Shown here piece by piece: positions 1-64,000 of a DNA stretch of 64,000 nt (position 1 is its first letter; each line of letters begins with the position of its first letter). The notes beneath the pieces are model-generated. The model searched no databases, was not told where the DNA came from, and worked only from the letters and a program-made list of their open reading frames with translations. The DNA comes from Myxococcales bacterium. GTDB lineage: Bacteria; Myxococcota; Myxococcia; Myxococcales; Myxococcaceae. The stretch is taken from assembly GCA_016191815.1 (NCBI GenBank), contig JACPVI010000002.1, positions 124,001 through 188,000 on the forward strand, read 5' to 3'. The position numbers and the translations under genes were made by a program.

Positions 1-24
1 GGTTCCGAGCACGCGGCCGGCGCG

Positions 25-1305
25 GTGCATTGTCCGGTCACAGGTGAGCTGGTCCAAAGCCCTGGCCTTTGCGGAGGGCGGATCGATCGTTACGAGGTGC
101 ACCAGTTGCTCGGGCTGGGCGGGTTCGGCGCCGTCTACCGCGCGCAGCACGTACACACCGGGCAAATGGTGGCGCTCAAGGTGCTCAAGCGGCAGCTCAA
201 CGCCGACGCCGGGATGCTGGACCGCCTGCTCCGGGAGGCACGCGCCGCCTCGGCGGTGGACAGCGAGCACATCGTGCGGGTGCTGGACGCCGGCGTCTCC
301 AGCGAGGGGCAGGCCTTCCTGGCGATGGAGCTGCTCGACGGGTGGGACCTCAAGGAGTTGGTGACGCGCTCCGGGCCGCTCCCGCTCATGCGCTCGGTGA
401 TGATCGTCGTTCAAGTGCTGGACGCCCTCTCCTCCGCCCACGGCAAGGGCATTGTCCATCGAGACCTCAAGCCGGCCAACGTCTTCCTGCTCCGGGTGGT
501 GAACGAGAGCGGAGTGGAGCGCGACTTCGTCAAGCTGCTCGACTTCGGCATCAGCAAGATGCACCAGGAGGGGCCGCTCAACTCCCTCACCCTCCCTGGG
601 ATGGCGATGGGCACGCCGGCCTACATGGCCTCGGAGCAGTTCGGCAGCGCGCGGGACGTGGACGCCCGCGCCGACCTCTACTCGGTGGCGGTCATCCTCT
701 ACGAGCTTGCCTCCGGCCGGCTGCCCTTCGACGCGGAGAGCTACGGCGACCTGGTCGTGAAGGTGCGGACCACCGCGCCGCCGCCGCTCGCCTCGCTGGC
801 CCCGCAGATTCCACCCGCGCTGGCGGCGGTGGTCGACCGCGGGCAGTCGCGAGAGGCCGCCTCGAGGTGGCAGAGCGCCTTCGACTTCGCGGACGCGCTC
901 CGGGCCGCCATGGGGCTGCCGCGTCCGGCGCGCCCTCCCGGCCCGAGAAAGACGCGCCCTCCCGAGGTGTCGATGGCCCAGACTTTCACGCCCACCCCGG
1001 CGGCGGTGACTCCGGCCGGGCCGATCGCGTCGCCCGTGCCGCTGAGCGCCGCGTCGCTGATGGGGGCCACCGCGCCGCCCAGCCCGTCGAACCCCGGATG
1101 GACTCCGCAGCTCGCGCGCGCCACGCCTGCGACGCCTCCGCCGCCGCTCACCGGCCCAATCTTGAACGCGCTTCCCGTTCAGCCGGTACCCCGGCCGGCG
1201 CCTCCGCCAAAGGCGGCGGCGTCCTCGCAGGCGTGGGTGTGGATCGTCGGCGTGGCGCTGGCGCTGGCGACGCTGGGCGTCTTGTTGGAGATGTGCGGGG
1301 GCTGA
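25..1305 (+). CDS. Serine/threonine protein kinase, membrane-anchored
   Basis: Hanks-type kinase that should phosphorylate Ser/Thr residues of partner proteins at the inner membrane. The glycine loop (GLGGFG) is at about residues 30-35, the ATP-binding Lys in ALKVLK at about 52, HRD at 145-147 and DFG at 173-175; the APE-like motif reads ASE. After the kinase domain comes a Pro/Ala-rich linker of about 100 residues and one C-terminal membrane helix (about 402-422), a common myxobacterial layout that leaves only a few residues outside. The GTG at 25 gives a plausible start, but the frame stays open to the left edge, so the true start may lie outside the window. Confidence 0.85.
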   Translation: MHCPVTGELVQSPGLCGGRIDRYEVHQLLGLGGFGAVYRAQHVHTGQMVALKVLKRQLNADAGMLDRLLREARAASAVDSEHIVRVLDAGVSSEGQAFLAMELLDGWDLKELVTRSGPLPLMRSVMIVVQVLDALSSAHGKGIVHRDLKPANVFLLRVVNESGVERDFVKLLDFGISKMHQEGPLNSLTLPGMAMGTPAYMASEQFGSARDVDARADLYSVAVILYELASGRLPFDAESYGDLVVKVRTTAPPPLASLAPQIPPALAAVVDRGQSREAASRWQSAFDFADALRAAMGLPRPARPPGPRKTRPPEVSMAQTFTPTPAAVTPAGPIASPVPLSAASLMGATAPPSPSNPGWTPQLARATPATPPPPLTGPILNALPVQPVPRPAPPPKAAASSQAWVWIVGVALALATLGVLLEMCGG

Positions 1306-1316
1306 GTCTCTGCGCG

Positions 1317-1395
1317 CGGCGGGCCGTCAGCGCGGGAGCTGGACCCGGTGGAGCGCCTCGTACTTCCGCCGCAGGTACTCGACGAAGCCCTCGGC
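1317..1395 (-). pseudogene. Duplicated 3' tail of M32 carboxypeptidase gene
   Basis: This stretch matches 2071-2149, the last codons and stop region of the intact carboxypeptidase gene, with about five mismatches in 79 bases. It lacks the rest of the gene. The two copies are direct repeats that bracket the nucleotidyltransferase locus at 1437-2025, as if that locus had entered with a regenerated gene tail. Confidence 0.8.
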
Positions 1396-1436
1396 GTGGC
1401 GGCACCGCCCGCGCAGGCCCGCCGCTTGCTCGCCGG

Positions 1437-1886
1437 CTAGTCTTCCTCGCCACGCTCGAGTCGTTCGATGTCGGCGAGGTCCTGCAGGCGACCACAGGCG
1501 CGCTTGTTTCTAAGCAGGTGCTCTCGCGACAGCACGGCCGTGGGAATCCCGCCGAAGCTGGCAGGGACCCGGGCCTTCCAAGCTTCCTCGAATCCGACCC
1601 CATCAACCTGGGTGAGGATGTCGATCCGGACCGGCGCAACCCCGATCTGAAAGGTCGTTCCCGGGGTGGCGAGATCCTCCTCGTAAAGATCGGTGAGCGG
1701 CGCTCCGAAGGCGGCGAGGGCTCGGTACGCACGTCCGGCGTTCTCCGGCGAGGGTCGGATCCATACGTCCAGGTCCTTCGTCGCGCGCACGTGGCCGTGA
1801 GCTGCCAGGGCGTGCGCTCCGACGACGATGTGCTCAACGCGATGGTCGGAGAACGCGCGCAACAGATCGACGAAGTCTTGGTTCAC
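1437..1886 (-). CDS. Nucleotidyltransferase-fold protein (DUF6036-like)
   Basis: A 149-residue protein with the minimal nucleotidyltransferase pattern: GAHALAAHG near residues 23-31, then TKDLDVW with the acidic pair at about 38-40 and a third acidic residue in RIDIL near 88. Such proteins are often toxin-antitoxin partners or housekeeping-free accessory genes; no substrate can be read from the sequence. Start is GTG at 1886 after a GAGGGG ribosome site. It lies between two copies of the M32 carboxypeptidase gene tail, which suggests it was acquired as a cassette. Confidence 0.7.
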   Translation of the reverse strand: MNQDFVDLLRAFSDHRVEHIVVGAHALAAHGHVRATKDLDVWIRPSPENAGRAYRALAAFGAPLTDLYEEDLATPGTTFQIGVAPVRIDILTQVDGVGFEEAWKARVPASFGGIPTAVLSREHLLRNKRACGRLQDLADIERLERGEED

Positions 1887-2025
1887 GTTCCCCCTCGGGC
1901 CGCCACGCGAGGCACTCGAGCGTCCGCTGCCAAACCGCCTCGATGCGCTCGTCTTGACCCAGCGGGGAAGCAGGCCGGCGCTCGGCTTTCACCAGCCTCG
2001 GCGCACGTGGAATGCCTTCGTTCAC
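1834..2025 (-). CDS. Small ORF upstream of nucleotidyltransferase
   Basis: A 63-residue ORF that overlaps the start of the downstream nucleotidyltransferase gene by about 50 bases. The middle part (RIEAVWQRTLECLAW) looks protein-like and could be an antitoxin-type partner, whereas the Arg-rich end is read through the next gene's start. The true end may have been lost by a frameshift. No family recognised; it may not be real. Confidence 0.3.
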   Translation of the reverse strand: MNEGIPRAPRLVKAERRPASPLGQDERIEAVWQRTLECLAWRPEGEREPRLRRSVARVLRPSR

Positions 2026-2081
2026 ACCCGCAATCTAGCAAAGCCTCGGTCGTACTGTCTGGCCGGCCTCGCGGCGGGCCA

Positions 2082-3596
2082 TCAGCGCGGGAGCTGCACC
2101 CCGTAGAGCGCCTCGTACTTCCGCCGCAGGTACTCGACGAAGTCCTCGTCGGTGAGGCCCTTGCCCGCCACGTGCCGCACTTGCTCTTCGGCGTAGCGGC
2201 GATGGCCGTCGCGGTGGATCCTCCTCCGAAGCCACTCGGTCAGCACCGAGAGCTCTCCTCGGGAGAGGCGCTCCTCGAGGCCCGGCAAGTCTCTTTGGGC
2301 CGCGGCGTAGAGGGTCGCCGAGTAGAGATTGCCGATGGTGTAGCTCGGGAAGTACCCCAGCTCCCCCCAGGCCCAGTGGATGTCCTGCAGCACGCCCTTT
2401 TCGTCCGACGGGGGCGTCACCCCGAGGAGCGCCTGCATCCTTTCGTTCCACACTCCGGGGAGGTCCGCCACCGCAAGCTCTCCGTCCAGCAGCGCCAGCT
2501 CCAGCTCGTACCGGAGCACGATGTGGAGGTTGTAAGTCACCTCGTCGGCCTCGATGCGGATGAGCGAGCGGGTGACGCGGTTGACCGCGCAGTAGAAGGC
2601 CTCCGGCTCCACCCCGCCCAGCTCCTTGGGGAACTCGGCCCGAAGGATGGGGAAGTAGTGGGCCCAGAAGGGCAAGCTTCGGCCCACCAGGTTCTCCCAC
2701 AGCCTGGACTGCGACTCGTGGATGCCCATCGATGGCGCCGCCGCCAGGGGAGTGCGGTGGTGCTCCTCGGCGTACCCCTGCTCGTAAAGCCCGTGGCCAC
2801 CTTCATGGATGACGCCGAACAGCGCGGTCATCGGGTTCGCCTCGTCGATGCGCACCGTCAGCCGCACGTCGCGAGGATGGGTGCCTCCAGTGAAGGGGTG
2901 GACGCTTCGGTCCTGCCGGCCGGCCTCGAGGTCGAAGCCCATCTCCTCGAGCAGCCTCTGGGTGAAGCGCCACTGGCGGTCGCCGTTGAAGGTCTTTCCC
3001 TCGAAGACCTGGGACGCCATGGGGTGCGGCTCCGGCGCGTCGCAGAGCGCCTGCACCATCGGCACCAGCTTCTCCTTGAGCCCGAGCAGCACCGGGGAGA
3101 GGCGCTCCACCCTCATCCCCGGCTCGTAGCCCTCGAGGAGCGCGTCGTAGCGGCGGCCTCCGTGCCCGAGGGCGTCCGCCTGCTCGCGGCGGATCCTCAC
3201 CAGCCGCTCCAGCGCCGGGCAAAAGAGAGCGAAGTCGTTCAGCTTGCGAGCCTCGCGCCACACCGGGAGCGCCTGCGACTGCGCCGCCGCCAGCTCCCGC
3301 ACCAGCTCCGGGGGCACTCGCACCGCCCGGTCGCGCTCCCAGCGGAGCACGCGGAGCATCGCCTGTTCGTCGGAGGTGAGGTCCGGGCGCGCCGCCGCGC
3401 GTTCCAAGAGCTCGCCCAGCGCGGGGTCCACCAGCTTCTCGTGGTAGAGGCCCTGGAGGCTGGAGAGCTGGCAGGCCCGCGCCGGCTCACCTTTCCTGGG
3501 GAGGTAAGTCTCCTGGTCCCAGGTGGCGAGGCCGATGATTCCGTAGAGATCCTTCAGCTCCTGCATCCGCTGCAGCAGTTTGGGGAAGCTGGTCAC
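2082..3596 (-). CDS. M32 family metallocarboxypeptidase (Taq-type)
   Basis: A 504-residue zinc carboxypeptidase of the thermostable carboxypeptidase 1 family, cytoplasmic, removing C-terminal amino acids from peptides. The zinc site HEGGH is at residues 264-268 and the rest of the family's helical fold is present (HPFTGG near 233, IHESQSRLWEN near 294). Length is normal for the family. No signal peptide. Its 3' end is duplicated at 1317-1395. The next gene, on the other strand, starts 82 bases away. Confidence 0.92.
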   Translation of the reverse strand: MTSFPKLLQRMQELKDLYGIIGLATWDQETYLPRKGEPARACQLSSLQGLYHEKLVDPALGELLERAAARPDLTSDEQAMLRVLRWERDRAVRVPPELVRELAAAQSQALPVWREARKLNDFALFCPALERLVRIRREQADALGHGGRRYDALLEGYEPGMRVERLSPVLLGLKEKLVPMVQALCDAPEPHPMASQVFEGKTFNGDRQWRFTQRLLEEMGFDLEAGRQDRSVHPFTGGTHPRDVRLTVRIDEANPMTALFGVIHEGGHGLYEQGYAEEHHRTPLAAAPSMGIHESQSRLWENLVGRSLPFWAHYFPILRAEFPKELGGVEPEAFYCAVNRVTRSLIRIEADEVTYNLHIVLRYELELALLDGELAVADLPGVWNERMQALLGVTPPSDEKGVLQDIHWAWGELGYFPSYTIGNLYSATLYAAAQRDLPGLEERLSRGELSVLTEWLRRRIHRDGHRRYAEEQVRHVAGKGLTDEDFVEYLRRKYEALYGVQLPR

Positions 3597-3678
3597 GGGG
3601 CGGATCTACCTCGACCGGAGCCTTTTGAGCCATTCGATGAGTTGCAGCCGAGCGGGGCGAGGCGTTGAATCCGCGCCG

Positions 3679-4218
3679 TTGGCCACCCGGATCCGCCTCT
3701 TCATCACCGAGGACGACGAGCGCGCCCTGCTCCGCTTCCTCTCCCGCTTCCGGCTGGAGGTGTACCCGCGCAGGGTGCCTCCGGACTGGAAGCCGTTCTT
3801 CGCCTCGGAGGAGAGCCAACCGCTCATCCCCGACGAGGCTTACTTCGCCCACGGTGAGTCGGGGCCGGTGCTGGTGGACAAGGTGAAGCGCGGGCCCGAC
3901 ATGGGCCACTGGCGCGTCGACGAGGTGCGCTCGCCGGTCATCTTCTACGAGCGCTCCTTGAAGAACGAGGAGGGCGAGCTGCTCTCCGGCCAGCTCTGGG
4001 CGGAGCTGAACTGGACGCCGCAGAAGGGCCGGAGGGACGCGGCGCCGGAGCTGTTCCGCCGCCTCTTCGGCGAGCTGGAAGGCTGGGTGAAGCGCACCTT
4101 CCGCAAGAGCGAGCCCAAGGGCTTCCTGGTGGGGCCCGCGGCGGCGAGGCTCCACAAGGAGGGGCTGGTGCTCAGGGACTCGGCCTTCCGGGGAGGGACG
4201 GTCGGCGTCCACGGGTAG
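3679..4218 (+). CDS. Hypothetical protein, conserved-looking
   Basis: About 179 residues, soluble, no recognised family. The sequence is well organised (an N-terminal RIRLFIT strand, then DDERALLRFLSRF helix and a GPVLVDKV segment), so it is probably real. I chose TTG at 3679 because the good coding character begins there; the frame stays open upstream to 3580, where the predicted residues look like read-through of the divergent promoter region. Thirty-four bases separate it from the following gene on the same strand. Confidence 0.6.
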   Translation: MATRIRLFITEDDERALLRFLSRFRLEVYPRRVPPDWKPFFASEESQPLIPDEAYFAHGESGPVLVDKVKRGPDMGHWRVDEVRSPVIFYERSLKNEEGELLSGQLWAELNWTPQKGRRDAAPELFRRLFGELEGWVKRTFRKSEPKGFLVGPAAARLHKEGLVLRDSAFRGGTVGVHG

Positions 4219-4252
4219 CGCGGATTGGGGCATGCTCGGCCCGGAGGGGCCC

Positions 4253-5110
4253 ATGTCCTGGCTCGACACCCTGGAGCAGATCCGCACCCGCGACTTCCGG
4301 AAGGCCTCCGCCAAGGAGCGTGACCGGGTGGCCCGCGACGTGGTGAACCTCTGCTCCTATGCCTGCGCGGCGGTGGCGGTCTCGCCGCTGCCGTTCTCCG
4401 ATGCCCTGCTCATGCTGCCGATCCAATCGGCGATGGTGATGACCGTGGGCCACGTCTACGGCAGGAAGCTGGACTCCTCGGCGGCCAAGGACCTCATCCT
4501 GGAGCTGGGAGCGGTGGCGGGGGTCGGCTTCCTCGCCCGCCAGGGAATCAAGGCGCTCCTGCCGGTGGTGGGCGCGCTGCTCACGGTGCCCGCGGCCTTC
4601 GCGGCGAGCTGGGGCATCGGGCGGGTGGCGATGGAGTACTTCAAGAGCCCGGGCGCCACCAAGGAGTACCTGGGGCAGGTGTTCGACGACGCCAAGCGCG
4701 AGGCGGCCTCGCTCTTCTCCCGGGAGCGGTTCGAGAGATTCAGGGCAGGGGTCGGCCGCAAGTCGAAGCGGAAGGATGGCAAGCTGACCGTCGCGCAGCT
4801 CATCGAGCGCGAGATTCCCGAGCGGCTCTCCTCCAGGGCCGAGCTGGCGGAGAGGGTGAACGCGGTGGTGCACTTCGACATCGCCGGCCCGGGCGGCGGC
4901 CAGTGGACGCTGGACCTGACCCGGAAGAAAGACTGGGTAGCGCTGGGCCTGGAGGGCGTCGCCGCGATGACCGTCCGCTGCAAGGACCGCGACCTGTTGC
5001 AGATCGCCGCGGGGAAGAAGGACCCGCAAGAGGCGGTGCTCTCCGGCGAGCTGAGCCTGGAGCCGCTCGATCTCGACCTCGCGCAGGCGATCGGCGAGCT
5101 GCTGGTGTGA
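4253..5110 (+). CDS. DUF697/SCP2-like domain protein
   Basis: About 285 residues. The first half has hydrophobic helices around residues 40-65 and 80-125 resembling the DUF697 (GTPase-associated, membrane-interacting) region, with small residues in ALLPVVGALL. The second half (LNFDI-like VVHFDIAGPGGGQWTL, then MTVRCKDRDLLQIAAGKKDPQEAVLSG) matches the pattern of a sterol-carrier-protein-2 lipid-binding domain. This suggests a membrane-associated lipid-handling protein; function is inferred. Start ATG at 4253 preferred over the ATG at 4232 because the conserved-looking sequence begins at MSWLD. Confidence 0.6.
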   Translation: MSWLDTLEQIRTRDFRKASAKERDRVARDVVNLCSYACAAVAVSPLPFSDALLMLPIQSAMVMTVGHVYGRKLDSSAAKDLILELGAVAGVGFLARQGIKALLPVVGALLTVPAAFAASWGIGRVAMEYFKSPGATKEYLGQVFDDAKREAASLFSRERFERFRAGVGRKSKRKDGKLTVAQLIEREIPERLSSRAELAERVNAVVHFDIAGPGGGQWTLDLTRKKDWVALGLEGVAAMTVRCKDRDLLQIAAGKKDPQEAVLSGELSLEPLDLDLAQAIGELLV

Positions 5111-5130
5111 CGGCGCGCGAGGCTTCTCTA

Positions 5131-6117
5131 CTAGCCCTCGCCGAGCTTGGCCTTCATCTCCGGGGTCAGCTCGCGCTCGGGGATCTTGTGCTTCACCGGC
5201 TTGAGCGACTTGAGCCAGGTGACCAGCGCGTCCATGTCCTCCTCGGTGAGCTGGGAGACGTGCCCGATCAGCAGGGACATCGGGGGAGCCATCTGCTTGC
5301 CGTCCAGCCGGTAGCCGGTGCGGAGGGCCTGCTTGAGCTGATCCGCGCTGTAGTTGCCGAGCCCGGTCTCCTCGTCGGAGGAGAGGTTCGAGGCGTGGAC
5401 CTTCCCCAGGCGCGGGTGCTCGAAGGCGAAATCGTAGCCCCCACCCATGTAGCGCTCGTCCTCCTTGCCGTAGGGCCCCTTGCCGCCCATGGAATGGCAG
5501 CTGGTGCAGTCGCCCAGCCGGCCCAGGTACTCGCCGTAGGCCACCTTGTCCTCGCGCGGCGGGGCCTTCACCTCCTTGGCCGGCGGGTGGTGAGCGACGC
5601 CCATCCCCATCATCATCCCCATCATGAAGGGGACCTCGTTCTTCGCACGCGGCTTGGGCTGCTTCACCTTGGGCACCGTGCGCAGGTAGGCCACCACCGC
5701 GCGGGCGTCGTCGTCGGACATGTACTGGTAGTTGCCGAAGGGCATGATCGGGAACATCAGCCGCCCGTCCTTGGTGACCCCGTCGCGGACGCCGCGCAAG
5801 AGCTCGTCGTCCGACCAGGAGCCCACGCCGGTCTCGATGTCGCCGCTGATGTTGGGGATCCAGATCTTCAGCCCCATGCTCGGGGCCTCGTCCACGTTGC
5901 CGCCGCCGAGGAACATGTCCGAGCGCTTGGAGTCGTAGAGCTCGCCCGAGTCGCGAGTGGTGTGGCAGGCGCCGCAGTACGTCACCTGATTGACCAGGTA
6001 CTCGCCGCGCTGGAGCCGCTCCGGCGTGGGCTCGATCACCTCCTGGGTCGTCTCACGAATGTACTTCCCGGTGCAGCCGATCGACACGCACAGCAGTAGC
6101 CCCAAGCTCCGTTTCAC
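5131..6117 (-). CDS. Di-haem cytochrome c lipoprotein
   Basis: 328 residues with two haem-binding CxxCH sites, CGACH at 48-52 and CTSCH at about 205-209, in two cytochrome-c domains; Met ligands are likely in the GNYQYM and KQMAPPM segments. The N-terminus is a lipoprotein signal with the lipobox VSIGC (Cys15), so the protein should sit in the periplasm attached to a membrane, passing electrons between respiratory or oxidative enzymes. A Met/Pro-rich linker (MMGMMMGMG) separates the domains and might bind metal. Converges with the SCP2-like gene 20 bases away. Confidence 0.88.
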   Translation of the reverse strand: MKRSLGLLLCVSIGCTGKYIRETTQEVIEPTPERLQRGEYLVNQVTYCGACHTTRDSGELYDSKRSDMFLGGGNVDEAPSMGLKIWIPNISGDIETGVGSWSDDELLRGVRDGVTKDGRLMFPIMPFGNYQYMSDDDARAVVAYLRTVPKVKQPKPRAKNEVPFMMGMMMGMGVAHHPPAKEVKAPPREDKVAYGEYLGRLGDCTSCHSMGGKGPYGKEDERYMGGGYDFAFEHPRLGKVHASNLSSDEETGLGNYSADQLKQALRTGYRLDGKQMAPPMSLLIGHVSQLTEEDMDALVTWLKSLKPVKHKIPERELTPEMKAKLGEG

Positions 6118-6156
6118 GAAGACCTCCGGTCGAGGAAAAGCGCCCCTCCGCGCGGG

Positions 6157-7788
6157 CTAGGGACTCTGGCGGGAGGGGTCCGGAAAGACAAGCCTCAACT
6201 GCGGCGCGGCCGAGAGGAACTGCAGCTCCGGGTGCTTCTCCTTGGCGTGGTCCAGCGCCCAGTCGTCGCGGAAGAGCACCAGCGGTTTCCCGTCCCGGTC
6301 TTCCACCGTCTGGCGGTTGCCTTCCCAGTCGAAGGACTTGGGGTCGAAGCTTGGGCCCACCACCCAGCGCGCGTGCGAGTAGGGGAGCCGGTCGAGCAGG
6401 ATGTCCGCCCCGTACTCGTGCTGCACCCGGTACTGGAGCACCTCGAGCTGCAGCGCCCCCACCACCCCCACGATGGGGTCCTTCATCCCCATGCCGAGCT
6501 GGTGGAAGATCTGCACCGTCCCCTCTTCGGAGAGCTGCTCGAGGCCCTTCTCCATCTGCTTGCGCCGGAGCGGATCCTTCGCCCGCACCACCGCGAAGTG
6601 CTCGGGGGAGAAGCGCGGCACGCCTTCGAACTCGAAGCCTGCGCCCTCGGCGAGGGTGTCGCCGATGCGGTACTGGCCCGGGTCGAACAGGCCGATCACG
6701 TCGCCCGGCCAGGCGTCCTCGATGGCGGTGCGCTCCGCGGCCAAGAACTGGCTGGGCTTGGCCAGGCGCACCTCCTTGCCCAGCCTGGTGTTATAGGCAG
6801 ACATCCCCTTCACGTACCGGCCCGAGACCACCCGCAGGAAGGCCACTCGGTCGCGGTGGGCCGGATCCATGTTCGCCTGGATCTTGAAGACGAAGCCGGA
6901 GAAACGAGTGTCCGCCGGCCGCACCGGCCCCTTGGTGGAGAGCCGCTCCAGCGGAGGCGGCGCCAGCGTAAGGAAGGCGTCCAGGAACGGCCGCACCCCG
7001 AAGTTGGTCATCGCGCTCCCGAAGAACAAAGGAGTGATCAGCGCCCGGTCGCACTTCTCGCGGGAGAACTCGTCTCCTCCCACGTCGAGCAGCTCGATGT
7101 CCTCCTGGAGCCTCTGGAGCTCCCGCTCGGAGAGCACCTTGCGGAGCTCCACCGAGCCCGCAGGCACCAGATGCTCCTTGACCTCTCTTTCGCCGTGGCT
7201 TTGGTCCCCCTCGAAGAGGTGGAGCACCTTGGCGCGCCGGTCGTAGACGCCGCGGAACTCGGGGCCGCTGCCGATCGGCCAGTTCATCGGGAAAGCGCGG
7301 ATGCCCAACACCTGCTCGAGCTCGTCCATCAAGGAGAGCGGCTCGCGGCCGTAGCGGTCGAGCTTGTTCACGAAGGTGAAGATGGGGATCTGCCGCATCC
7401 GGCAGACCTGGAAGAGCTTCTTGGTCTGCGGCTCCACGCCTTTGGCGGCGTCGATCAGCATCACCGCGCTGTCCGCGGCGGTGAGGGTGCGGTAGGTGTC
7501 CTCGGAGAAGTCCTGGTGGCCGGGGGTGTCGAGCAGGTTCACCGCGTGGCCGGCGTAGGGGAACTGCAAGACCGAGGAGGTCACCGAGATGCCGCGCTCC
7601 TTCTCCAGCTCCATCCAGTCGCTGGTGGCGTGGCGGCGGGCCCTCCGCGCCTTCACGCTCCCCGCGAGGTGAATGGCCCCTCCGTAGAGGAGGAGCTTCT
7701 CGGTGAGCGTGGTCTTCCCCGCGTCGGGGTGGCTGATGATGGCGAACGTGCGCCTTCGGGCGACTTCGCGCTCTAGCTCGGAGGCCAT
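6157..7788 (-). CDS. prfC: Peptide chain release factor 3
   Basis: 543-residue translational GTPase that recycles RF1/RF2 after peptide release. The GTP-binding motifs are all present: P-loop SHPDAGKT near residue 19, DTPGHQDF near 85, and NKLDR near 140; domains II and III follow in the usual order and the length is normal for RF3. Start ATG at 7788. A divergent gene begins 115 bases away, so this gene probably has its own promoter in that gap. Confidence 0.95.
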   Translation of the reverse strand: MASELEREVARRRTFAIISHPDAGKTTLTEKLLLYGGAIHLAGSVKARRARRHATSDWMELEKERGISVTSSVLQFPYAGHAVNLLDTPGHQDFSEDTYRTLTAADSAVMLIDAAKGVEPQTKKLFQVCRMRQIPIFTFVNKLDRYGREPLSLMDELEQVLGIRAFPMNWPIGSGPEFRGVYDRRAKVLHLFEGDQSHGEREVKEHLVPAGSVELRKVLSERELQRLQEDIELLDVGGDEFSREKCDRALITPLFFGSAMTNFGVRPFLDAFLTLAPPPLERLSTKGPVRPADTRFSGFVFKIQANMDPAHRDRVAFLRVVSGRYVKGMSAYNTRLGKEVRLAKPSQFLAAERTAIEDAWPGDVIGLFDPGQYRIGDTLAEGAGFEFEGVPRFSPEHFAVVRAKDPLRRKQMEKGLEQLSEEGTVQIFHQLGMGMKDPIVGVVGALQLEVLQYRVQHEYGADILLDRLPYSHARWVVGPSFDPKSFDWEGNRQTVEDRDGKPLVLFRDDWALDHAKEKHPELQFLSAAPQLRLVFPDPSRQSP

Positions 7789-7902
7789 GGGGGCGCTGGC
7801 GTGTAGCAGAAAAGCCGCCCCCGCGCTCGCCTGCCTGCCGCCCCGCGGGCTGTGCGTGCCGGCGCCGCGCCGGTGGTAGGCTCTGCCCGCGAAGAGGGGG
7901 CC

Positions 7903-8466
7903 ATGAAGAAAGTCATCGCCGGTTTCCTGATTGCAGCCGCCGCGCTGGGCGTGTTCGTCATGGGCAGGCGGACGGCCAAGTGGAGCGAGTTCCGCTGCCA
8001 GGAGTGCGGCTTCTCGGTGAGCATGCCGGGGAAGCCAGGCAAGGAGGCGGTGACCGCCAACGGCGGCCCGCTGGTCGGCACCTTCACCACCACCATGTAC
8101 TCGTCCTACCCCTGGTTCAGACTCGCCGGGACGGAGTACGGGGTCACCTACTTCGACATGCCGAGCCGGGGACCGAAGGGCGAGCCCTTGCAGTTCGACC
8201 CGGAGAAGGCCTACGCGGGCGCGAAGGAGGGCGCCCTCCAGAGCGTGAACGGGAAGCTGATCGCGGAGGCGGACTGCATCCTCTCCGGCTTGCCGGCAAA
8301 AGAGGTAGTGGTGGAGGGTCAGAAGTTCGGAAAGCGGGCCACGGTGGTGTCGCGCCTGCTCTTCAATCGAGGTCGGCTCTGGGTGCTCGTGCTCGCTCAC
8401 CCGGTCGGCAAGGACTACAGCTCGCAACGGGTCGCTTTCTTCGATTCATTCGCGTTGCTCGAGTGA
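7903..8466 (+). CDS. Hypothetical membrane-anchored protein
   Basis: 187 residues with an N-terminal membrane anchor (about residues 3-21) followed by a soluble domain exported to the periplasm. It carries a CxxC pair near residue 32 (CQECG) right after the anchor. The remainder has a mixed alpha/beta look with repeated GKPGKEAV-type segments; a PsbP/MOG1-like fold is possible but unproven. The start ATG at 7903 follows a GAGGGGGCC ribosome site. It is divergent from prfC and ends 4 bases before a possible upstream start of the Uma2 gene, suggesting coupling. Confidence 0.6.
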   Translation: MKKVIAGFLIAAAALGVFVMGRRTAKWSEFRCQECGFSVSMPGKPGKEAVTANGGPLVGTFTTTMYSSYPWFRLAGTEYGVTYFDMPSRGPKGEPLQFDPEKAYAGAKEGALQSVNGKLIAEADCILSGLPAKEVVVEGQKFGKRATVVSRLLFNRGRLWVLVLAHPVGKDYSSQRVAFFDSFALLE

Positions 8467-8619
8467 GCAATGAGCATTCGCCTCAGCCATCTCGTCATCG
8501 GCGCGGTGGCGCTGCTGGCGCTGGGCTTGGGCCTCTTTCGCCTCAGCCGTTCCCGGCGGGCCCTCGAAGCCGGGTCGAAAGCCCCTCCCGCACCGCCCAG
8601 AGGCACTAGGATCTCCGCC

Positions 8620-9228
8620 ATGAACGGCCAACTCGAGCTGGGCTCGCCCGATCCCGAGGAGTTGCAGATCGATCAGCGGGTGGTGCTGCACGGCATTCCC
8701 TGGGGGACCTACGAGGCGTTTCTCCGATCTCGCGGCGAGAGCACCTCGACGCGCGTGACCTACCTCGAGGGGGAGCTGGAGATCATGACGCCGTCCTTCG
8801 GCCACGAATGGATCAAGACGACCATCGGCTTGCTGCTCGGGGTGTGGGCCGAGGAGACCGAAACCGCGCTGAACGGGATCGGAAGTTGGACGATACGGCG
8901 AAGGCAGGCCAAGCGCGGGGCGGAGGCGGATCAGTGCTACCTGCTCGGCAACCACCGGCCTCCAAGACCGGATCTCGCCGTCGAGGTCATCTGGACTCCC
9001 GGGGGGTTGGACAAGCTCGAGGTCTGGCGGAAGCTTGGAGTGCCCGAGGTCTGGTTCTGGCGGGAGGGAAAGTTCGAGGTGCACGTGCTGCACGGCGGGC
9101 AGTACCTCCGCCGGCGCAGGAGCGAGCTGCTCCCCGATCTCGACCTCGAGCTGCTGGCCCGCTACGTGCGGCTCAGGGATCAGCCGCGGGCCATGCGCGA
9201 GTATCGCTCCGCGCTTCGGCGGAACTAG
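8620..9228 (+). CDS. Uma2 family endonuclease-like protein
   Basis: About 202 residues of the Uma2/DUF820 family, a PD-(D/E)xK-type fold common in cyanobacteria and myxobacteria. Visible family features: TYLEGELEIMTPS near residue 45, RPDLAVEV (the catalytic-type Asp) near 115, EVIWTPGG, and KLEVWRKLGVPEVWFW. The frame is open upstream to an ATG at 8470, and those 50 extra residues form a membrane helix, which is not typical of Uma2 proteins. I therefore prefer ATG 8620 but note the alternative start, which lies 4 bases after the previous stop. Function in vivo unknown. Confidence 0.75.
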   Translation: MNGQLELGSPDPEELQIDQRVVLHGIPWGTYEAFLRSRGESTSTRVTYLEGELEIMTPSFGHEWIKTTIGLLLGVWAEETETALNGIGSWTIRRRQAKRGAEADQCYLLGNHRPPRPDLAVEVIWTPGGLDKLEVWRKLGVPEVWFWREGKFEVHVLHGGQYLRRRRSELLPDLDLELLARYVRLRDQPRAMREYRSALRRN

Positions 9229-9381
9229 GTCGAGCTCGATGGCCTCCTGGGGCGCGGCCATCCGCGGCTGGTGGTTTGAACGAACCGTCTTGCGGGAGCT
9301 GGGTCGCGGCGCCGCAGGGCGGCTTTCGTCGCCGTGGGACTTCGATTCGCGGCGACATCGAGACGCCAATCTAGCAGCCGC

Positions 9382-10836
9382 TCACTCGAAGCGCTGGCGG
9401 TCCTGCCGCCACCGCACCCGACCGCCCTTCTTCTCGAACCACTCGCGAAACCGCTTCCCCGCTTCGGCTCGCTCCTCCGTGCTCCCCTTCCCGAGGTCGA
9501 ACTCCAGGCCGGTCATCTCGCCTACGAGGTTTCCGGCTCTCTGCTCGAGGACGACCGGCGGCTCCTCCTCCAGCAGCGCGACGATGATCGCGAATCCCTC
9601 GGGGCTTCTGAGCCGAAGCAGCGCCTGGGCCGCCTCCAGCCGCAGAAACGGATCCTCGTGCTTGCCTCCCACTTCCATCAGCGCCGGAATCGCCGCCACC
9701 GCGGCAGGCCCGAAGTCCGGCAGGACCCCGATGAGGTGCTCCAGCACCCGGTCCGACCGCGGCTCGCGCAGCGCCTTCACCAGCAGATCCACCGCGTGCG
9801 GATCCTTCATCTCCGCGAGGTGGTGGATGGCCTCTATCTGCGAGCTTTCCTCCTCGCTCTGGAGGGAGCGAGAGAGTGCCTCGAACTGGGCTTCGTGGGC
9901 GTGCTCCGGCGGCGCCTTCCGCGCCTGCCAGGTCAATGCGGCGAGCACCGAGAAGGTCAAGGCCCCGGCGAGGACCTTCGCCGCCGCTCGCAGCGGGTGG
10001 TCCGCCCCGCGGAGGTAATACGCCACTGCCGCGATGACGAGGAGCGCCGCGAAGCAGGCCACCACCGAAGGCCCGGTGGGCAGGTCCCAGTAGTACGAGC
10101 CGAGGATTCCCAGCCCGCTCACCAGCGTTCCGAATACCCAGGCGAGCACGATGCGCGAGCCCATGCTGTCGCGGAACATGAAGGCCACCACCGCCGGCAC
10201 CACCAGGAAGGAGAAGACCAGCAGCACCCCCGCGATCGCGACCGAGCTGGTGATCACCAGGCCGAAGCTCGCGTAGAAGGCAAAGTCCCACAGCCGCACC
10301 CTTCGCCCCCGGGCCAGGGCCCCTTCCGGATCGGTGGAGATCTCGAAGAACGACCTGCGGAAGATGAAGTGCAACAGCCCGATGGCCGCGTAGATGCCGG
10401 CGGTCTTGAAGATGGTGGGCCAGGTGACCAGGAGCACGTTTCCCACCAGCATCTCGCGGACGTGCTCCGACTCGCCCGGTGACTTGGAGAGGAGCAGCAG
10501 CGCCACCGCCGAGGCCACCGCGTAGACGATGCCGATGAACGCTTCCTGCGGCACCCGTTCCTGCCGCATCCGCGCGAGCGAGAACACCGCCGCGCCCACG
10601 AAGGTGAATCCGAGCGAGAAGAGGTAGACCACCGCGCCATCGCCGGGCACTCGGGGGTCGTACCCGAGCAGGAAGGCGTAGGCCGAGCCGAGGGCGGCGA
10701 TCTGCGCCAGCGCCAGGTCCACGAAGATGACCTTCCGGCTCAGCACGTGGATGCCGAGGTAGCCATGGATGCCGGTGAGCACCAGGCACATCGCCAGAGG
10801 CGGCAGCATCCATCGCAGCTCGGCGAGCTGACTCAT
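9382..10836 (-). CDS. znuB: Metal ABC transporter permease fused to HEAT repeats
   Basis: 484 residues. The first about 280 form the multi-helix ZnuB/MntB permease that carries zinc or manganese across the inner membrane (DLALAQIAALGSA and the LVVPAVVAFMF segment are characteristic). The last about 180 are soluble and consist of HEAT-like repeats (IEAIHHLAEMKDPHAVDLLVKAL, then RLEAAQALLRLRSPEG), a rare extra domain in this family that could bind a regulator or the missing ATPase. Overlaps the znuA stop by ATGA, so the pair is translationally coupled. No ATPase gene is present between or beside them. Confidence 0.88.
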   Translation of the reverse strand: MSQLAELRWMLPPLAMCLVLTGIHGYLGIHVLSRKVIFVDLALAQIAALGSAYAFLLGYDPRVPGDGAVVYLFSLGFTFVGAAVFSLARMRQERVPQEAFIGIVYAVASAVALLLLSKSPGESEHVREMLVGNVLLVTWPTIFKTAGIYAAIGLLHFIFRRSFFEISTDPEGALARGRRVRLWDFAFYASFGLVITSSVAIAGVLLVFSFLVVPAVVAFMFRDSMGSRIVLAWVFGTLVSGLGILGSYYWDLPTGPSVVACFAALLVIAAVAYYLRGADHPLRAAAKVLAGALTFSVLAALTWQARKAPPEHAHEAQFEALSRSLQSEEESSQIEAIHHLAEMKDPHAVDLLVKALREPRSDRVLEHLIGVLPDFGPAAVAAIPALMEVGGKHEDPFLRLEAAQALLRLRSPEGFAIIVALLEEEPPVVLEQRAGNLVGEMTGLEFDLGKGSTEERAEAGKRFREWFEKKGGRVRWRQDRQRFE

Positions 10837-11891
10837 CGCTGCCCGGCCCCCGCCGGTCCGAGCGCGCCCAGCGTCTTGTCGAGGACGTGGTCGACGAGCG
10901 CGAAGTAGTCGTCGACGCCCTTTTCGCCACCCACCTGGTTGGGCAAGAGCACCGCGCGGGCGCCGGCTTCCTGCGCGACCCGCTCCGCCAGCGAGGGCTC
11001 ATAGAAGTTGTCCACCAGCACCAGCCGGACACCTTGCCGCTTCATCTGCTCGATGAGCTGGCTCAGGTGGCGAGGACCGGGCTGGATGCCGGGCCTCTCC
11101 TCGATCGTCCCCACCAGCTCGAAGCCGAAGGTGCGCGCGAAGTAGACCCACACCTTGTGGAACTCCACCGCCCGCTGCCCGCGAAGCGGTCGCCCCTTCG
11201 CGAGCCAGCCGCCGGCGTGCTCGGAGAGCTTCTTGCCCTCGAGCTCGTTGGACTCCAAAAACTCCCACAGCCGGCCATCCAGGGCCAGCCGCGAGAGCTT
11301 CGGAGCGCCGACCAGCTCGATCAGCCGCTCGCCGAAGAGCGCCCGGTCGACGCGCCGCTGGAAGTCCTTGAGCCGGCCTTCGAAGTACTCCGCGTCCTGG
11401 GGCGCCGCCGCCTTCAACGCGCGGGCTACGTTGGCGGCCAGCATCTTGGCCCGGACGGGATCGAGCCACAGGTGCGGGTTTCCTTCGGGGTGGACGTCCC
11501 CCTCGGCGCGGGTGACGACCGAGGGGATCTCCAGCTTGGGGACGCCGGTGGAGATGGCGATGCGCCCCGGAGCGCCGCGGAAGATCCGCGGGTTGCCCGA
11601 ACCGTTGGCGACCTCGTCCGCCCAAGTCTCGAGCTGCATCCCCATCTCCAGCAGCAGCTCCGCCTCGCGCACCCGTTTCATCAACGACGGGGTTGGCGAG
11701 ACGAAGTGCGGGTCCTGCTCTCCCGAGGCGAGACTGAAGGCCTCCACCCGGTCCCCAGCGATCTCCCTCAGTAGCGCCTCGATGGTGGGAATGGTGCAGG
11801 CGATCTTCTTCTTGGGTGGGGCCTCGCCGGCCTGGGCAGAGGCGATCGCCGAGAGCGTCCCCGCAGCAATCAGGAGGAATGTCTTCTTCAT
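10833..11891 (-). CDS. znuA: Metal ABC transporter substrate-binding protein
   Basis: 352-residue periplasmic zinc/manganese-binding protein of the cluster A-I family. It has a Sec signal peptide (about residues 1-21, cleavage near ASAQA), then the family's metal-ligand segments: DPHFVSPTPS, NPHLWLDPV and a Glu/His site near residue 235 (AVEFHKVW). It lacks the long His-rich loop of many ZnuA proteins. The second gene of the cluster, it lies 24 bases after the outer-membrane gene and overlaps znuB. Metal preference cannot be decided from sequence; zinc is the most likely. Confidence 0.9.
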   Translation of the reverse strand: MKKTFLLIAAGTLSAIASAQAGEAPPKKKIACTIPTIEALLREIAGDRVEAFSLASGEQDPHFVSPTPSLMKRVREAELLLEMGMQLETWADEVANGSGNPRIFRGAPGRIAISTGVPKLEIPSVVTRAEGDVHPEGNPHLWLDPVRAKMLAANVARALKAAAPQDAEYFEGRLKDFQRRVDRALFGERLIELVGAPKLSRLALDGRLWEFLESNELEGKKLSEHAGGWLAKGRPLRGQRAVEFHKVWVYFARTFGFELVGTIEERPGIQPGPRHLSQLIEQMKRQGVRLVLVDNFYEPSLAERVAQEAGARAVLLPNQVGGEKGVDDYFALVDHVLDKTLGALGPAGAGQR

Positions 11892-11914
11892 CTTGGCAAC
11901 CCTCTCTAAGGCTC

Positions 11915-13168
11915 CTACCGGTTCACCCAGAACGGTTCGGGTGGGTGCGCTCCGAAAACCAGGTTCAGCTCCGCGAAGGCGGAATTCCGGCCGTCCTCCT
12001 CCTCGAAATCGCTCCAGCGCCGCTCGTACCCGAGCCGGAACCGCAGGAACTCGCTCGCGTACCAGCTCAAGTAGCCGGTGACGGCGCGGCGCCGGACCTG
12101 CGAGTCCGAGATAGAGGCGGTGTCGTCCCACCGCACGCCCAGGTAGGCGGTCCGGCTGAGCTGGACCTGGGCGAAGGCGAAGGTGCCCAGCGGGCTCGCC
12201 GTCCGCGGCTCCGCGCCGTCGGGCAGGCCGTCTCCGTCGTTGTCCACCGGCTCGAGGAAGGCGCGCCGGGAGTAGAAGAGCTGGCCTCCCAACAGGAACG
12301 AGTGGAACTCTCCTCCGCGCAGGGGCTTCCACCGGTAGAGGAAGTCGGCGCCGTAGGTGGTCGAGTGAAGCCTGGCGCCTGGCTCGGTGCGCCCGTAGTG
12401 GAAGATGAGCGACAGGTCGAGGTGGTGGGAGCCGGCGAGGGCGCGGAACCAGCGCAGGTTGCCGACGAGCCCGAGCGACTGCGCGGGCCCTGGGGCAACG
12501 GCGACGCCGCCGCCGGTGAGCGCCTGGGCGGTCAGCTCGAGGGTGGAGTCCTCATCGAAAGGGGTGGGAAGGAAGAGCTGGGCAGAGAGCCCGTTGCCGA
12601 TGAACCCCTCCTCGCCGAGGAACTCCTCGAGCACCAGCGGCCTGGTCATCTGCGGCAGGTCATGGAGGTGGAGCCGGTTGAAGCGCCCCACTTCAGTCCG
12701 GAACCGCCCCACCTTGAGCTTGAGCCCGAGCGGCGGCTCGTCGAGGACCGGGAGCGGCAGCCGCTTGATGGTGACGTAGCCCTCTTCCACCGCCGCCTCG
12801 AACTCGCCCGGGAGCTCCGACTCGAAGGCGGTGATAAGCACGCCGTCCGCGAAAGGGTCCACCGCGGCGCGGAAGTCCAGCTCGACCTCTCGCAGGTTGA
12901 AGTGATTGTCGGAGCGCTCTGCCCCTTCGCCGATCTCCCGGTCGTCGTACCGGTAGAGGCCGTTCCCGAAGACGGTCACCGTAGGGTTGAAGACGTTGGG
13001 CGAGGACACGGGTGAAGGCGGCTGGACTGGCTCCCCTGACGGCTCCGGCTCGGAGAGCTTCAGTCGTTGGATTTCCCGCTCCAGCTCCCCGACCCGCTGC
13101 TCGAGCGTTTTCTGCTCGGGAGCCTTCTCCGCCCCGGCCAATATCCAAACCAACGCCAACTGCAGCAT
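11915..13168 (-). CDS. Outer-membrane channel protein of metal-uptake cluster
   Basis: 417 residues with a short signal peptide, a coiled-coil start (LEQRVGELEREIQRL, about residues 22-36) and a C-terminal region of alternating strands ending near an aromatic residue, as in outer-membrane beta-barrels. The coiled coil plus barrel layout resembles trimeric porin-like proteins. Being first of three genes with znuA and znuB, it is likely the outer-membrane entry route for the metal. Family assignment is by architecture and context, not by a clear signature. Confidence 0.75.
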   Translation of the reverse strand: MLQLALVWILAGAEKAPEQKTLEQRVGELEREIQRLKLSEPEPSGEPVQPPSPVSSPNVFNPTVTVFGNGLYRYDDREIGEGAERSDNHFNLREVELDFRAAVDPFADGVLITAFESELPGEFEAAVEEGYVTIKRLPLPVLDEPPLGLKLKVGRFRTEVGRFNRLHLHDLPQMTRPLVLEEFLGEEGFIGNGLSAQLFLPTPFDEDSTLELTAQALTGGGVAVAPGPAQSLGLVGNLRWFRALAGSHHLDLSLIFHYGRTEPGARLHSTTYGADFLYRWKPLRGGEFHSFLLGGQLFYSRRAFLEPVDNDGDGLPDGAEPRTASPLGTFAFAQVQLSRTAYLGVRWDDTASISDSQVRRRAVTGYLSWYASEFLRFRLGYERRWSDFEEEDGRNSAFAELNLVFGAHPPEPFWVNR

Positions 13169-13270
13169 CCTGGTTTCCTCCCTGCGGTGATTCGCCGCTC
13201 GGCGAACCGCCGTCGGCAGCGCACCTCCGGGTGCGACAATCCGGAGGACCCGTCTGACGTCGCGCTGCGG

Positions 13271-13717
13271 CTACGCGGGAGGAGAGCTCTTCGGAGCGAG
13301 CAAGAGCAGCGATTCAGCCTGTGGCCCCGGCACCCAGTAGCTGGGCCCAATCGAGAGTAGCGTTTGGGGCGCCAGCAGCGAAGTCGATCTGTCTCCGCGG
13401 AGAGCCACCGTTTCACGGCGCTGTGCCGAGACCAAGCAGCGGTCGTGCCCGTGGATGGCCAGACCGGGGCCGACGGACTCCACGGAGCTGCGCGCTTCCT
13501 CCATGGCACGGCGATCGAGACTCGGCCGCACGGCACGCTGGTCGAGGTCACCGGCGTGAACCAGCTCTCCGTGCTCGGGGCAGGTGACGTGCCGGACCAG
13601 CAGTTGGTGCGCGAAGCCGGAGAGCTGTCCCCCGAGGCACAGCGCGGCCAGGACCAGCGCCGCCGCCCGGCTCCGCCGACTTTGGCCGTTCGGACTTTCT
13701 GGGGAAACGAGCTTCAT
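13271..13717 (-). CDS. Small exported protein upstream of metal cluster
   Basis: About 148 residues with an N-terminal hydrophobic signal/anchor followed by HQLLVRHVTCPEHGELVH, a His/Cys-rich segment, and further His residues near 87-90 (AIHGHDRC). This suggests a periplasmic metal-binding helper of the zinc-type cluster that follows 100 bases downstream on the same strand. The C-terminal half is poorly conserved in appearance. Start ATG at 13717 chosen because the signal sequence begins there; an in-frame ATG lies at 13753. The family resembles DUF2946-type proteins, but weakly. Confidence 0.55.
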   Translation of the reverse strand: MKLVSPESPNGQSRRSRAAALVLAALCLGGQLSGFAHQLLVRHVTCPEHGELVHAGDLDQRAVRPSLDRRAMEEARSSVESVGPGLAIHGHDRCLVSAQRRETVALRGDRSTSLLAPQTLLSIGPSYWVPGPQAESLLLLAPKSSPPA

Positions 13718-13756
13718 CTTCGCCAGACGAGGGTTATGGCACCGCTCGGCCAACCG

Positions 13757-14098
13757 TCAACTGCTGGATGAAACCGGCGCGGCGAGCGCCTCGCAGTAGA
13801 GCAGCCTCACCTCCGGCTTGAGGCGCCGCAGCCGCTCCCAAAGCTGCACCCCGCTCATCCCGGGCATCACCACGTCGGTGAGCACCAGGTCGACATCCAA
13901 CCTCGGCCAGAAGAGGTGATCGTGGCGAAGCTCGACGTCCCGGACCTCGTCGATGGTGGCGCTCCGAAACCAAGGGAAATGCCGGTAGTCGAGCATGTGT
14001 TCGCGGCCGCCGACGGTGAGCCAGAGGGCGTGCGGCGTCGGAGCGAGGATCTCCACCTCAACCGAAGTGCCTGCGCCAGGCACGGATGATTCCCGCAT
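13757..14098 (-). CDS. DUF2442 domain fused to truncated receiver fragment
   Basis: 113 residues. Residues about 10-65 match the DUF2442 pattern (WLTVGGREHMLDYRHFPWF, then VRDVELRHDHLFWPRLDVDL), a small domain that often sits with toxin-antitoxin or Uma2-type genes. Directly after this the frame becomes the phospho-acceptor part of a response-regulator receiver (LVLTDVVMPGMSG, with the acceptor Asp in TDVVMP), but lacks the conserved Lys region, so the receiver is incomplete. It looks like an in-frame join of two unrelated genes. Start ATG 14098. Confidence 0.6.
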   Translation of the reverse strand: MRESSVPGAGTSVEVEILAPTPHALWLTVGGREHMLDYRHFPWFRSATIDEVRDVELRHDHLFWPRLDVDLVLTDVVMPGMSGVQLWERLRRLKPEVRLLYCEALAAPVSSSS

Positions 14099-14139
14099 GA
14101 CGTTCCTCCACCGACGCAGGGTAACAAGCGAACAGCGCG

Positions 14140-14180
14140 GCGCAAAGCAAAGGCCGGAGGCCCAGGGGGGACCTCCGGCC
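14140..14180 (-). terminator. Rho-independent terminator after lipoprotein gene
   Basis: On the minus strand a 9-bp stem (14172-14180 pairing with 14152-14160, GGCCGGAGG/CCTCCGGCC) with an 11-base loop is followed by a T-rich tail. It lies about 25 bases beyond the stop of the lipoprotein gene at 14205, the right place for its terminator. Confidence 0.75.
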
Positions 14181-14204
14181 GCGTTCATTCGACTTCGGCG
14201 CGTC

Positions 14205-15287
14205 CTACGGCTCGGGCATCCCGCTCGGAGCCACCACGCCGTCGGCGGGGGCTCCCTGCTCGAGGGTGGTGTCCAGCTCGTCCTCCGGCGGAGCCTCGGC
14301 CGACTCCACGCCCGGCTTGCAATTGGACAGGTCTCCCCTGGTGGCCACGACGGTGCAGTTGACCAGGTCGCCCTTGTTGCAGAGCCGGAGGATGGCGAAG
14401 CCCTCGTGCTCCTGGGCGTCCCAGCAGGCGCTGCCGAAGTACACCTTGCCGGCCGGCACGTCGCCCTCGGTGGCCAGCGCGTCGGCCCGCCCGCCCACGC
14501 CGGGGATGTAGCGCGCCCGCGCCCGGATGAATTCCTTCGCCGCGGTGGGCGAATCGCCCAGGTTCACCTTCGCCGCCAGCCGGACCCTGGTCGCCTTGGA
14601 GGGCATCAGCCGATGGCCGACGAAGGCCGCCGAGACCGGGTCCACCGCCGAGACGTCCGGAGTGAAGCCCTTGAGCAGGTACACCAAGGTCTTGGTGTCG
14701 CCCACGTGCGCGAAGCCGCAGAAGAGCTTCCCGGCGCCCTTGATGGAGCTGTCGATCGACTTGAGCGTGTCCACGTCGATGCCGATGGTGCCCCTCCCGC
14801 GGTGCGGCAGGGCGCCCTTCACCAACGTGCCGGCGGCGACCGCCTTGTACGCCTCATCGCCGGAGCCGAGCGGCTTGGCCTCCAGCTTCCAGTTGAATCG
14901 TTCCACCGACAGCCGCTTGATGGTCAGCCTGTAGGTGGCGTTGCCCCTGTCCTTGGGGCCGTAGATGCGCGAGTCGCCCGGAGCAACCTTGCCGGCGCCC
15001 GAGGCGATCAGCTCCACGATGGGCTCCACCGCCTTGCGGACGTGCCCGTTGAGCCACGCCACCGCCTGGCGAGTGTGCTTCAGAAGCTCCGGCGGGTTCT
15101 CGTGCAACCCCTGGCGCTGCACCCCGTCCTCGGACATCAAGGCCTGCTCCGCCGCCGCGCCGGAAAGCTCGAGGGTCAGCCCCTCGATGTCCGGAGCCGC
15201 CTCGGCGAAGGCATCGTCATTCTGGCGGCCACACCCCGCCGCGAAGACCAGCAGTGCACCCCACAGCAACGTTTGGACATGTCGCAT
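14205..15287 (-). CDS. Lipoprotein of unknown function
   Basis: 360 residues with a lipoprotein signal (lipobox FAAGC, Cys19), followed by a large soluble domain of alpha-beta character (TYRLTIKRLSVERFNWKLEAKPLG near 118-141; GNATY). The tail is acidic and Pro-rich. No family recognised; myxobacteria encode many such proteins. It forms its own transcription unit: a terminator follows, and an ABC exporter operon lies upstream in the same orientation with a 95-base gap. Confidence 0.65.
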   Translation of the reverse strand: MRHVQTLLWGALLVFAAGCGRQNDDAFAEAAPDIEGLTLELSGAAAEQALMSEDGVQRQGLHENPPELLKHTRQAVAWLNGHVRKAVEPIVELIASGAGKVAPGDSRIYGPKDRGNATYRLTIKRLSVERFNWKLEAKPLGSGDEAYKAVAAGTLVKGALPHRGRGTIGIDVDTLKSIDSSIKGAGKLFCGFAHVGDTKTLVYLLKGFTPDVSAVDPVSAAFVGHRLMPSKATRVRLAAKVNLGDSPTAAKEFIRARARYIPGVGGRADALATEGDVPAGKVYFGSACWDAQEHEGFAILRLCNKGDLVNCTVVATRGDLSNCKPGVESAEAPPEDELDTTLEQGAPADGVVAPSGMPEP

Positions 15288-15382
15288 ACGCTTGCCCTTT
15301 CAGGGTTTGGAGGCCGGCCTGGTCCGGCCGCTCGGGCTGCTCAAACCCCGAGCCGCCTCCCCGGTTGCGGGGCGCCCGCGAA

Positions 15383-16171
15383 TCAGCTGCTGGCCGAGGT
15401 GTAATGGGCGATGGAGCGCATCCACACCCACCTGGCCAGGGCGGTGAAGGCCGCCGCGCCCAGGAGCGAAAACAGGAGCTTGGAGGCCTCCAGCCTCCCC
15501 AAGAGCGCCTCCGCCGGGTAGGTGGTCATCAGCGCCAGCGGGATGACGAAGGTGAAGACGAACCGCACCACCCCGCGGAACACCGTGGCCGGCCAACGCG
15601 CCGCGTCGAAGATGCTGCCGAAGAGGTAGGTGAGGTTGTCCACCTTCACCACGAAGAAGGCGGCGCTGACGGTGAGAATCCACAGCGAGTAGAGGACCGC
15701 GGTGGCGGCGACGAGGAGCAGCGCCGAGGCCAGGATGCCTCCCAGCGAGGGCAGCCTCCCCATCCGATGGAAGGCGAAGATGAAGATGGCCGCCGCCGCC
15801 AAGAGGTTGCTCACCCGCCAGAGCTGGAAGCGCGAGGTGGAGACCAGAAACTGCGAGTCGGCCGGCTTGAGCAGGACGAAGTCGAGCGTGCCCTTGCGGA
15901 TCTGCTCCACCACTGCTTGGAGCCCCGGGTTGATGCCGCCCTCCAGGATGGCGTTCAAGAAGACGAACCAGCCGGTCACCACCATCGCCTCGGCCATGCT
16001 CCAGTCCTGCAAGAGCGCCCGGTCCTGGAACACCACCAAGAGGGGGACTATCGCGGTGGCAGTCCAGAAGAGCGAGATGACTCCGTCGATGAAGAAGTCC
16101 GAGCGGTACTGCACCGCGAGCAGCGCCGAGGCACGGAGCTGGACCAAAAGCAGGCGAAGGTAGCGGCTCAC
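15383..16171 (-). CDS. ABC-2 type transporter permease (third gene of exporter)
   Basis: 262 residues, about six membrane helices, of the ABC-2 permease family related to DUF990 proteins. An N-terminal RSDFFIDGVISLFW segment and KGTLDFVLLKPADSQF are typical of this subfamily, in which two different permeases pair with one ATPase. It starts 3 bases after the stop of the companion permease gene, so the three genes should be one operon. The substrate is unknown; relatives export lipids, antibiotics or polymers. Confidence 0.85.
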   Translation of the reverse strand: MSRYLRLLLVQLRASALLAVQYRSDFFIDGVISLFWTATAIVPLLVVFQDRALLQDWSMAEAMVVTGWFVFLNAILEGGINPGLQAVVEQIRKGTLDFVLLKPADSQFLVSTSRFQLWRVSNLLAAAAIFIFAFHRMGRLPSLGGILASALLLVAATAVLYSLWILTVSAAFFVVKVDNLTYLFGSIFDAARWPATVFRGVVRFVFTFVIPLALMTTYPAEALLGRLEASKLLFSLLGAAAFTALARWVWMRSIAHYTSASS

Positions 16172-16174
16172 CTC

Positions 16175-16993
16175 TCAGCCTCCGTAGGCGGCGAAGCGGG
16201 AGAGGCCCTTTCGCCACAAGAGCTGGGCGAGGAGCCCCAACCCGAGGACATAGGCCCACTGGACTCCCAAAAGGGGGAGGGCTCCGGCCGGCTCCTGCAT
16301 CGAGCTCAGGAGCTCGACCGGCAGGCCGATCTGGTATCGCCAGGGCAGAAAGTCCACCGCCTGCCGGAGCCAGCCTGGAAAAAGCTCGATGGGGATGAGG
16401 TAGCCGCTGAACACGAAGTAGGCGGCGAGCCACACCTCCATCACCTTCACGCTGCTCTGCATGAAGAGGCTCAAGCAGCCGATGCACACGTTGGCGAGGA
16501 AGGTGATGAGCCAGGCCCCCAAGAGCGCGGCGAGGAAGGCCAGCCAGCGCAGGCCGCCCCTCGGCACGGCCGACGTACCCACCGCCCACAGCGAGAGCGC
16601 CACCACCGGCAGGCACACCGCGATCCGCATCGGCAGCGCGGCGATGTTCTCCGCCCCGTAGGCGACCAGCGGGTGGAGGGGCCGGAGCAGCCGCATCGAG
16701 AGGGCGCCGGTGCGCACCTCGTAGTTCATCTCCCAGGCCGCCCACGAGGAGGCGAGCTGCCGTACCACGAAGGTGGTGAGGAAGTAGGCGGTGAACTCCG
16801 CTTCCCCGAAGCGCCGGCCGCTCTCGGCCAGCACCGGCTGCTCGTGGGCCACCGACGACCAGAGCGCCAGCATCACGAAGGGCATGGTGGTGGAGAGCAC
16901 CCAGATGAGCATCTCCGCGCGGTAGGCGACGGCTTCGGAGAAGCCCACCCGGAGCAGGGTGGGCATGGCCCGCACCGTGCCCTTGAGGCTCAC
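16175..16993 (-). CDS. ABC-2 type transporter permease (second gene of exporter)
   Basis: About 272 residues, six predicted helices, same family as the neighbouring permease (RTGALSMRLLRPLHPL corresponds to its KGTLDFVLLKPAD). I use the GTG at 16993, which overlaps the ATPase stop as GTGA and indicates translational coupling; an ATG at 16966 is the alternative. Together with the adjoining permease and ATPase it should form a heteromeric exporter in the inner membrane. Confidence 0.83.
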   Translation of the reverse strand: MSLKGTVRAMPTLLRVGFSEAVAYRAEMLIWVLSTTMPFVMLALWSSVAHEQPVLAESGRRFGEAEFTAYFLTTFVVRQLASSWAAWEMNYEVRTGALSMRLLRPLHPLVAYGAENIAALPMRIAVCLPVVALSLWAVGTSAVPRGGLRWLAFLAALLGAWLITFLANVCIGCLSLFMQSSVKVMEVWLAAYFVFSGYLIPIELFPGWLRQAVDFLPWRYQIGLPVELLSSMQEPAGALPLLGVQWAYVLGLGLLAQLLWRKGLSRFAAYGG

Positions 16994-17982
16994 GAGGCGG
17001 CCTCCGCCGCGGCGCGGCTGCGGGAAAACAGCTCGCTCATCACCTCCTCGAGCGGAGGGTTCTCCACCGTGAGGTCCAACACCGGCAGCGTGGAGAGGGC
17101 CCGGGTCACGGTGGAGTTCACCGCCTCGGTGCGCACCTGCAACACCGCCGAAACCGAGTCGACCGACACCACCTTCCCCAGCTCGGCGAGCGCGATTTGG
17201 GGCACCTCCCTGGCGAAGCGGAACACCACCCGCTTCTCCGGGCGAACGTGGCGCACCAGCTCGTCCAGCGCTCCGTCGTAGGAGAGCACTCCCTTGTCGA
17301 TGACGATCACCCTCGGGCAGAGCGCGGCCACGTCGTCCATGTAGTGGCTGGTGAGGATGAGGGTCGCCCCGTGCTGCTCGTTGTAGCGCTTGATGAAGTC
17401 GCGCATCGCCGCCTGCATCGAGACGTCCAGGCCGATGGTGGGCTCGTCGAGGAAGAGCACCTTCGGTTTGTGGATCAGCGCCGCCGCCAGCTCGCACCTC
17501 ATCCGCTCTCCCAACGAGAGCTGCCGGGTGGGCTTCTGGACCAGCTCGCCCAGCCCGAGCAGCGAGGTCAGCTCCTCGAGCGTGCGCCGGTATTGCTCCC
17601 TGGGGACGTCGTAGATGGCCCGGTTCAGCTCGAAGGTCTCCGCCGGCGGCAGGTCCCACAGGAGCTGCTGCTTCTGGCCCATCACCAGCATGATCTTCTT
17701 GAGGAAGGCGTCCTCCCTCCGCCTGGGCAGGTGCCCGTCGACCGACACCTCGCCCCCGCTCGGGTGGAGGAGCCCGGAGAGCACCTTCAAGGTGGTGGTC
17801 TTCCCGGCGCCATTGGGCCCGAGGAAGCCCACCCGCTCGCCCGGTCGGATGTCGAACGAGATGCCGTCCACCGCCTTCACCGTCACGTGCGGCCGGTGGA
17901 AGAGCGCCCCGAGGGCCGCCTTGAGGCCGGGCGGCCGCTGGTGCACCCGGTAGTATTTCTTAAGCCCGCGGACCGAAATCAT
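16990..17982 (-). CDS. ABC transporter ATP-binding protein (first gene of exporter)
   Basis: 330-residue nucleotide-binding subunit. Walker A GPNGAGKT is at about residues 55-62, the signature LSLGERMR near 155, Walker B KVLFLDEPTIGLD near 172 and the switch His in LTSHYMDD near 210. The extra C-terminal region (about 235-330) is typical of the subfamily that works with two ABC-2 permeases. It is divergently arranged with the methyltransferase gene, so the roughly 65-base gap to 18048 should hold the promoters. Confidence 0.93.
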   Translation of the reverse strand: MISVRGLKKYYRVHQRPPGLKAALGALFHRPHVTVKAVDGISFDIRPGERVGFLGPNGAGKTTTLKVLSGLLHPSGGEVSVDGHLPRRREDAFLKKIMLVMGQKQQLLWDLPPAETFELNRAIYDVPREQYRRTLEELTSLLGLGELVQKPTRQLSLGERMRCELAAALIHKPKVLFLDEPTIGLDVSMQAAMRDFIKRYNEQHGATLILTSHYMDDVAALCPRVIVIDKGVLSYDGALDELVRHVRPEKRVVFRFAREVPQIALAELGKVVSVDSVSAVLQVRTEAVNSTVTRALSTLPVLDLTVENPPLEEVMSELFSRSRAAAEAAS

Positions 17983-18047
17983 TGGGGTTACTTTCGTGGC
18001 TTAACCCGCCTGCGCCCCGCGCGCGACCGTCCAATGGGGGTCGGCTG

Positions 18048-19205
18048 TTGACCGCACACTACGAGAGAGACCTCGAGCGGTGGATGCCGCGCCTGCTGTC
18101 CGCCTGGAGGCGCGCTGCTCGCTCTCCCCGGAGGGACCGGGACGGCCCAAAGGATGCCCTCTCCCCTCACGAGAGGAGAGAGCTGGCCGCGGGAGTTCGG
18201 CGGCTCTCCGCGGGCCTCACGAGGGAGCGCGAGCTGGCTGGCGCCCGCTACCTGGACGAGCCGCGCCTGCTCGGTGCCTACCTGCTCTTCTACTGGCCGA
18301 TCTCCTACGCGCAGGCGCGCGAGGCCCTGGGCGAGCTGCCTCGCCGCCCGCGGACGGCGCTCGACCTGGGCAGCGGCCCCGGCCCGATGGCCTTCGCCGC
18401 GCTGGACGCCGGCGCCTCGGAGGCGACTTGCGCGGACCGCAGCAAGCCCGCCTTGGCGATGGCCCGCACCCTGGCGATGGAGAGCGGCGAGTCCCTGGCC
18501 ACCAGGGAGTGGGAGCCTTCTCGGCCGCTCCCCGAGGGCCGCTTCGACCTGGTGGTGATGGGCCATCTTCTCAACGAGCTTTTCGCCTCGGCGAAGGACA
18601 AGACCGAGCGCCGGGCCGCGCTGCTACGGCAGGCCGTCTCCCGCCTCAACCCCGGCGGCACGCTGCTCGTCCTGGAGCCCGCCCTGCGCGAGACCTCGCG
18701 CGGCCTGCTCGAGGTCCGCGACGCCCTGGTGGCAGCGGGCCTTGCGATCCGGGCGCCCTGCCTCTACCGGGGGGGTTGCCCCGCGCTTTCGCGGCCCAGC
18801 GACTGGTGCCATGCGGAGCGGCCGTGGCGAAGGCCCAAGGTGGTTGAGGAGCTGGCGAGAGCGGCCGGGCTCCACAAGGAGGCGCTGAAGATGAGCTACC
18901 TCGCGGTGGCGCCTGAAGGTGAAGGGTGGAGCGAGCAGCCAGCCGGCCGGCTGTTCCGGATTGTCTCCGAGCCGCTCGAGGGCAAGGGCCGGCGCCGCTA
19001 CATCGGCTGCGGCGCCGAGGGGAGAGTCGGCCTCGCGCTCCAGGAAAAGCACCGCTCCGCAGGGAACGCCGCCTTCTTCTCGCTGCGGCGGGGGGAGGTG
19101 ATCTCGCTCACCGACACCGAGCAGAAGGGAGACGGGCTGTCGCTCGATGACCGCACCCGGGTGGAGTTGGTCGCCCGCGCCGGACGGCCCATCCTCGTTG
19201 GCTGA
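18048..19205 (+). CDS. Rsm22-like class I methyltransferase
   Basis: About 385 residues. It has the SAM-binding motif LDLGSGPGPM near residue 104, an acidic loop CADRSKPAL, and the motif-IV-type VVMGHLLNEL, followed by a Cys-containing segment (CLYRGGCPAL ... DWCHAERPW) characteristic of the Rsm22 family, linked to small-subunit ribosome assembly and in mitochondria to a Fe-S site. The start is uncertain: TTG at 18048 follows a GGGG-rich stretch; the frame is open upstream to 17982. Divergent from the ABC exporter. Confidence 0.78.
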   Translation: MTAHYERDLERWMPRLLSAWRRAARSPRRDRDGPKDALSPHERRELAAGVRRLSAGLTRERELAGARYLDEPRLLGAYLLFYWPISYAQAREALGELPRRPRTALDLGSGPGPMAFAALDAGASEATCADRSKPALAMARTLAMESGESLATREWEPSRPLPEGRFDLVVMGHLLNELFASAKDKTERRAALLRQAVSRLNPGGTLLVLEPALRETSRGLLEVRDALVAAGLAIRAPCLYRGGCPALSRPSDWCHAERPWRRPKVVEELARAAGLHKEALKMSYLAVAPEGEGWSEQPAGRLFRIVSEPLEGKGRRRYIGCGAEGRVGLALQEKHRSAGNAAFFSLRRGEVISLTDTEQKGDGLSLDDRTRVELVARAGRPILVG

Positions 19206-19249
19206 GGCGATCGGCTCGGCACCTCAATCGGGCCTACGCAGGCCGCCTC

Positions 19250-20503
19250 TCAGCAGCTCACCGGGCCTGGCCGGCCGAGCAGGAAGCCCTGGCCCCAGGG
19301 CACCCCGAGGCGGATCAGGGTGTCTCGCTCCGACTCGGTCTCGATCCCCTCGGCGATCACCGTCGCGCCCACCGCCCGGCCCACCGCCAACAGGCTGGCG
19401 ATCATCGCCTGCTTCACCGCGCTCCGGTCCACCCCCCGCACCAGCGAGATGTCCAGCTTGAGGAAGTCCGGACACAGCCTCGCCACGTAGTCGAGGTTCG
19501 AGTAGCCGGAGCCGAGATCGTCCACCGCGATCCGCACCCCGCCTCGCCGGAGCTCGTCGATGCCCTTGGAGAGCATCTCCGGGTTCCGGATCGCCACCCC
19601 TTCGTTGATCTCCAGCACCAGCCGGCCGCTGTAGCGCTCATGGGCGCGGAGCAACAGCCACTCGCGGAACTCGGAGTCGTTGAGAAGCGAAGGCAAGACG
19701 TTGGCGAACACCAGCACCGAGGGAGGGAGCGCCGCCGCGCTGGTGAGGTTCATGTCACAGCAGGCGCGATCCAGCTCGTGGATCAGGTCGAGGTGCTGGG
19801 CCAGGTCGAACAGCATCGCCGGGGTGGACAGCTCGCTGCCCTCCGGGCCGCGGATCAGCGCCTCGTAGGCGTGCACCTCGGCCGCCTGGGAGAGGTCGAT
19901 GATCGGCTGGAACACCGTCTTGAGGCGCTTGTGCACGATGAGGTCGCGCAGTTGCTCCCGCGCGCGCATGTCCACCCTTCGCGAGTGGTCCACCGCCATC
20001 GAGCGCGCCTGGTCCAAGGCCCGGTAGACCAGCCGCTCGGGCCGGATCATCGGGTTCGGCAACAAAAGCGCGTAGCCCATCCGGAACCGCGGCGGGTGGT
20101 TGCACTTCTTGGTCAGCTCGGCGATCCGCGGCGCCATCGCGTGCCAGAGGCGGTCGGCCACCCGCTCCAGGGCCTCGCCGGAGAGCCCCGCCGGCGTCCG
20201 CGCGCCTTCGAGGAACACCGCGATTTGCTCGCCGTTGGGCCTGATCCCGCACACCAGGTCGGTGGCGCGAATCACCTGGTTGCGGAGCTTGTCCAGTTCG
20301 TCGCGGATCAACCCCAGGAGCTCGTCGTAGAGCTTGCAGCCGCAGTCATGCTCGATCGCCGAGAGCGGCTCGAGGTCCATCACCAGCACGCCCATGTGGC
20401 CGTGCAGGTTGAGCATCGCCAGGACGCGCGGGAGCATGCAGTCCAGCGAGGTGCAAGCGCCGCCGCCGTCGATGACGATCGCCCGCCGCTCCTCGGCGCT
20501 CAT
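19250..20503 (-). CDS. EAL-domain protein with degenerate GGDEF-like region
   Basis: About 417 residues. The C-terminal half is an EAL phosphodiesterase domain with the catalytic segments YEALIRG, LEINEG, AVDDLGSGYSN, KLDISL and AEGIETE plus QGF, so it should cleave cyclic di-GMP. The N-terminal half resembles a GGDEF domain, but the signature position reads GEQIAVFL, so it is not a diguanylate cyclase; it may bind GTP or partners. No membrane segment. ATG at 20503 chosen over the upstream frame to 20584, which reads across the promoter region. Confidence 0.85.
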   Translation of the reverse strand: MSAEERRAIVIDGGGACTSLDCMLPRVLAMLNLHGHMGVLVMDLEPLSAIEHDCGCKLYDELLGLIRDELDKLRNQVIRATDLVCGIRPNGEQIAVFLEGARTPAGLSGEALERVADRLWHAMAPRIAELTKKCNHPPRFRMGYALLLPNPMIRPERLVYRALDQARSMAVDHSRRVDMRAREQLRDLIVHKRLKTVFQPIIDLSQAAEVHAYEALIRGPEGSELSTPAMLFDLAQHLDLIHELDRACCDMNLTSAAALPPSVLVFANVLPSLLNDSEFREWLLLRAHERYSGRLVLEINEGVAIRNPEMLSKGIDELRRGGVRIAVDDLGSGYSNLDYVARLCPDFLKLDISLVRGVDRSAVKQAMIASLLAVGRAVGATVIAEGIETESERDTLIRLGVPWGQGFLLGRPGPVSC

Positions 20504-20685
20504 GGGCCTACCCTCATTGGCTGGCGGCCCCAATGCGACCGATGAGCTGGGCTTGACTGCACTTCCGCTCCTCCGGCCCCCCAAGGAGTGAGATCAGACT
20601 ACAAGTTTCCGCCGTGAGGAAAAAAGAGGCGGAGGTGCGCCTTCTCCGACAGTGTAGGCGTGCTGGGGTGCGCCCGGCCGAAACC

Positions 20686-22008
20686 TCAGGGTTCGAGGGA
20701 CTTTCGGGCCTGGTCGGCAAAGCGGCCGCGGGGGAACTCCTGGAGGTAGCGGCGGTACTCGCGCTCGGCCTCGGTGGGCTGGAGCCGATCATCGAAGCAG
20801 CGGGCTCTCAGAAAGCGCGCCCGCTCTCGGTAATCCGCCCGCTCGGAGCTTTCGATCAGCTCGGCCAGTCCGAAGAGGAAATTCCCGCAGCGGCTATTTC
20901 GCAAGGACTCCTCCGCGCGCCAGAGGAACATGCCCTCCACGTCGCGCGGCAGGCCCTCTTCCGATTGCACGGTGGCCGCGGCGACCGGTGGGGCGGCGGC
21001 GGGAGGAATGTCCGGGGTGACTTCGGCGGCGGGTGCTGCTGGTAGGGGAAGGGCGTGCTCCCTCTCTTTGGGCAGGGGGAGCTCCGCCCCCTCCTTCGGC
21101 AACGCGACCCCCACTTCGCGCAGCTCGGCGCGATCGCCGGCCGAGAGGGAGCCGCGCCTCGCCTTCCAGCTCCCGCGCTCGAAGCGGATCCGCTGGCCGG
21201 CCCCGAGGAGCACGGTGTCACCTGCCGAGGGCTCTACCATCACCCGCCCTTCTCCCACTGCCACCTCCACCTCGGAGCCGGTGGCTCCCACGGTGAAGGC
21301 GGTGCCCAAAACCCGCACCACCACCCCGCCAGCGTCCACCACGAACTCACGCCCCGGCGCGTGCGAAGCCCGTGCGGCGAGGCGGCCTTGCTCGAGCTTG
21401 AAGGCAATTTCCATGCGGGTGCTTCTCAGGAGCCGGAGCTGGCTGGACGAGGACAGCCGGAGCCGGCTTCGATCCGGCAGCTCGAGGATCGCGCTCCCCT
21501 TCTCTCCCGTGGCGAGGGCCGCGCCTTGCTCCACCGCCGAGCCGGCGGAGAGCGATTTCGGCCCGACCGGTGAGGCCACCGAGGCTGCCGAGGCCGCTTC
21601 CACCCGCGCCAGCTCCCCTTCCGGCTGGCGCATCGGGGCAGGAGGCTCTTCGGACCTCACCACCTCCACGGCCCTCGGGGCCGGCGGGAGGGCGAAGAGG
21701 ACGAAGGCCGCAAGCCCGCCCGCCGCCGCCAGGCCCCCGGCGAGGGCGAGAAACCACCACCTCCCGCGCTCGAGGCGGGCCATCCTCCTCGCGGCGGAGG
21801 CGCCCACCTCCTCATCCACTCGCCTCCAGTCGATGCGCGGCGAGACCTGGGCGGTGGCCTCGAGCGCAAGCCTCGCCTTGAGGATGAGCTCCAGCCTTTG
21901 CCGGCACTCGAGGCAGAAGGAGAGGTGCCGCTCCAGCTCGGCCGTCTTTGGCGCCTGCAGCTCGGATGCGGCGTAGCTCCAGAGCGCGCGCTCGTCATGG
22001 GCGGGCAT
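20686..22008 (-). CDS. FecR-domain anti-sigma protein with zinc-finger and TPR tail
   Basis: 440 residues. The N-terminus carries an anti-sigma zinc-binding motif (ERHLSFCLECRQRL, near residues 26-39), followed by one membrane helix (about 85-105), a FecR domain (about 170-280, with VRVLGTAFTV and VAVGEGRVMV) and C-terminal TPR-like helices (REYRRYLQEFPRGRFADQARKSL). This fits an inner-membrane protein that holds the adjacent ECF sigma factor inactive and responds to a periplasmic signal. Its ATG lies inside the end of the sigma gene (13-base overlap), so the two are coupled. Confidence 0.85.
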   Translation of the reverse strand: MPAHDERALWSYAASELQAPKTAELERHLSFCLECRQRLELILKARLALEATAQVSPRIDWRRVDEEVGASAARRMARLERGRWWFLALAGGLAAAGGLAAFVLFALPPAPRAVEVVRSEEPPAPMRQPEGELARVEAASAASVASPVGPKSLSAGSAVEQGAALATGEKGSAILELPDRSRLRLSSSSQLRLLRSTRMEIAFKLEQGRLAARASHAPGREFVVDAGGVVVRVLGTAFTVGATGSEVEVAVGEGRVMVEPSAGDTVLLGAGQRIRFERGSWKARRGSLSAGDRAELREVGVALPKEGAELPLPKEREHALPLPAAPAAEVTPDIPPAAAPPVAAATVQSEEGLPRDVEGMFLWRAEESLRNSRCGNFLFGLAELIESSERADYRERARFLRARCFDDRLQPTEAEREYRRYLQEFPRGRFADQARKSLEP

Positions 22009-22672
22009 GTGGGCCTCCTGGACGCGCCGCGAGCAGCCGTTGCATCTCGGCGGTGAACTCGAGCCGGGCGTGGTGGAGCCGCGACCGGACGGTATTGTAA
22101 GAGCTGCCGACCGCCTGGGCGATCTCCTCCGGGCCCATCTCGCACAGCTCGTGGTAGACGAAGACGATCCGCTTCTTGGCCGACAGGCGCGAGAGCGCCT
22201 GGTGAACCAGCCTCGCCGCCTGCCGGCTCTGCGCCTCCGCTTCCGGGTCGGCTGCCAGCGAGGGGCGATCTGGGCAGTCGGCCACCGGCTCTTCCGGCCT
22301 CCGCCGCCACCAGCGCAGGTGCATCAGGGCCACGTTGGCGCAGATCCGGTAGAGGAAGGTGCGGAACTTCGACTCTCCGCGGAAGCTGGGAACCGCCTGG
22401 AGCAGCCGGAGGTAGGTCTCCTGCAAGAGGTCCTCGAGATCGCTCCGGGCGCCCACCAGGTGGAACAGCGTCCTCGCCACCTCCTCGCGGGTGAGGCGGT
22501 AGAGCTCATCGAAGGCCTGAAGCTCCTGGGCCCGCACGCGGTCCACCAGAAGGTCGAGCCGCTCGTCGGCCGAGGGAGAAGGCGCGATGGCAAGCCTGGG
22601 GAGGGGCACGGCCAGGGCGCGGGACGATAACCCCTCCGCCGGCGGGCGGCGACACGCGAGCGTCGACTGCAA
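21995..22672 (-). CDS. ECF-type RNA polymerase sigma factor
   Basis: Region 2 (FDELYRLTREEVARTLFHLVG, and DLLQETYLRLLQA) and region 4 (LSAKKRIVFVYHELCEMGPEEIA, then SSYNTVRSRLHHARLEF) are both clear. It should direct RNA polymerase to a small regulon and be held by the overlapping anti-sigma gene. The N-terminus is uncertain: I use TTG at 22672, which follows GGAGG at a short spacing; GTG at 22609 or ATG at 22723 are possible, and the frame stays open to 22933. Confidence 0.85.
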   Translation of the reverse strand: MQSTLACRRPPAEGLSSRALAVPLPRLAIAPSPSADERLDLLVDRVRAQELQAFDELYRLTREEVARTLFHLVGARSDLEDLLQETYLRLLQAVPSFRGESKFRTFLYRICANVALMHLRWWRRRPEEPVADCPDRPSLAADPEAEAQSRQAARLVHQALSRLSAKKRIVFVYHELCEMGPEEIAQAVGSSYNTVRSRLHHARLEFTAEMQRLLAARPGGPHARP

Positions 22673-22865
22673 GAAACCTCCATGCGGCCGCGCCGGAGCC
22701 GGCGCCCGGGCGGTCCATGCCATTGGTTGCCGGACGACCCCGAGGTGATCAAGCGCGCGGTTTGATCGCCCTGGGCCCGCCCGGCATCCAACCTGCGCGG
22801 GCGAGCCGGTGCGCGGATGGGCCGCGAAAAGACCGCTCGTCCGGGCCGGAAACCGCGGAGCTCCC

Positions 22866-23744
22866 ATGACCAAGCATTCCCTTCGCTTCCTTCCCCTGGC
22901 GGCGGCCCTCGGGCTTTTCACCGCCTCCTGCATCTACGAGTACCACGGCCCCGGAGGACCAGCCTTCGGGGAGTGCGAGTGGGGCTGTCCGGGAGACCGA
23001 TGCGGGAGCACCGATCAGTGCGTGGAGAGCTGCGGCTGTAGCGCCGGGCGGTGTGAGGCGCAGCCGACCTGCTCCTCCGAGGCGGACTGCCGCGGAGGGG
23101 CCTGCCTCCACGGCGTCTGTCACGCCGCTTGCGGGAAGAACGCCGAGTGCCACCGGGGCGAGTACTGCCTCGGAGGGGAGTGCCGGCCGGTGGCGCCGGG
23201 AGCCAAGAGCTGCACCAGCTCTTCCCAGTGCGGCTTCGAGCTTTGCATCAACGGCTACTGCTCAAGGCCGTGCGCTCGCGACTCCGACTGCAGCGCCGGC
23301 AGCACCTGCGAGGACGGCTTCTGCAAAGTCGCTCCCAGCCCCGCGCCAGACGAGGGCAGCCAGAAGGATGCGGGGAAGCCGGAGCAGCCTTCGAGCTGCA
23401 CCTTCAACTCGGACTGCCTGAGCGGCAGCTTCTGCGTGAACAGCAAGTGCCACTTCCCCTGCTCCGCGGACGGGGACTGCGCCGCCACCGAGAGCTGCCA
23501 GGCCGGGCTGTGCAAGCCAAGGCCCGCCGGCCAGTGCACCGGAGCGGAGCAGTGCGCCGCCGGCCAGGACTGCGTGAATGGCGCCTGCCGCGCGCGCTGC
23601 TCCTCGGGCGCCCAGTGCAAGACGGCCGAGGTGTGCGCCTACGGCTACTGCCTGCCCTCCGCTCCGGACGCGGGCGTCGCTTGCAACACCAACTGCGACT
23701 GCCCGACCGGCGAGCGCTGCCTGAACGGCCGCTGCGCGCCCTAG
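22866..23744 (+). CDS. Cys-rich lipoprotein with repeated knot-like units
   Basis: About 292 residues with a lipoprotein signal (lipobox TASC). The mature part is built from repeated units of roughly 30-40 residues with the pattern C-x-x-x-x-x-C near SQCGFELCINGYCSRPC, DSDCSAGSTCEDGFC, SDCLSGSFCVNSKC and EQCAAGQDCVNGAC, so it should be heavily disulphide-bonded and displayed outside. Such proteins are frequent in myxobacteria and their function is unknown. It is divergent from the ECF sigma gene, with about 190 bases between, and might belong to that regulon. Confidence 0.8.
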   Translation: MTKHSLRFLPLAAALGLFTASCIYEYHGPGGPAFGECEWGCPGDRCGSTDQCVESCGCSAGRCEAQPTCSSEADCRGGACLHGVCHAACGKNAECHRGEYCLGGECRPVAPGAKSCTSSSQCGFELCINGYCSRPCARDSDCSAGSTCEDGFCKVAPSPAPDEGSQKDAGKPEQPSSCTFNSDCLSGSFCVNSKCHFPCSADGDCAATESCQAGLCKPRPAGQCTGAEQCAAGQDCVNGACRARCSSGAQCKTAEVCAYGYCLPSAPDAGVACNTNCDCPTGERCLNGRCAP

Positions 23745-23784
23745 AATCTGGCCCCCGTTCCGATTGGCCGGCAATATCCGCTGT

Positions 23785-24183
23785 TCATGCCAGCGCCACC
23801 ACGCCGGACTTGCGAATCGACTCGTCGGCCGTCATCAACAGCAGGCCATGGCAGCGAGTCGTCGCGGCCACCAGGCGATCCACTGGATCGCGCGGAAAGG
23901 CTGGACCCAAGCGAGTGCTTTCCGCGGCGATTCTTCCCTCCAGCGGAAGGACTTGAAACGTGGGGCTGGCTTCGATCCGTGACAGATACTCATCGAGCGG
24001 AAGGTCGAGCGCGATTCGCCCGCGGGAGTGAAGGAGCGCGATTTCCCACAGAGAAATGGCGCTGACTCCTACGGCTGGGCCGTGAGCCTCCGCGGTCCTC
24101 AGGCGCCGCAGGTCAACCGCCGAGAGCGCCTCATTCGCCTCGTACCACCAGATGACGATGTGGGTGTCGGCGACGAACTTCAT
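23785..24183 (-). CDS. PIN-domain toxin of a type II toxin-antitoxin system
   Basis: 132-residue VapC-like RNase. The PIN acidic residues are visible: Asp5/6 in FVADTH, Glu near 48 in LWEIALL, Asp near 98 in RDPVDRLVAAT and Asp in MTADESI near 118. The family cleaves RNA, several members cutting tRNA anticodon loops; its target here cannot be told. Its start overlaps the antitoxin stop as ATGA, so the pair is co-translated. Confidence 0.88.
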   Translation of the reverse strand: MKFVADTHIVIWWYEANEALSAVDLRRLRTAEAHGPAVGVSAISLWEIALLHSRGRIALDLPLDEYLSRIEASPTFQVLPLEGRIAAESTRLGPAFPRDPVDRLVAATTRCHGLLLMTADESIRKSGVVALA

Positions 24184-24467
24184 CGCGGCTGCTGGTCGTC
24201 GCGCAGCACGTCGAACTCCTGCGACCAGTCGCAGTGCACGATGTCGCCCTGGACGCGAAGGAGACCCTTGAGGCTCCCGTACTCGGATTCTGTTCGGCGT
24301 CGAGCTGGGCTCACCAAAGCAATCTCTTCCCCGTGCCGCGTCACCACCAGCTCCTGTCCGTGGGACACCTCGTCGAGCAGCCGAAGGCAATGCGCCTTGA
24401 ACTGGCTGATGGGCAAGCGCTTGCGGCCGACTGCTTGCGGCTTCCGAGGTTTCGACCGGCGAGTCAT
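24180..24467 (-). CDS. Phd/YefM-type antitoxin
   Basis: 95 residues. The pattern ISQFKAHCLRLLDEVSHGQELVVTRHGEEIALVSP is that of the Phd/YefM DNA-binding antitoxin fold; the C-terminal tail should wrap the PIN toxin encoded immediately downstream. It normally represses its own operon together with the toxin. The upstream 109 bases to the peptidase gene should hold the promoter (an AT-rich stretch is visible near 24475-24500). Confidence 0.87.
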   Translation of the reverse strand: MTRRSKPRKPQAVGRKRLPISQFKAHCLRLLDEVSHGQELVVTRHGEEIALVSPARRRTESEYGSLKGLLRVQGDIVHCDWSQEFDVLRDDQQPR

Positions 24468-24576
24468 GGATGAAGAATAGTTTTGACCATTTGACTGGTC
24501 AACAGGTTGTTGCTGCCCGCCCCCCGGAAGCTCGATCCCCCGGCTGGGTGCTCGGGAGGCTGCCGCATGCGCCCGC

Positions 24577-25965
24577 CTAGCGTGAGAGCTCTCTCGCCAG
24601 CTCTTCGTAGAGGTGAATGGCGCTCCGCACGGACTTCTCGAAGTCGCCGAGATGGAGGCTCTCGTTCTCGGAGTGGGCGTTGGTGTAGGGGTCTTCCACT
24701 CCGATGAGCAGGGCGGGGACTCCGCCCAGTTCCTTGGTGAAGGGCTCGACGAAGGGAATCGAGCCGCCGCAGCCGATGGTCACCGGCTTCTTGCCGAAGC
24801 CCTTCTCCAGCGCGCGGAAGGCCGCCTGGAAGGCCGGGTGGGTGGTGTCGGTGTACCACCAGCCCGCCGACTGGTGCTCGTGAATCTCGCAGTGCAGGCC
24901 CCAGGGGACCGCCCGCCTCAGCGCCTCCACCAGCTTTCCGCGGACCTCGAGCGGGTCCAGGTCGGGCACGATTCGGATGCCGATGCGGGCCCAGGCCGCC
25001 TCGCAGATAATGTTGCGCGCCTCCCTCCGGGAGCTGGCCTCGAAGGCGTTCACCGCCAGCGAGGGCTGCCGCCAGTTCGTCTCCCACCAGTGGCGCCCTC
25101 CCAGAAGCTGCACGCCCGGCAACATCCCGGCCTGGTCGCGGAAGTGCTGCTCGTCGCCCGGCAGCGACTCGATGCTCCTCCGCTCGGAGGCGGTGAGGGG
25201 CTTCACTTTCTCGGCGATGCCGGGGATGGCGATGGAGCCGTCCGGGTTGGTGAGGGAGGCGATCATCCGGCATAGCCCGGTGACCGGATCCGGCACCGGG
25301 CCTCCCCACATCCCCGAGTGCACCGACTGCTTGAGCGCCCGCACCTCGACGTCCACCGAGACCAGCCCGCGCAGCGCGGTGGTGACGGAGGGAAGCCCGG
25401 TCTCGAAGTTCCCGGTGTCGGTGAGGACGATGGCGTCCGCCCCGAGCAACCGGGAATGCTTGCGCAACAGCGCGGAGAGGTGCTCGGAGCCGATCTCCTC
25501 CTCGCCCTCGATGATGATCTTCACGTTGATGGGGAGCGCCCCGGCGCCCGAAAGCCAGCTATCCACCGCCGAGGTGTGCACCACCACTCCGGCCTTGTCG
25601 TCGGCGGCGCCGCGCCCGTACAGCCGGCCGTTCCGCTCCACCGGCTCGAAGGGAGGGCTCTTCCAGGCCGCGGCGTCGCCCGCCGGCTGCACGTCGTGGT
25701 GGGCGTAGAGGAGCAGGGTGGGCTTCCCCGGCGCCTTGAGAATCTCCCCGTAGGCGTAGGGGTGGGCGCCGTCGACCTCCAAGAGCTTCACGTTCTGAAA
25801 GCCGCGCTTCTCGAGCAGGCGAGCCACCGCCTCGGCGCTCGCCCGGACGAGCTTGGGGTCGAACCCCGGGAAAGAGACGCTGGGCACCCGCACCAGCGCC
25901 TTCAGGTCTTCCAGGTAGCTCTGCTTCTCGGCCGCGAAGCGGGCCAGCGCTTTCTCGGTGGACAT
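24577..25965 (-). CDS. M20 family dipeptidase/peptidase
   Basis: 462-residue zinc peptidase of the M20 family, cytoplasmic, hydrolysing dipeptides or related amides. Metal-binding segments are visible: AHHDVQPA near residue 86, DDKAGV near 118, GEEEIGSEH near 152, DTGNF near 181 and the C-terminal GGSIPFVEPF near 402. It has the lid domain between about 210 and 350. Normal length for the family. It probably forms its own transcription unit. Confidence 0.9.
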   Translation of the reverse strand: MSTEKALARFAAEKQSYLEDLKALVRVPSVSFPGFDPKLVRASAEAVARLLEKRGFQNVKLLEVDGAHPYAYGEILKAPGKPTLLLYAHHDVQPAGDAAAWKSPPFEPVERNGRLYGRGAADDKAGVVVHTSAVDSWLSGAGALPINVKIIIEGEEEIGSEHLSALLRKHSRLLGADAIVLTDTGNFETGLPSVTTALRGLVSVDVEVRALKQSVHSGMWGGPVPDPVTGLCRMIASLTNPDGSIAIPGIAEKVKPLTASERRSIESLPGDEQHFRDQAGMLPGVQLLGGRHWWETNWRQPSLAVNAFEASSRREARNIICEAAWARIGIRIVPDLDPLEVRGKLVEALRRAVPWGLHCEIHEHQSAGWWYTDTTHPAFQAAFRALEKGFGKKPVTIGCGGSIPFVEPFTKELGGVPALLIGVEDPYTNAHSENESLHLGDFEKSVRSAIHLYEELARELSR

Positions 25966-26023
25966 GTTCGATGCATATCGCAGGCTGGCGGTCTGCTAAA
26001 GACCTGGCGCTGGAGGACGACCA

Positions 26024-26905
26024 GTGGCCGAGGCGACCGAGCCTAGAAGGAAGATAAAGGAGCTGGAGGTGATGGTGGCGGACGCGGTCCGCGAGACGCC
26101 CGACACCACCACCCTGGTGCTGTTCACCGGCAACGACAAGCTGGAGTACGCCCCCGGACACTTCTGCACCGTCGACCCGCACCAGTTCGACGCGCTGGAG
26201 CGGTGGACCGCCTACCTGGAAGACTTGAAGGGGCGCCGGGAAGCGCCGAGGGCCTACTCGCTCTCCTCCTCGCCGCACGAGCGGTACATCGCCATCACCG
26301 TGAAGGAGGAGCGCTACCAGCCGGGGGCGACCAAGTATCCGCCGCTCCTCTCGCCGCTACTGGTGCGCGGGCTGCACGCCGGGCGGCGGATGGTGGTGAC
26401 CGGCTTCACCGGCCCCTACACGCCTCCGGAAGATCTGGAGTCGCGCACCGACCACCTGGTGCACCTGGTGGCGGGCTCGGGCTCGGTGCCGAACTTCTCC
26501 ATCCTCAAGCAAAGCCTCCACCTGGGGCAGCGGCTTAGGCACACCTTCATCTACTCGAACAAGACCCACGCGGACATCTGCTTCCGCGCCGAGTTGGAAG
26601 CGCTGGAGCGCAAGCACTCCGACAAGCTGCGGGTGGTGCACCTGTTGACTCGCGAGACGGACGACTCGGTGTTCGGGCCCCAGGTGCGCAAGGGGAGGGT
26701 GACCCTGGAGCTGCTGCGGGAGCTGATCCCCGCCCCCGACACCTGCCTGGTGTACGCCTGCGGACCCGGCATCGGCCCCCACGAGCGGCAGGCGGCGAAG
26801 GAGAAGGGGGTCGAGCCGCAGCCGCGCTTCCTCGAGACGGCGCTCCGGCTGCTTTCGGAGCTCGGGGTGCCGAGCCAGCGCATCAGGCGGGAGAGCTACG
26901 GCTAA
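26024..26905 (+). CDS. FAD/NAD(P)-binding oxidoreductase (FNR-like)
   Basis: 293 residues of the ferredoxin-reductase type. The FAD-binding RxYSxSS motif appears as RAYSLSSSPH near 75-84, the pyridine-nucleotide site as VAGSGSVPNFS near 147-157, and the C-terminal CGP as YACGPGIGPH near 245-254. There is no Fe-S domain in the protein, so it needs a partner electron carrier. Start is GTG at 26024. Gene neighbours do not identify the partner: the M20 gene is divergent and an antiporter gene converges. Confidence 0.8.
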   Translation: MAEATEPRRKIKELEVMVADAVRETPDTTTLVLFTGNDKLEYAPGHFCTVDPHQFDALERWTAYLEDLKGRREAPRAYSLSSSPHERYIAITVKEERYQPGATKYPPLLSPLLVRGLHAGRRMVVTGFTGPYTPPEDLESRTDHLVHLVAGSGSVPNFSILKQSLHLGQRLRHTFIYSNKTHADICFRAELEALERKHSDKLRVVHLLTRETDDSVFGPQVRKGRVTLELLRELIPAPDTCLVYACGPGIGPHERQAAKEKGVEPQPRFLETALRLLSELGVPSQRIRRESYG

Positions 26906-26910
26906 CGGCT

Positions 26911-28212
26911 CTAGGCCGGCTCGCCAGTCTCGGCCGGAGCGGCGGCAGGTGCGGAAGCGGGGGCGGACCCCTCCGCGGGGGGTAGCTCCTCGCGATAGCG
27001 GCGAAAGAACCGCTCGTAGGCCCCGGAGACGAAGGGGCGGCGGGCGAACAGGACCAGCGCCGAGGAGATCGGGATGCTGAACAGCACGCAGCCGAACACG
27101 ATTGCCTCGAGGAGCTTTCCCTCGGAGATGCCCGCCTGGGCCGGCACCGAGGCGAGCACCGCCGCGGCGAGGCCCTTGGGCACCAGGGCCGACGCGACCA
27201 CCGCGTCGGATCGCGAGGTCCGCGCCGGCGGCAGAGACACCCTCACCACCAGGGGCCGGACCGCGAAGAAGGCGATCGTCACCACCCCCCCGAAGACGAT
27301 GGGCTCGTAGCCATCGACCTTCAAGGCGATGCCCAGGTAGACGAAGAAGAAGACCTTGAGCAGGAAGGCCATCTCCGAGAGGAAGACCCGCTCGCCCTCG
27401 AAGAGGCCCAGCCCGGCGTTGCGGTCGCCGCCGCGCCTGGCAATCGCCTGCGCGTTGCCCAGCACCACCCCGAAGGACAGCACGGCGATGGCTCCGAAGG
27501 TCGAGAGCGCCTCGGCGAGAGCGTAGACGATGAACACCGCCGCGCCCACCACCACCAGGCTCGCCCGCTTCTGGCGGAGCGCCCGGAGCCCGAAGACCCA
27601 CCCTCCCGCCGCGGCCACCCCGAGGGCCACCGCTCCTCCGAAACCCTTGGCGAGGTCCAGCCCCACCTCGCCCCACTGGACCCCGCCCGAGGAGAGCGCT
27701 CCCACCAAGGCGAGGGCGAACACGATGCAGAGCACGTCGGAGAGCGCCGACTCCAAGGAGAGCGCGGTGCGGACGTCCTGGCTCACCTTGAGGTTCTGCA
27801 CCATCGGGATGACCACCGCCGAGGAGGTCCCTCCCAGGATCGCTCCGAGCAGCACCGCGGCCAGCGGCCGCATCGGGAACAAGGCCAGCGCCACCACCGC
27901 CACCACCGCGGTGGTGAGGACGAAGTTGACCAAGGTGATCACCAGCGACGCTCGGAGGGCCGACCGGAGCTCGGAGAGCGTCAGCCGGACCGCTCCCTCG
28001 AAGAGGATGAGCACCAGCGCGGTGGTGGTGAACACCGGAGCCACACCCTGGAGGTCACCCAGGTCGACCAGCCCTGTGGCGGACACCACAAAGCCGATGG
28101 CGAGCAGGCCCAGCACGTCGGGGATGCCGGTCCGCCGGAACAGCTCCTCCAGCGCCAGCCCGACGAAGACCAGCGCGGCGAGTGCGGCGAGAATGACGGT
28201 GGTGCTCTGCAC
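26911..28212 (-). CDS. Cation/proton antiporter (CPA1/CPA2-like)
   Basis: About 433 residues with 11-13 hydrophobic helices and the family's antiporter segments (LEELFRRTGIPDVLGLLAIGF near the start; GGTSSAVVIPMVQNL; LSLESALSDVLC, with the exchange-site Asp/Glu). Likely exchanges Na+ or K+ for protons at the inner membrane. The C-terminus is Ala/Pro-rich and lacks a nucleotide-binding TrkA domain. Start GTG at 28212 chosen from the hydrophobic start; no better ATG nearby. The histidine kinase gene precedes it by 65 bases in the same direction. Confidence 0.85.
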   Translation of the reverse strand: MQSTTVILAALAALVFVGLALEELFRRTGIPDVLGLLAIGFVVSATGLVDLGDLQGVAPVFTTTALVLILFEGAVRLTLSELRSALRASLVITLVNFVLTTAVVAVVALALFPMRPLAAVLLGAILGGTSSAVVIPMVQNLKVSQDVRTALSLESALSDVLCIVFALALVGALSSGGVQWGEVGLDLAKGFGGAVALGVAAAGGWVFGLRALRQKRASLVVVGAAVFIVYALAEALSTFGAIAVLSFGVVLGNAQAIARRGGDRNAGLGLFEGERVFLSEMAFLLKVFFFVYLGIALKVDGYEPIVFGGVVTIAFFAVRPLVVRVSLPPARTSRSDAVVASALVPKGLAAAVLASVPAQAGISEGKLLEAIVFGCVLFSIPISSALVLFARRPFVSGAYERFFRRYREELPPAEGSAPASAPAAAPAETGEPA

Positions 28213-28277
28213 GGCGCTCGTTTGGGTCGCGCCGTGACCATAGCCCGTTTTCGCGTTGCCACGGGGACGCTCGCGGC

Positions 28278-29618
28278 CTACCAGCGGCCGGCGGGCAGCT
28301 CGAACAGGAAGGTGCTGCCTTCGCCGAGCCGGCTCTCCACCCACAGCCGGCCTCCGTGGGCCTGGACAATCCCCCTGGAGATGTACAGCCCCAGCCCCGC
28401 GCCACTTCGCTCCCCCGCATCCGCCTTCCAGTAGCGCTCGAACAGGTGGGGGAGATTCTCTGCGGAGATGCCCGGGCCGGTGTCGGACACGGCAAACTGC
28501 ACCGACTCTCCCGTCCGGAAAGCCCGCACCGAGATCCGCCCGCCGGCGCCGGTGAACTTGATCGCGTTGCCCAGCAAGTTGCTCAGCACTTGGAGGAGTC
28601 GTTGCGGGTCCGCGAAGACCACGAGGTCCGCCGGCTCGACTGCGTGCTCCAGGTGGATGGACTTTCCGCCGGCAGCCTCCGCGAAGGTCTCCTTGGCGGC
28701 GGCGAGAATTTCGCTGACCCGGCACTCCCCGGGCGCGATGGTCAGCCGCCCGGCCTCGATGCTGGCGGTGTCGAGCAGGCTGTCCGTGAGCGACGCCATC
28801 CGCTTGGCCACCCCGACGATCGCCTGCGCGTAGTCCGAGGCCTTTTCGGGCGCGCGCTCGATGAGCCCCGCCTTCATCACGATGGCCTGGAGTGGGCTGC
28901 GGAGGTCGTGCGCCACCACGCCCAGCAGGTCCTGCCGCGCCGCCACCGCCCGCTCCGCCTCCTGGGTGGCGCGCCGCTCGGCCTCGTAGAGCTCCGAGAG
29001 CCGCTTGGCGGTCCGCCAAGACAAGAAGATGGCCAACCCGATGGCCAGGCTGCCGAGCCCGGCCATCAGCCTGAGCTGGCGCGAGGTCGTGGCCCGTGCT
29101 TGCTGCCGCCCCTGGGCCAGCTCTTGCTCCTGGCGCGCCACCAGCTGCGCCGCCGCACGCTCCAGGGCCTGGCGCTTGGGCAGCAGCACCGCCTCAAACA
29201 CGTCGGCCATGGACCGACGGTCCGGGCCAGCCTGCTGCTGGGCCATCACTTGGTGCAGGGCTTCGAGGTAGTCCGAAGAGGCAAGGCGCACCTGCGCCAC
29301 CAGCTCGAGAACTTCCTGCCGATTCGGTAGCTGATCGAGCTCATCGAGCCGGGACAGGAGCGCAGCTTCTGCGGCCTGAACATTCGTCAACAGCCCGGGC
29401 TCCCGTGCAAGGAGGTAGCCCCGGCTGGTGGCCACCAACCGCTCGGTGGCGTACCGGATCTGTCCCGCCGACACCAAGTCCCGCGAGTACTTCGAGATCA
29501 GCTCGTCGCGCTGCTCGGCGGCACGCCCTGCGAGCGCGAACGCCGCGACTGCCACGCCGGCCGTGAGGGCGACAACCACGGCGAAGCCTGCGACGGTCCT
29601 GGTGCGGAAGTCCCCCAC
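28278..29618 (-). CDS. Sensor histidine kinase
   Basis: 446 residues. An N-terminal helix (about 11-30), a periplasmic four-helix sensor (about 31-180, CHASE3-like), a second membrane helix (about 182-200), then HisKA with the phospho-acceptor His in VVAHDLRSPL near 238, and HATPase_c with LLGNAIKF, DTGPGIS and GAGLGLYIS. No receiver domain and no response-regulator gene beside it, so it is an orphan kinase here. Two-component phosphotransfer is the expected role. Confidence 0.9.
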   Translation of the reverse strand: MGDFRTRTVAGFAVVVALTAGVAVAAFALAGRAAEQRDELISKYSRDLVSAGQIRYATERLVATSRGYLLAREPGLLTNVQAAEAALLSRLDELDQLPNRQEVLELVAQVRLASSDYLEALHQVMAQQQAGPDRRSMADVFEAVLLPKRQALERAAAQLVARQEQELAQGRQQARATTSRQLRLMAGLGSLAIGLAIFLSWRTAKRLSELYEAERRATQEAERAVAARQDLLGVVAHDLRSPLQAIVMKAGLIERAPEKASDYAQAIVGVAKRMASLTDSLLDTASIEAGRLTIAPGECRVSEILAAAKETFAEAAGGKSIHLEHAVEPADLVVFADPQRLLQVLSNLLGNAIKFTGAGGRISVRAFRTGESVQFAVSDTGPGISAENLPHLFERYWKADAGERSGAGLGLYISRGIVQAHGGRLWVESRLGEGSTFLFELPAGRW

Positions 29619-29668
29619 TCCGTTCTGAATACTACGCGCGGGGACGAAACGCCTCCAAGGCCAACGGG

Positions 29669-30463
29669 TCAGCCGGGGCCCAGGGCAGGCGGGGCGACGA
29701 GCCTCGGCCGGAGGCGCACCTCCAGGAGCAGCCGGTGCAGCTTCTGCTGCGCCTCGCGGCTCTCCCGGTGCACTCGCCGGCCGAGGATGAGCTCATTCTT
29801 GAGCGAGTGCTCCCAGCCGGTCAGCTCGGTCACCGTCACCTGGTAGCCGTGGCTCTCCAGCCAGAGCGCGCGGATGGCGTTGGTGAGCTGCGAGCCCACC
29901 TCCCTCCGGTGCAAGGGGTGGCGGGAGAGCAGCCTCAGCCATTCGGGGAGCGACTCGCGCCCCTCCTGGAGCTGCCGCGCCAGCTCCGCCTGGCAGCAGG
30001 GCACCACCGCCAGGTGGTCCGCCTCCCGCCGCACCCCAACGGACAGCGCATCGTCGGTCGCGGTGTCACAGGCGTGCAGCGCGGTGAGGAGGTGAATCCG
30101 CGGAGGGAGCTGCGCCTCCTCCAATCGCCCGGTCACGAACCGCATCCGCTCGTAGCCCAAGCGCGCCGCCCGCTCCTTGGCCCGCTCCGACAGCTCCGGC
30201 CTCGCCTCCACCGACCACAGCTCGCCCTTCCCGGTGGGCTTGAGCCACAGCTCGTAGAGGATGAAGCCCAGGTACGCGTTTCCGCTGGCGGCGTCGACCA
30301 CCACCGGACTTCCGTGCCGCGCCCAGGCGTCCTCCAGCGCCGGGCGCAACAGCTCCACCAGGTGGTTCACCTGCTTGAGCTTCCGGAGCGCGTCTGCGTT
30401 GAGCTGCCCGCCACGGGTGAGCAGGTGCAGCTCCCGCAACAGCTCCGGAGATTGCTCCGGCAA
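29669..30463 (-). CDS. SAM-dependent methyltransferase (Methyltransf_32-like)
   Basis: About 264 residues, probably cytoplasmic. The SAM-binding motif is VVVDAASGNAYLGFIL near residue 45, a less common variant of the glycine motif, and HACDTATD near 122 matches the family's post-I motif; VVPCCQAELA is also typical. The substrate is unknown. The start is uncertain: the frame is open upstream through the end of the Nfu gene, and I use TTG at 30463. Its overlap or near-contact with the Nfu gene suggests one transcript. Confidence 0.7.
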   Translation of the reverse strand: MPEQSPELLRELHLLTRGGQLNADALRKLKQVNHLVELLRPALEDAWARHGSPVVVDAASGNAYLGFILYELWLKPTGKGELWSVEARPELSERAKERAARLGYERMRFVTGRLEEAQLPPRIHLLTALHACDTATDDALSVGVRREADHLAVVPCCQAELARQLQEGRESLPEWLRLLSRHPLHRREVGSQLTNAIRALWLESHGYQVTVTELTGWEHSLKNELILGRRVHRESREAQQKLHRLLLEVRLRPRLVAPPALGPG

Positions 30464-30501
30464 CAGCTCGCGCCGGACGCGCTCGGCCGGGACCTTCCGC
30501 C

Positions 30502-31056
30502 TCAGATGGAGACGACCTCCGCCACCTCGGGCACCGACTCCCTCAGCCGCGCTTCGATCCCCATCTTCAAGGTCATGGTCGAGGAGGGGCAGCCGGCGCA
30601 AGAGCCCCGCATGTAGAGGTAGACCACCCCGTCCTCGAACCGGTCGAGCTCGATGTCCCCGCCGTCCATCATCACCGCCGGGCGGATCTCGTTCTCCAGG
30701 ATGTCGCGGATCTTCTTCTCCACCTCGCTGTCCGCCGCGGAAGGCTGGCGCGCCTCCAGGGCGCTCGGGTCCACCACCGGCTCGTTCGCCGAGAGGTGCG
30801 ACTCCAACGTGCCCATCACCGCCTCGTTCAGCTCGTCCCACTCGCCCTCTGCGCCCTTGGTCACGGTGACGAAGCTGGACCCGACCATCACCGCCGCCAC
30901 CCCCTTGATCTGCATGAGCTTCGCCGCCAGGGGGGACTTCCCCGCCGCCTCCGGGCTGGTGAAGCTCATCGCCCCCGATGGCAAAAGCCTCCGGTCCACC
31001 ACGTACTTGAGGGTGCTTGGGTTGGGGGTCCACTCGAGCTGGATCTGCACGGGCAT
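30502..31056 (-). CDS. nfu: Nfu-type iron-sulfur cluster scaffold protein
   Basis: 184 residues. The N-terminal Nfu_N domain (about 1-90, EWTPNPSTLKYVV) is followed by a NifU-type domain with the cluster-binding CAGC at residues 153-156 in MRGSCAGCPSS. It holds a [4Fe-4S] cluster for transfer to target enzymes. The sequence MMDGGDIELD near 129 is typical of the domain. Length is normal. Start ATG at 31056. Confidence 0.92.
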   Translation of the reverse strand: MPVQIQLEWTPNPSTLKYVVDRRLLPSGAMSFTSPEAAGKSPLAAKLMQIKGVAAVMVGSSFVTVTKGAEGEWDELNEAVMGTLESHLSANEPVVDPSALEARQPSAADSEVEKKIRDILENEIRPAVMMDGGDIELDRFEDGVVYLYMRGSCAGCPSSTMTLKMGIEARLRESVPEVAEVVSI

Positions 31057-31102
31057 CTTTCGTCTCCTGGAAGCTTCCTGTTAAGCCCCGGCCGGCCGAA
31101 GA

Positions 31103-32173
31103 TCAAGCCGGCGCGCCTTGGCTGGGCACCAGATCGTCCAGCTCGATCTCCAGCTCCAGCGGGAGGATCTCCGCCTCGGGGAGGGTGTCCTCCTCGCGCG
31201 CCGCCGCCACCTTGGCGACCGGAGGAGGCCGCGCCAGCTCGCCAAGCCGTGGCAGGAGCCGGTTGGCGCTGCGCAGGTGAGCCACGAGCTGCCTGGCCAC
31301 CAGGTCCACGAGCTGGAAGGCGAAGCGGTTGCCGCCGGCGAAGAGCGCGTCGAAGTCCCGGTCCGAGAGCACCAAGAGCCTGGCCGGGCCAGAGCTGACG
31401 CAACTCGCCGAGCGACGCCCCTGGTCGATGGCCGACACCATTCCGAACATCGAGCCGGCCTCGAGATTGGCGAAGGTGCGCCCGTTCCGGCCGACGATCA
31501 CCTCTCCTTGAAGGATCATGAACGCCGAGCCAGCCTCCTCACCCTCGGAGAAGAGGGGCGTCACCCCGTCGACCTCGATCAGCTTCAGCTTGTGCACCAG
31601 CGCCAGCTTCACCACCTCGGGCAGCTCGCGGAAGGGAGGAAACTCTTCCAGCTCCTTCACCTTCGGCTGGCGTCCCTCGGGCAGTCCCGGGGAGACAACC
31701 ACTTGCTGGCTTTGCGGGGCGAGCCGGTCGGAGGTCGCTCGAAGCTTCGCGCAGAGATCCATGCACATCCGCCGGAGCACCTTGAACGCCGCCGGCCGGT
31801 AGGCCGCCCGCAAAGACTCGAACTCGCGGGCTTCGATCTGCTGGGCAGGCCCTCCCTGCATCACCACCCCGGTGGCCGAGCGCAGGCCTTGGTCGATCAG
31901 CGCCATCTCTCCCACCGCCTCGCCGGGGCGCGCGTAGCCCACCACCACCGGCCGCTTGGCCCCTTCGGGAGTGGTGGAGATGGAAATCTCCGCGCCGGTG
32001 CCGAGCAGCCACATCGCGGTCGCCGGGGTCGCCTCGCGGAACAAAACCTGGCCGGGCCTGAGCTCCACCGGCTTGAGGAGCTTGAGGATGTCGCCCATCT
32101 CGCCGGGCTCCACCAGCGAGAAGAGGGGAATGGAGCGGATCAGCTGCTCGACTGCCGGACTGGGCCCCACCAT
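31103..32173 (-). CDS. Protein with two cyclic-nucleotide-binding domains
   Basis: About 356 residues with two cNMP-binding domains: the first about 20-140 (VLFREATPATAMWLLGTGAEISI, then GEAVGEMALIDQ) and the second about 195-310 (PLFSEGEEAGSAFMILQGEVIV, then AGSMFGMVSAID). A Leu/Glu-rich tail follows. There is no DNA-binding helix-turn-helix, so it is not a classical CRP regulator; it may be a regulatory subunit, as is common in myxobacteria. I prefer ATG at 32173; another ATG at 32206 is in frame. Confidence 0.8.
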   Translation of the reverse strand: MVGPSPAVEQLIRSIPLFSLVEPGEMGDILKLLKPVELRPGQVLFREATPATAMWLLGTGAEISISTTPEGAKRPVVVGYARPGEAVGEMALIDQGLRSATGVVMQGGPAQQIEAREFESLRAAYRPAAFKVLRRMCMDLCAKLRATSDRLAPQSQQVVVSPGLPEGRQPKVKELEEFPPFRELPEVVKLALVHKLKLIEVDGVTPLFSEGEEAGSAFMILQGEVIVGRNGRTFANLEAGSMFGMVSAIDQGRRSASCVSSGPARLLVLSDRDFDALFAGGNRFAFQLVDLVARQLVAHLRSANRLLPRLGELARPPPVAKVAAAREEDTLPEAEILPLELEIELDDLVPSQGAPA

Positions 32174-32235
32174 GGCGTCTCCCGAGGGCCACGAGAAACG
32201 GCCCACCCGGCCGACTGTGGTCTAGACTCCGCGCC

Positions 32236-33624
32236 ATGCGCAAGGCCCTAGCGCCCCTCGTCGCCAGCCTTTTGTTCGCCCTCCCCGCCGTGGCCACTCG
32301 CATCGCGGTGGCGCCCTTTTCCGGCCCGAAGGGAAGCGCGGTGAGAACCCAGCTCGTCCGCGCGCTCTGCGACGCCGCGGAGTGCGTGCCGCAAGCCAAG
32401 GTCACCGCCGGGGGGAAACCGAACTGGAAGAAAGCCAGGAAGGAGAAAGTGGCCTTCTTCGTCACCGGCAAGGTGGTGAAGAAGGGCAAGAAGGAGTCGA
32501 TCGAGCTGGCGGTGCTCACCGGCGCGGGGAAACCCAAGCTCAAGAAGTCCTTCGTCCTCCAGAAGGGGGCGCTCGCCGAGGCGGGCCTCACCGCCGCCTC
32601 CGATTCGCTCTTCACCGCGATGAAGCTGCAGCGGAAGGCGGAACCGCCTCCGCCGGAGCCGGAGCCTCAACCCGAGCCGGTGCCGGAGCCCGTCGTCCCC
32701 CCCTCGGTCGCCTCGGAGCCGCCGAAGGAGGAGCCTCCTCCGCTGAGCGAGTCCACCGGCAGGGCCGAGCGAGTGGCGATGGCCGAGCCCATCCGCTCGG
32801 AGGAGCCACTGGCGGCGGAGCCGCCTCCGGAAGTGAAGGCCCGCGTCCCCGCGCGGAAGGGCAAGCAGCCCTTGGTGGTGCCGGAGCTGACGGTGGACCT
32901 CTTCTCCCGCGGCTTGGTGTTCAGCGAGGCGCAGACGAAGAACCTCCGCTCCTACCAGGCGCTCCTGGTCTCCGCCCCGGGGCTCAAGGTCGAGGTCTTC
33001 CCGTTGTCCCGAATGGGCGGATTTTTGGCGGGAGCCGGGGCGGAGGCCGGCTATGGATTCGCGGTGGGGCTCAAGTCGCGCGCCTGCGCCGAGAAGAGCG
33101 AAGACGGGAGCTGCCTGCGCTTCGGGCCGGACCACCCGACCTCGGCCTCTCGGCTGGACCTCGCCGCGAAGATGCGGCTGTCTTTGTTCTCGGACCTCCC
33201 GCTGACCCTGGTTCCACACCTGGGCTACCGGCGCGACACCTTCTCGGTCGGCGCCGCTCCCGACGGCAGCGTGCTCGACGGCCTGCCCGCGGTCACCTAC
33301 AGCGCGCTCTCCTTGGGCGCCACCGGGGAGATGGCCTTCCCGGATCTCAAGCTGCTCGCCTTCGCCGGTTTTTCCTACCTGCCGGTGCTTTCGAGCGGGG
33401 AGATCATCAGCCCGGCCTACTTCTCCGGGGGCTCGGCCTCGGGCCTCGAGGCCACCTTGGGAGCAGGGTACATGGTGACTCCGGAGATCGAGGTTCGGGC
33501 TGTCGGGCAGCTCACCCAGTTCGGCCTTCGCTTCAATACCCAGCCGACCGACGCGTACATCGCCGCGGGCGCCACCGATCGCCACCTCGGCGCTCGGCTG
33601 GCGGTGCGGTGGTACGTGTTCTAG
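32236..33624 (+). CDS. Exported protein with repeat-rich linker, unknown function
   Basis: 462 residues with a Sec signal peptide (about 1-21, ending near PAVAT). The mature N-terminus (RIAVAPFSGPKGSAVRTQL, then KKARKEKVAFFVTGKV) resembles the periplasmic anchor region of outer-membrane lipoprotein-type proteins. A Pro/Glu repeat linker near 135-200 follows, then a region of alternating strands ending in an aromatic-rich VRWYVF, suggesting an outer-membrane beta-barrel domain. No family identified. It starts 62 bases beyond the divergent cNMP protein. Confidence 0.7.
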   Translation: MRKALAPLVASLLFALPAVATRIAVAPFSGPKGSAVRTQLVRALCDAAECVPQAKVTAGGKPNWKKARKEKVAFFVTGKVVKKGKKESIELAVLTGAGKPKLKKSFVLQKGALAEAGLTAASDSLFTAMKLQRKAEPPPPEPEPQPEPVPEPVVPPSVASEPPKEEPPPLSESTGRAERVAMAEPIRSEEPLAAEPPPEVKARVPARKGKQPLVVPELTVDLFSRGLVFSEAQTKNLRSYQALLVSAPGLKVEVFPLSRMGGFLAGAGAEAGYGFAVGLKSRACAEKSEDGSCLRFGPDHPTSASRLDLAAKMRLSLFSDLPLTLVPHLGYRRDTFSVGAAPDGSVLDGLPAVTYSALSLGATGEMAFPDLKLLAFAGFSYLPVLSSGEIISPAYFSGGSASGLEATLGAGYMVTPEIEVRAVGQLTQFGLRFNTQPTDAYIAAGATDRHLGARLAVRWYVF

Positions 33625-33726
33625 GTGCCGGCGTCGCCGATCCGCCCACACCGCAAGCAGCCCGAACTTTTCCAGGGGCCGCAAAACTCCTGCCCGGGGG
33701 GGCGCTCGGGCGTAGAATCGGCGCAC

Positions 33727-35850
33727 GTGCGCGGCTACGAGGTGCTGCGGAAGCTAGCGGATGGATCCACCGCGGAGGTGTTCCTCGCGCGCGAGGAGTC
33801 CTCCCAGTGGAGCGTCGTCATCGAGGTCTTGCGGCCCGAGCTGACGACGGATGAGGAGGTGTACGGCCGCTTCCTGGACGAGGCGAAGGAGCGTCAGGGG
33901 CTTTCGCACCCGAACCTCTTGAGGCTGCGGAGCACCGGCTGCGCTCCCGATGGGCGGCTGTTCGTGGTGACGGAGCCGGTGCGGGGGGAGCATCTGGGGA
34001 GCTGGCTGGCGGCGAATGGGCCGCTGACTCTCGGCGAGTTGTTGAAGCTCATCGTCCCGGTGTGCGACGCGCTCCACTATCTCCACGGAAGGGGCCTGGT
34101 GCACGGGCACCTGAGGCCGGCGAACGTCTTCCTCACCGGTCCGGTGAGCAGGCCGACGCCGAAATTGCTCGACACCGGCCTCACCTTGTTCCGCGGGAAG
34201 CGCTCGGTGCCGGTGCCCTCCACGGTGGTGCTGGTGGCTCCGGAGTACCTCTGCCCGGAGCGAATACTGGGCGCGCGCGCCGGGGCGAGATCCGACGTGT
34301 ACGGGCTGGGGGTGTTGATGTTCGAGCTGCTCACCGGCCGGCCGCCGTTCACCTCGGCGGATCCGGCGGAGACCAAGCGAGGGCACCTGGGCCACGCCCC
34401 GCCGGCGCTGCCCGCGACATGCCAGCGGCTGGCCCCGGTCGTCTACCGCTGCCTGGCGAAGGATCGGGCGCGCCGCTATCCGGACATGGCTTCGGTCCGG
34501 AACGCGTTGGCCACGATTGCGCGCGAGCTGGAGGCGCGTCCCCGCGACGTGGCGGTCGGCCCGCAGCTCGACGCGGCGCGCTTCTCCACCGGGAGCGGGC
34601 CGCCTCCGACCGGGACCCGTGCGGCCGGTCCTGCGGCGAGCGGTCTGCCTCCGACCGGACCACGGGCGGCAGATGCTCCGGCGAGCGGCGCTGGGCCGGC
34701 GAAGGCGACGCCGAGCAATGAGCTGGCGTCTACCGAGTCGGCCGACTCGCTGGTGGTGGGAGAGCCGGTGGGCGAGGTGCTGGGCAGCTACGAGCTGGAG
34801 GACCTGCTCGGCCAGGGAGGAATGGGCCGGGTCTACCTCGCCCGGCACGTCAAGCTCGGCCGGCGGGTGGCGCTCAAGGTGCTCAAGCCGGAGCTTTCGT
34901 CGGATCCGGTGCACCTGCGCCGCTTTTTCCAGGAGGCGCGGGCGGTGAACCGGATCAGCCACGAGAACATCGTGGAGGTCCACGACTTCATCGAAGAGCC
35001 CAGAGAGCAGGGCGGCCGGGTGTACTTCGTGATGGAGCTGCTCCGCGGGCGCACCTTGCGGGAGCTGATGAAGGAGGGGCCTTTGCCGGTGCGGCGGGCG
35101 GTGCGGATCATCCGGCAGGCGTGCGACGCGCTCCAGGCGGCGCACCAGGTGGGAGTGGTGCACCGCGACGTGAAGCCGGACAACGTGTTCCTCACCGAGC
35201 GGGCCGGGCAGAAGGACTTCGTGAAGGTGCTGGACTTCGGGGTGGCCAAGCTGCGCGGGGCGAGCGAGGCCGGAGCCATCAACGCCACCAGCGCAGGAGT
35301 GGTGGTGGGGACGCCGGCGTACATGTCTCCGGAGCAGGCGCTGGCGGAGGTGGTGGATCACCGGGCGGACATCTATTCGTTGGCCTCGGTGCTGTACGCG
35401 CTGCTCTCGGGGCGGCCGCCGTTCGTCGAGGTTTCGCTGGGAAGGTTGATTGCGAGGCTGGTGGCGCAGCAGCCGCCACCGCTGCCCGGGTCTACCCCGG
35501 CGGGCGAGCGGATCCCCGAAGGGTTGCGGTCGGTGGTGAGCCGCTGTCTCTCGAAGATGCCCTCGGAGCGGCTGCAGACGATGGCGGAGCTGAGCGCGGA
35601 GTTGGAGCCGTTCGAGGCGGAGCCCAGGCAGGAGGCGCCGCGGGAGCAGCCGGGGACGTTGGAGGAGGAGCTACTGCGCGCGCCGGAGCCAGAGCCGCTG
35701 GTGCGCCGGAAGCGGCCCGGGTACCGGCGGGGGTGGTGGCTGGTCGTTCTGGCTGGCGCATTGCTCGCGGCACTGTCTTTGGGAGCGTGGGCGCTCGCCG
35801 GGAGCCGAGCGGTCTCCTTCCTCAAGGAGCCGGTGAGCAGCGGGCACTGA
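33727..35850 (+). CDS. Tandem pseudokinase-kinase Ser/Thr protein
   Basis: About 707 residues with two Hanks-type domains. The first (about 3-275) lacks all catalytic residues: the Lys position reads VVIEVLR, HRD reads HGH (HGHLRPANVF) and DFG reads LLDTG. The second (about 355-620) is complete: GQGGMGRVY, VALKVLKPEL, HRDVKPDN, LDFGVAKL and GTPAYMSPEQ. A Pro/Ala-rich linker separates them, and a membrane helix lies near the C-terminus (about 673-692). Start GTG at 33727; the frame is open upstream. The first domain may regulate the second. Its 3' end borders the tRNA island. Confidence 0.85.
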   Translation: MRGYEVLRKLADGSTAEVFLAREESSQWSVVIEVLRPELTTDEEVYGRFLDEAKERQGLSHPNLLRLRSTGCAPDGRLFVVTEPVRGEHLGSWLAANGPLTLGELLKLIVPVCDALHYLHGRGLVHGHLRPANVFLTGPVSRPTPKLLDTGLTLFRGKRSVPVPSTVVLVAPEYLCPERILGARAGARSDVYGLGVLMFELLTGRPPFTSADPAETKRGHLGHAPPALPATCQRLAPVVYRCLAKDRARRYPDMASVRNALATIARELEARPRDVAVGPQLDAARFSTGSGPPPTGTRAAGPAASGLPPTGPRAADAPASGAGPAKATPSNELASTESADSLVVGEPVGEVLGSYELEDLLGQGGMGRVYLARHVKLGRRVALKVLKPELSSDPVHLRRFFQEARAVNRISHENIVEVHDFIEEPREQGGRVYFVMELLRGRTLRELMKEGPLPVRRAVRIIRQACDALQAAHQVGVVHRDVKPDNVFLTERAGQKDFVKVLDFGVAKLRGASEAGAINATSAGVVVGTPAYMSPEQALAEVVDHRADIYSLASVLYALLSGRPPFVEVSLGRLIARLVAQQPPPLPGSTPAGERIPEGLRSVVSRCLSKMPSERLQTMAELSAELEPFEAEPRQEAPREQPGTLEEELLRAPEPEPLVRRKRPGYRRGWWLVVLAGALLAALSLGAWALAGSRAVSFLKEPVSSGH
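35661..35686. repeat. Short direct repeat, copy within tandem kinase gene
   Basis: This 26-base segment inside the kinase gene recurs exactly at 46250-46275, the far side of the tRNA island. In the right copy it is joined directly to sequence corresponding to 35851, skipping 35687-35850. This links the island's right edge to the end of the kinase gene. Confidence 0.8.
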
Positions 35851-36035
35851 CGGCCTCCTGCGGCGCCAGAGGCGTCAGCCAAGCCGCTCGGCGAGCGCCT
35901 TCGCCTGGATGAGGTTGTCCTCGATGGAGCAGTAGATCCAGTGCGCCTCGCGTGGGCCCTTGCGGTCGAAGCCGAGGTTGAACACCAGGACCTTGTTCCA
36001 GCCAAAGGCCGCGGCGTCGTGCGGAAGCCCGGCGA
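35851..36035 (-). pseudogene. Truncated copy of flavin oxidoreductase 3' end (left island repeat)
   Basis: 35851-35946 matches 46273-46357 and 35942-36035 matches 46683-46776, both parts of the intact oxidoreductase gene region (46297-47547). Between the two blocks the left copy lacks about 321 bases (107 codons, frame kept), joined at a shared AGTAG. It has no start and no 5' part, so it is non-functional; it is the left direct repeat of the inserted island. Confidence 0.88.
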
Positions 36036-36100
36036 GCCGGCCGACCAGGAATAAAGTCTCGACGAGCCAGGTAACCTACACACTGCCGCGGCCTCCCGGC

Positions 36101-36129
36101 TTGACTGTCGAAGGTGAGGTGCGTAGTAT
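36101..36129 (+). promoter_or_regulatory. Sigma-70-type promoter of the tRNA array
   Basis: A TTGACT box at 36101-36106 and a TAGTAT box at 36124-36129, separated by exactly 17 bases, in an otherwise very GC-rich region. Transcription would start near 36136, about 345 bases before the first tRNA, and read the array. Near-consensus spacing and position make this the best promoter in the window. Confidence 0.75.
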
Positions 36130-36481
36130 GTGTGTTGTCAATTATTGCCTGGGTGGTTCCATGATGTGGGCAGCTTCCAAAACATACGGATGCGAGACGG
36201 CGGCCCCCACCGCCAGCCGGCCGTTGTTTTCGTGCCCGCACCCCCGGACCGCCCTCGGGAGCTCGATCGTCTATCAGCCCAGGCGGAACCGTGGCGAGGG
36301 CGATCAAGGCCCACCCGGCCCCAATAGATCCTGATCCGCACCGCGGACGCAGCCTCTAGAGGCCGGGTGAACCAAGGGTTCCCCGGCCTTCGGCATTTTG
36401 GGCTCACCACAAGCTCCGGCCCGTCGACAGCCAGCGGGGCCGAGATGGGAGAGTCATACCCAGACAATGCCATTCACATAC
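36130..36481 (+). other. Structured leader of the tRNA array, no gene
   Basis: About 350 bases between promoter and first tRNA hold no credible gene. The main feature is a 13-bp hairpin (36360-36389: AGGCCGGG-T-GAACC, loop AAG, GGTTC-CCCGGCCT) with one bulged T, followed by TTCGGCATTTT, which could act as an attenuator/terminator or a processing signal. The remainder shows no repeat. A decayed tRNA here cannot be excluded. Confidence 0.55.
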
Positions 36482-36555
36482 AAGCCGGTCGTCCAATGGC
36501 AGGACAACAGTCTCCAGAACTGTGGGCGAGAGTTCGAATCTCTCCCGGCTTGCCA
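36482..36555 (+). tRNA. tRNA-Trp (anticodon CCA), encodes CCA end
   Basis: Acceptor AAGCCGG/CCGGCTT, D-arm, anticodon stem ACAGT/ACTGT with loop CTCCAGA, T-arm GAGAG/CTCTC, discriminator G and a genomic CCA. First gene of the array. Confidence 0.93.
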
Positions 36556-36556
36556 T

Positions 36557-36629
36557 GCCTCAGCTGCTCCGGTGGCGGAGCACCTGTTTCGTAAACAGGA
36601 GGCCGTCGGTTCGACTCCGACCTGGGGCT
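36557..36629 (+). tRNA. tRNA-Thr (anticodon CGT)
   Basis: Acceptor GCCTCAG/CTGGGGC (one G-T pair), anticodon stem CCTGT/ACAGG, loop TTCGTAA. Position 8 is C instead of the near-universal T. No genomic CCA. A spacer with two short hairpins (about 36633-36650 and 36692-36708) and no gene follows. Confidence 0.9.
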
Positions 36630-36790
36630 TCAGGCGACAGAGGAGTCGCCGGACCCGACGGGCGTACCAACGGTCGTGGCGTGGGAGCTGTCCCGGTCGG
36701 CGGGACGGGTCGGGGCGAAGCTCTGTGACAGTCGAATAGCGGTGAGAGGGAGGGCCCAAGGGGAGAGGTGTGCCTGAGGGGCCTTCCTCC

Positions 36791-36862
36791 GGGCTCGTCG
36801 TTCAACCGGAAGGACCGCGGATTCTTAATCCGCCAATCGGGGTTCGACTCCCCGCGAGCCCA
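36791..36862 (+). tRNA. tRNA-Lys (anticodon CTT)
   Basis: Acceptor GGGCTCG/CGAGCCC, anticodon stem GCGGA/TCCGC, loop TTCTTAA, T-arm CGGGG/CCCCG with TTCGACT, discriminator A. Canonical fold. Confidence 0.93.
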
Positions 36863-36885
36863 TTCACGGCGGTGGCCCGGAGGGT

Positions 36886-36956
36886 GCAGCCGTAGCTCAA
36901 GGGCAGAGCCCCGGGTTGCCAGCTCGGAGATGCGGGTTCGACTCCCGCCGGCCGCT
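36886..36956 (+). tRNA. tRNA-Gly (anticodon GCC)
   Basis: Acceptor GCAGCCG/CGGCCGC with one A-C mismatch, D-stem GCTC/GAGC, anticodon stem CCGGG/CTCGG (one G-T), loop TTGCCAG. No genomic CCA. Confidence 0.88.
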
Positions 36957-36961
36957 TTCCC

Positions 36962-37044
36962 GGATGGCACGCACCCAGGTGGTGCAGCGGGCCGTAACCC
37001 CGCCGGCCTTGGGGCCAGGGAAGGTTCGAGTCCTTCGCCATCCA
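36962..37044 (+). tRNA. tRNA-Tyr (anticodon GTA), C33 variant
   Basis: Acceptor GGATGGC/GCCATCC, type II with a variable arm (GGCC/GGCC). Anticodon loop CCGTAAC has C at position 33, and position 8 is A. Both are deviations from near-universal residues. Confidence 0.88.
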
Positions 37045-37069
37045 TCAAGCCCCGGCGGGCCAGCACCAG

Positions 37070-37906
37070 GTGTGGACGGTGGAGCGCGTCCTCGACCGCG
37101 CGAGCGGCCGCGAGGTGAGCGCCGTCTCCGTGGAGGAGTTCGAGGCGAGCGCGGTGCAGGTGGAGCCGCTCCGCGAGGAGCTCCGGGCGCTGGCGCCGGC
37201 CTCGGACTACGTGGAGGCCACCGCTCCGGAGGGGACGGTGGCGCTCCGCTACGTGGACGGCGTCCTGGACGCGGTGCTGCCCTCGGGCCGCCACGCCGCG
37301 TGGACCACCCAGCACAAGGTGCAGCTCGCGGTCATCGACCTCCGCGAGCGGGTGCTGCACGTCACTGGTCAGGAGGTGATGACCAAGGACCGCGTCACCC
37401 TGCGCCTCAACCTCTCGGCGGAGTTTTCCGTGGCGGACGCCCGCCGCCTGGCCTCGGTGGCGCGCAACGCGGAGGACATCCTCTACCTCGCGATGCAGCT
37501 CTCCGCGCGCGAGGCGGTGGCGTCGGTGTCGCTGGATGAGCTGCTCGCCCTGCGCGAGAAGCTGTCTGTCGCGATGCAGGCCGAGGTCGACTCGCGCGCC
37601 GCCAACGTGGGGCTCAAGCTGCTTCGCTTCGGCATCAAGGACGTGGTGCTGCCGGGGGAGATGAAGGCGCTCCTCAACCGCGTCATCGAGGCGCAGAAGG
37701 AAGCCGAGGCGAACGTCATCCTCCGCCGGGAGGAGACGGCCGCCACCCGCTCGATGGCGCAGACGGCGAAGGTGCTCGGTGAGAACCCGCTCCTGGTCCG
37801 CCTCAAGGAGCTCGAGGCGTACAAGGAGCTGGCGGGCAAGGTGGGCCAGGTGCACCTAGTGCTGGGCCAGTCGGCGATGCCAGCGCTCCAGCTCAAAGGC
37901 TCCTGA
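37070..37906 (+). CDS. Slipin / SPFH (band 7) domain protein, no membrane anchor
   Basis: 278 residues. The SPFH core is recognisable: VALRYVDGVLDAVLPSGRHAAW, then LHVTGQEVMTKDRVTLRLNLSAEF and a long helical region (about 150-255) with MKALLNRVIEAQKEAEANVILRREE, as in slipins and stomatins. Unlike typical slipins there is no N-terminal hydrophobic hairpin, so it is probably soluble or peripheral. It sits inside the tRNA array, 26 bases after tRNA-Tyr; GTG start at 37070. A 14-bp hairpin follows its stop. From general knowledge, slipin genes can accompany rtcB RNA-repair genes, which fits the rtcB remnant in this array. Confidence 0.85.
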   Translation: MWTVERVLDRASGREVSAVSVEEFEASAVQVEPLREELRALAPASDYVEATAPEGTVALRYVDGVLDAVLPSGRHAAWTTQHKVQLAVIDLRERVLHVTGQEVMTKDRVTLRLNLSAEFSVADARRLASVARNAEDILYLAMQLSAREAVASVSLDELLALREKLSVAMQAEVDSRAANVGLKLLRFGIKDVVLPGEMKALLNRVIEAQKEAEANVILRREETAATRSMAQTAKVLGENPLLVRLKELEAYKELAGKVGQVHLVLGQSAMPALQLKGS

Positions 37907-37924
37907 GTGGCAGCGAGCGGCAAC

Positions 37925-37960
37925 CCCCTCCCGCGGGCGAGCAGAAGCCCGCGGGAGGGG
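37925..37960 (+). other. 14-bp perfect hairpin after slipin gene
   Basis: CCCCTCCCGCGGGC (37925-37938) pairs exactly with 37947-37960 across an 8-base loop. No T-run follows, so it is more likely an RNA-processing or stability element between the slipin gene and tRNA-Leu than a terminator. Confidence 0.75.
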
Positions 37961-37974
37961 AGGGGCCGGGCATG

Positions 37975-38047
37975 GCCCCCGTGGCGAATCGGTAGAGCGG
38001 CCGGCTCAAGCCCGGCGTCGTTGCAGGTTCGACTCCTGCCGGGGGCA
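37975..38047 (+). tRNA. tRNA-Leu (anticodon CAA) with short variable loop
   Basis: Acceptor GCCCCCG/CGGGGGC and a Leu-like D region (TGGCGAATCGGTAGA), anticodon stem GCCGG/CCGGC, loop CTCAAGC. The variable region is only about 6 bases (GTCGTT), whereas bacterial tRNA-Leu is type II; the identity elements have been lost or are altered. Confidence 0.8.
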
Positions 38048-38089
38048 AGACAAGACAGCGTGGCCACGGGCCACAGAAAGGAGCGGGCC

Positions 38090-38635
38090 ATGGAGACTTT
38101 GATGCTCGATGTGGGCTACCTGCCGCTGGCCCGCGTCCGGTGGCGGCGCGCGCTAAGGCTCCTGCTCGCCGGGAAGGTGGAGATGGTGGAGGAGTACGAG
38201 GGCCGGTGCGCCCGCGCCGCGAGCCTCGAGCTTCGCATTCCGTCGGTGGTGCGGCTGCTCCAGGTGGTTCGCCGCCGCCAGGGCGGAGTGAGGTTCAGCC
38301 GGGAGAACGTCTGGGCCCGGGACAAGGGCCGCTGCCAGTACTGCGGCGCGAGGGTGTCGCGGCTCGACTTCACCTACGACCACGTGGTGCCCCGGGCCCT
38401 GGGTGGCGCCACCCGCTGGGAGAACGTGGTGGTCTCGTGCGTGCCCTGCAACCAGCGGAAGGGCGGGCGGACTCCCAAGGGCGCCCGGATGCGGCTCATC
38501 GGCCAGCCGGGCATGCCGAAGCCGTTGCCGGGCAGCCTGAGGCTCACCTTCGCCTGGCATGAGGGGATGCCCACTGGCTGGAAGCAGTGGCTGCGGTCGG
38601 TGGCGTACTGGAACGCCGAGCTCGAATCGAGCTGA
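38090..38635 (+). CDS. HNH endonuclease
   Basis: 181 residues. The zinc and catalytic region is clear: C82 and C85 in CQYCG, DH at 97-98 in YDHVVPRALGG, and C117/C120 with N121 in CVPCNQRKGG. This is the common bacterial HNH family (McrA-like). The start ATG at 38090 follows a GAAAGGAG ribosome site; an in-frame GTG at 37907 would be inside tRNA-Leu. It may be an inserted mobile endonuclease or part of the array's function. A 14-bp hairpin follows the stop. Confidence 0.9.
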   Translation: METLMLDVGYLPLARVRWRRALRLLLAGKVEMVEEYEGRCARAASLELRIPSVVRLLQVVRRRQGGVRFSRENVWARDKGRCQYCGARVSRLDFTYDHVVPRALGGATRWENVVVSCVPCNQRKGGRTPKGARMRLIGQPGMPKPLPGSLRLTFAWHEGMPTGWKQWLRSVAYWNAELESS

Positions 38636-38650
38636 GCCGGCGAAGCGGAG

Positions 38651-38692
38651 CGGGGCGGGCGAGCAAGAGAGGAGCACCGCTCGCCCGCCCCG
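38651..38692 (+). other. 14-bp perfect hairpin after HNH gene
   Basis: CGGGGCGGGCGAGC (38651-38664) pairs exactly with 38679-38692 across a 14-base loop. It has the same length of stem and the same GCGGGCGAGCA core as the hairpin after the slipin gene. Confidence 0.75.
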
Positions 38693-38708
38693 CGGCCGGA
38701 GGTGCGAT

Positions 38709-38779
38709 GCGGGAGTGGCTCAACGGCAGAGCTCCGGCCCTCCAAGCCGGCTTTGAGGGTTCGACTCCCTTCTCCCGCT
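38709..38779 (+). tRNA. tRNA-Gly (anticodon TCC), C33 variant
   Basis: Acceptor GCGGGAG/CTCCCGC, anticodon stem CCGGC/GCCGG, loop CCTCCAA with C at position 33. T-arm GAGGG/CCCTT includes one G-T pair. Confidence 0.85.
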
Positions 38780-38802
38780 TGCTTTGCGGGCGTGGCCGTC
38801 GC

Positions 38803-38878
38803 TGGGGCGTGGTTCAACTGGAAGAACGCCTGGCTCTGACCCGGGAGACTGGAGGTTCGACTCCTCCCGCCCCAGCCA
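38803..38878 (+). tRNA. tRNA-Gln (anticodon CTG), encodes CCA end
   Basis: Acceptor TGGGGCG/CGCCCCA (the T1-A72 pair typical of tRNA-Gln), anticodon stem CCTGG/CCGGG, loop CTCTGAC, discriminator G then genomic CCA. Confidence 0.92.
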
Positions 38879-38879
38879 T

Positions 38880-38951
38880 TCCACGGTAGCCAAGCGGCAA
38901 GGCGCCGAGCCGTTAACTCGGAGATCGCAGGTTCGACTCCTGCCCGTGGAG
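38880..38951 (+). tRNA. tRNA-Asn (anticodon GTT), C33 variant
   Basis: Acceptor TCCACGG/CCGTGGA, anticodon stem CCGAG/CTCGG, loop CCGTTAA with C at position 33 instead of T. Starts one base after the CCA of tRNA-Gln. Confidence 0.86.
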
Positions 38952-39003
38952 CTTCTGGCGCCGATCCATTCCTCAAGGCGGAGAAGGCGGGTTCGAATCC
39001 CAA
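38952..39003 (+). pseudogene. tRNA remnant
   Basis: A T-loop (GGGTTCGAATCCC) preceded by an incomplete anticodon-like region (CCTCAAGG) and no proper D-arm or 5' acceptor. Its 3' acceptor would be shared with the next gene's 5' acceptor, so it is a truncated relic. Confidence 0.55.
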
Positions 39004-39079
39004 CGGGAAGTGGAGGAGCCTGGTCAACCTCGTCGGCGTCGGAAGCCGAAGCGCGCCGGTTCGAATCCGGCCTTCCCGA
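39004..39079 (+). tRNA. tRNA-Pro (anticodon CGG)
   Basis: Acceptor CGGGAAG/CTTCCCG (C1-G72 typical of tRNA-Pro), anticodon stem TCGGC/GCCGA, loop GTCGGAA, T-arm GCCGG/CCGGC. Confidence 0.91.
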
Positions 39080-39083
39080 TGAA

Positions 39084-39154
39084 GGGAGCGTCGTCCAACG
39101 GCAGGGCCCTCGGTCGATTGCCGAGAGATGAACGTTCGAGTCGTTCCGCTCCTA
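39084..39154 (+). tRNA. tRNA-Ile (anticodon GAT), C33 variant
   Basis: Acceptor GGGAGCG/CGCTCCT (one G-T), anticodon stem CTCGG/CCGAG, loop TCGATTG. C is at position 33 and T at 37, where a purine is normal, so this is the most divergent anticodon loop. Confidence 0.75.
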
Positions 39155-39160
39155 ATCCCC

Positions 39161-39235
39161 GGCGGCGCTGGTGTAGCTGGCTCTGCACGGCGGATTGTGA
39201 CTCCGCAAGTTCGGGTTCGACTCCCGAGCGCCGCC
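39161..39235 (+). tRNA. tRNA-His (anticodon GTG)
   Basis: Has the diagnostic extra 5' G paired with C73 outside acceptor GCGGCGC/GCGCCGC. Anticodon stem GCGGA/TCCGC, loop TTGTGAC. Confidence 0.93.
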
Positions 39236-39243
39236 TTGGTGTT

Positions 39244-39315
39244 GGGACCGTAGGCCTCTGGTGAGGCTGCGCGGCTGTCTACCGCGCGAGGGCGGTTCAA
39301 TCCCGCTCGGTCCCG
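39244..39315 (+). tRNA. tRNA-Asp (anticodon GTC)
   Basis: Acceptor GGGACCG/CGGTCCC, anticodon stem CGCGG/CCGCG, loop CTGTCTA (T at 37), discriminator G. T-arm GGCGG/CCGCT with loop TTCAATC. Confidence 0.88.
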
Positions 39316-39321
39316 CTGTCC

Positions 39322-39394
39322 GCCGACTTGGCTCTGGTGGTCAGAGCGCCTGGCTGAAGCCCAGGAGAATCCGGTTCGACTCCGGGAGTCGGCA
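39322..39394 (+). tRNA. tRNA-Phe (anticodon GAA)
   Basis: Acceptor GCCGACT/AGTCGGC, D-stem GCTC/GAGC, anticodon stem CCTGG/CCAGG, loop CTGAAGC, discriminator A. Canonical. Confidence 0.93.
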
Positions 39395-39398
39395 ACTG

Positions 39399-39469
39399 GG
39401 GGTCATCGTCCAGTGGGAAGATGCCGCCTTCGCACGGCGGAGACGCCGGTTCGAATCCGGCTGACTCCA
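39399..39469 (+). tRNA. tRNA-Ala (anticodon CGC)
   Basis: Acceptor GGGGTCA/TGACTCC (one G-T), anticodon stem CCGCC/GGCGG, loop TTCGCAC, T-arm GCCGG/CCGGC. The D-stem is only 3 bp. Confidence 0.88.
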
Positions 39470-39589
39470 CTCGAGGCTCATCGTGGGCCAAGTCCTGGCG
39501 CGAAGGGCTTTCCGAGAGGGACGGCCGGTGCAGCGAGGGCTATTCCTGGCCGCCGTAGCTTTGGGCATTTCAAGGAGAGGCACACGTCG

Positions 39590-39730
39590 ATCAGCACGCT
39601 CAAGGGGAAAGTGGCGGACGTGAAGCTGTGGACGCCGGTTGGCGAGGTGGAGTCCTCCGCGCTCGACCAGCTCCGGCGCATCGCGGCCCTTCCCTGGGTT
39701 TTCCACCGCGTGGCGGCGATGCCGGACGTC
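39590..39730 (+). pseudogene. rtcB: 5' fragment of rtcB (RNA ligase) within the tRNA array
   Basis: The frame encodes about 47 residues with the RtcB N-terminal pattern: VADVKLWTPVGEVESSALDQL, then AALPWVFHRVAAMPDV, matching the known start of RtcB up to the PDV where the first metal-binding Asp lies. The position expected for the start codon reads ATC (39590), 9 bases after an AAGGAGAGG ribosome site, so ATG to ATC is the likely change. The gene then stops abruptly and a tRNA-Arg gene begins two bases later. All the catalytic domain is missing. Confidence 0.85.
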
Positions 39731-39731
39731 T

Positions 39732-39806
39732 GTCCTCGTAGCTCAATGGAGCCAGAGCATCCGGTTACGAACCGGAGGGCTGGGGGTTCGAGTCCCTCCG
39801 AGGACG
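39732..39806 (+). tRNA. tRNA-Arg (anticodon ACG)
   Basis: Acceptor GTCCTCG/CGAGGAC, D-stem GCTC/GAGC, anticodon stem TCCGG/CCGGA, loop TTACGAA. A34 would normally be edited to inosine. It directly follows the rtcB fragment. Confidence 0.92.
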
Positions 39807-39812
39807 CTCACT

Positions 39813-39886
39813 GGCCTCGTAGCCCAACGGATGAGAGCGCACGCTTCCGAAGCGTGAGGCTCCCGGTTCGAGCCCGGGCGAGGCCG
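39813..39886 (+). tRNA. tRNA-Arg (anticodon CCG)
   Basis: Acceptor GGCCTCG/CGAGGCC, anticodon stem CACGC/GCGTG, loop TTCCGAA, T-arm CCCGG/CCGGG. The D-stem has one mismatch. Confidence 0.91.
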
Positions 39887-39888
39887 CT

Positions 39889-39960
39889 GTCCCCATCGCC
39901 CAACGGAGAGGGCGCGGGTTTCCTACACCCGAGATCCAGGTTCGAATCCTGGTGGGGGCA
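39889..39960 (+). tRNA. tRNA-Arg (anticodon CCT)
   Basis: Acceptor GTCCCCA/TGGGGGC (one T-G), D-stem GCCC/GGGC, anticodon stem CGGGT/ACCCG, loop TTCCTAC, discriminator A. Confidence 0.9.
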
Positions 39961-40043
39961 CTCCGCGGGCGGGTGGAACATTGCTCGCGCCGGACTCATG
40001 AGCCAGCAGGCCGCCGAGCTGGACTCCTGGCGCCGGAAACCAA

Positions 40044-40115
40044 CGTGCGCACCTGGTGGCTCCAGGCCCCGCTCTCATGAAGCGGAGGAAGTGGGTTCGA
40101 CTCCCTCGCGCACGA
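40044..40115 (+). tRNA. tRNA-Met (anticodon CAT)
   Basis: Acceptor CGTGCGC/GCGCACG, anticodon stem CCGCT/AGCGG, loop CTCATGA. Position 8 is A, position 37 is G. An elongator Met or, if lysidine-modified, Ile2 is possible; the fully paired acceptor argues against the initiator. Confidence 0.8.
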
Positions 40116-40120
40116 CATCT

Positions 40121-40196
40121 GCCGGACAGCTCACCTGGAGGTGATGCCTCTCTCACACGGAGGTTGCGCAGGGTCCGATTCCCTGGTCCGGTACCA
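40121..40196 (+). tRNA. tRNA-Val (anticodon CAC), encodes CCA end
   Basis: Acceptor GCCGGAC/GTCCGGT, anticodon stem CCTCT/GGAGG, loop CTCACAC, genomic ACCA. Position 8 is A and the T-loop reads TCCGATT (position 55 C). Confidence 0.82.
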
Positions 40197-40198
40197 GC

Positions 40199-40285
40199 GC
40201 TCGGATGGCGGAAGTCCTGGTAGACGCGCGGGCCCCAGAAGCCCGTGGGCCCATGCCCATGCCGGTTCGACTCCGGCTTCGAGCA
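40199..40285 (+). tRNA. tRNA-Leu (anticodon CAG), C33 variant
   Basis: Acceptor GCTCGGA/TTCGAGC, type II with variable stem TGGGC/GCCCA, T-arm GCCGG/CCGGC. Anticodon stem CGGGC/GCCCG, loop CCCAGAA with C at position 33. Confidence 0.85.
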
Positions 40286-40571
40286 AGGCGCGCTGTTGGG
40301 GCTGGACGGTCCCTCCCGCGGCGGCCAGAGGGCCGCAGAGCGCCACTGAGGGGAGGACGGGGTTCGACTCCTCCGCTCTCGGATTCGGAAGGTGAACTGG
40401 ACAGGGTCCAGGGCCGGCTCGAACCCGGCGCGTGCCAAGAAAGGGCATGGGGCTCAAGACCTCCGCCTTCCGCATGGAGGATGAGCTGGCCGGTGTGGGC
40501 CAGGCTCGGTTGCGTACCCTTTCAGGGTATGGGGTTCGTGCCGTCCGTCCTCCGCTTCCGGATGCGGAGCT
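40286..40571 (+). pseudogene. Tail of array: decayed tRNA sequences and hairpins
   Basis: Contains T-arm relics (ACGGGGTTCGACTCC near 40353; GCCGGCTCGAACCCGGC near 40415) but no complete fold. GGCGCGC at 40287-40293 can pair with GCGTGCC at 40431-40437, as if one tRNA had been interrupted. A Glu-like anticodon arm (GTACC, CTTTCAG, GGTAT) lies near 40515-40531 and a Cys-like one with GCA and C33 near 40470. A 6-bp hairpin (CTCCGC/GCGGAG) ends near 40571. Individual identities are uncertain. Confidence 0.5.
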
Positions 40572-40572
40572 C

Positions 40573-40956
40573 TCAGTCCCAACTCATCGCCACGACGGCG
40601 ATCGCCGCCAGCACAAACCCGGCAATCAGCACCAGCCCGAGAACCCTTGCGACATCGGCGTAGGGCCTTCCCTTGAGCGGCGCCTGTCCGGCGTCGATGC
40701 GCTGGAGCTCGCGGCAGGCGAGCAGGACCCCCGCAGGCACCAGCGGGACCAGCGCGCACAGGGCGCCCAAGCCGACCAGGACGAGCGAGAGAATTGCCCA
40801 CCTCGAAGGGCGCAGCTCCAGCCGGTGGAACCGCGCGCAAGACGGACAGTAGGCCTTCGCGTTGTAGGTGACGAAGCTCCCCTCGTCGGCAAGACCGCCG
40901 CAACGCGAGCAGGCGTGTGGGCTCGCTCCGAGGAAGCTCTGTCCTGCCTCCGCCAT
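40573..40956 (-). CDS. Small membrane protein with zinc-ribbon
   Basis: 127 residues. The N-terminus carries two CxxC pairs (CSRCGG near 16 and CPSCAR near 37) forming a zinc ribbon, followed by two membrane helices (about 52-75 and 103-124). Its location at the end of the tRNA array, in the opposite orientation, is convergent. No family identified; small zinc-ribbon/two-helix proteins are common. Start ATG at 40956 because the ORF upstream (to 41073) reads into a decayed gene fragment. Confidence 0.6.
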   Translation of the reverse strand: MAEAGQSFLGASPHACSRCGGLADEGSFVTYNAKAYCPSCARFHRLELRPSRWAILSLVLVGLGALCALVPLVPAGVLLACRELQRIDAGQAPLKGRPYADVARVLGLVLIAGFVLAAIAVVAMSWD

Positions 40957-41069
40957 CTTCCTACCGGCCAGCTCAGCGGCGTTTGAATTCGGGGCGTACT
41001 GCCGGATTCGGGCTCGCGAAGCTCGTAGGCGCGGCACCCCCAGCCGGGGACGTCTCTCACACCTCCGCG

Positions 41070-41660
41070 CCACCGAAATCCGACCCGAGCGCCTCGCTCT
41101 TCGCCCTCTCCGCCCTCCGCGCCGCGACGTAGAGCCGGAAACTCGTCGAGCGCGTCCACGTCGACGGGCTTGCGGAACACCGCGTCGACCAACCCCAGCG
41201 TGGCGCGGCTCTGCCCGCGCACGTCGCCGCCGGTCACCATCGCCACCAGCGCCTGCGGCGAGCGGCGGCGGATCTCGCGCGCCAGCTCCCAGCCGGAAAT
41301 GTCGGGCATCAGCACGTCGAGCAGGGCCGCGTCGTCGCCCTCCTGCCAGGCGGCGAGCGCCGCGGTGCGGTCGTGGGCCACGCCGGTCTCGTAGCCTTCG
41401 TCGCGCAGCACCTCGGCCATCATCCGCGCGTTCTCCACGTCGTCGTCCACCACCAGCACCCGGTGCGGCCGCTCCCGCCTCTGCACCGGCGCGCGCACCT
41501 CGGGGGCGGCCGCTCGGGCTCGGCCGCCACCACCAGGGGCAGCCGCACCCGGAACGTGGTGCCTTCGGCCAAGCTGTGCACCGAAAGGTCGCCGCCCCAC
41601 CGCTGCACCTGGTTGCGCCCCACCGCGAGCATCAGCGACAGCTGCGGGGTGCGCGAAACC
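41070..41660 (-). pseudogene. Hybrid histidine kinase remnant (HATPase plus receiver), frameshifted
   Basis: On the minus strand a HATPase C-terminal piece (QVQRWGGDLSVHSLAEGTTFRVRLPL) is followed, after a change of frame near 41510-41530, by a receiver domain (HRVLVVDDD, LLDVLMPDISG, FRKPVDVD). The HisKA domain and most of the ATPase are missing. It is joined on one side to an RCC1-repeat fragment. This is a broken hybrid kinase gene in the debris next to the array. Confidence 0.7.
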
Positions 41661-41671
41661 CCCTGGGCGGG

Positions 41672-41930
41672 GGGTGGGTGACCACGCCGACCTGCGGCGC
41701 CCAGTACGAAGCGCCCGGCCTCTCCGACATCGTGCAGGTCACCGTCGGAACCGACCACACCTGCGCGCTGCAGCGGCTGCCCGGCTACAACAGGCGCGCC
41801 ATCAACGACCGGAAGGTGTACTGCTGGGGCAGCAACGCCGTCGGCCAGATCGGCAACGGCCAGTGTGACGGCACCTTCAACGGCGGCGAGCGCACGCTGG
41901 CGCTGCACGCCCGCGACCTCGCGGCTATGG
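41672..41930 (+). pseudogene. RCC1-repeat protein fragment
   Basis: The frame reads VTVGTDHTCALQ and VYCWGSNAVGQIGNG, the repeat signature of RCC1-type beta-propellers, which in myxobacteria usually belong to large surface lipoproteins. Only about one and a half repeats are present and no start or stop fits, so it is a fragment cut at both ends. Confidence 0.65.
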
Positions 41931-42818
41931 CGCTCCGGGGCCGCTGCTCAGGTAGAGCCACGCAGCCAGGCCGCTGGCGACCGCGCAGGCACCGGTCGCC
42001 ACCGCGCTCGCGGTGTAGCTCCCGTTCGCATCAGCGGCGAGTTGCCGCGCCCTGTCCTCGGTGACCGGCACGAAGGGACGCCCGTCGGGCGTCGCCCCGA
42101 GCGCGACCGGCGCCCGTTGCGAGCCGGCGAGGATCGCGAAGGCGATGGCGGTGCCGCCGGCCGCGACCGCAACGCCGCCGGCAACCCAGGTGGCGGGGGT
42201 CGCCCTTCTCTGGCCGGGCGCGGCGCTGACGGCTGACCGTCGAACGGCGGCAGACTCGGTCGGGCCGGTCACCACAACCTCCTGCTTCACCGGGGCGTCC
42301 GCGGGCTGCTTCTTCGCCACCTTTGCCGAGGCTAGGGACTCGAGGCGCTGGCGCACCTTGGCTCCCAGCTCGGGCAACTCGGGCACCACGATCGGCTCGG
42401 CGCCCCCTCGGCCGGTGACGATGTCCTGCTCGCCGACCAAGGCGCCGGTGGCACTCTCTCTGACCTCGACATGGATGGCCGCCGACTTGCGCAGGGCGCC
42501 GATCTCGACCGCCACCACGAGGGGCGTTCCCAGCAGCACCGCGACGTTGAGCGCGCACGCAGGCTCGCCGTCGCACGAGGCGGTGTCCGAGATGCCATGG
42601 CCGCCGAGCCTGGCGTTTGCCTCTCGCGGGCCGAATGCGACGAGCACCCCGGCGGAGGCAAGGCGCCGCGAAAGGGTCTCGGCGATCGCCAGGCCCTCTT
42701 CCGGCGACAGGCCGGTGCGGCGAGTCACGACCACTGCGACACCGGAAGGGCGCGCGGCGGTCGCATCGCCTGTCGCGGCGGCGACCACTATCAGCACTTC
42801 GATCATCGCTGGCGTCAT
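41925..42818 (-). CDS. Conserved exported protein with C-terminal membrane helices
   Basis: About 297 residues with an N-terminal hydrophobic segment, a middle domain (residues about 20-185, with EGLAIAETLSRRLASAGV and ACALNVAVLLGTPLVVAVEIGAL, as in PEGA/TolB-neighbour proteins that sense or bind ligands) and two C-terminal hydrophobic helices. The third gene of the operon with the lipoprotein and kinase: its ATG overlaps the kinase stop as ATGA, so they are co-translated. Family uncertain; the same operon pattern (kinase plus exported partner) recurs in myxobacteria. Confidence 0.6.
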   Translation of the reverse strand: MTPAMIEVLIVVAAATGDATAARPSGVAVVVTRRTGLSPEEGLAIAETLSRRLASAGVLVAFGPREANARLGGHGISDTASCDGEPACALNVAVLLGTPLVVAVEIGALRKSAAIHVEVRESATGALVGEQDIVTGRGGAEPIVVPELPELGAKVRQRLESLASAKVAKKQPADAPVKQEVVVTGPTESAAVRRSAVSAAPGQRRATPATWVAGGVAVAAGGTAIAFAILAGSQRAPVALGATPDGRPFVPVTEDRARQLAADANGSYTASAVATGACAVASGLAAWLYLSSGPGAP

Positions 42819-44451
42819 GGGCCCTCCCGGCTTCGCGCGTACATGCGTTCCCACTCCGCGAGGTCCGCGGCGACTTCCGCGAGATCCCCAGGGGTCGAGG
42901 ACCTCGACACCCTGGCCTTGATGCCGTCGAGCAAGGGCTTGGCCGTGGGATGGACGTTGGCGCCCGCCGCTTTGCGTCCCTGCAGCATGATCATGTCCTT
43001 GTCGACGCGGATAGCGAGGTCTTCGCGCGTCGGCGAATGGCCACCCGCGGGCTTCGTCTTCGAAGCTGACTTGCGAACTGGCGGCGGGTGCCGAGGTTCT
43101 GCGGGCGGCGAGGCGGGAACCGGGGCCTCTGGCGAAGCCTGAGCCGTGCGAACCGTGGCGGCGGGCGGCTCCGCCGGCGCCGGCACCGTCGAGGCGGGCT
43201 CGAGCGGCTGGGGGCCGTGGTGGTAGGCCCACCAGGCGACGGCCGACCCACCCGCGAGGAGCAGCCCGCCCGCGACCGCGCCCGCTGCGATTCGCCTTCG
43301 CCGGGCCACCCGCGCTGGCGCGTCGGCCCGCACCAGCGTCGGTGCCACTTCAGCGCTCTTCCTGACCAGAGTCGCCCCGAGGGCCATCGAATCGGCCAGC
43401 GCGCTCTGGCCGGCCGCCGCCGAGTCGACCGGAAGCAGCGCGCGAGCGCCCGAGGGGCGGCGGTTCAAGTAGGACACCAGGGAATCGAGCGGCGAGGAGC
43501 CGAGACCGCGCGACGGCCGGCGCCCCCCCGCCGCCCCCGGTTCTTCCGGCCCGGCCGCGAGCTGAGTGCGCTCGGAGTGGAGCCGTTCCCGCAGCCGGGC
43601 TACCTCGCGACGCAGTGGCCGGGCCGACTGCGGTCGCTCGCCAGGGTTCTTGCGCATCATCTTCTCGACCAGGGCGTCGAGGTCGCCGACCAGGCCGGGG
43701 GCGAGAGACGAGGCGCGCGGGGCCTGGGCGGTCAGGTGCTTCGTCACCACCTCGAACGGAGTCGCCGCGTTGAAGGGGACCTGGCCGGTGAGCATCTCGA
43801 ACAGCACGCACCCCGCGGAATAGATGTCGGTGGCGGCGCTGACCGGCTGGGCGCGCGCCTGCTCGGGGCCATGTAGTGCGGCGTGCCCACCACCAAGTCG
43901 GAACGCGTCTGCGGCGTGAGCTTGGCGCCCACCGGCGCTTGTTTCGCCAGCCCGAAGTCGAGCAGCTTGACGTACGCGGAGCCGCTGGGCGGCGTGACGA
44001 GGAAGATGTTGCTGGGCTTGAGGTCGCGGTGGATGACGCCCGCCTCGTGCGCGGCGCCGAGCGCGTCGAGCACCTCTTCGAGCGCCGAGAGCGCCGCGAT
44101 GGGGTCGAGTGGCGCGTTCGTCTCGAGCACCTTGTCGAACGGGCTTCCCTCGAGCAGCTCCATCACCAGGTAGTGCCGGCCATCAGGGAGCTGACCGAAG
44201 CCGAAGATGTCGACGATGCCGCGGTGCCGGATGGAGTTCACCACCCGCGCTTCGGAGAGCAGCCGCCGCGCCTCGTCGGGGTTGGCGGCGAGCTCCCACT
44301 GCAGCACCTTGATCGCCACCGACTTGCCGATGACCGGCTGCACGCCCTCGTACACGATGCCCATGCCGCCGGTGCCGAGCGCCGCGAGCACGCGGTAGTC
44401 ACCCAGTTGCTGGCCGACCAGCGGGTCGCTCGCGATCAACTTGGCGTCCAA
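42815..44451 (-). pseudogene. Ser/Thr protein kinase with a frameshift
   Basis: The 5' part (44451 to about 43870) encodes a complete N-lobe and catalytic loop (GTGGMGIVY, VAIKVLQ, HRDLKPSN, DFGLAK, GTPHYMAP). At about 43871 one base is missing in what should be APEQ, and the rest (LFEMLTGQVPF to a membrane helix and Pro-rich tail, down to 42815) continues in another frame. Together it would be about 545 residues. This is either a recent mutation or a sequencing error. It overlaps the downstream gene by ATGA and begins 40 bases after the lipoprotein gene. Confidence 0.8.
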
Positions 44452-44490
44452 GGCACGTCGGATGATACCCCAGCCCCCGTGCCGGGCGGT

Positions 44491-46065
44491 TCAGGGCAGC
44501 AGCTTCGTTATTGCCGATTCGCCCGCAGGGGCCACGCCGCCGCCGCTGGCTCCGCCGGGGCCGGGGAGGAGGACGGTCGACTCGAGCGTGACGCCTGCGT
44601 CGGGGGCGGTCGCCAGCGCGTACGAGGGGCCGCCGGCCCCGCTGCCTCCGCTGCCCCCATTGCCGCCGTTTCCTCCGTTGCCGCCGGCGGCCGAGACGAC
44701 CTGCTGGCCGGTGTCCTGGTAGCGGCAGTCGTTGTTGCTATCGCAGTTGGTGCCGCCACAGCCTCCGGCGCAGTTCATCCTGTGGCAGTAGGCCAGGCCC
44801 GCCGCGCCCGTCGAGCCGCCCGCTCCGGCTCCTCCCGCTCCTCCCGCGGTTCCGTTTCCCCCGGCGCCGGCTTCGAGCACGCTGTGCTCGATGCCGACCG
44901 CGGCCTGGTTGCCGACGACGAGCAGCGCGACCGAGGCCCCACCGCCGCGCCCGGCGCTGCCCAGCGCTCCCCCAAGTCCGCCGCAGCCGCAAGTTCCAGC
45001 GGGCGCGGTCACCGTGCCGCTGTAGTCAGAGCCGTTCCAATCGGTCGTGCAACACCAACCCGAGGAGCAGTAACAGCCCCTGTTGCAGTCACTACGCGAG
45101 ACCGGCCCCTGGCCCGGCCGCCCATTGGCACCTGGCCCTCCCGCGGACGCTCCCGCCGCTCCGTTGGACGGCCAGAAGCCGCCGTCCAAATCGAAGGTAG
45201 CTTGCGCGGTGGCGTCTTCGCCGTCGCCTCCTGGCGCGCCAGCGCCTGCGTCGCCGCAGTCGCTCGTCCCGTTACAGGACTGCGCGCCGACTCCGGAGTC
45301 GCCAGCCGACGCGGTGCCGGCGTGCTCCCCCGCGCCAGCCTTGAGATGGACGTTGAAAAGCCGAAGCGCGCTGTTGTCGCCCCGCACCAGCAGCCCAATG
45401 CGCGAGGTGCCTGGCGTGTCGTTGGGCGCGGCCCCGCCTCCGGGTTCGGTCGTGACGAACAGATTGGCAAACCCGGACGGATGGGTGACCCCGACCACCT
45501 CGACGCCGACGAAGCCGGGCGAAAGAATCCTCGTGCGCTCGCGCATGCCCGTCGAGCAGTCGCGCTCCATCGCAGGCCCGGAGTACTTCCACCCTCCGTT
45601 GATGAAGACCCCGGTCGGCGAGTCGACGATCTGCAGCGCTTCCCGGTACTCGCCCTCCTCCACGTAGATGTTGGCCTTGCCGGCGTCTCTGGCGCGCTCC
45701 AGCGCGGCGCCGATGGTGTCCACCGGGGCGCCCTCGGTACCGTTCCAGGTCGGGTTGCCCCTGCCCGCGCTGACGAAGATGCCGGGGCCGGGTCGTTCGC
45801 CAGCGTCACAAGGCGCGCCCGCGTCGAAGCCCGCGTCGTCGCCGCCGTCGAGTTGCGTCGCCGCGCAGCGGCCGCGCGCGCGCTCGGACTCGCACGCCTC
45901 GCACACGACCTCGACGCAGACCCGCCCCGGCGGACAGCCCCCGTCCTCGCCGCAGGCGAAGAGCGTGTCGGGCTGGAATCGAACGCATTGGCAGCGGGCC
46001 AGCGCCAGCGCCCCGCCGAGCGCCAGCACGCCGAGAGCCCGTTCCCATGGCGTCATCCGCGACAT
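44491..46065 (-). CDS. Gly/Asn-rich lipoprotein with DUF1565-like parallel repeats
   Basis: About 524 residues with an N-terminal signal and a probable lipobox (LALARC). The mature N-terminus has a short Cys-rich segment (CEDGGCPPG-like), then a pectate-lyase-like DUF1565 region (VDTIGAALERARDAGKANIYVEEGEYREALQI) and long Gly/Ala/Asn-rich repeats (GGNGGNGGNGGSGGSG) near the end. It should be a surface or outer-membrane protein. First gene of the operon with the kinase; ATG at 46065 preferred, 46056 possible. Confidence 0.75.
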   Translation of the reverse strand: MSRMTPWERALGVLALGGALALARCQCVRFQPDTLFACGEDGGCPPGRVCVEVVCEACESERARGRCAATQLDGGDDAGFDAGAPCDAGERPGPGIFVSAGRGNPTWNGTEGAPVDTIGAALERARDAGKANIYVEEGEYREALQIVDSPTGVFINGGWKYSGPAMERDCSTGMRERTRILSPGFVGVEVVGVTHPSGFANLFVTTEPGGGAAPNDTPGTSRIGLLVRGDNSALRLFNVHLKAGAGEHAGTASAGDSGVGAQSCNGTSDCGDAGAGAPGGDGEDATAQATFDLDGGFWPSNGAAGASAGGPGANGRPGQGPVSRSDCNRGCYCSSGWCCTTDWNGSDYSGTVTAPAGTCGCGGLGGALGSAGRGGGASVALLVVGNQAAVGIEHSVLEAGAGGNGTAGGAGGAGAGGSTGAAGLAYCHRMNCAGGCGGTNCDSNNDCRYQDTGQQVVSAAGGNGGNGGNGGSGGSGAGGPSYALATAPDAGVTLESTVLLPGPGGASGGGVAPAGESAITKLLP

Positions 46066-46296
46066 CCTACGCAGTAAGCCAAAGGCGTACAGCGAGATCA
46101 TCGCGTCTCGCCGTCGAACCCGATTGCGAGGAAGATCAAACCGCGAAACCTCGGGTCCGGCAACGCAGGTGGCGCAGAGTGGACGTCGGCGGGGATGCCG
46201 TTTGCGCGGCCCAGCCGGTTCAGCGGAGTTTGTGAGGTGAAGGCGCGCGGGAGGAGGAGCTACTGCGCGCGCCGGCCTCCTGCGGCGCCAGCCGCG

Positions 46297-47547
<1,251 letters not shown>

Positions 47548-47593
47548 CGCAGAGCTTTTAACTCCGAATCAAGAACTCTCCTACGATGGCGGC

Positions 47594-48673
47594 ATGCCTA
47601 GGCTCGCCGCCGCGCTGTGCCTGCTCGCCGTGGGATGCTCGCGCTGCGCCAAGGAGCCCGCCTCCCCACCGCGCGACCGTCCGCACAAGGTCGACGCGCA
47701 CACCCACTTCCCGCCCGAGGCCACTGCGCGAGTGATCGCCCTGATGGACCAGTACGGGCTGGACGCGGTGGTGAACCTCTCGGGCGGGACGCCGGGCCGG
47801 GGGCTCGAGGCACAAGTAGCCGCCGCCGAGCGTTACCCCGGGCGCATCTTCGTCTTCGCCAACCTCGACTGGAGGCACACCCTGCTCGGCCCAGGCTACG
47901 GCGAGCGGATGGCCGAGGACCTGATCCGGGCGAAGGCCGCGGGCGCCAAGGGTCTCAAGATCCCCAAGGCGCTCGGGCTCGCCATCCAGGACGCGCAGGG
48001 GGCGCTGCTGCCGGTGGATGACCCGGGGCTGGACCCGGTGTTCGACCGCGCCGCCGAGCTGTCGATGCCGGTGTCCATCCACGTGGGGGATCCGGTGGCC
48101 TTCTGGCTTCCGCCCACTCCGGCGAACGAGCGCTTCGACGAGCTGTCGGTGCACCCGGGCTGGTCGTACTTCGGCGAGTCGGTGCCCACTTGGGACGAGC
48201 TGCTCGGGGCCCTGGAGCGGAGGATCGCCCGCCACCCGAAGACCACCTTCATCTCGGTGCACTTCGGGAACGCGCCGGAGTACCCCGAGCGGGTGAGCGA
48301 GCTGCTCGATCGCTACCCCAACTTGTACGTCGACACCGCGGCGCGGGTACCGGAGATCGGCCGCTACCCGGCGGAGAAGATGCGCGCCCTCTTCGAGAAG
48401 CACCAGGACCGGATCCTCTTCGGCACCGACCTGGGAGTGGGCGTCGAGCCCAGCCAGCTCATGCTCGGCTCCACCGGCGCGACTCCGCCCACCCGCGCGG
48501 ACGCGGACCACTTCTTCCGCGCCACCTGGCGTTACTTCGAGACCGCGGATCGGGCGTTCCCGCACCCCACGCCGATCCAGGGCCGGTGGACGATCGACGG
48601 CATCTCGCTGCCGGGAGATGTTCTGGAAAAAGTGTACGGGGGAAACGCCCAACGGCTGCTCGGGCTGCGCTGA
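47594..48673 (+). CDS. Amidohydrolase family lipoprotein
   Basis: About 359 residues. A lipoprotein signal ends at the lipobox LAVGC; the mature protein is a TIM-barrel metal-dependent hydrolase (amidohydrolase_2 type) with VDAHTHFPPE (metal His pair near 33-35), a central KGLKIPKAL, SIHVGDPVAFW near 158, and a late GTDLGVG near 278 (catalytic Asp). It acts in the periplasm or outer membrane on an unknown substrate. Start ATG at 47594 because the signal peptide begins there. Confidence 0.83.
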   Translation: MPRLAAALCLLAVGCSRCAKEPASPPRDRPHKVDAHTHFPPEATARVIALMDQYGLDAVVNLSGGTPGRGLEAQVAAAERYPGRIFVFANLDWRHTLLGPGYGERMAEDLIRAKAAGAKGLKIPKALGLAIQDAQGALLPVDDPGLDPVFDRAAELSMPVSIHVGDPVAFWLPPTPANERFDELSVHPGWSYFGESVPTWDELLGALERRIARHPKTTFISVHFGNAPEYPERVSELLDRYPNLYVDTAARVPEIGRYPAEKMRALFEKHQDRILFGTDLGVGVEPSQLMLGSTGATPPTRADADHFFRATWRYFETADRAFPHPTPIQGRWTIDGISLPGDVLEKVYGGNAQRLLGLR

Positions 48674-48688
48674 GCTACACTCGCCGCG

Positions 48689-49132
48689 GTGCAACGCGAC
48701 GACACCATTCGCTGGCATCGGCTAACCCCCGAGGAGCGCGTGCGCCTCAAGGAGGCGGCCGGCCGAGTGCTCGGTCGGCATCCTTGGGTGGCGGCGGCCT
48801 GGTTCCACGGCTCGGCCGCGCGCGGGCAGCCGGCGCGCGACATCGACATCGCGCTGGTTGGAAGCCCGCCAAGTTGGTCGGCCGAGGCACGCATCACCCG
48901 CGAGCTGGTGGATGAGAGCGGCCTCTCGGAGATCGAGTTCGACGTGCGGGCGGTGGACGAGTCGGCCAGCCCGGTGTTCCTTGGCAACCTGCTCCGCGAT
49001 GGAGAGCTGATCTACGAAGCGAACCGCGAGCGACGGATCGAGTTCCAAGCCCACGCCATGTCGATGTGGCTCGACTTCAGGCCGGTCTGGGAGCGCCTGC
49101 GCAAAGAAGCCTTCGAGCGGTGGTCTCGATGA
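48689..49132 (+). CDS. mntA: MntA-type nucleotidyltransferase antitoxin
   Basis: 147 residues with the minimal nucleotidyltransferase motif GSAARGQPARDIDIAL near residues 40-55. In the studied HepT/MntA systems this protein AMPylates the toxin's conserved Tyr and so neutralises it. It begins with GTG at 48689, and its stop overlaps the toxin's ATG as ATGA. Confidence 0.85.
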   Translation: MQRDDTIRWHRLTPEERVRLKEAAGRVLGRHPWVAAAWFHGSAARGQPARDIDIALVGSPPSWSAEARITRELVDESGLSEIEFDVRAVDESASPVFLGNLLRDGELIYEANRERRIEFQAHAMSMWLDFRPVWERLRKEAFERWSR

Positions 49133-49539
49133 GCGAAGCGCACCTGCGGCTTCTCGCCGAAATGATCGACCTCCTCGAGAGCTACGCGCGCTCGGTGAGC
49201 CGGGAGTCGATCGAGACGGACCGCGAAGTCTGGCTCAAGGTCCGCGGCGCGCTGGAGGTGGCGGCGCAGTGTTGCATCGACCTCGCGCTGGTGATCCTGG
49301 CGGTCCGGGGCCTCGGCCCACCCGAGAGCTACCGTGACGCTTTCGCCACACTGGCCAGGGCAAAGCTCATCGAGCCGGAGCTGGCTTCTCAGCTGGAAGG
49401 CTGGGCTGGACTGCGCAACGTGCTGGCGCACCTGTACACCCGGCTAAACCTGGAGAAGCTCCACGGTGCCTTGTCGCAGACCGCACCTTTGCGGGCGTTC
49501 CACGCGATCGCGGCCCGCGAGCTGCGGAGCGAGCCTTGA
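49129..49539 (+). CDS. hepT: HepT-like HEPN-domain RNase toxin
   Basis: About 136 residues, all helical, with the HEPN catalytic motif RNVLAHLY (R-x4-H-x-Y) near 97-104. The Tyr is the site modified by the antitoxin in studied systems. It is expected to cleave cellular RNA when the antitoxin is lost. It directly follows mntA with a 4-base overlap. ATG at 49129 is chosen over the longer frame from 49066, which lies inside mntA. Confidence 0.86.
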   Translation: MSEAHLRLLAEMIDLLESYARSVSRESIETDREVWLKVRGALEVAAQCCIDLALVILAVRGLGPPESYRDAFATLARAKLIEPELASQLEGWAGLRNVLAHLYTRLNLEKLHGALSQTAPLRAFHAIAARELRSEP

Positions 49540-49748
49540 GCCGGGGCGTCTCCTCCGGGTGACGGCTCAATCGCCTCTCTTCGGCTCCTCGCGCCGGCGG
49601 CCGGCGATCCTCCCGACATCGCGGGCATCGCGCCCTGTCGCCTCGAAGTGACGCACCTCCGTCACCCCGGAGCCTCGGAAACGCCTGCGATCTCCGGTCG
49701 ATAACCACACCGACTCACGCCGTGGATGGGCGCGTCAGTGGAGGCCCC

Positions 49749-50535
49749 ATGCAGGTGCTCACTCGCCGAGTATTGCCGAAGCAAGCCAAGGAGGTCCGCT
49801 CCGAGCTCAAGGCCCTCTCCGACGGTGCCGGCTCGGGCGGCCTCACAGCTCGGGTGGTGAGCGCGCTCCAGCGGCACCTCCGCGCCGCAGGCGTCTACCA
49901 GGGCCCAGTCACCGGCAGCATGGACCTCGCCACCCAGCAAGCGCTCCAGGCCTTCCAGGCCGCCAAGAAGCTGCCCGCCACCGGGACGCTGGATCTGCCC
50001 ACCCTCCGGGCGCTCAAGTCCGTCGACCTCTTCGTCAAGCCCGGCTTCGAGAAGAACCCCGCCAAGCTGTGGCAGCGCGGCTCGGACATCCGCGCCGCCG
50101 AGGCCAAGCTCGCGCAGCTCGGATTCCTCCGCCAGAGCGAGGTGGACGGCATCTTCGACCGCGACACCGAGAAGGCGGCGCTCCGGTACCGCAAGGCCGA
50201 CCGTCAGGTAGCGGACGGTCGCCGCTCCATCGGCGCCGGCCTGTACGAGGAGCTGTCGAAAGCCGCGCGCCGCTACTTGCACGACCCCTTCCGAAGGCGC
50301 GACCTTACCAACGCCCGCGGCCTCAGGAGGCACGCCTCGCTGGACCGGATGGTGGAGCGGGCGGTGAAGAACGCTGGGGCCCAGGGACTCGCCGCGGGCG
50401 CGCACGGCTCGGTGGTGAAGTGGCTCCATTCCCCGGAACGTCCCCTTCGTCCAGTACAGCGACGGCCCGGCGTACGACCACAACGTGTTCAACGGCAACC
50501 TGAAGGCCCTCGAGCGCTTCGCCGGCTGGAGGTAG
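49749..50535 (+). pseudogene. Peptidoglycan-binding protein, frameshifted near its end
   Basis: The N-terminus carries two peptidoglycan-binding (PG_binding_1) units (VVSALQRHLRAAGVYQGPVTGSMD, then IRAAEAKLAQLGFLRQSEVDGIFD). The frame shifts near 50430: in the next frame the sequence continues sensibly (NVPFVQYSDGPAYDHNVFNGNL and LERFAGWR) to TAG at 50533-50535. It would be an extracellular or periplasmic wall-binding protein of about 260 residues. A sequencing error or recent mutation could both explain it. Confidence 0.7.
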
Positions 50536-50616
50536 CGCTCCCTCGCCCCCTCTTTCTCCCCTGAGGGGAGAGGGAGCTATCCGCCCGCTGCCGGAAGGCT
50601 GCTATTTTTGCGGGCG

Positions 50617-50952
50617 ATGTCGCCGAAGCACCGACCCAGCGAAGACTCCGACTCCGCGGTCGTCACCGAGACGCGGAAGAAGGAGAAGCTCGACCGCCCG
50701 AAGCTCTACAAGGTGCTCCTGCACAACGACAACTACACCACCATGGAGTTCGTGGTGGCGGTCCTGCGCGAGGTGTTCCACAAGTCCGAGGTGGACGCCA
50801 CCGTCATCATGCTCGCGGTGCATCGGACCGGCGTGGGCCTGGCCGGTGTTTATACCTACGAGATCGCCGAGACCAAGGTTCGCCTGGTGGAAGCCTTGGC
50901 CCGGCAACAGGAGTTTCCCCTCAAGCTGTCGATGGAACCCGAGGAAGGTTAG
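50617..50952 (+). CDS. clpS: ATP-dependent Clp protease adaptor protein
   Basis: About 111 residues. The conserved core is present: YKVLLHNDNYTTMEFVV near 34-50 and a helix HRTGVGLAGVYTYEIAETKV near 70-90, which bind N-degron substrates and dock on ClpA. It ends 2 bases before clpA's start, so the pair forms an operon. Start ATG at 50617. Confidence 0.93.
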   Translation: MSPKHRPSEDSDSAVVTETRKKEKLDRPKLYKVLLHNDNYTTMEFVVAVLREVFHKSEVDATVIMLAVHRTGVGLAGVYTYEIAETKVRLVEALARQQEFPLKLSMEPEEG

Positions 50953-50954
50953 CT

Positions 50955-53234
50955 TTGGCATCTCCCATCATCGCCAAGGAGCTTCAGCAGAGCATCCGCT
51001 TCGCCCTCTCCGAGGCCAAGCGGCTGCGCCACGAATACTTGACGCTCGAGCACCTGCTCTTGGGGCTGCTCCGGGATCCACGGTGCATCCGGGCGCTCAA
51101 GGCGTGCGGGGCGAACCTCAACCAGCTCAAGGAGCGGCTGGTCACCTTCCTGGAGCAGACGGTGGAGCAGCTCCCCGAGGGCGCCGACGCCGAGCCCCAG
51201 CAGACCATCGGGGTGGAGCGAGTGCTCCACAGGGCCGCCTACCACGCCCTCTCCGCGGAGCAGAAGGTGATGGAGGGCCCCGACGTCCTGGTGGCCATCT
51301 TCAAGGAGAGCCAGTCGCAGGCTCTCTATCTCCTCAAGCAAGAGGGCGTGTCGCGGTACGACCTGCTCAACTTCATCTCGCACGGAATCGGGACCGAAGG
51401 GGCCTCCGAGGAGCCCGCCGACGCCGGGGCGGAGCCCGAGGAAGAAGAGGACGGCCCCTCTCCTTCCCCGAAGGATCCGCTCAAGGCCTACACCACCGAC
51501 CTCAACGCCGAGGCGGCCGCCGGCCGGATCGACCCGCTCATCGGCCGGGAGCCGGAGCTGGAGCGCACCATTCAGGTCCTCTGCCGGCGGAGGAAGAACA
51601 ATCCGCTCTTCGTGGGCGAGACGGGCGTGGGGAAGACCGCCATCGCCGAGGGCCTGGCGCTGAGAATCCACGAGGGCAAGGTGCCCGAGGCATTGAAGGG
51701 CGCCGTCCTCTATTGCCTGGACATGGGGGCGGTGTTGGCCGGCACCAAGTTCCGCGGGCAGTTCGAGGAACGGCTGAAGGGCGTGCTCAAGGCGCTGCTG
51801 GATCGCCAGGACGCCATCCTCTTCATCGACGAGATCCACACCGTGGTCGGCGCCGGGGCCACCAGCGGCGGCTCGATGGACGCCTCCAACATCCTCAAGC
51901 CGGCCCTCGCTTCAGGAAGGCTCCGCTGCATCGGGTCGACCACCTACCAGGAGCTGAAGAGCTCGCTGGAGCGCGACCGGGCCCTCTCCCGGCGGTTCCA
52001 GAAGATCGAGATCAGCGAGCCCTCGATCGAGGACTCGGTGAAGATCCTCCAGGGCCTGCGCAGCCGCTACGAGGAGCACCACCACGTCCGCTACGACGAC
52101 GAGGCCCTGCGCGCCGCGGTGGAGCTGTCCGCCAAGCACATCAACGAGAAGTTCCTCCCGGACAAGGCGATCGACGTGATCGACGAGACCGGGGCGGCCG
52201 ACCGGCTTCTGCCGGCCGAGCAGCGCAAGGGCCGGGTCACCGTGCGCGAGGTGGAGCTGACGGTGGCGAAGATGGCGAAGATTCCCGCCAAGACCGTCGC
52301 CGCCTCGGAAAAGCTCCAGCTGCGGAACCTCGAGTCCGAGCTGAAGGCGGTCATCTTCGGGCAGGAAAAGGCGATCGAGGAGCTGGTGTCGGCGATCAAG
52401 CTGGCCCGCTCGGGACTGCGGAGCCCGGAGAAGCCGATCGGCTCCTTCCTCTTCTCCGGCCCCACCGGGGTGGGCAAGACCGAGCTGGCCAAGCAGCTCG
52501 CCCGGGTCTTGGGAGTGGAGTTCCTCCGCTACGACATGTCGGAGTACTCCGAGAAGCACACCGTCTCGCGGTTGATCGGCGCCCCGCCGGGCTACGTGGG
52601 CTTCGAGCAAGGCGGGCTGCTCACCGACGCGGTGAGGAAGACGCCTTACTCGGTGGTGGTGCTGGACGAGATCGAAAAGGCCCACTCGGACCTGTTCAAC
52701 ATCCTTCTCCAGGTGATGGACCACGCCACCCTGACCGACAACAACGGGCGCAAGGCGGATTTCAGGAACGTGGTGTTGATCCTCACCACCAACGCCGGCG
52801 CGCGGGAGATGAGCGCCAAGGCGGTGGGCTTCACCGAGTCCAAGGACATCGTGGATGCCAGCCGCTCCAAGCAGGCCGTCGAGCGCACCTTCACCCCGGA
52901 GTTCCGAAACCGCCTCGACGCGTGGATCACCTTCCAGGGTCTCACCAAGGAGGTGATCCTGATGGTGGTGGACAAGGAGGTGGGGCTGCTCCGGAAGATG
53001 CTCGAGGAGCGCAAAGTGAAGCTCGAGCTGTCCGCCTCCGCTCGCGAGTGGCTGGCCCAAAAGGGCTACGATCCGCAGTTCGGCGCCCGCCCCATGGCGC
53101 GGCTGGTGGACAACTCGCTCAAGAAGCCGCTCGCCGAGGCGCTCCTGTTTGGAGAGCTCAAGGACGGGGGCCTCGCTCGCGCCGCGCCGAACGAGGCCGG
53201 CGACGGGCTCGCGCTCAGCTTCGAGAAGCAGTAG
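50955..53234 (+). CDS. clpA: ATP-dependent Clp protease ATP-binding subunit
   Basis: 759 residues. An N-terminal Clp_N domain (about 1-145), then AAA+ module 1 with Walker A GETGVGKT at 221-228 and FIDEIHTV near 294, and module 2 with GPTGVGKT near 502-509. It unfolds N-degron substrates delivered by ClpS and feeds them to ClpP (encoded elsewhere). A TTG start at 50955 follows GAGGAAGG. Length and order are those of ClpA, not ClpB (no middle coiled coil). Confidence 0.94.
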
Positions 53235-53637
53235 CGGGCGGCTGACCCCTCTTAACACTACTGCGGCAGCCGGCGGGGCCTCCGATCGCGGAGGGTGCGC
53301 GCTGCGGCTATGCTTTGGCCCGCCATGCGCTTCGACCAGCTCATGCGCCGCGAGCTCGCGCACCGCCGGCGCGATCTTCCGCGCGTCGACCCGCCCCGCG
53401 GCGACCCCGTGCTCGTAGCCGAGATCGAAGTAGGCGTCCTTCCGCTTGCTGTGTAGCCCGTTCAGCGGCTCCTCGAGCTTGAGCCAGAGGCCGCGGCGCG
53501 AGCCAAGAGCCGCCTCAAGCGCTCATCCTGTCCGGCGTTGTCGGTCGCCGCTGCCGTGCCATGGGTCGCCCTCCAGTTTGGGCCCACGGCGTACTTCGCC
53601 GAGGCCCCCGCTTTCACGCACGCTTGCCGGAGCAACG
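53235..53637 (-). other. Gap with a possible protein fragment on the minus strand
   Basis: The minus strand reads a sensible stretch (LNGLHSKRKDAYFDLGYEHGVAAGRV, up to about 53480) without start, ending in the clpA-side flank. It may be the remnant of a gene of unknown family. Otherwise no gene or clear signal is seen in this 400-base gap. Confidence 0.35.
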
Positions 53638-54207
53638 TCAGAGCTCTGCCTTCCCGTCGCTCCATTCGACTCGCAAGCGCGGACCCTCCACGCGCCGGAA
53701 GCCGACGCCTAGAGCTGCCGACCGTACCTCGCCCCGTTCGTCGGGAAGCGCCACGTGCAGCTTGCCGGCGCGGAGGACGAACAGTTCCACCTCGCGGGTG
53801 TTCGGCTCGATGAGCAGCACCTCGCACGTCCCCACCGATTCGTAGAACGGCAGCTTGGCGCGCGACTCGTCTTTCGGAGAGAGCACTTCAACCACCAGCT
53901 CCGCCTGGCCCTCGACGCCCCGCTCGCTCCCATTCTCGGGCTTGTAGACCACGAGGTCTGGTGTCCGGTAATCGCTCTCGTCAACTCCCGGCCGGAACAG
54001 CCCGGTTTCGTGAGTGAGCTTGAGCCCCATCCGCTCCGCCACCGGCAACAACACGTACTCGAGCCGGGTGACAAACTCCTGGTGCCACCGGGACGGGGGA
54101 GGAACCATGTGCAGCACTCCTTCCCACATCTCGTCGAAGATATCGGCCCCACACAGCCTGCGCTCATCGAGGAGGCGCTGGGGAACGTCGAGCATCACCC
54201 CACGCAT
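53638..54207 (-). CDS. Uma2 family endonuclease-like protein
   Basis: About 189 residues. Uma2/DUF820 features: DEMWEGVLHMVPPP near 22-35 (start strand and the conserved Glu), YRTPDLVVY near 76-84 with the catalytic-type Asp, AELVVEVLSPKDESRAKLPFYESVG near 99-123. The second member of the family in the window (the first is at 8620-9228) and better preserved. Biological role unproven; PD-(D/E)xK-like fold. The frame is open upstream to 55101 without further recognisable protein. Start ATG at 54207 or 54195. Confidence 0.82.
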   Translation of the reverse strand: MRGVMLDVPQRLLDERRLCGADIFDEMWEGVLHMVPPPSRWHQEFVTRLEYVLLPVAERMGLKLTHETGLFRPGVDESDYRTPDLVVYKPENGSERGVEGQAELVVEVLSPKDESRAKLPFYESVGTCEVLLIEPNTREVELFVLRAGKLHVALPDERGEVRSAALGVGFRRVEGPRLRVEWSDGKAEL

Positions 54208-54533
54208 CGACGAGGAATATAGCTCCCCTCCCTCGAGGCAGCCACGCCGCTCGATGACTCGCCCGCAGCGGAGCGGTCGAGGATCCGGTTCGAGGTGAGA
54301 TGGCGCAAGAAGATCCCACTCGGTGCCGCGCAAGACCGCCCCAACGCATCGTCCATCCGCTGCCAAACCTCGGGCAAGTTGGCGCAACCACTCCGAACGC
54401 ACCGCGGCACTTGCGTTGCTGAAGCCACCACGCGTGGAGGCGACGATGAAAGGACACACTGGTAGGCCAGCCGCGGCGGCCGCCCTCACCCTGACCCTCT
54501 GCCGCGCGCGGGAGAGGGACCGAGACTCGATTC
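54208..54533. other. Gap between Uma2 gene and fabI, no gene seen
   Basis: 325 bases without a convincing gene in either strand. A long frame on the minus strand is continuous with the Uma2 ORF but does not resemble a known family. A short inverted sequence (CCCTCT ... AGAGGG near 54497-54521) lies just after fabI and could help end its transcript. Confidence 0.4.
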
Positions 54534-55340
54534 CTAGCCGGCCTGTTCTGATTTCAGGTCCACCGGCGGGGCGCCGAGGGCGTGGTAGCCGCCGTCGACG
54601 TGCACCAGCTCGCCGGTGGTGGCGGGCAGCCAGTCCGACAGGAGCGCGCAGGCGGTCTTGGCCACTGCGAGGTGGCTCCGCTCGTCCCGGGCGCCCCAGC
54701 CCAGCGGCGCCTGACGGGCCCAGCCCTGCTCCAGCGCCTTGAAGCCGGGGATGCTCTTCGCCGCCATGGTCGCCAAGGGCCCGGCGCAGAGCGCGTTCAC
54801 CCGGATACCCTTCGGTCCCAAGTCCCGCGCCAGGTAGCGCACCGTCGCCTCCAGGCCCGCCTTGCACACGCCCATCCAGTCGTAGATGGGCCAGGCGATG
54901 CGGTTGTCGAAGTCCAGGGTGACGATGGAGCCGCCGCCCTCCATCAGCGGCGCCACCGCCGAGGCCAGCTCCTTGAGCGAGAAGGTGGAGATCCGGAACG
55001 CGGTCTGGACGCTCTCCCAGGGCGTGCGGAGGAAGTTTCCGCCCAAGGCGTCCTCGGGCGCGTAGGCCACCGCGTGCAGGGCGCCGTCCAGCCGGCCCCA
55101 CTTCTTCCGGATCGCCTCGGCCACGCCGGCGAAGTGCGCGGAGTTGGTGACGTCCAGCTCCAACACCTCGGGCGCCTTCGTGAGCCGCTTGGCGCTGCGC
55201 TCGGTGAGGGACATCGCCCTCCCGAAGCCGGTGAGCAAAAGCTCAGCGCCCTCTTTCTGGGCCTCCTGGGCGACCCCGAAGGCGATCGACTGCGGCGTGA
55301 GCACTCCGGTGATGAGTAGTTTCTTTCCCTCGAGCAGCAT
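54534..55340 (-). CDS. fabI: Enoyl-ACP reductase (FabI/InhA-type)
   Basis: 268 residues of the short-chain dehydrogenase family. The start LLITGVLTPQSIAFG is the NADH-binding motif; YDWMGVCKAGLEATVRYLA near 158 has the Tyr-x6-Lys active site; VNALCAGPLATMAAKSIPGF is typical of InhA-like FabI, and KALEQGWARQAPLGW completes it. It catalyses the last reduction of the fatty acid elongation cycle. Length normal. Confidence 0.93.
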   Translation of the reverse strand: MLLEGKKLLITGVLTPQSIAFGVAQEAQKEGAELLLTGFGRAMSLTERSAKRLTKAPEVLELDVTNSAHFAGVAEAIRKKWGRLDGALHAVAYAPEDALGGNFLRTPWESVQTAFRISTFSLKELASAVAPLMEGGGSIVTLDFDNRIAWPIYDWMGVCKAGLEATVRYLARDLGPKGIRVNALCAGPLATMAAKSIPGFKALEQGWARQAPLGWGARDERSHLAVAKTACALLSDWLPATTGELVHVDGGYHALGAPPVDLKSEQAG

Positions 55341-55358
55341 CGCGACACCCCGTCTTGC

Positions 55359-56012
55359 CTAGGTCTCGAAGCGGAAGCTCAGCGCCACCCCGAAGGTCCA
55401 GAACGAGCCTCCCGAGCCCCTGGTCAGGTTGATGGTGGCTCCCGGCTGCGCCCGGTTGTCGTAGTCGAGGTAGAAGCTGCTCCACTGCAGCAGCACTCCG
55501 CGGGCGAACAGCCCGGCGCCCACCGCCTTGCTGAACCAGTAGTCGGCGTCCACTCCCACCTCGAGCACCGCGCCGTCCATTCCCCGGTCCTGGCCGGCGA
55601 TGCCGTAGCCCACTCCGAAGAGGGCGCTGGCGTCGATGGGCACCGGGCGCACCTGGTCCCGCCACACCAGCTCCATCGGGTGCCAGCGGACGATGCCGAC
55701 GAGGAAACCCGCCCCACCGCGGCTGGCGTTGAAGACGTTCCACCCGGTGCCGGTGAGCGCCGCCTCCACCGTGGCATGGCCAAGGATGTTGTAGCCCAGC
55801 CGGATCGAGGCGGTGTGCGTGCCCTGGGCCTCGCCCACGAAGAGGTCGGCGTTCGGCTGGCCCACCTGGTCGGTGAGCCGCGCCCGGTCGAGCAGCCAGC
55901 TCCCGGGCCCGTACTGGAGGCCGAACACCAACCCGCCCTTGGAGAAGTCGGGCGCACCAGCCGACGCCCAGGCGGGCGCCAGCACCGCGAGGAGGACAAC
56001 CGAGCGTGCCAT
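55359..56012 (-). CDS. Outer-membrane beta-barrel protein
   Basis: About 217 residues with a signal peptide (about 1-19) and alternating strands with aromatic girdles (WLLDRARLTDQ, RLGYNILGHATVEAAL, FARGVLLQWSSFYLDYDNR) ending in FRFET, i.e. close to a C-terminal Phe pattern of outer-membrane barrels. No family name. It lies between fabI and sucA but reads on the opposite strand to sucA. Start ATG at 56012. Confidence 0.75.
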   Translation of the reverse strand: MARSVVLLAVLAPAWASAGAPDFSKGGLVFGLQYGPGSWLLDRARLTDQVGQPNADLFVGEAQGTHTASIRLGYNILGHATVEAALTGTGWNVFNASRGGAGFLVGIVRWHPMELVWRDQVRPVPIDASALFGVGYGIAGQDRGMDGAVLEVGVDADYWFSKAVGAGLFARGVLLQWSSFYLDYDNRAQPGATINLTRGSGGSFWTFGVALSFRFET

Positions 56013-56083
56013 GGCGCCGGCCGTATAACACTTCCGGCACGCGCGGCTCCATCGCCGGGCGCTCACCCGTTACAACCTGGGTG

Positions 56084-58852
56084 ATGGCGGTCCAGGACAC
56101 CTTCCTCTCGGGCTCGAATATCGACTTCATCGAGGCCCTCTACGCCCGCTACCTCGAGGAGCCTTCGAGCGTGGACGAGAGCTGGCGGCGGCTCTTTTCC
56201 GGGCTGGAGCGGGGAGGCCGTCCCATCTTCGCCGACGGACGGCGGATCGCCGTCGCTGCTCCCACCGCCGAGCCGGCGATGGGCCTGCAGGCGCGAATGG
56301 ACCAAGCCATCTATGCCTTCCGGCTTCGGGGGCACCTGCTCGCCCGGCTGGATCCGCTCGGCCGAGGGCGGCCCGTGCCGGAGGAGGCCTCCAAGCTGGA
56401 GGGCGATCCTCCCTTCTCGCCCGCGGAGCTGGAAACGGAGGTCGACTCGGCGGGTGTGTTTCCGGAGTCCAGGGTTCGCGTGGGGCGGCTGCTCGTGCGG
56501 CTCCGGAGGACTTACTGCGAGCACCTGGGAATCGAGTTCATGCACCTGTTGGACGGGGAGCGGCGCCGCTGGCTGGAGGAGCGCATGGAGCGGAGCGAGA
56601 ACCGCACCGCGCTTTCTTCAGAGGACAAGCGCTGGCTCCTCCAAAGGGTCACCCGCGCCGAGACCTTCGAGGGCTTTCTGCACACCAAGTACGTGGGGGC
56701 CAAGCGCTTCTCGCTCGAAGGAGCGGAGAGCTTGGTGCCGATGGTGGAGGCCTTCCTCGAGACCGCCGGCGAATTGGGGGTGCGCGAGGTGGTGGTGGGG
56801 ATGGCGCACCGCGGGCGGCTCAACCTGCTCGCCAACGTCTTTGGAAAGCCGCTTTGGCAGCTCTTCGCCGAGTTCGAGCCCGCGCCCGAGCCGTCTCGAC
56901 GCCTGCACCGAGGGGACGTGAGGTACCACCTCGGCTACTCCGGGGAGTACCGGACGCGGCAGGGGCGGCCTCTGCATCTTTCGCTGGCCTTCAACCCGAG
57001 CCACCTCGAGGCCGTCTACCCGGTGGTGGAAGGGCGGGTGCGGGCGAGACAGGACCGCGCGGGCGGCGACCACTCGCACACGGTGCCGCTGGCCATCCAC
57101 GGAGACGCCGCCTTCGCCGCGCAGGGCGCGGTGGCGGAGACCTTGAACCTGGCGTTTCTGCCCGGGTACTCCACCGGCGGCACCATCCACCTGATCATCG
57201 ACAATCAGATCGGCTTCACCACCGCGCCGGAGCAGGGGCGAAGCTCCCGCTACTGCACCGCGGTGGCGCAGCTGCTCGAGGTGCCCATCTTCCACGTGAA
57301 CGGCGACGACCCCGAGGCTTGCCTCCACGCGATGCGGCTGGCCGCCGAGTTCCGCCAGCGCTTCGAAAGCGACGTGGTGGTGGACCTCTTTTGCTTCCGC
57401 CGCTACGGCCACAACGAGGCCGACGAGCCGTCCTTCACCCAGCCCGAGGACTACCAGCTCATCCGCGCCCACCCCTCCGTGCGCAAGCTGTACGCCCAAC
57501 AGCTCGAGCGCGAAGGGCAGCTTCCCTCTTCCGGGTCCGAAGCCGTCCGGCAAGCGTGCCTTAAGGAGCTGGAGCAAGCGCACCGCCGCCAAAGGAGCGG
57601 CCCGTCGCGGCCGAGCAGTGGAGAGGGAGTCTGGCGCGGCATGGTGGGCGGCCCCGACACGGGCGTGCCCCAGCCGGACACCGGGGTGCCGCTCGCAAGG
57701 CTAAGAGAGCTGCTCCGCCGCGTCACCTCGGTGCCCGAGGGCTTCACTCCGCACCCCAAGGTGAGGCGGCTTTTGGAGCTGCGCAGGGAGATGGCCGAGG
57801 GACGGCGGCTCGACTTCGCGACGGCGGAGGCCCTGGCGTTCGCCTCGCTCCTCGAGGAGGGCTACTCCTTGCGCTTGACCGGCCAGGACACCGAGCGCGG
57901 CACCTTCAGCCAGCGCCACGCGGTGCTCCACGACGTGGAGACCGGTGCCCGCTACCTCCCGCTGGAGCACGTCTCGGAGGCGCAGGGGAGCTGCACCATC
58001 CTCAACAGCCCGCTCTCCGAGCTGGGCTGCCTCGGCTTCGAGCTGGGATACAGCTTCGACGCGCCGCACGCGCTGGTGGCGTGGGAGGCGCAGTTCGGGG
58101 ACTTCGTCAACTCCGCCCAGGTGGTGATCGATCAGTTCATCGCCGCCTCGGAGAGCAAGTGGCGGAGGCTGTCCGGGCTCACGCTCTTGCTTCCGCATGG
58201 GTACGAGGGGCAGGGGCCGGAGCACTCCTCGGCGCGGCTCGAGCGATTCCTGGAGCTCTGTGCCGAGGACAACCTCCAGGTCTGCTGCCCGACCACTCCC
58301 GCGCAGTACTTCCACCTGCTTCGCCGGCAGCTTCTGCGGCCGCTGAGGAAGCCGCTGGTGGTGATGACACCCAAGAGCCTGCTTCGGCTGCAAGCGGCGA
58401 CCTCGGCCTTCGAGGAGCTGGGGGCGGGGCGCTTCGTCCGCCTGTTGCCGGATCGCGAGGCAACTCCGGAGAAAGTGCGGCGGCTGCTCTTGTGCTCGGG
58501 GAAGCTCTACTACGACTTGCGGGGAGGCCGGCAAGGGCGTGAGTCGTCCATCGCGCTCGTCCGCCTGGAGCAGCTCTATCCGCTGCCCTTGCCGGAGCTG
58601 GGGCAGGCGCTCCGTGCACTGCCTCGCCTCGAGGAGGTCTTCTGGGTGCAGGAGGAGCCGAGGAATCAAGGGGCCTGGCGCCACGTCATCGAGCCCTTGC
58701 AGCAGCTTTGCGGCGGGCTGCCCTCGCGGCCGCGGCTCGGCTACATCGGCCGGGAGGAGAGCGCGAGCACCGCCACCGGCTTCCATGACACGCACCTCCA
58801 GGAGCAGCGGCTCGTCGTGGAGGAGGCGATGGCGCTGGGGGCAACGACATGA
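56084..58852 (+). CDS. sucA: 2-oxoglutarate dehydrogenase E1 component
   Basis: About 922 residues, the full E1o length. The N-terminal arm ([19 protein letters not shown]) is followed by the thiamine-diphosphate domain ([18 protein letters not shown] and [17 protein letters not shown]) and the C-terminal transketolase-type domain. It decarboxylates 2-oxoglutarate in the TCA cycle and passes the succinyl group to sucB, whose start overlaps its stop. ATG at 56084; a GTG lies one codon earlier. Confidence 0.94.
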
Positions 58853-60051
58853 TCGCGCTCCGGGTCCCAGAGCTTGGGGAGTCCATCACCGAGGCGGTGG
58901 TGGCCAAGTGGCACAAGGCGGTGGGCGACGAGGTTTCGGCCGACGAGCCTCTGGTGACGCTGGAGACCGAGAAGGTCACCGTCGAGATGCCCGCGCCGGC
59001 GAGCGGGACGCTCTCCCAGGTCCTCCATCGCGAGGGCGAGACGGTGAAGGTGGGGGAGGCGCTGGGGCAAATCTCCGAGGGGGCGGCGCGAAAGCCGCGG
59101 CTGAGGGAAGTGCCTCCGCCGGCGGCTCTTCCCGCGAAGGAGAAGGCGCCCGCTCCGACCCCGGTGGCGCGCGAGATGGCGGAGGAGAAGATGCCCGCCC
59201 CGACGCCGGTGGCGCGGAGGGTAGCCGAGGAGCGCGGGGTGGACACCGGGCGGATCCGCGGGACCGGCCCGGGAGGACGGGTGCTCAAGCAGGACGTGCT
59301 CGGCGCGGCGGCCCGGGTGAGCCCCGAGGCGGTGGAGAAAGCTCCGCGCGCCCTGCGCGAGGAGCGGGTGAAGATGACCCCGCTCCGAAGGCGGGTGGCG
59401 GAGCGGCTGGTCCAGGCGCAGCAGACCGCGGCGATCCTCACCACCTTCAACGAGTGTGACATGTCGGCGGTGATGGCCCTGCGGCGCGAGCATGGGGAGC
59501 GCTTCCGGGAGCGGCACGGGGTGAAGCTCGGGCTGATGAGCTTCTTCGTCCGCGCGGCGGTGGAGGGGCTGCGCGCCTTCCCCCAGCTCAACGCGGAGAT
59601 CGACGGGGACGAAGTCGTCTTCAAGCGTTACTACGACATCGGGGTGGCGGTGGCGGGCAGCCGCGGGCTGGTGGTGCCGGTGTTGCGCGACGCCGACCGC
59701 CTCGGCATGGCGGAGCTGGAGCGAAGGATCTCCGTTCTCGCCGAGCGCGCCCGCACCGACAAGCTCCGGCTGGACGACTTGCGGGGAGGCACCTTCACCA
59801 TCACCAACGGCGGGGTGTTCGGCTCGATGTTGTCCACGCCCATCTTGAACCCGCCGCAGACCGGAATCCTGGGGATGCACGCCATCGCGGACCGGCCGGT
59901 GGCGCGGGAGGGGCAAGTGGTGATCCGCCCGGTGATGTACCTGGCGCTCTCTTACGACCATCGGCTGGTGGACGGCCGCGAGGCGGTGCTCTTCCTGGTC
60001 CGGGTCAAGGAGTGCATCGAGTCCCCTGCTCGGCTGCTGCTCGAGGTGTGA
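58849..60051 (+). CDS. sucB: Dihydrolipoamide succinyltransferase (E2o)
   Basis: 400 residues. One lipoyl domain at the N-terminus ([15 protein letters not shown], lipoyl-Lys about 42), a Pro/Ala linker with two near-identical segments, a peripheral-subunit-binding domain (about 130-160: [22 protein letters not shown]) and the catalytic domain with [12 protein letters not shown] (catalytic His near 373). It follows sucA with an ATGA overlap, so E1 and E2 are made together; E3 is encoded elsewhere. Confidence 0.94.
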
Positions 60052-60118
60052 CGGCCCTGGACGGCCGCGCGGGTGCTGGCTAGAAACCGCCGTCCTCCCA
60101 CTTCCCGAAGGAGGGAAC

Positions 60119-60778
60119 GTGCGGCTGCATTCCTTCATCTTCTCCCCCAACGCTCTCAAGGCGCGCCTCGCCCTGGCCGAGCTTGGCCTCGAGCACGAGC
60201 TGCGCGAGGTGAATCTCATGGCCTGGGAACAGCACAGCGAGGAGTTCAAGCGGCTCAACCCGCACTCGAAGGTCCCGGTGCTGGAGGACGGCGAGCTGGT
60301 GCTGCGCGAGTCGAACGCCATCGTGAGCTACCTCGGGCGAAAGCACGGCCTGGGGCGGTTCTGGCCGAAGGGGGAGGCGGCGGACGCGCTGGCGGCGCAG
60401 TGGCTCTTCTTCGAGGCGGTGCACCTGGCCGCCCCGCTGGCCACCCTGGTCTGGACCGAGCGGGTGGCGCCCGCCACCGGGCTTCCCGGCTCGGCACCGG
60501 AGGTGTTGCAGGACAACTCGGAGGAGTTGACTCGCTCGCTGGACGTCCTCGAGCTGCAACTCTCGGAGCGGCCGTACGTCTTGGGCACGGAGTTCTCGCT
60601 GGTGGACTGCTCGCTGGGAGTCGCCGCGACGATGCTGCTGGGCACCCGGCTGGATCAGCCGATGCGATGGCCGCGGGTGTTCGAGTATGGCGAGCGAATC
60701 CGCTCACGCCAGAGCTGGCTCGGGACGAAGGGTGACGCTTTCACCAAGTTCGGCCGACCCGAGGAGGCACGCTCATGA
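60119..60778 (+). CDS. Glutathione S-transferase family protein
   Basis: 219 residues with an N-terminal thioredoxin-fold GST domain (FIFSPNALKARLALAELGLEHEL, then NPHSKVPVLEDGELVLRESNAIVSYLG with the Glu-Ser glutathione-binding pair at about 63-64) and a helical C-terminal domain (YVLGTEFSLVDCSLG). It conjugates or reduces small electrophiles, perhaps with other thiols in this organism. GTG start at 60119; the next gene's ATG overlaps its stop. Confidence 0.88.
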   Translation: MRLHSFIFSPNALKARLALAELGLEHELREVNLMAWEQHSEEFKRLNPHSKVPVLEDGELVLRESNAIVSYLGRKHGLGRFWPKGEAADALAAQWLFFEAVHLAAPLATLVWTERVAPATGLPGSAPEVLQDNSEELTRSLDVLELQLSERPYVLGTEFSLVDCSLGVAATMLLGTRLDQPMRWPRVFEYGERIRSRQSWLGTKGDAFTKFGRPEEARS

Positions 60779-61446
60779 ACGTCTACGCACGACCTTTCTC
60801 GGCGCCGCTCACCCGCCCGCCGGCGACCTCCGCGGCCGCCACCGCGGCCCAACCCGCGCGACCTTCCACCACCGCTCGCCCTGCCGGCCCGGCGCGCCCG
60901 GTGGACACCTTCGAGGCAGCGCCCGCCCAGGGACCGCTGGTCACCCAGTGGCACCGGGTGGAGAACGGGAAGATCTTTTGCGAGACCTCGCTGCCGATCC
61001 CAGCCACCCCGGCGAAGGTGAGGGAGCTGGTGCTGGGGGACTGGTCGAAGTGGTGGCAGCACAGCGCGGTGACGAACCTCCAACGCCGCCCGGATGGGGG
61101 GATCAGCTTCACCTTTTCTCCTTTGGTTGTGGCCGGCGCGGGCCCCACGAAGGTGCACGTTCAGATCGCCGCACCGGTGGCGCAGAAGCTGCCCGATGGC
61201 CGCGAGCGTCACACCTACGCGGTCGAGCTGTCCGGCGACTTCAAGGGGAAGGCGCGGATCGAAGTGGAGCCCTCCGGTCAAGGCTCGGTGGTGAAGTCCA
61301 TCTGGGATGGAGTCGAGCCTGCCGGCTGGCAGAAGCACGTGCCGGACTTGTCGGCGGCCATGCACCTGAGGGCGGAGGGCGGTAAGCTGCCGCTTTTGCG
61401 CAACACCGGCTTCGCAGGAATGGCTGCTTTGCTGGCGGGGAAGTAG
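60775..61446 (+). CDS. START/SRPBCC-like protein with Pro/Ala-rich N-terminus
   Basis: 223 residues. About 50 Pro/Ala/Thr-rich residues precede a domain (about 55-215) whose pattern (HRVENGKIFCETSLPIPATPAKVRELVLG, KWWQHSAVTNLQRRPDGGISFTF, then a long C-terminal helix) resembles polyketide-cyclase/SRPBCC folds that bind hydrophobic ligands. The gene overlaps the glutathione S-transferase stop (ATGA) and is co-transcribed with it. Function inferred only. Confidence 0.6.
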   Translation: MNVYARPFSAPLTRPPATSAAATAAQPARPSTTARPAGPARPVDTFEAAPAQGPLVTQWHRVENGKIFCETSLPIPATPAKVRELVLGDWSKWWQHSAVTNLQRRPDGGISFTFSPLVVAGAGPTKVHVQIAAPVAQKLPDGRERHTYAVELSGDFKGKARIEVEPSGQGSVVKSIWDGVEPAGWQKHVPDLSAAMHLRAEGGKLPLLRNTGFAGMAALLAGK

Positions 61447-61689
61447 CGAGGGAGGACCCTTCTCCGGCGAGCGGGATGTGTTTCCGGTGGCCGCCCGCGC
61501 GAGCATGCCTTGCTCGCTCCCGCAGGTGACGCTCCATCCACCCACCAACTCCACTGCGGCAGAGGAACCGCTGGTCCTGTCGGTCCCTCCGTCGCCACCG
61601 CTCCCGAAAGGGCTGGGAAAGCGGATCTTCGGCATGACGCCTCCCCTCCCACGATCCCGACCGAGGAGGAATCACGCAGTTACGCCTCT

Positions 61690-61812
61690 CGTGGAGGGGT
61701 TACCAAGAACCTGCACACCCTCCTGCGCGAGGAAACCGGGCTGCCGGTATTCTTGGCGGGGGACCCGCTCTCTGCGGTGGTGATGGGGGGCGGGGAAGGC
61801 GCTGGAGTCGCT
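61690..61812 (+). pseudogene. mreB: mreB C-terminal fragment
   Basis: The plus-strand frame reads RGGVTKNLHTLLREETGLPVF, then LAGDPLSAVVMGGGEGAGV, the C-terminal part of the actin homologue MreB (which in full-length genes ends in a similar EETGLPV...DPL...VV...GTG pattern). Only about 40 residues are present and neither end is sensible, so this is a gene relic in an otherwise gene-free stretch (61447-61861). The rest of that gap has no gene that I can support. Confidence 0.75.
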
Positions 61813-61861
61813 GCACATTCTCCGGCAGGTCTGCCAGCCGGGATAGGAAGCTCGGCGGGCG

Positions 61862-62758
61862 TCAATCGCCGTGGGCTCCCTGGGGTGGCGCCTCTCGCAG
61901 GGAATCGGGCTCGGAGCTGCTAAGGCATTCCGCGGAGAGCTTCGGCACACCCTCCTTGGGTGAGGCTCTCTCCGCCGCCCACCGCCACCACCGACACATC
62001 TGAGCCTTGTCGTTTAGACGTCCGTAGACCTGCGACTTGAGATGGGCGAGCTGCGGTCGGGCGGCCTCGGAGGCAAGAGGCCAGGCTTGGTCGATATCGA
62101 CAAGTGCCAGCGAAGGGTCGTCCCCACGCGCGAGTCTGCTTGCACGCATGGACCGCACGATGACCTCCTCCAGTGGGTTGTTGCCGCGGCACGCGGTGAA
62201 TGGGACGCCGCCCCTGATGCTTGCCGTCTTCGAATTGTACGGGCCCACATCAGCATTCAGAGCATAGCTTCCCTCCTCCTCAACGAACTCTGACAGGTCG
62301 ACAGCGAGAATCCTCGGCAGCGGCCCGTACATCCTCCCTCTCCAGACCACTGTTTTCGCTGCCGGGTCACGCAGGCAAACCGAGGCCAGTCCGGCGGACT
62401 GCTCTCGCGAGTTCACGATGCCATCGCCGGGTCGCCCTCTCGGTCGAGCTTCTACCCAGACCTCCCACGACGGAACGCCCGTCATTTCCAGGTCTGGGCC
62501 GCGTCCTCGCTGCACTTCGACATCGTTGCCAGTCCAAGGGAACTCCCTGCTTTCCCTCGTGACGCACATCACCAGGAAATACGCCCAAAGTGGCGCGCGA
62601 GGCTCCGGGATTGGAAGTACGAATCTGTTTTCAATGGAATCGAATGGGAACCCCGGAGAAAAGACTACTGGATTCGTGCACTCCGGCAGCCCTCGCGATT
62701 GGCCATGCGCAATCGACGGAGCCGTGAGCGCCAAGGCAGCAACACAACCCCTAATCAT
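61862..62758 (-). CDS. Secreted protein of unknown function
   Basis: About 298 residues with a Sec signal peptide (about 1-20, ending near IAHGQ) preceded by a GGAGG ribosome site 5 bases from the ATG at 62758. Cys residues in the mature part (CTNP, FLVMCVT, SVCLRDP, FTACRG) suggest disulphides. It follows the protease-like gene by 13 bases in the same direction, so the two are probably co-expressed. No family recognised. Confidence 0.65.
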   Translation of the reverse strand: MIRGCVAALALTAPSIAHGQSRGLPECTNPVVFSPGFPFDSIENRFVLPIPEPRAPLWAYFLVMCVTRESREFPWTGNDVEVQRGRGPDLEMTGVPSWEVWVEARPRGRPGDGIVNSREQSAGLASVCLRDPAAKTVVWRGRMYGPLPRILAVDLSEFVEEEGSYALNADVGPYNSKTASIRGGVPFTACRGNNPLEEVIVRSMRASRLARGDDPSLALVDIDQAWPLASEAARPQLAHLKSQVYGRLNDKAQMCRWWRWAAERASPKEGVPKLSAECLSSSEPDSLREAPPQGAHGD

Positions 62759-62771
62759 GATCGCCTCCTGG

Positions 62772-64000
62772 CTAGTGAAGTGCGACTTGCGAAAAGTCGT
62801 TCGGACCGTAGCTTGTCGGAGGGCTTGAACAGTAGCTCGGGACAACGGGGGGTTCGCTCATGAGCGTCACTCCGGCTGTCTTGTGAGTCATTGCGACCGA
62901 ATGCCCTCCTTCGTGACCGGCGACGCTCTTCACGAGCTCGTCCACCGTGGGACCGGCAGCGGAAGGGCACTCGCTCGTGATTCCAAACATCAATACGTAC
63001 GAGGCCTCTACCGCGTTCGTGTTGCCTGGTCCCGGCTTCGTCGTGCCGAGCTTCAACGGGTTGCACTGCCCAGTGGTGGCGTCGCGCTCGCACCTCTCCT
63101 TAATGATATAGACAGCGTTCTGCGGTGAGACAGGCGGCGAGGCCTGGCCAACGAGGGTAAAATTCACACAGTGGTCCAGCGGGCTCGCTCCGCACAAGTC
63201 CACCTCGGTGCGCCGGTCGACGAGATGCACGTTAATGACTCTTCGCATGTCCTTCTCGTATCCACCAAGGAAGGTTGCTGGATAGTCAAAGTTGTTCAGA
63301 TACGTGAAAAACACATCTCGCTTGTTCGGATCGGTCCTTGTGTGGATGAACGCGGTGAAGAATCCTCGGTACTCCTCAATTCGAGTTAGGCCATCGCCGG
63401 GAGTCCCGACATTCACTGCCGCGAGGTCGTCGCTGTCTTCATTCGCCGCGCCAATGTCGGTCGCTGTGAAGAGGATATCCTGCCAGCCGACGTCGGCGAT
63501 CTTGTTGTTGGAGACGGCGCCTCCGACGCCTCGGTCGATGGGCAGCGTAGTGTCGTGCTCTTCGGGAGGCCGGGTCTGGACGAGGCCCCTGACTGGGTTG
63601 GAGATTTTCGGGAAAGGCTTGGAACCGACTTCGATATCGAGCGCCTCGGCCCTCAGCTTGGTGTAGGCGCCGAAGTCCTCGACCACCACCTTGAACGAGA
63701 GCGTCGTCTTGTAGTCGCTGCACGTCAGCAACTGCTCTGTTCCCACGGTGGACTTCGTGCAGTTTGGCGGCAGCGAGGCGGCGTCCTCGAATCTCACGTC
63801 AGGGTCGTTCTCCAGCGCAGTGACCGGGCAGGGCGCCAGCCCGTTGTGCGCATTCATCGCGCAACCCGGGTACTTGGTGGTGTCAGAGAGCCGAATCTGG
63901 AACTTCGCTTTCACCGGGACCCCATCGCGAACTGCCGGCTCCAACTTCACCTGGATGTCCCTGGCGGCGGACGCCGGAGGATAAGTCCCCAGTTCAGGCA
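62772..64000 (-). CDS. Metzincin-like zinc protease, partial at right edge
   Basis: The frame is open to the right edge, so the start lies outside. The coding sequence holds VAGHEGGHSVAMTH, a zinc site of the HExxHxxxxxH type (the Gly of the standard metzincin motif replaced by Ala), followed by VTLMSEPPV, compatible with the Met-turn. Earlier regions (about 100 residues with several Cys and repeated Asp/Thr) look like extracellular modules. It probably cuts proteins outside the cell. The downstream secreted-protein gene overlaps in regulation. Confidence 0.75.
   Translation of the reverse strand, partial: PELGTYPPASAARDIQVKLEPAVRDGVPVKAKFQIRLSDTTKYPGCAMNAHNGLAPCPVTALENDPDVRFEDAASLPPNCTKSTVGTEQLLTCSDYKTTLSFKVVVEDFGAYTKLRAEALDIEVGSKPFPKISNPVRGLVQTRPPEEHDTTLPIDRGVGGAVSNNKIADVGWQDILFTATDIGAANEDSDDLAAVNVGTPGDGLTRIEEYRGFFTAFIHTRTDPNKRDVFFTYLNNFDYPATFLGGYEKDMRRVINVHLVDRRTEVDLCGASPLDHCVNFTLVGQASPPVSPQNAVYIIKERCERDATTGQCNPLKLGTTKPGPGNTNAVEASYVLMFGITSECPSAAGPTVDELVKSVAGHEGGHSVAMTHKTAGVTLMSEPPVVPSYCSSPPTSYGPNDFSQVALH

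Follow-up and report, generated by a model that had tools for sequence, protein, structure and literature searches.

According to a 2023 review, tRNA-Leu lacks its long variable arm only in animal mitochondria, where the arm is missing from both isoacceptors (UUR and CUN), which are charged by LeuRS with A73 and A14 as the main determinants (PMC9976931). Human mitochondrial LeuRS charges such an arm-less tRNA, and in the E. coli system A73 is crucial for LeuRS and the long arm is not, while A15-U48, G18G19 and A20a are essential; minimal tRNAs without the arm also stay active in leucine charging with the E. coli system (PMC9976931). A second body of work concerns accessory tRNA genes. Dense, redundant and phage-linked tRNA clusters that include HNH genes have been described as array units of mycobacteria, their plasmids and phages; the array tRNAs differ from chromosomal ones in the D, anticodon and variable arms, and arrays with HNH genes are regarded as putative antidefence systems (PMC12803027; PMC9569102). 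In Anabaena, the trn operon comprises 26 tRNA genes that are silent until induced by translational stress, and the TrcR regulon brings together this operon, rtcB, slipin and HNH genes (PMC10272220). Finally, some phage tRNAs escape tRNA-targeting defences through altered structure: the tRNA-Tyr of T5 resists retron-Eco7 by means of a distinctive variable loop (PMC13096335), and escapes in the anticodon loop are also documented among phage tRNAs (PMC10264068).

The locus examined here lies in a window of 64,000 nucleotides from a member of the Myxococcaceae, whose genome (6.77 Mb in 89 contigs) carries the array within a long contig; all positions below refer to the window and all features lie on its forward strand. 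The accessory tRNA array (36482..40285) consists of 19 tRNAs called by ARAGORN, a tRNA-Leu(CAG) recovered with the Rfam tRNA model, and a tRNA-Asp(GTC) recognized by eye near 39245. It is dense (19 tRNAs in 3.7 kb), covers many isotypes and is redundant with the host, which holds duplicates of the array tRNA-Leu and of most other array isotypes. The tRNA that is the subject of this work, tRNA-Leu(CAA) at 37975..38047, is preceded directly on its 5' side by a slipin-like Band_7/SPFH gene of 278 aa (37070..37906; Pfam PF01145, 8e-26), whose named relatives come nearly all from Myxococcaceae and their kin, and is followed after 42 nt by an HNH endonuclease-like gene of 181 aa (38090..38635; PF14279/PF01844). 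The second tRNA-Leu of the array (40199..40285) is of type II, with anticodon CAG, and was found by the Rfam tRNA model (41.7 bits; C72:164199-164285 in the whole-genome search) and missed by ARAGORN; it keeps a variable arm, as the earlier note had stated, with 4 bp when read from the sequence. This tRNA carries C33, a position at which nearly all tRNAs have U33. The array tRNA-Tyr (36962-37044) and tRNA-Met (40044-40116) differ in their D arms from the chromosomal copies (e.g. CCTGGTGGCTCCAGG in Met), and similarly odd D arms occur in the arrays of relatives, so that array tRNAs look divergent yet conserved.

The likenesses to the described systems have their limits. The grouping of an accessory tRNA operon with slipin and HNH genes makes the Anabaena trn operon the closest described system for the role of the array, but in Anabaena the slipin gene (alr0740) lies outside the tRNA operon, whereas the slipin and HNH genes of the window lie inside the array. 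No RtcB gene stands beside the array; the two RtcB genes of the genome are both elsewhere, with no tRNAs near them. The mycobacterial units share the density, redundancy, HNH genes and phage link, but an Rfam search found no GOLLD RNA in the window, and the accessible portions of the mycobacterial reports do not mention a missing tRNA-Leu arm. Animal mitochondrial tRNA-Leu also lacks the arm, but belongs to a mitochondrial and structurally relaxed setting, in contrast to a copy in a G+C-rich bacterial array beside a full type II set. As for the phage escape tRNAs, altered structure in phage arrays is common ground, although the cases described concern tRNA-Tyr with an altered arm, while here the tRNA-Leu is arm-less and no attacker is known.

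The window tRNA-Leu(CAA), which the earlier note had described from its acceptor strand GCCCCCG, its anticodon CAA and a variable region of about 6 bases, was called by ARAGORN at exactly 37975-38047 (73 nt) and scored 46.8 bits (E 7.7e-7) against the Rfam tRNA model, whose gathering score is 29. Its stems comprise a 7-bp acceptor stem, a 2-bp D stem, a 5-bp anticodon stem and a 5-bp T stem, and 17 of 17 pairs in the acceptor (GCCCCCG/CGGGGGC), anticodon (GCCGG/CCGGC) and T stems (GCAGG/CCTGC) are Watson-Crick. The anticodon CAA at 34-36 is that of leucine, the discriminator is A73, and CCA is not encoded at the 3' end. The variable region (44-48; 38017..38022), as read from the sequence, is GTCGTT with U48 as its last base; at 6 nt it lies below the 10 nt or more that define class II. 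An alternative fold with a long arm, which would have overturned the earlier note's reading, is ruled out, because placing the 17 stem pairs leaves only 6 nt; the unconstrained minimum-energy fold of the tRNA is not a cloverleaf, but a long variable arm is missing from it as well.

The leucine-like D region that the earlier note had claimed held up in part: U48 is present and 13-22 is unpaired, but the pair 12-23 found in relatives is absent on both sides, leaving a D stem of two base pairs rather than three. By strict count position 15 of the window copy is U, and an A falls at this position only when a gap is left for the absent 12-23 pair. The copy is thus an outlier in its family, and its 2-bp D stem, together with the lack of A15 by strict count, may leave it weaker than the others. 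It is 75-78% identical to the array tRNA-Leu(CAA) of relatives, the nearest known sequences, versus 68% to the best host tRNA. Compared with these relatives, four to five of its stem pairs differ, each time through changes to both bases that preserve the pair, and no pair has changed at a single base; such two-sided changes point to selection for a working structure. Across the alignment of array type I tRNA-Leu, 611 of 612 cells in the acceptor, anticodon and T stems are paired.

These observations bear on whether the tRNA is a decaying copy on its way to a pseudogene, with the short arm and the short D stem as marks of relaxed selection. The D stem one pair short would agree with such a course, as would an Rfam score that is the second lowest of all array tRNAs above the gathering threshold, the C33 of the neighbouring tRNA-Leu(CAG) and the availability in the host of a full type II set (five tRNA-Leu encoded away from the array and bearing the anticodons CAA, CAG, GAG, TAA and TAG). 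Decay is nevertheless unlikely: the other 17 stem pairs are intact, the differences from relatives are solely two-sided and compensatory, the missing D-stem pair is gone on both sides, and the short arm is the state of the whole family rather than a lesion.

This last point emerges from a comparison of the window with 40 homologous loci of relatives, picked through homology of the HNH protein. In this set, all 36 distinct array tRNA-Leu called by ARAGORN (CAA, GAG and CAG) have a variable region of 5-6 nt, and all 36 carry A73, while array tRNA-Ser and tRNA-Tyr of the same loci have 15-19 nt and 12-18 nt, respectively. Of the relatives' loci, 33 have a tRNA just 5' of the HNH gene, and in 27 of them it is a type I tRNA-Leu, with a gap of mostly 19-28 nt; one relative (L026/L070) is an exception, with a type II tRNA-Leu(CAG) ahead of the HNH gene. 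The comparison with homologous arrays that the earlier note had proposed therefore returned the same short arm, at the matching site ahead of the HNH gene. A recent, local deletion of the arm is ruled out by the same family-wide state. On a wider scale, an exact type I tRNA-Leu pattern was run on 195 genomes of the phylum and matched 47 of them, and the reversed control pattern matched none; the matching genomes all belong to the family of the window, bar one from the same order. The window copy itself, with its shorter D stem, escapes this pattern. Type I tRNA-Leu(CAG) is not a sole decoder in any of the 15 genomes tested, all of which keep one type II tRNA-Leu(CAG), so the type I copies with this anticodon are extras.

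Other loci of relatives yielded further observations. In L509, L510, L512, L514 and L515, type I tRNA-Leu(CAG) and tRNA-Leu(GAG) occur in small clusters far from the HNH array, together with Glu, Asp, Gly, Leu, Pro, Ala, Arg and Val isotypes. The neighbours of the small type I tRNA-Leu arrays (L509-L515) either match no Pfam family or are mutually unrelated; one of them is a phage integrase. The integrase gene and a type I tRNA-Leu(CAG) overlap at the 3' end of the tRNA (L511:2766-4077), which suggests that this tRNA gene is an integration site. Where the slipin gene occurs alone in Myxococcaceae, a single tRNA-like element is found approximately 600 nt upstream (L003:5318-5393, L004:5305-5378, L011:5368-5441, L020:5274-5349 and about 22 more). 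Its D and T arms are conserved, its anticodon loop is hypervariable and irregular in length, its acceptor stem is sometimes imperfect, and it is typed variously as Gly, Ile, Ser, Thr, Met, Leu, Trp and others; the element is perhaps a mimic of tRNA or a sensor RNA and not a tRNA.

Short tRNA-Leu are also widespread in phages. Searches of IMG/VR with two type I tRNA-Leu patterns gave, among the matches listed, at least 325 short tRNA-Leu in at least 215 pieces by ARAGORN. Because this sample had been chosen for short tRNA-Leu, a second was drawn with a tRNA-Asn pattern; in these contigs, 19 of 58 distinct tRNA-Leu have a variable region of 5-7 nt, the others having at least 9 nt, while arm-less forms number 0 of 54 for tRNA-Ser and 0 of 27 for tRNA-Tyr. 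Among isolated phages, all three tRNA-Leu (TAG, CAA and TAA) of phage mistaenkt are of type I, as is the only tRNA-Leu in the stretch analysed of phage 4MG (both phages of E. coli K-12) and one tRNA-Leu of Mycobacterium phage Tourach (M. smegmatis); phage records label these arm-less genes plainly as tRNA-Leu. Myxococcus phage Mx1 carries two type I tRNA-Leu, one of which lies directly ahead of a homologue of the window HNH gene, and this pair is a phage version of the tRNA-Leu–HNH unit of the array. It occupies 5908-6540 of the Mx1 locus (L501), with a TROVE-domain gene approximately 4.4 kb upstream. Peptide patterns retrieved no relatives of the window HNH protein from IMG/VR, yet phages Mx1 and Rctr197k have homologues. 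With regard to a phage or plasmid origin of the array, the tRNA-Leu–HNH pair is shared with phage Mx1, but the array itself sits in a long contig of a bacterial genome.

The question of what these tRNAs are charged with was approached through a leucine core, scored as 13-22 unpaired, A15-U48 and A73. Among tRNA-Leu, the core was found in 94% of array type I copies, 95% of phage type I copies, 95% of phage type II copies and each of the five host type II copies. Other class I tRNAs show it at a rate of 1%, whether they come from the array set or from the Asn-selected phages. The earlier note had raised a possible change of charging, in which a synthetase other than LeuRS would load the window tRNA and another amino acid would be placed at UUG. 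With the anticodon masked, the body of the window copy indeed scores best as Phe, then Arg, in isotype profiles, and A35-A36 is common to tRNA-Phe; the same classifier, however, places Leu best for only 4 of 43 array type I tRNA-Leu, and it misassigns several ordinary array isotypes as well (Ala, Lys, Met and Tyr). PheRS needs G34, whereas position 34 here is C; A73 and U48 are kept in the window copy, and such miscoding would have to be common to many unrelated phages. Changed charging thus found no positive support and appears most improbable, the family having kept the E. coli leucine identity elements, among which the arm does not figure (PMC9976931).

The reading that we favour, with good though not full confidence, is that the window tRNA belongs to a lineage of type I tRNA-Leu that resides in accessory, phage-like arrays and is charged by LeuRS. 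Judged from its sequence, the window tRNA most likely receives leucine from the ordinary LeuRS and decodes UUG. Descent from a leucine tRNA that lost its arm is the likely ancestry, because the core of A15-U48, A73 and unpaired 13-22 survives in the family. The earlier note's proposal of arm loss by deletion is therefore likely to stand as ancestry, but not as something peculiar to this array, as the relatives and many phages are alike. Both C13 and G13/A13 occur among type I tRNA-Leu, and C13 is found in none of the 38 type II tRNA-Leu of the Asn-selected phages, which suggests that the arm was lost at least twice, giving C13-type and G13/A13-type cores. In mechanistic terms, bacterial LeuRS would read A73, the D-loop/T-loop core and A15-U48 rather than the arm, which would have left the arm free to disappear. 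For SerRS and TyrRS, by contrast, the variable arms of their tRNAs are needed, and the retention of Ser and Tyr arms in the same arrays fits this dependence. The array as a whole probably furnishes a supply when chromosomal tRNAs are damaged or limiting, a role proposed because the Anabaena regulon for translational stress, which includes a tRNA operon, also contains counterparts of its slipin and HNH genes; the array would be expressed under such stress.

Tolerance by LeuRS leaves room for a further, tentative suggestion, namely that arm loss is an adaptation that removes a handle for arm-dependent tRNA-targeting defences or toxins, which LeuRS tolerates and SerRS and TyrRS do not. Retron-Eco7 and Septu cleave tRNA-Tyr in the variable loop (PMC13096335), and MenT3 requires the long loop of tRNA-Ser (PMC11541572). 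If true, this adaptation would explain why the arm has been lost from about one third of phage tRNA-Leu, apparently more than once, and from no sampled tRNA-Ser or tRNA-Tyr. The suggestion is rated as no more than possible because, to our knowledge, there is no attacker of the tRNA-Leu arm. A different role, in which the array tRNAs are mainly decoys, absorbing nucleases that target tRNA or signalling to a damage sensor, with charging unnecessary, is very doubtful. Septu cuts both phage and host tRNA-Tyr, and the phage tRNA may be a decoy or a supplement (PMC13096335); damaged tRNAs induce RNA-repair genes in Salmonella, according to work cited in PMC10272220; and the slipin and HNH companions of the array would suit such a role. 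A decoy, however, would not need the leucine identity core and A73, which have been kept.

Searches of an open-access library turned up no publication that describes type I tRNA-Leu from bacteria or phages. The phage and accessory-array sequences, including those of phages of E. coli K-12, contradict the statement that the arm is missing only in animal mitochondria, and they call for caution with tools that type tRNAs by arm length. They also represent ready natural test cases for the view that LeuRS can do without the arm, and arm-less tRNA-Leu offers a testable explanation for the presence of odd tRNAs in phages.
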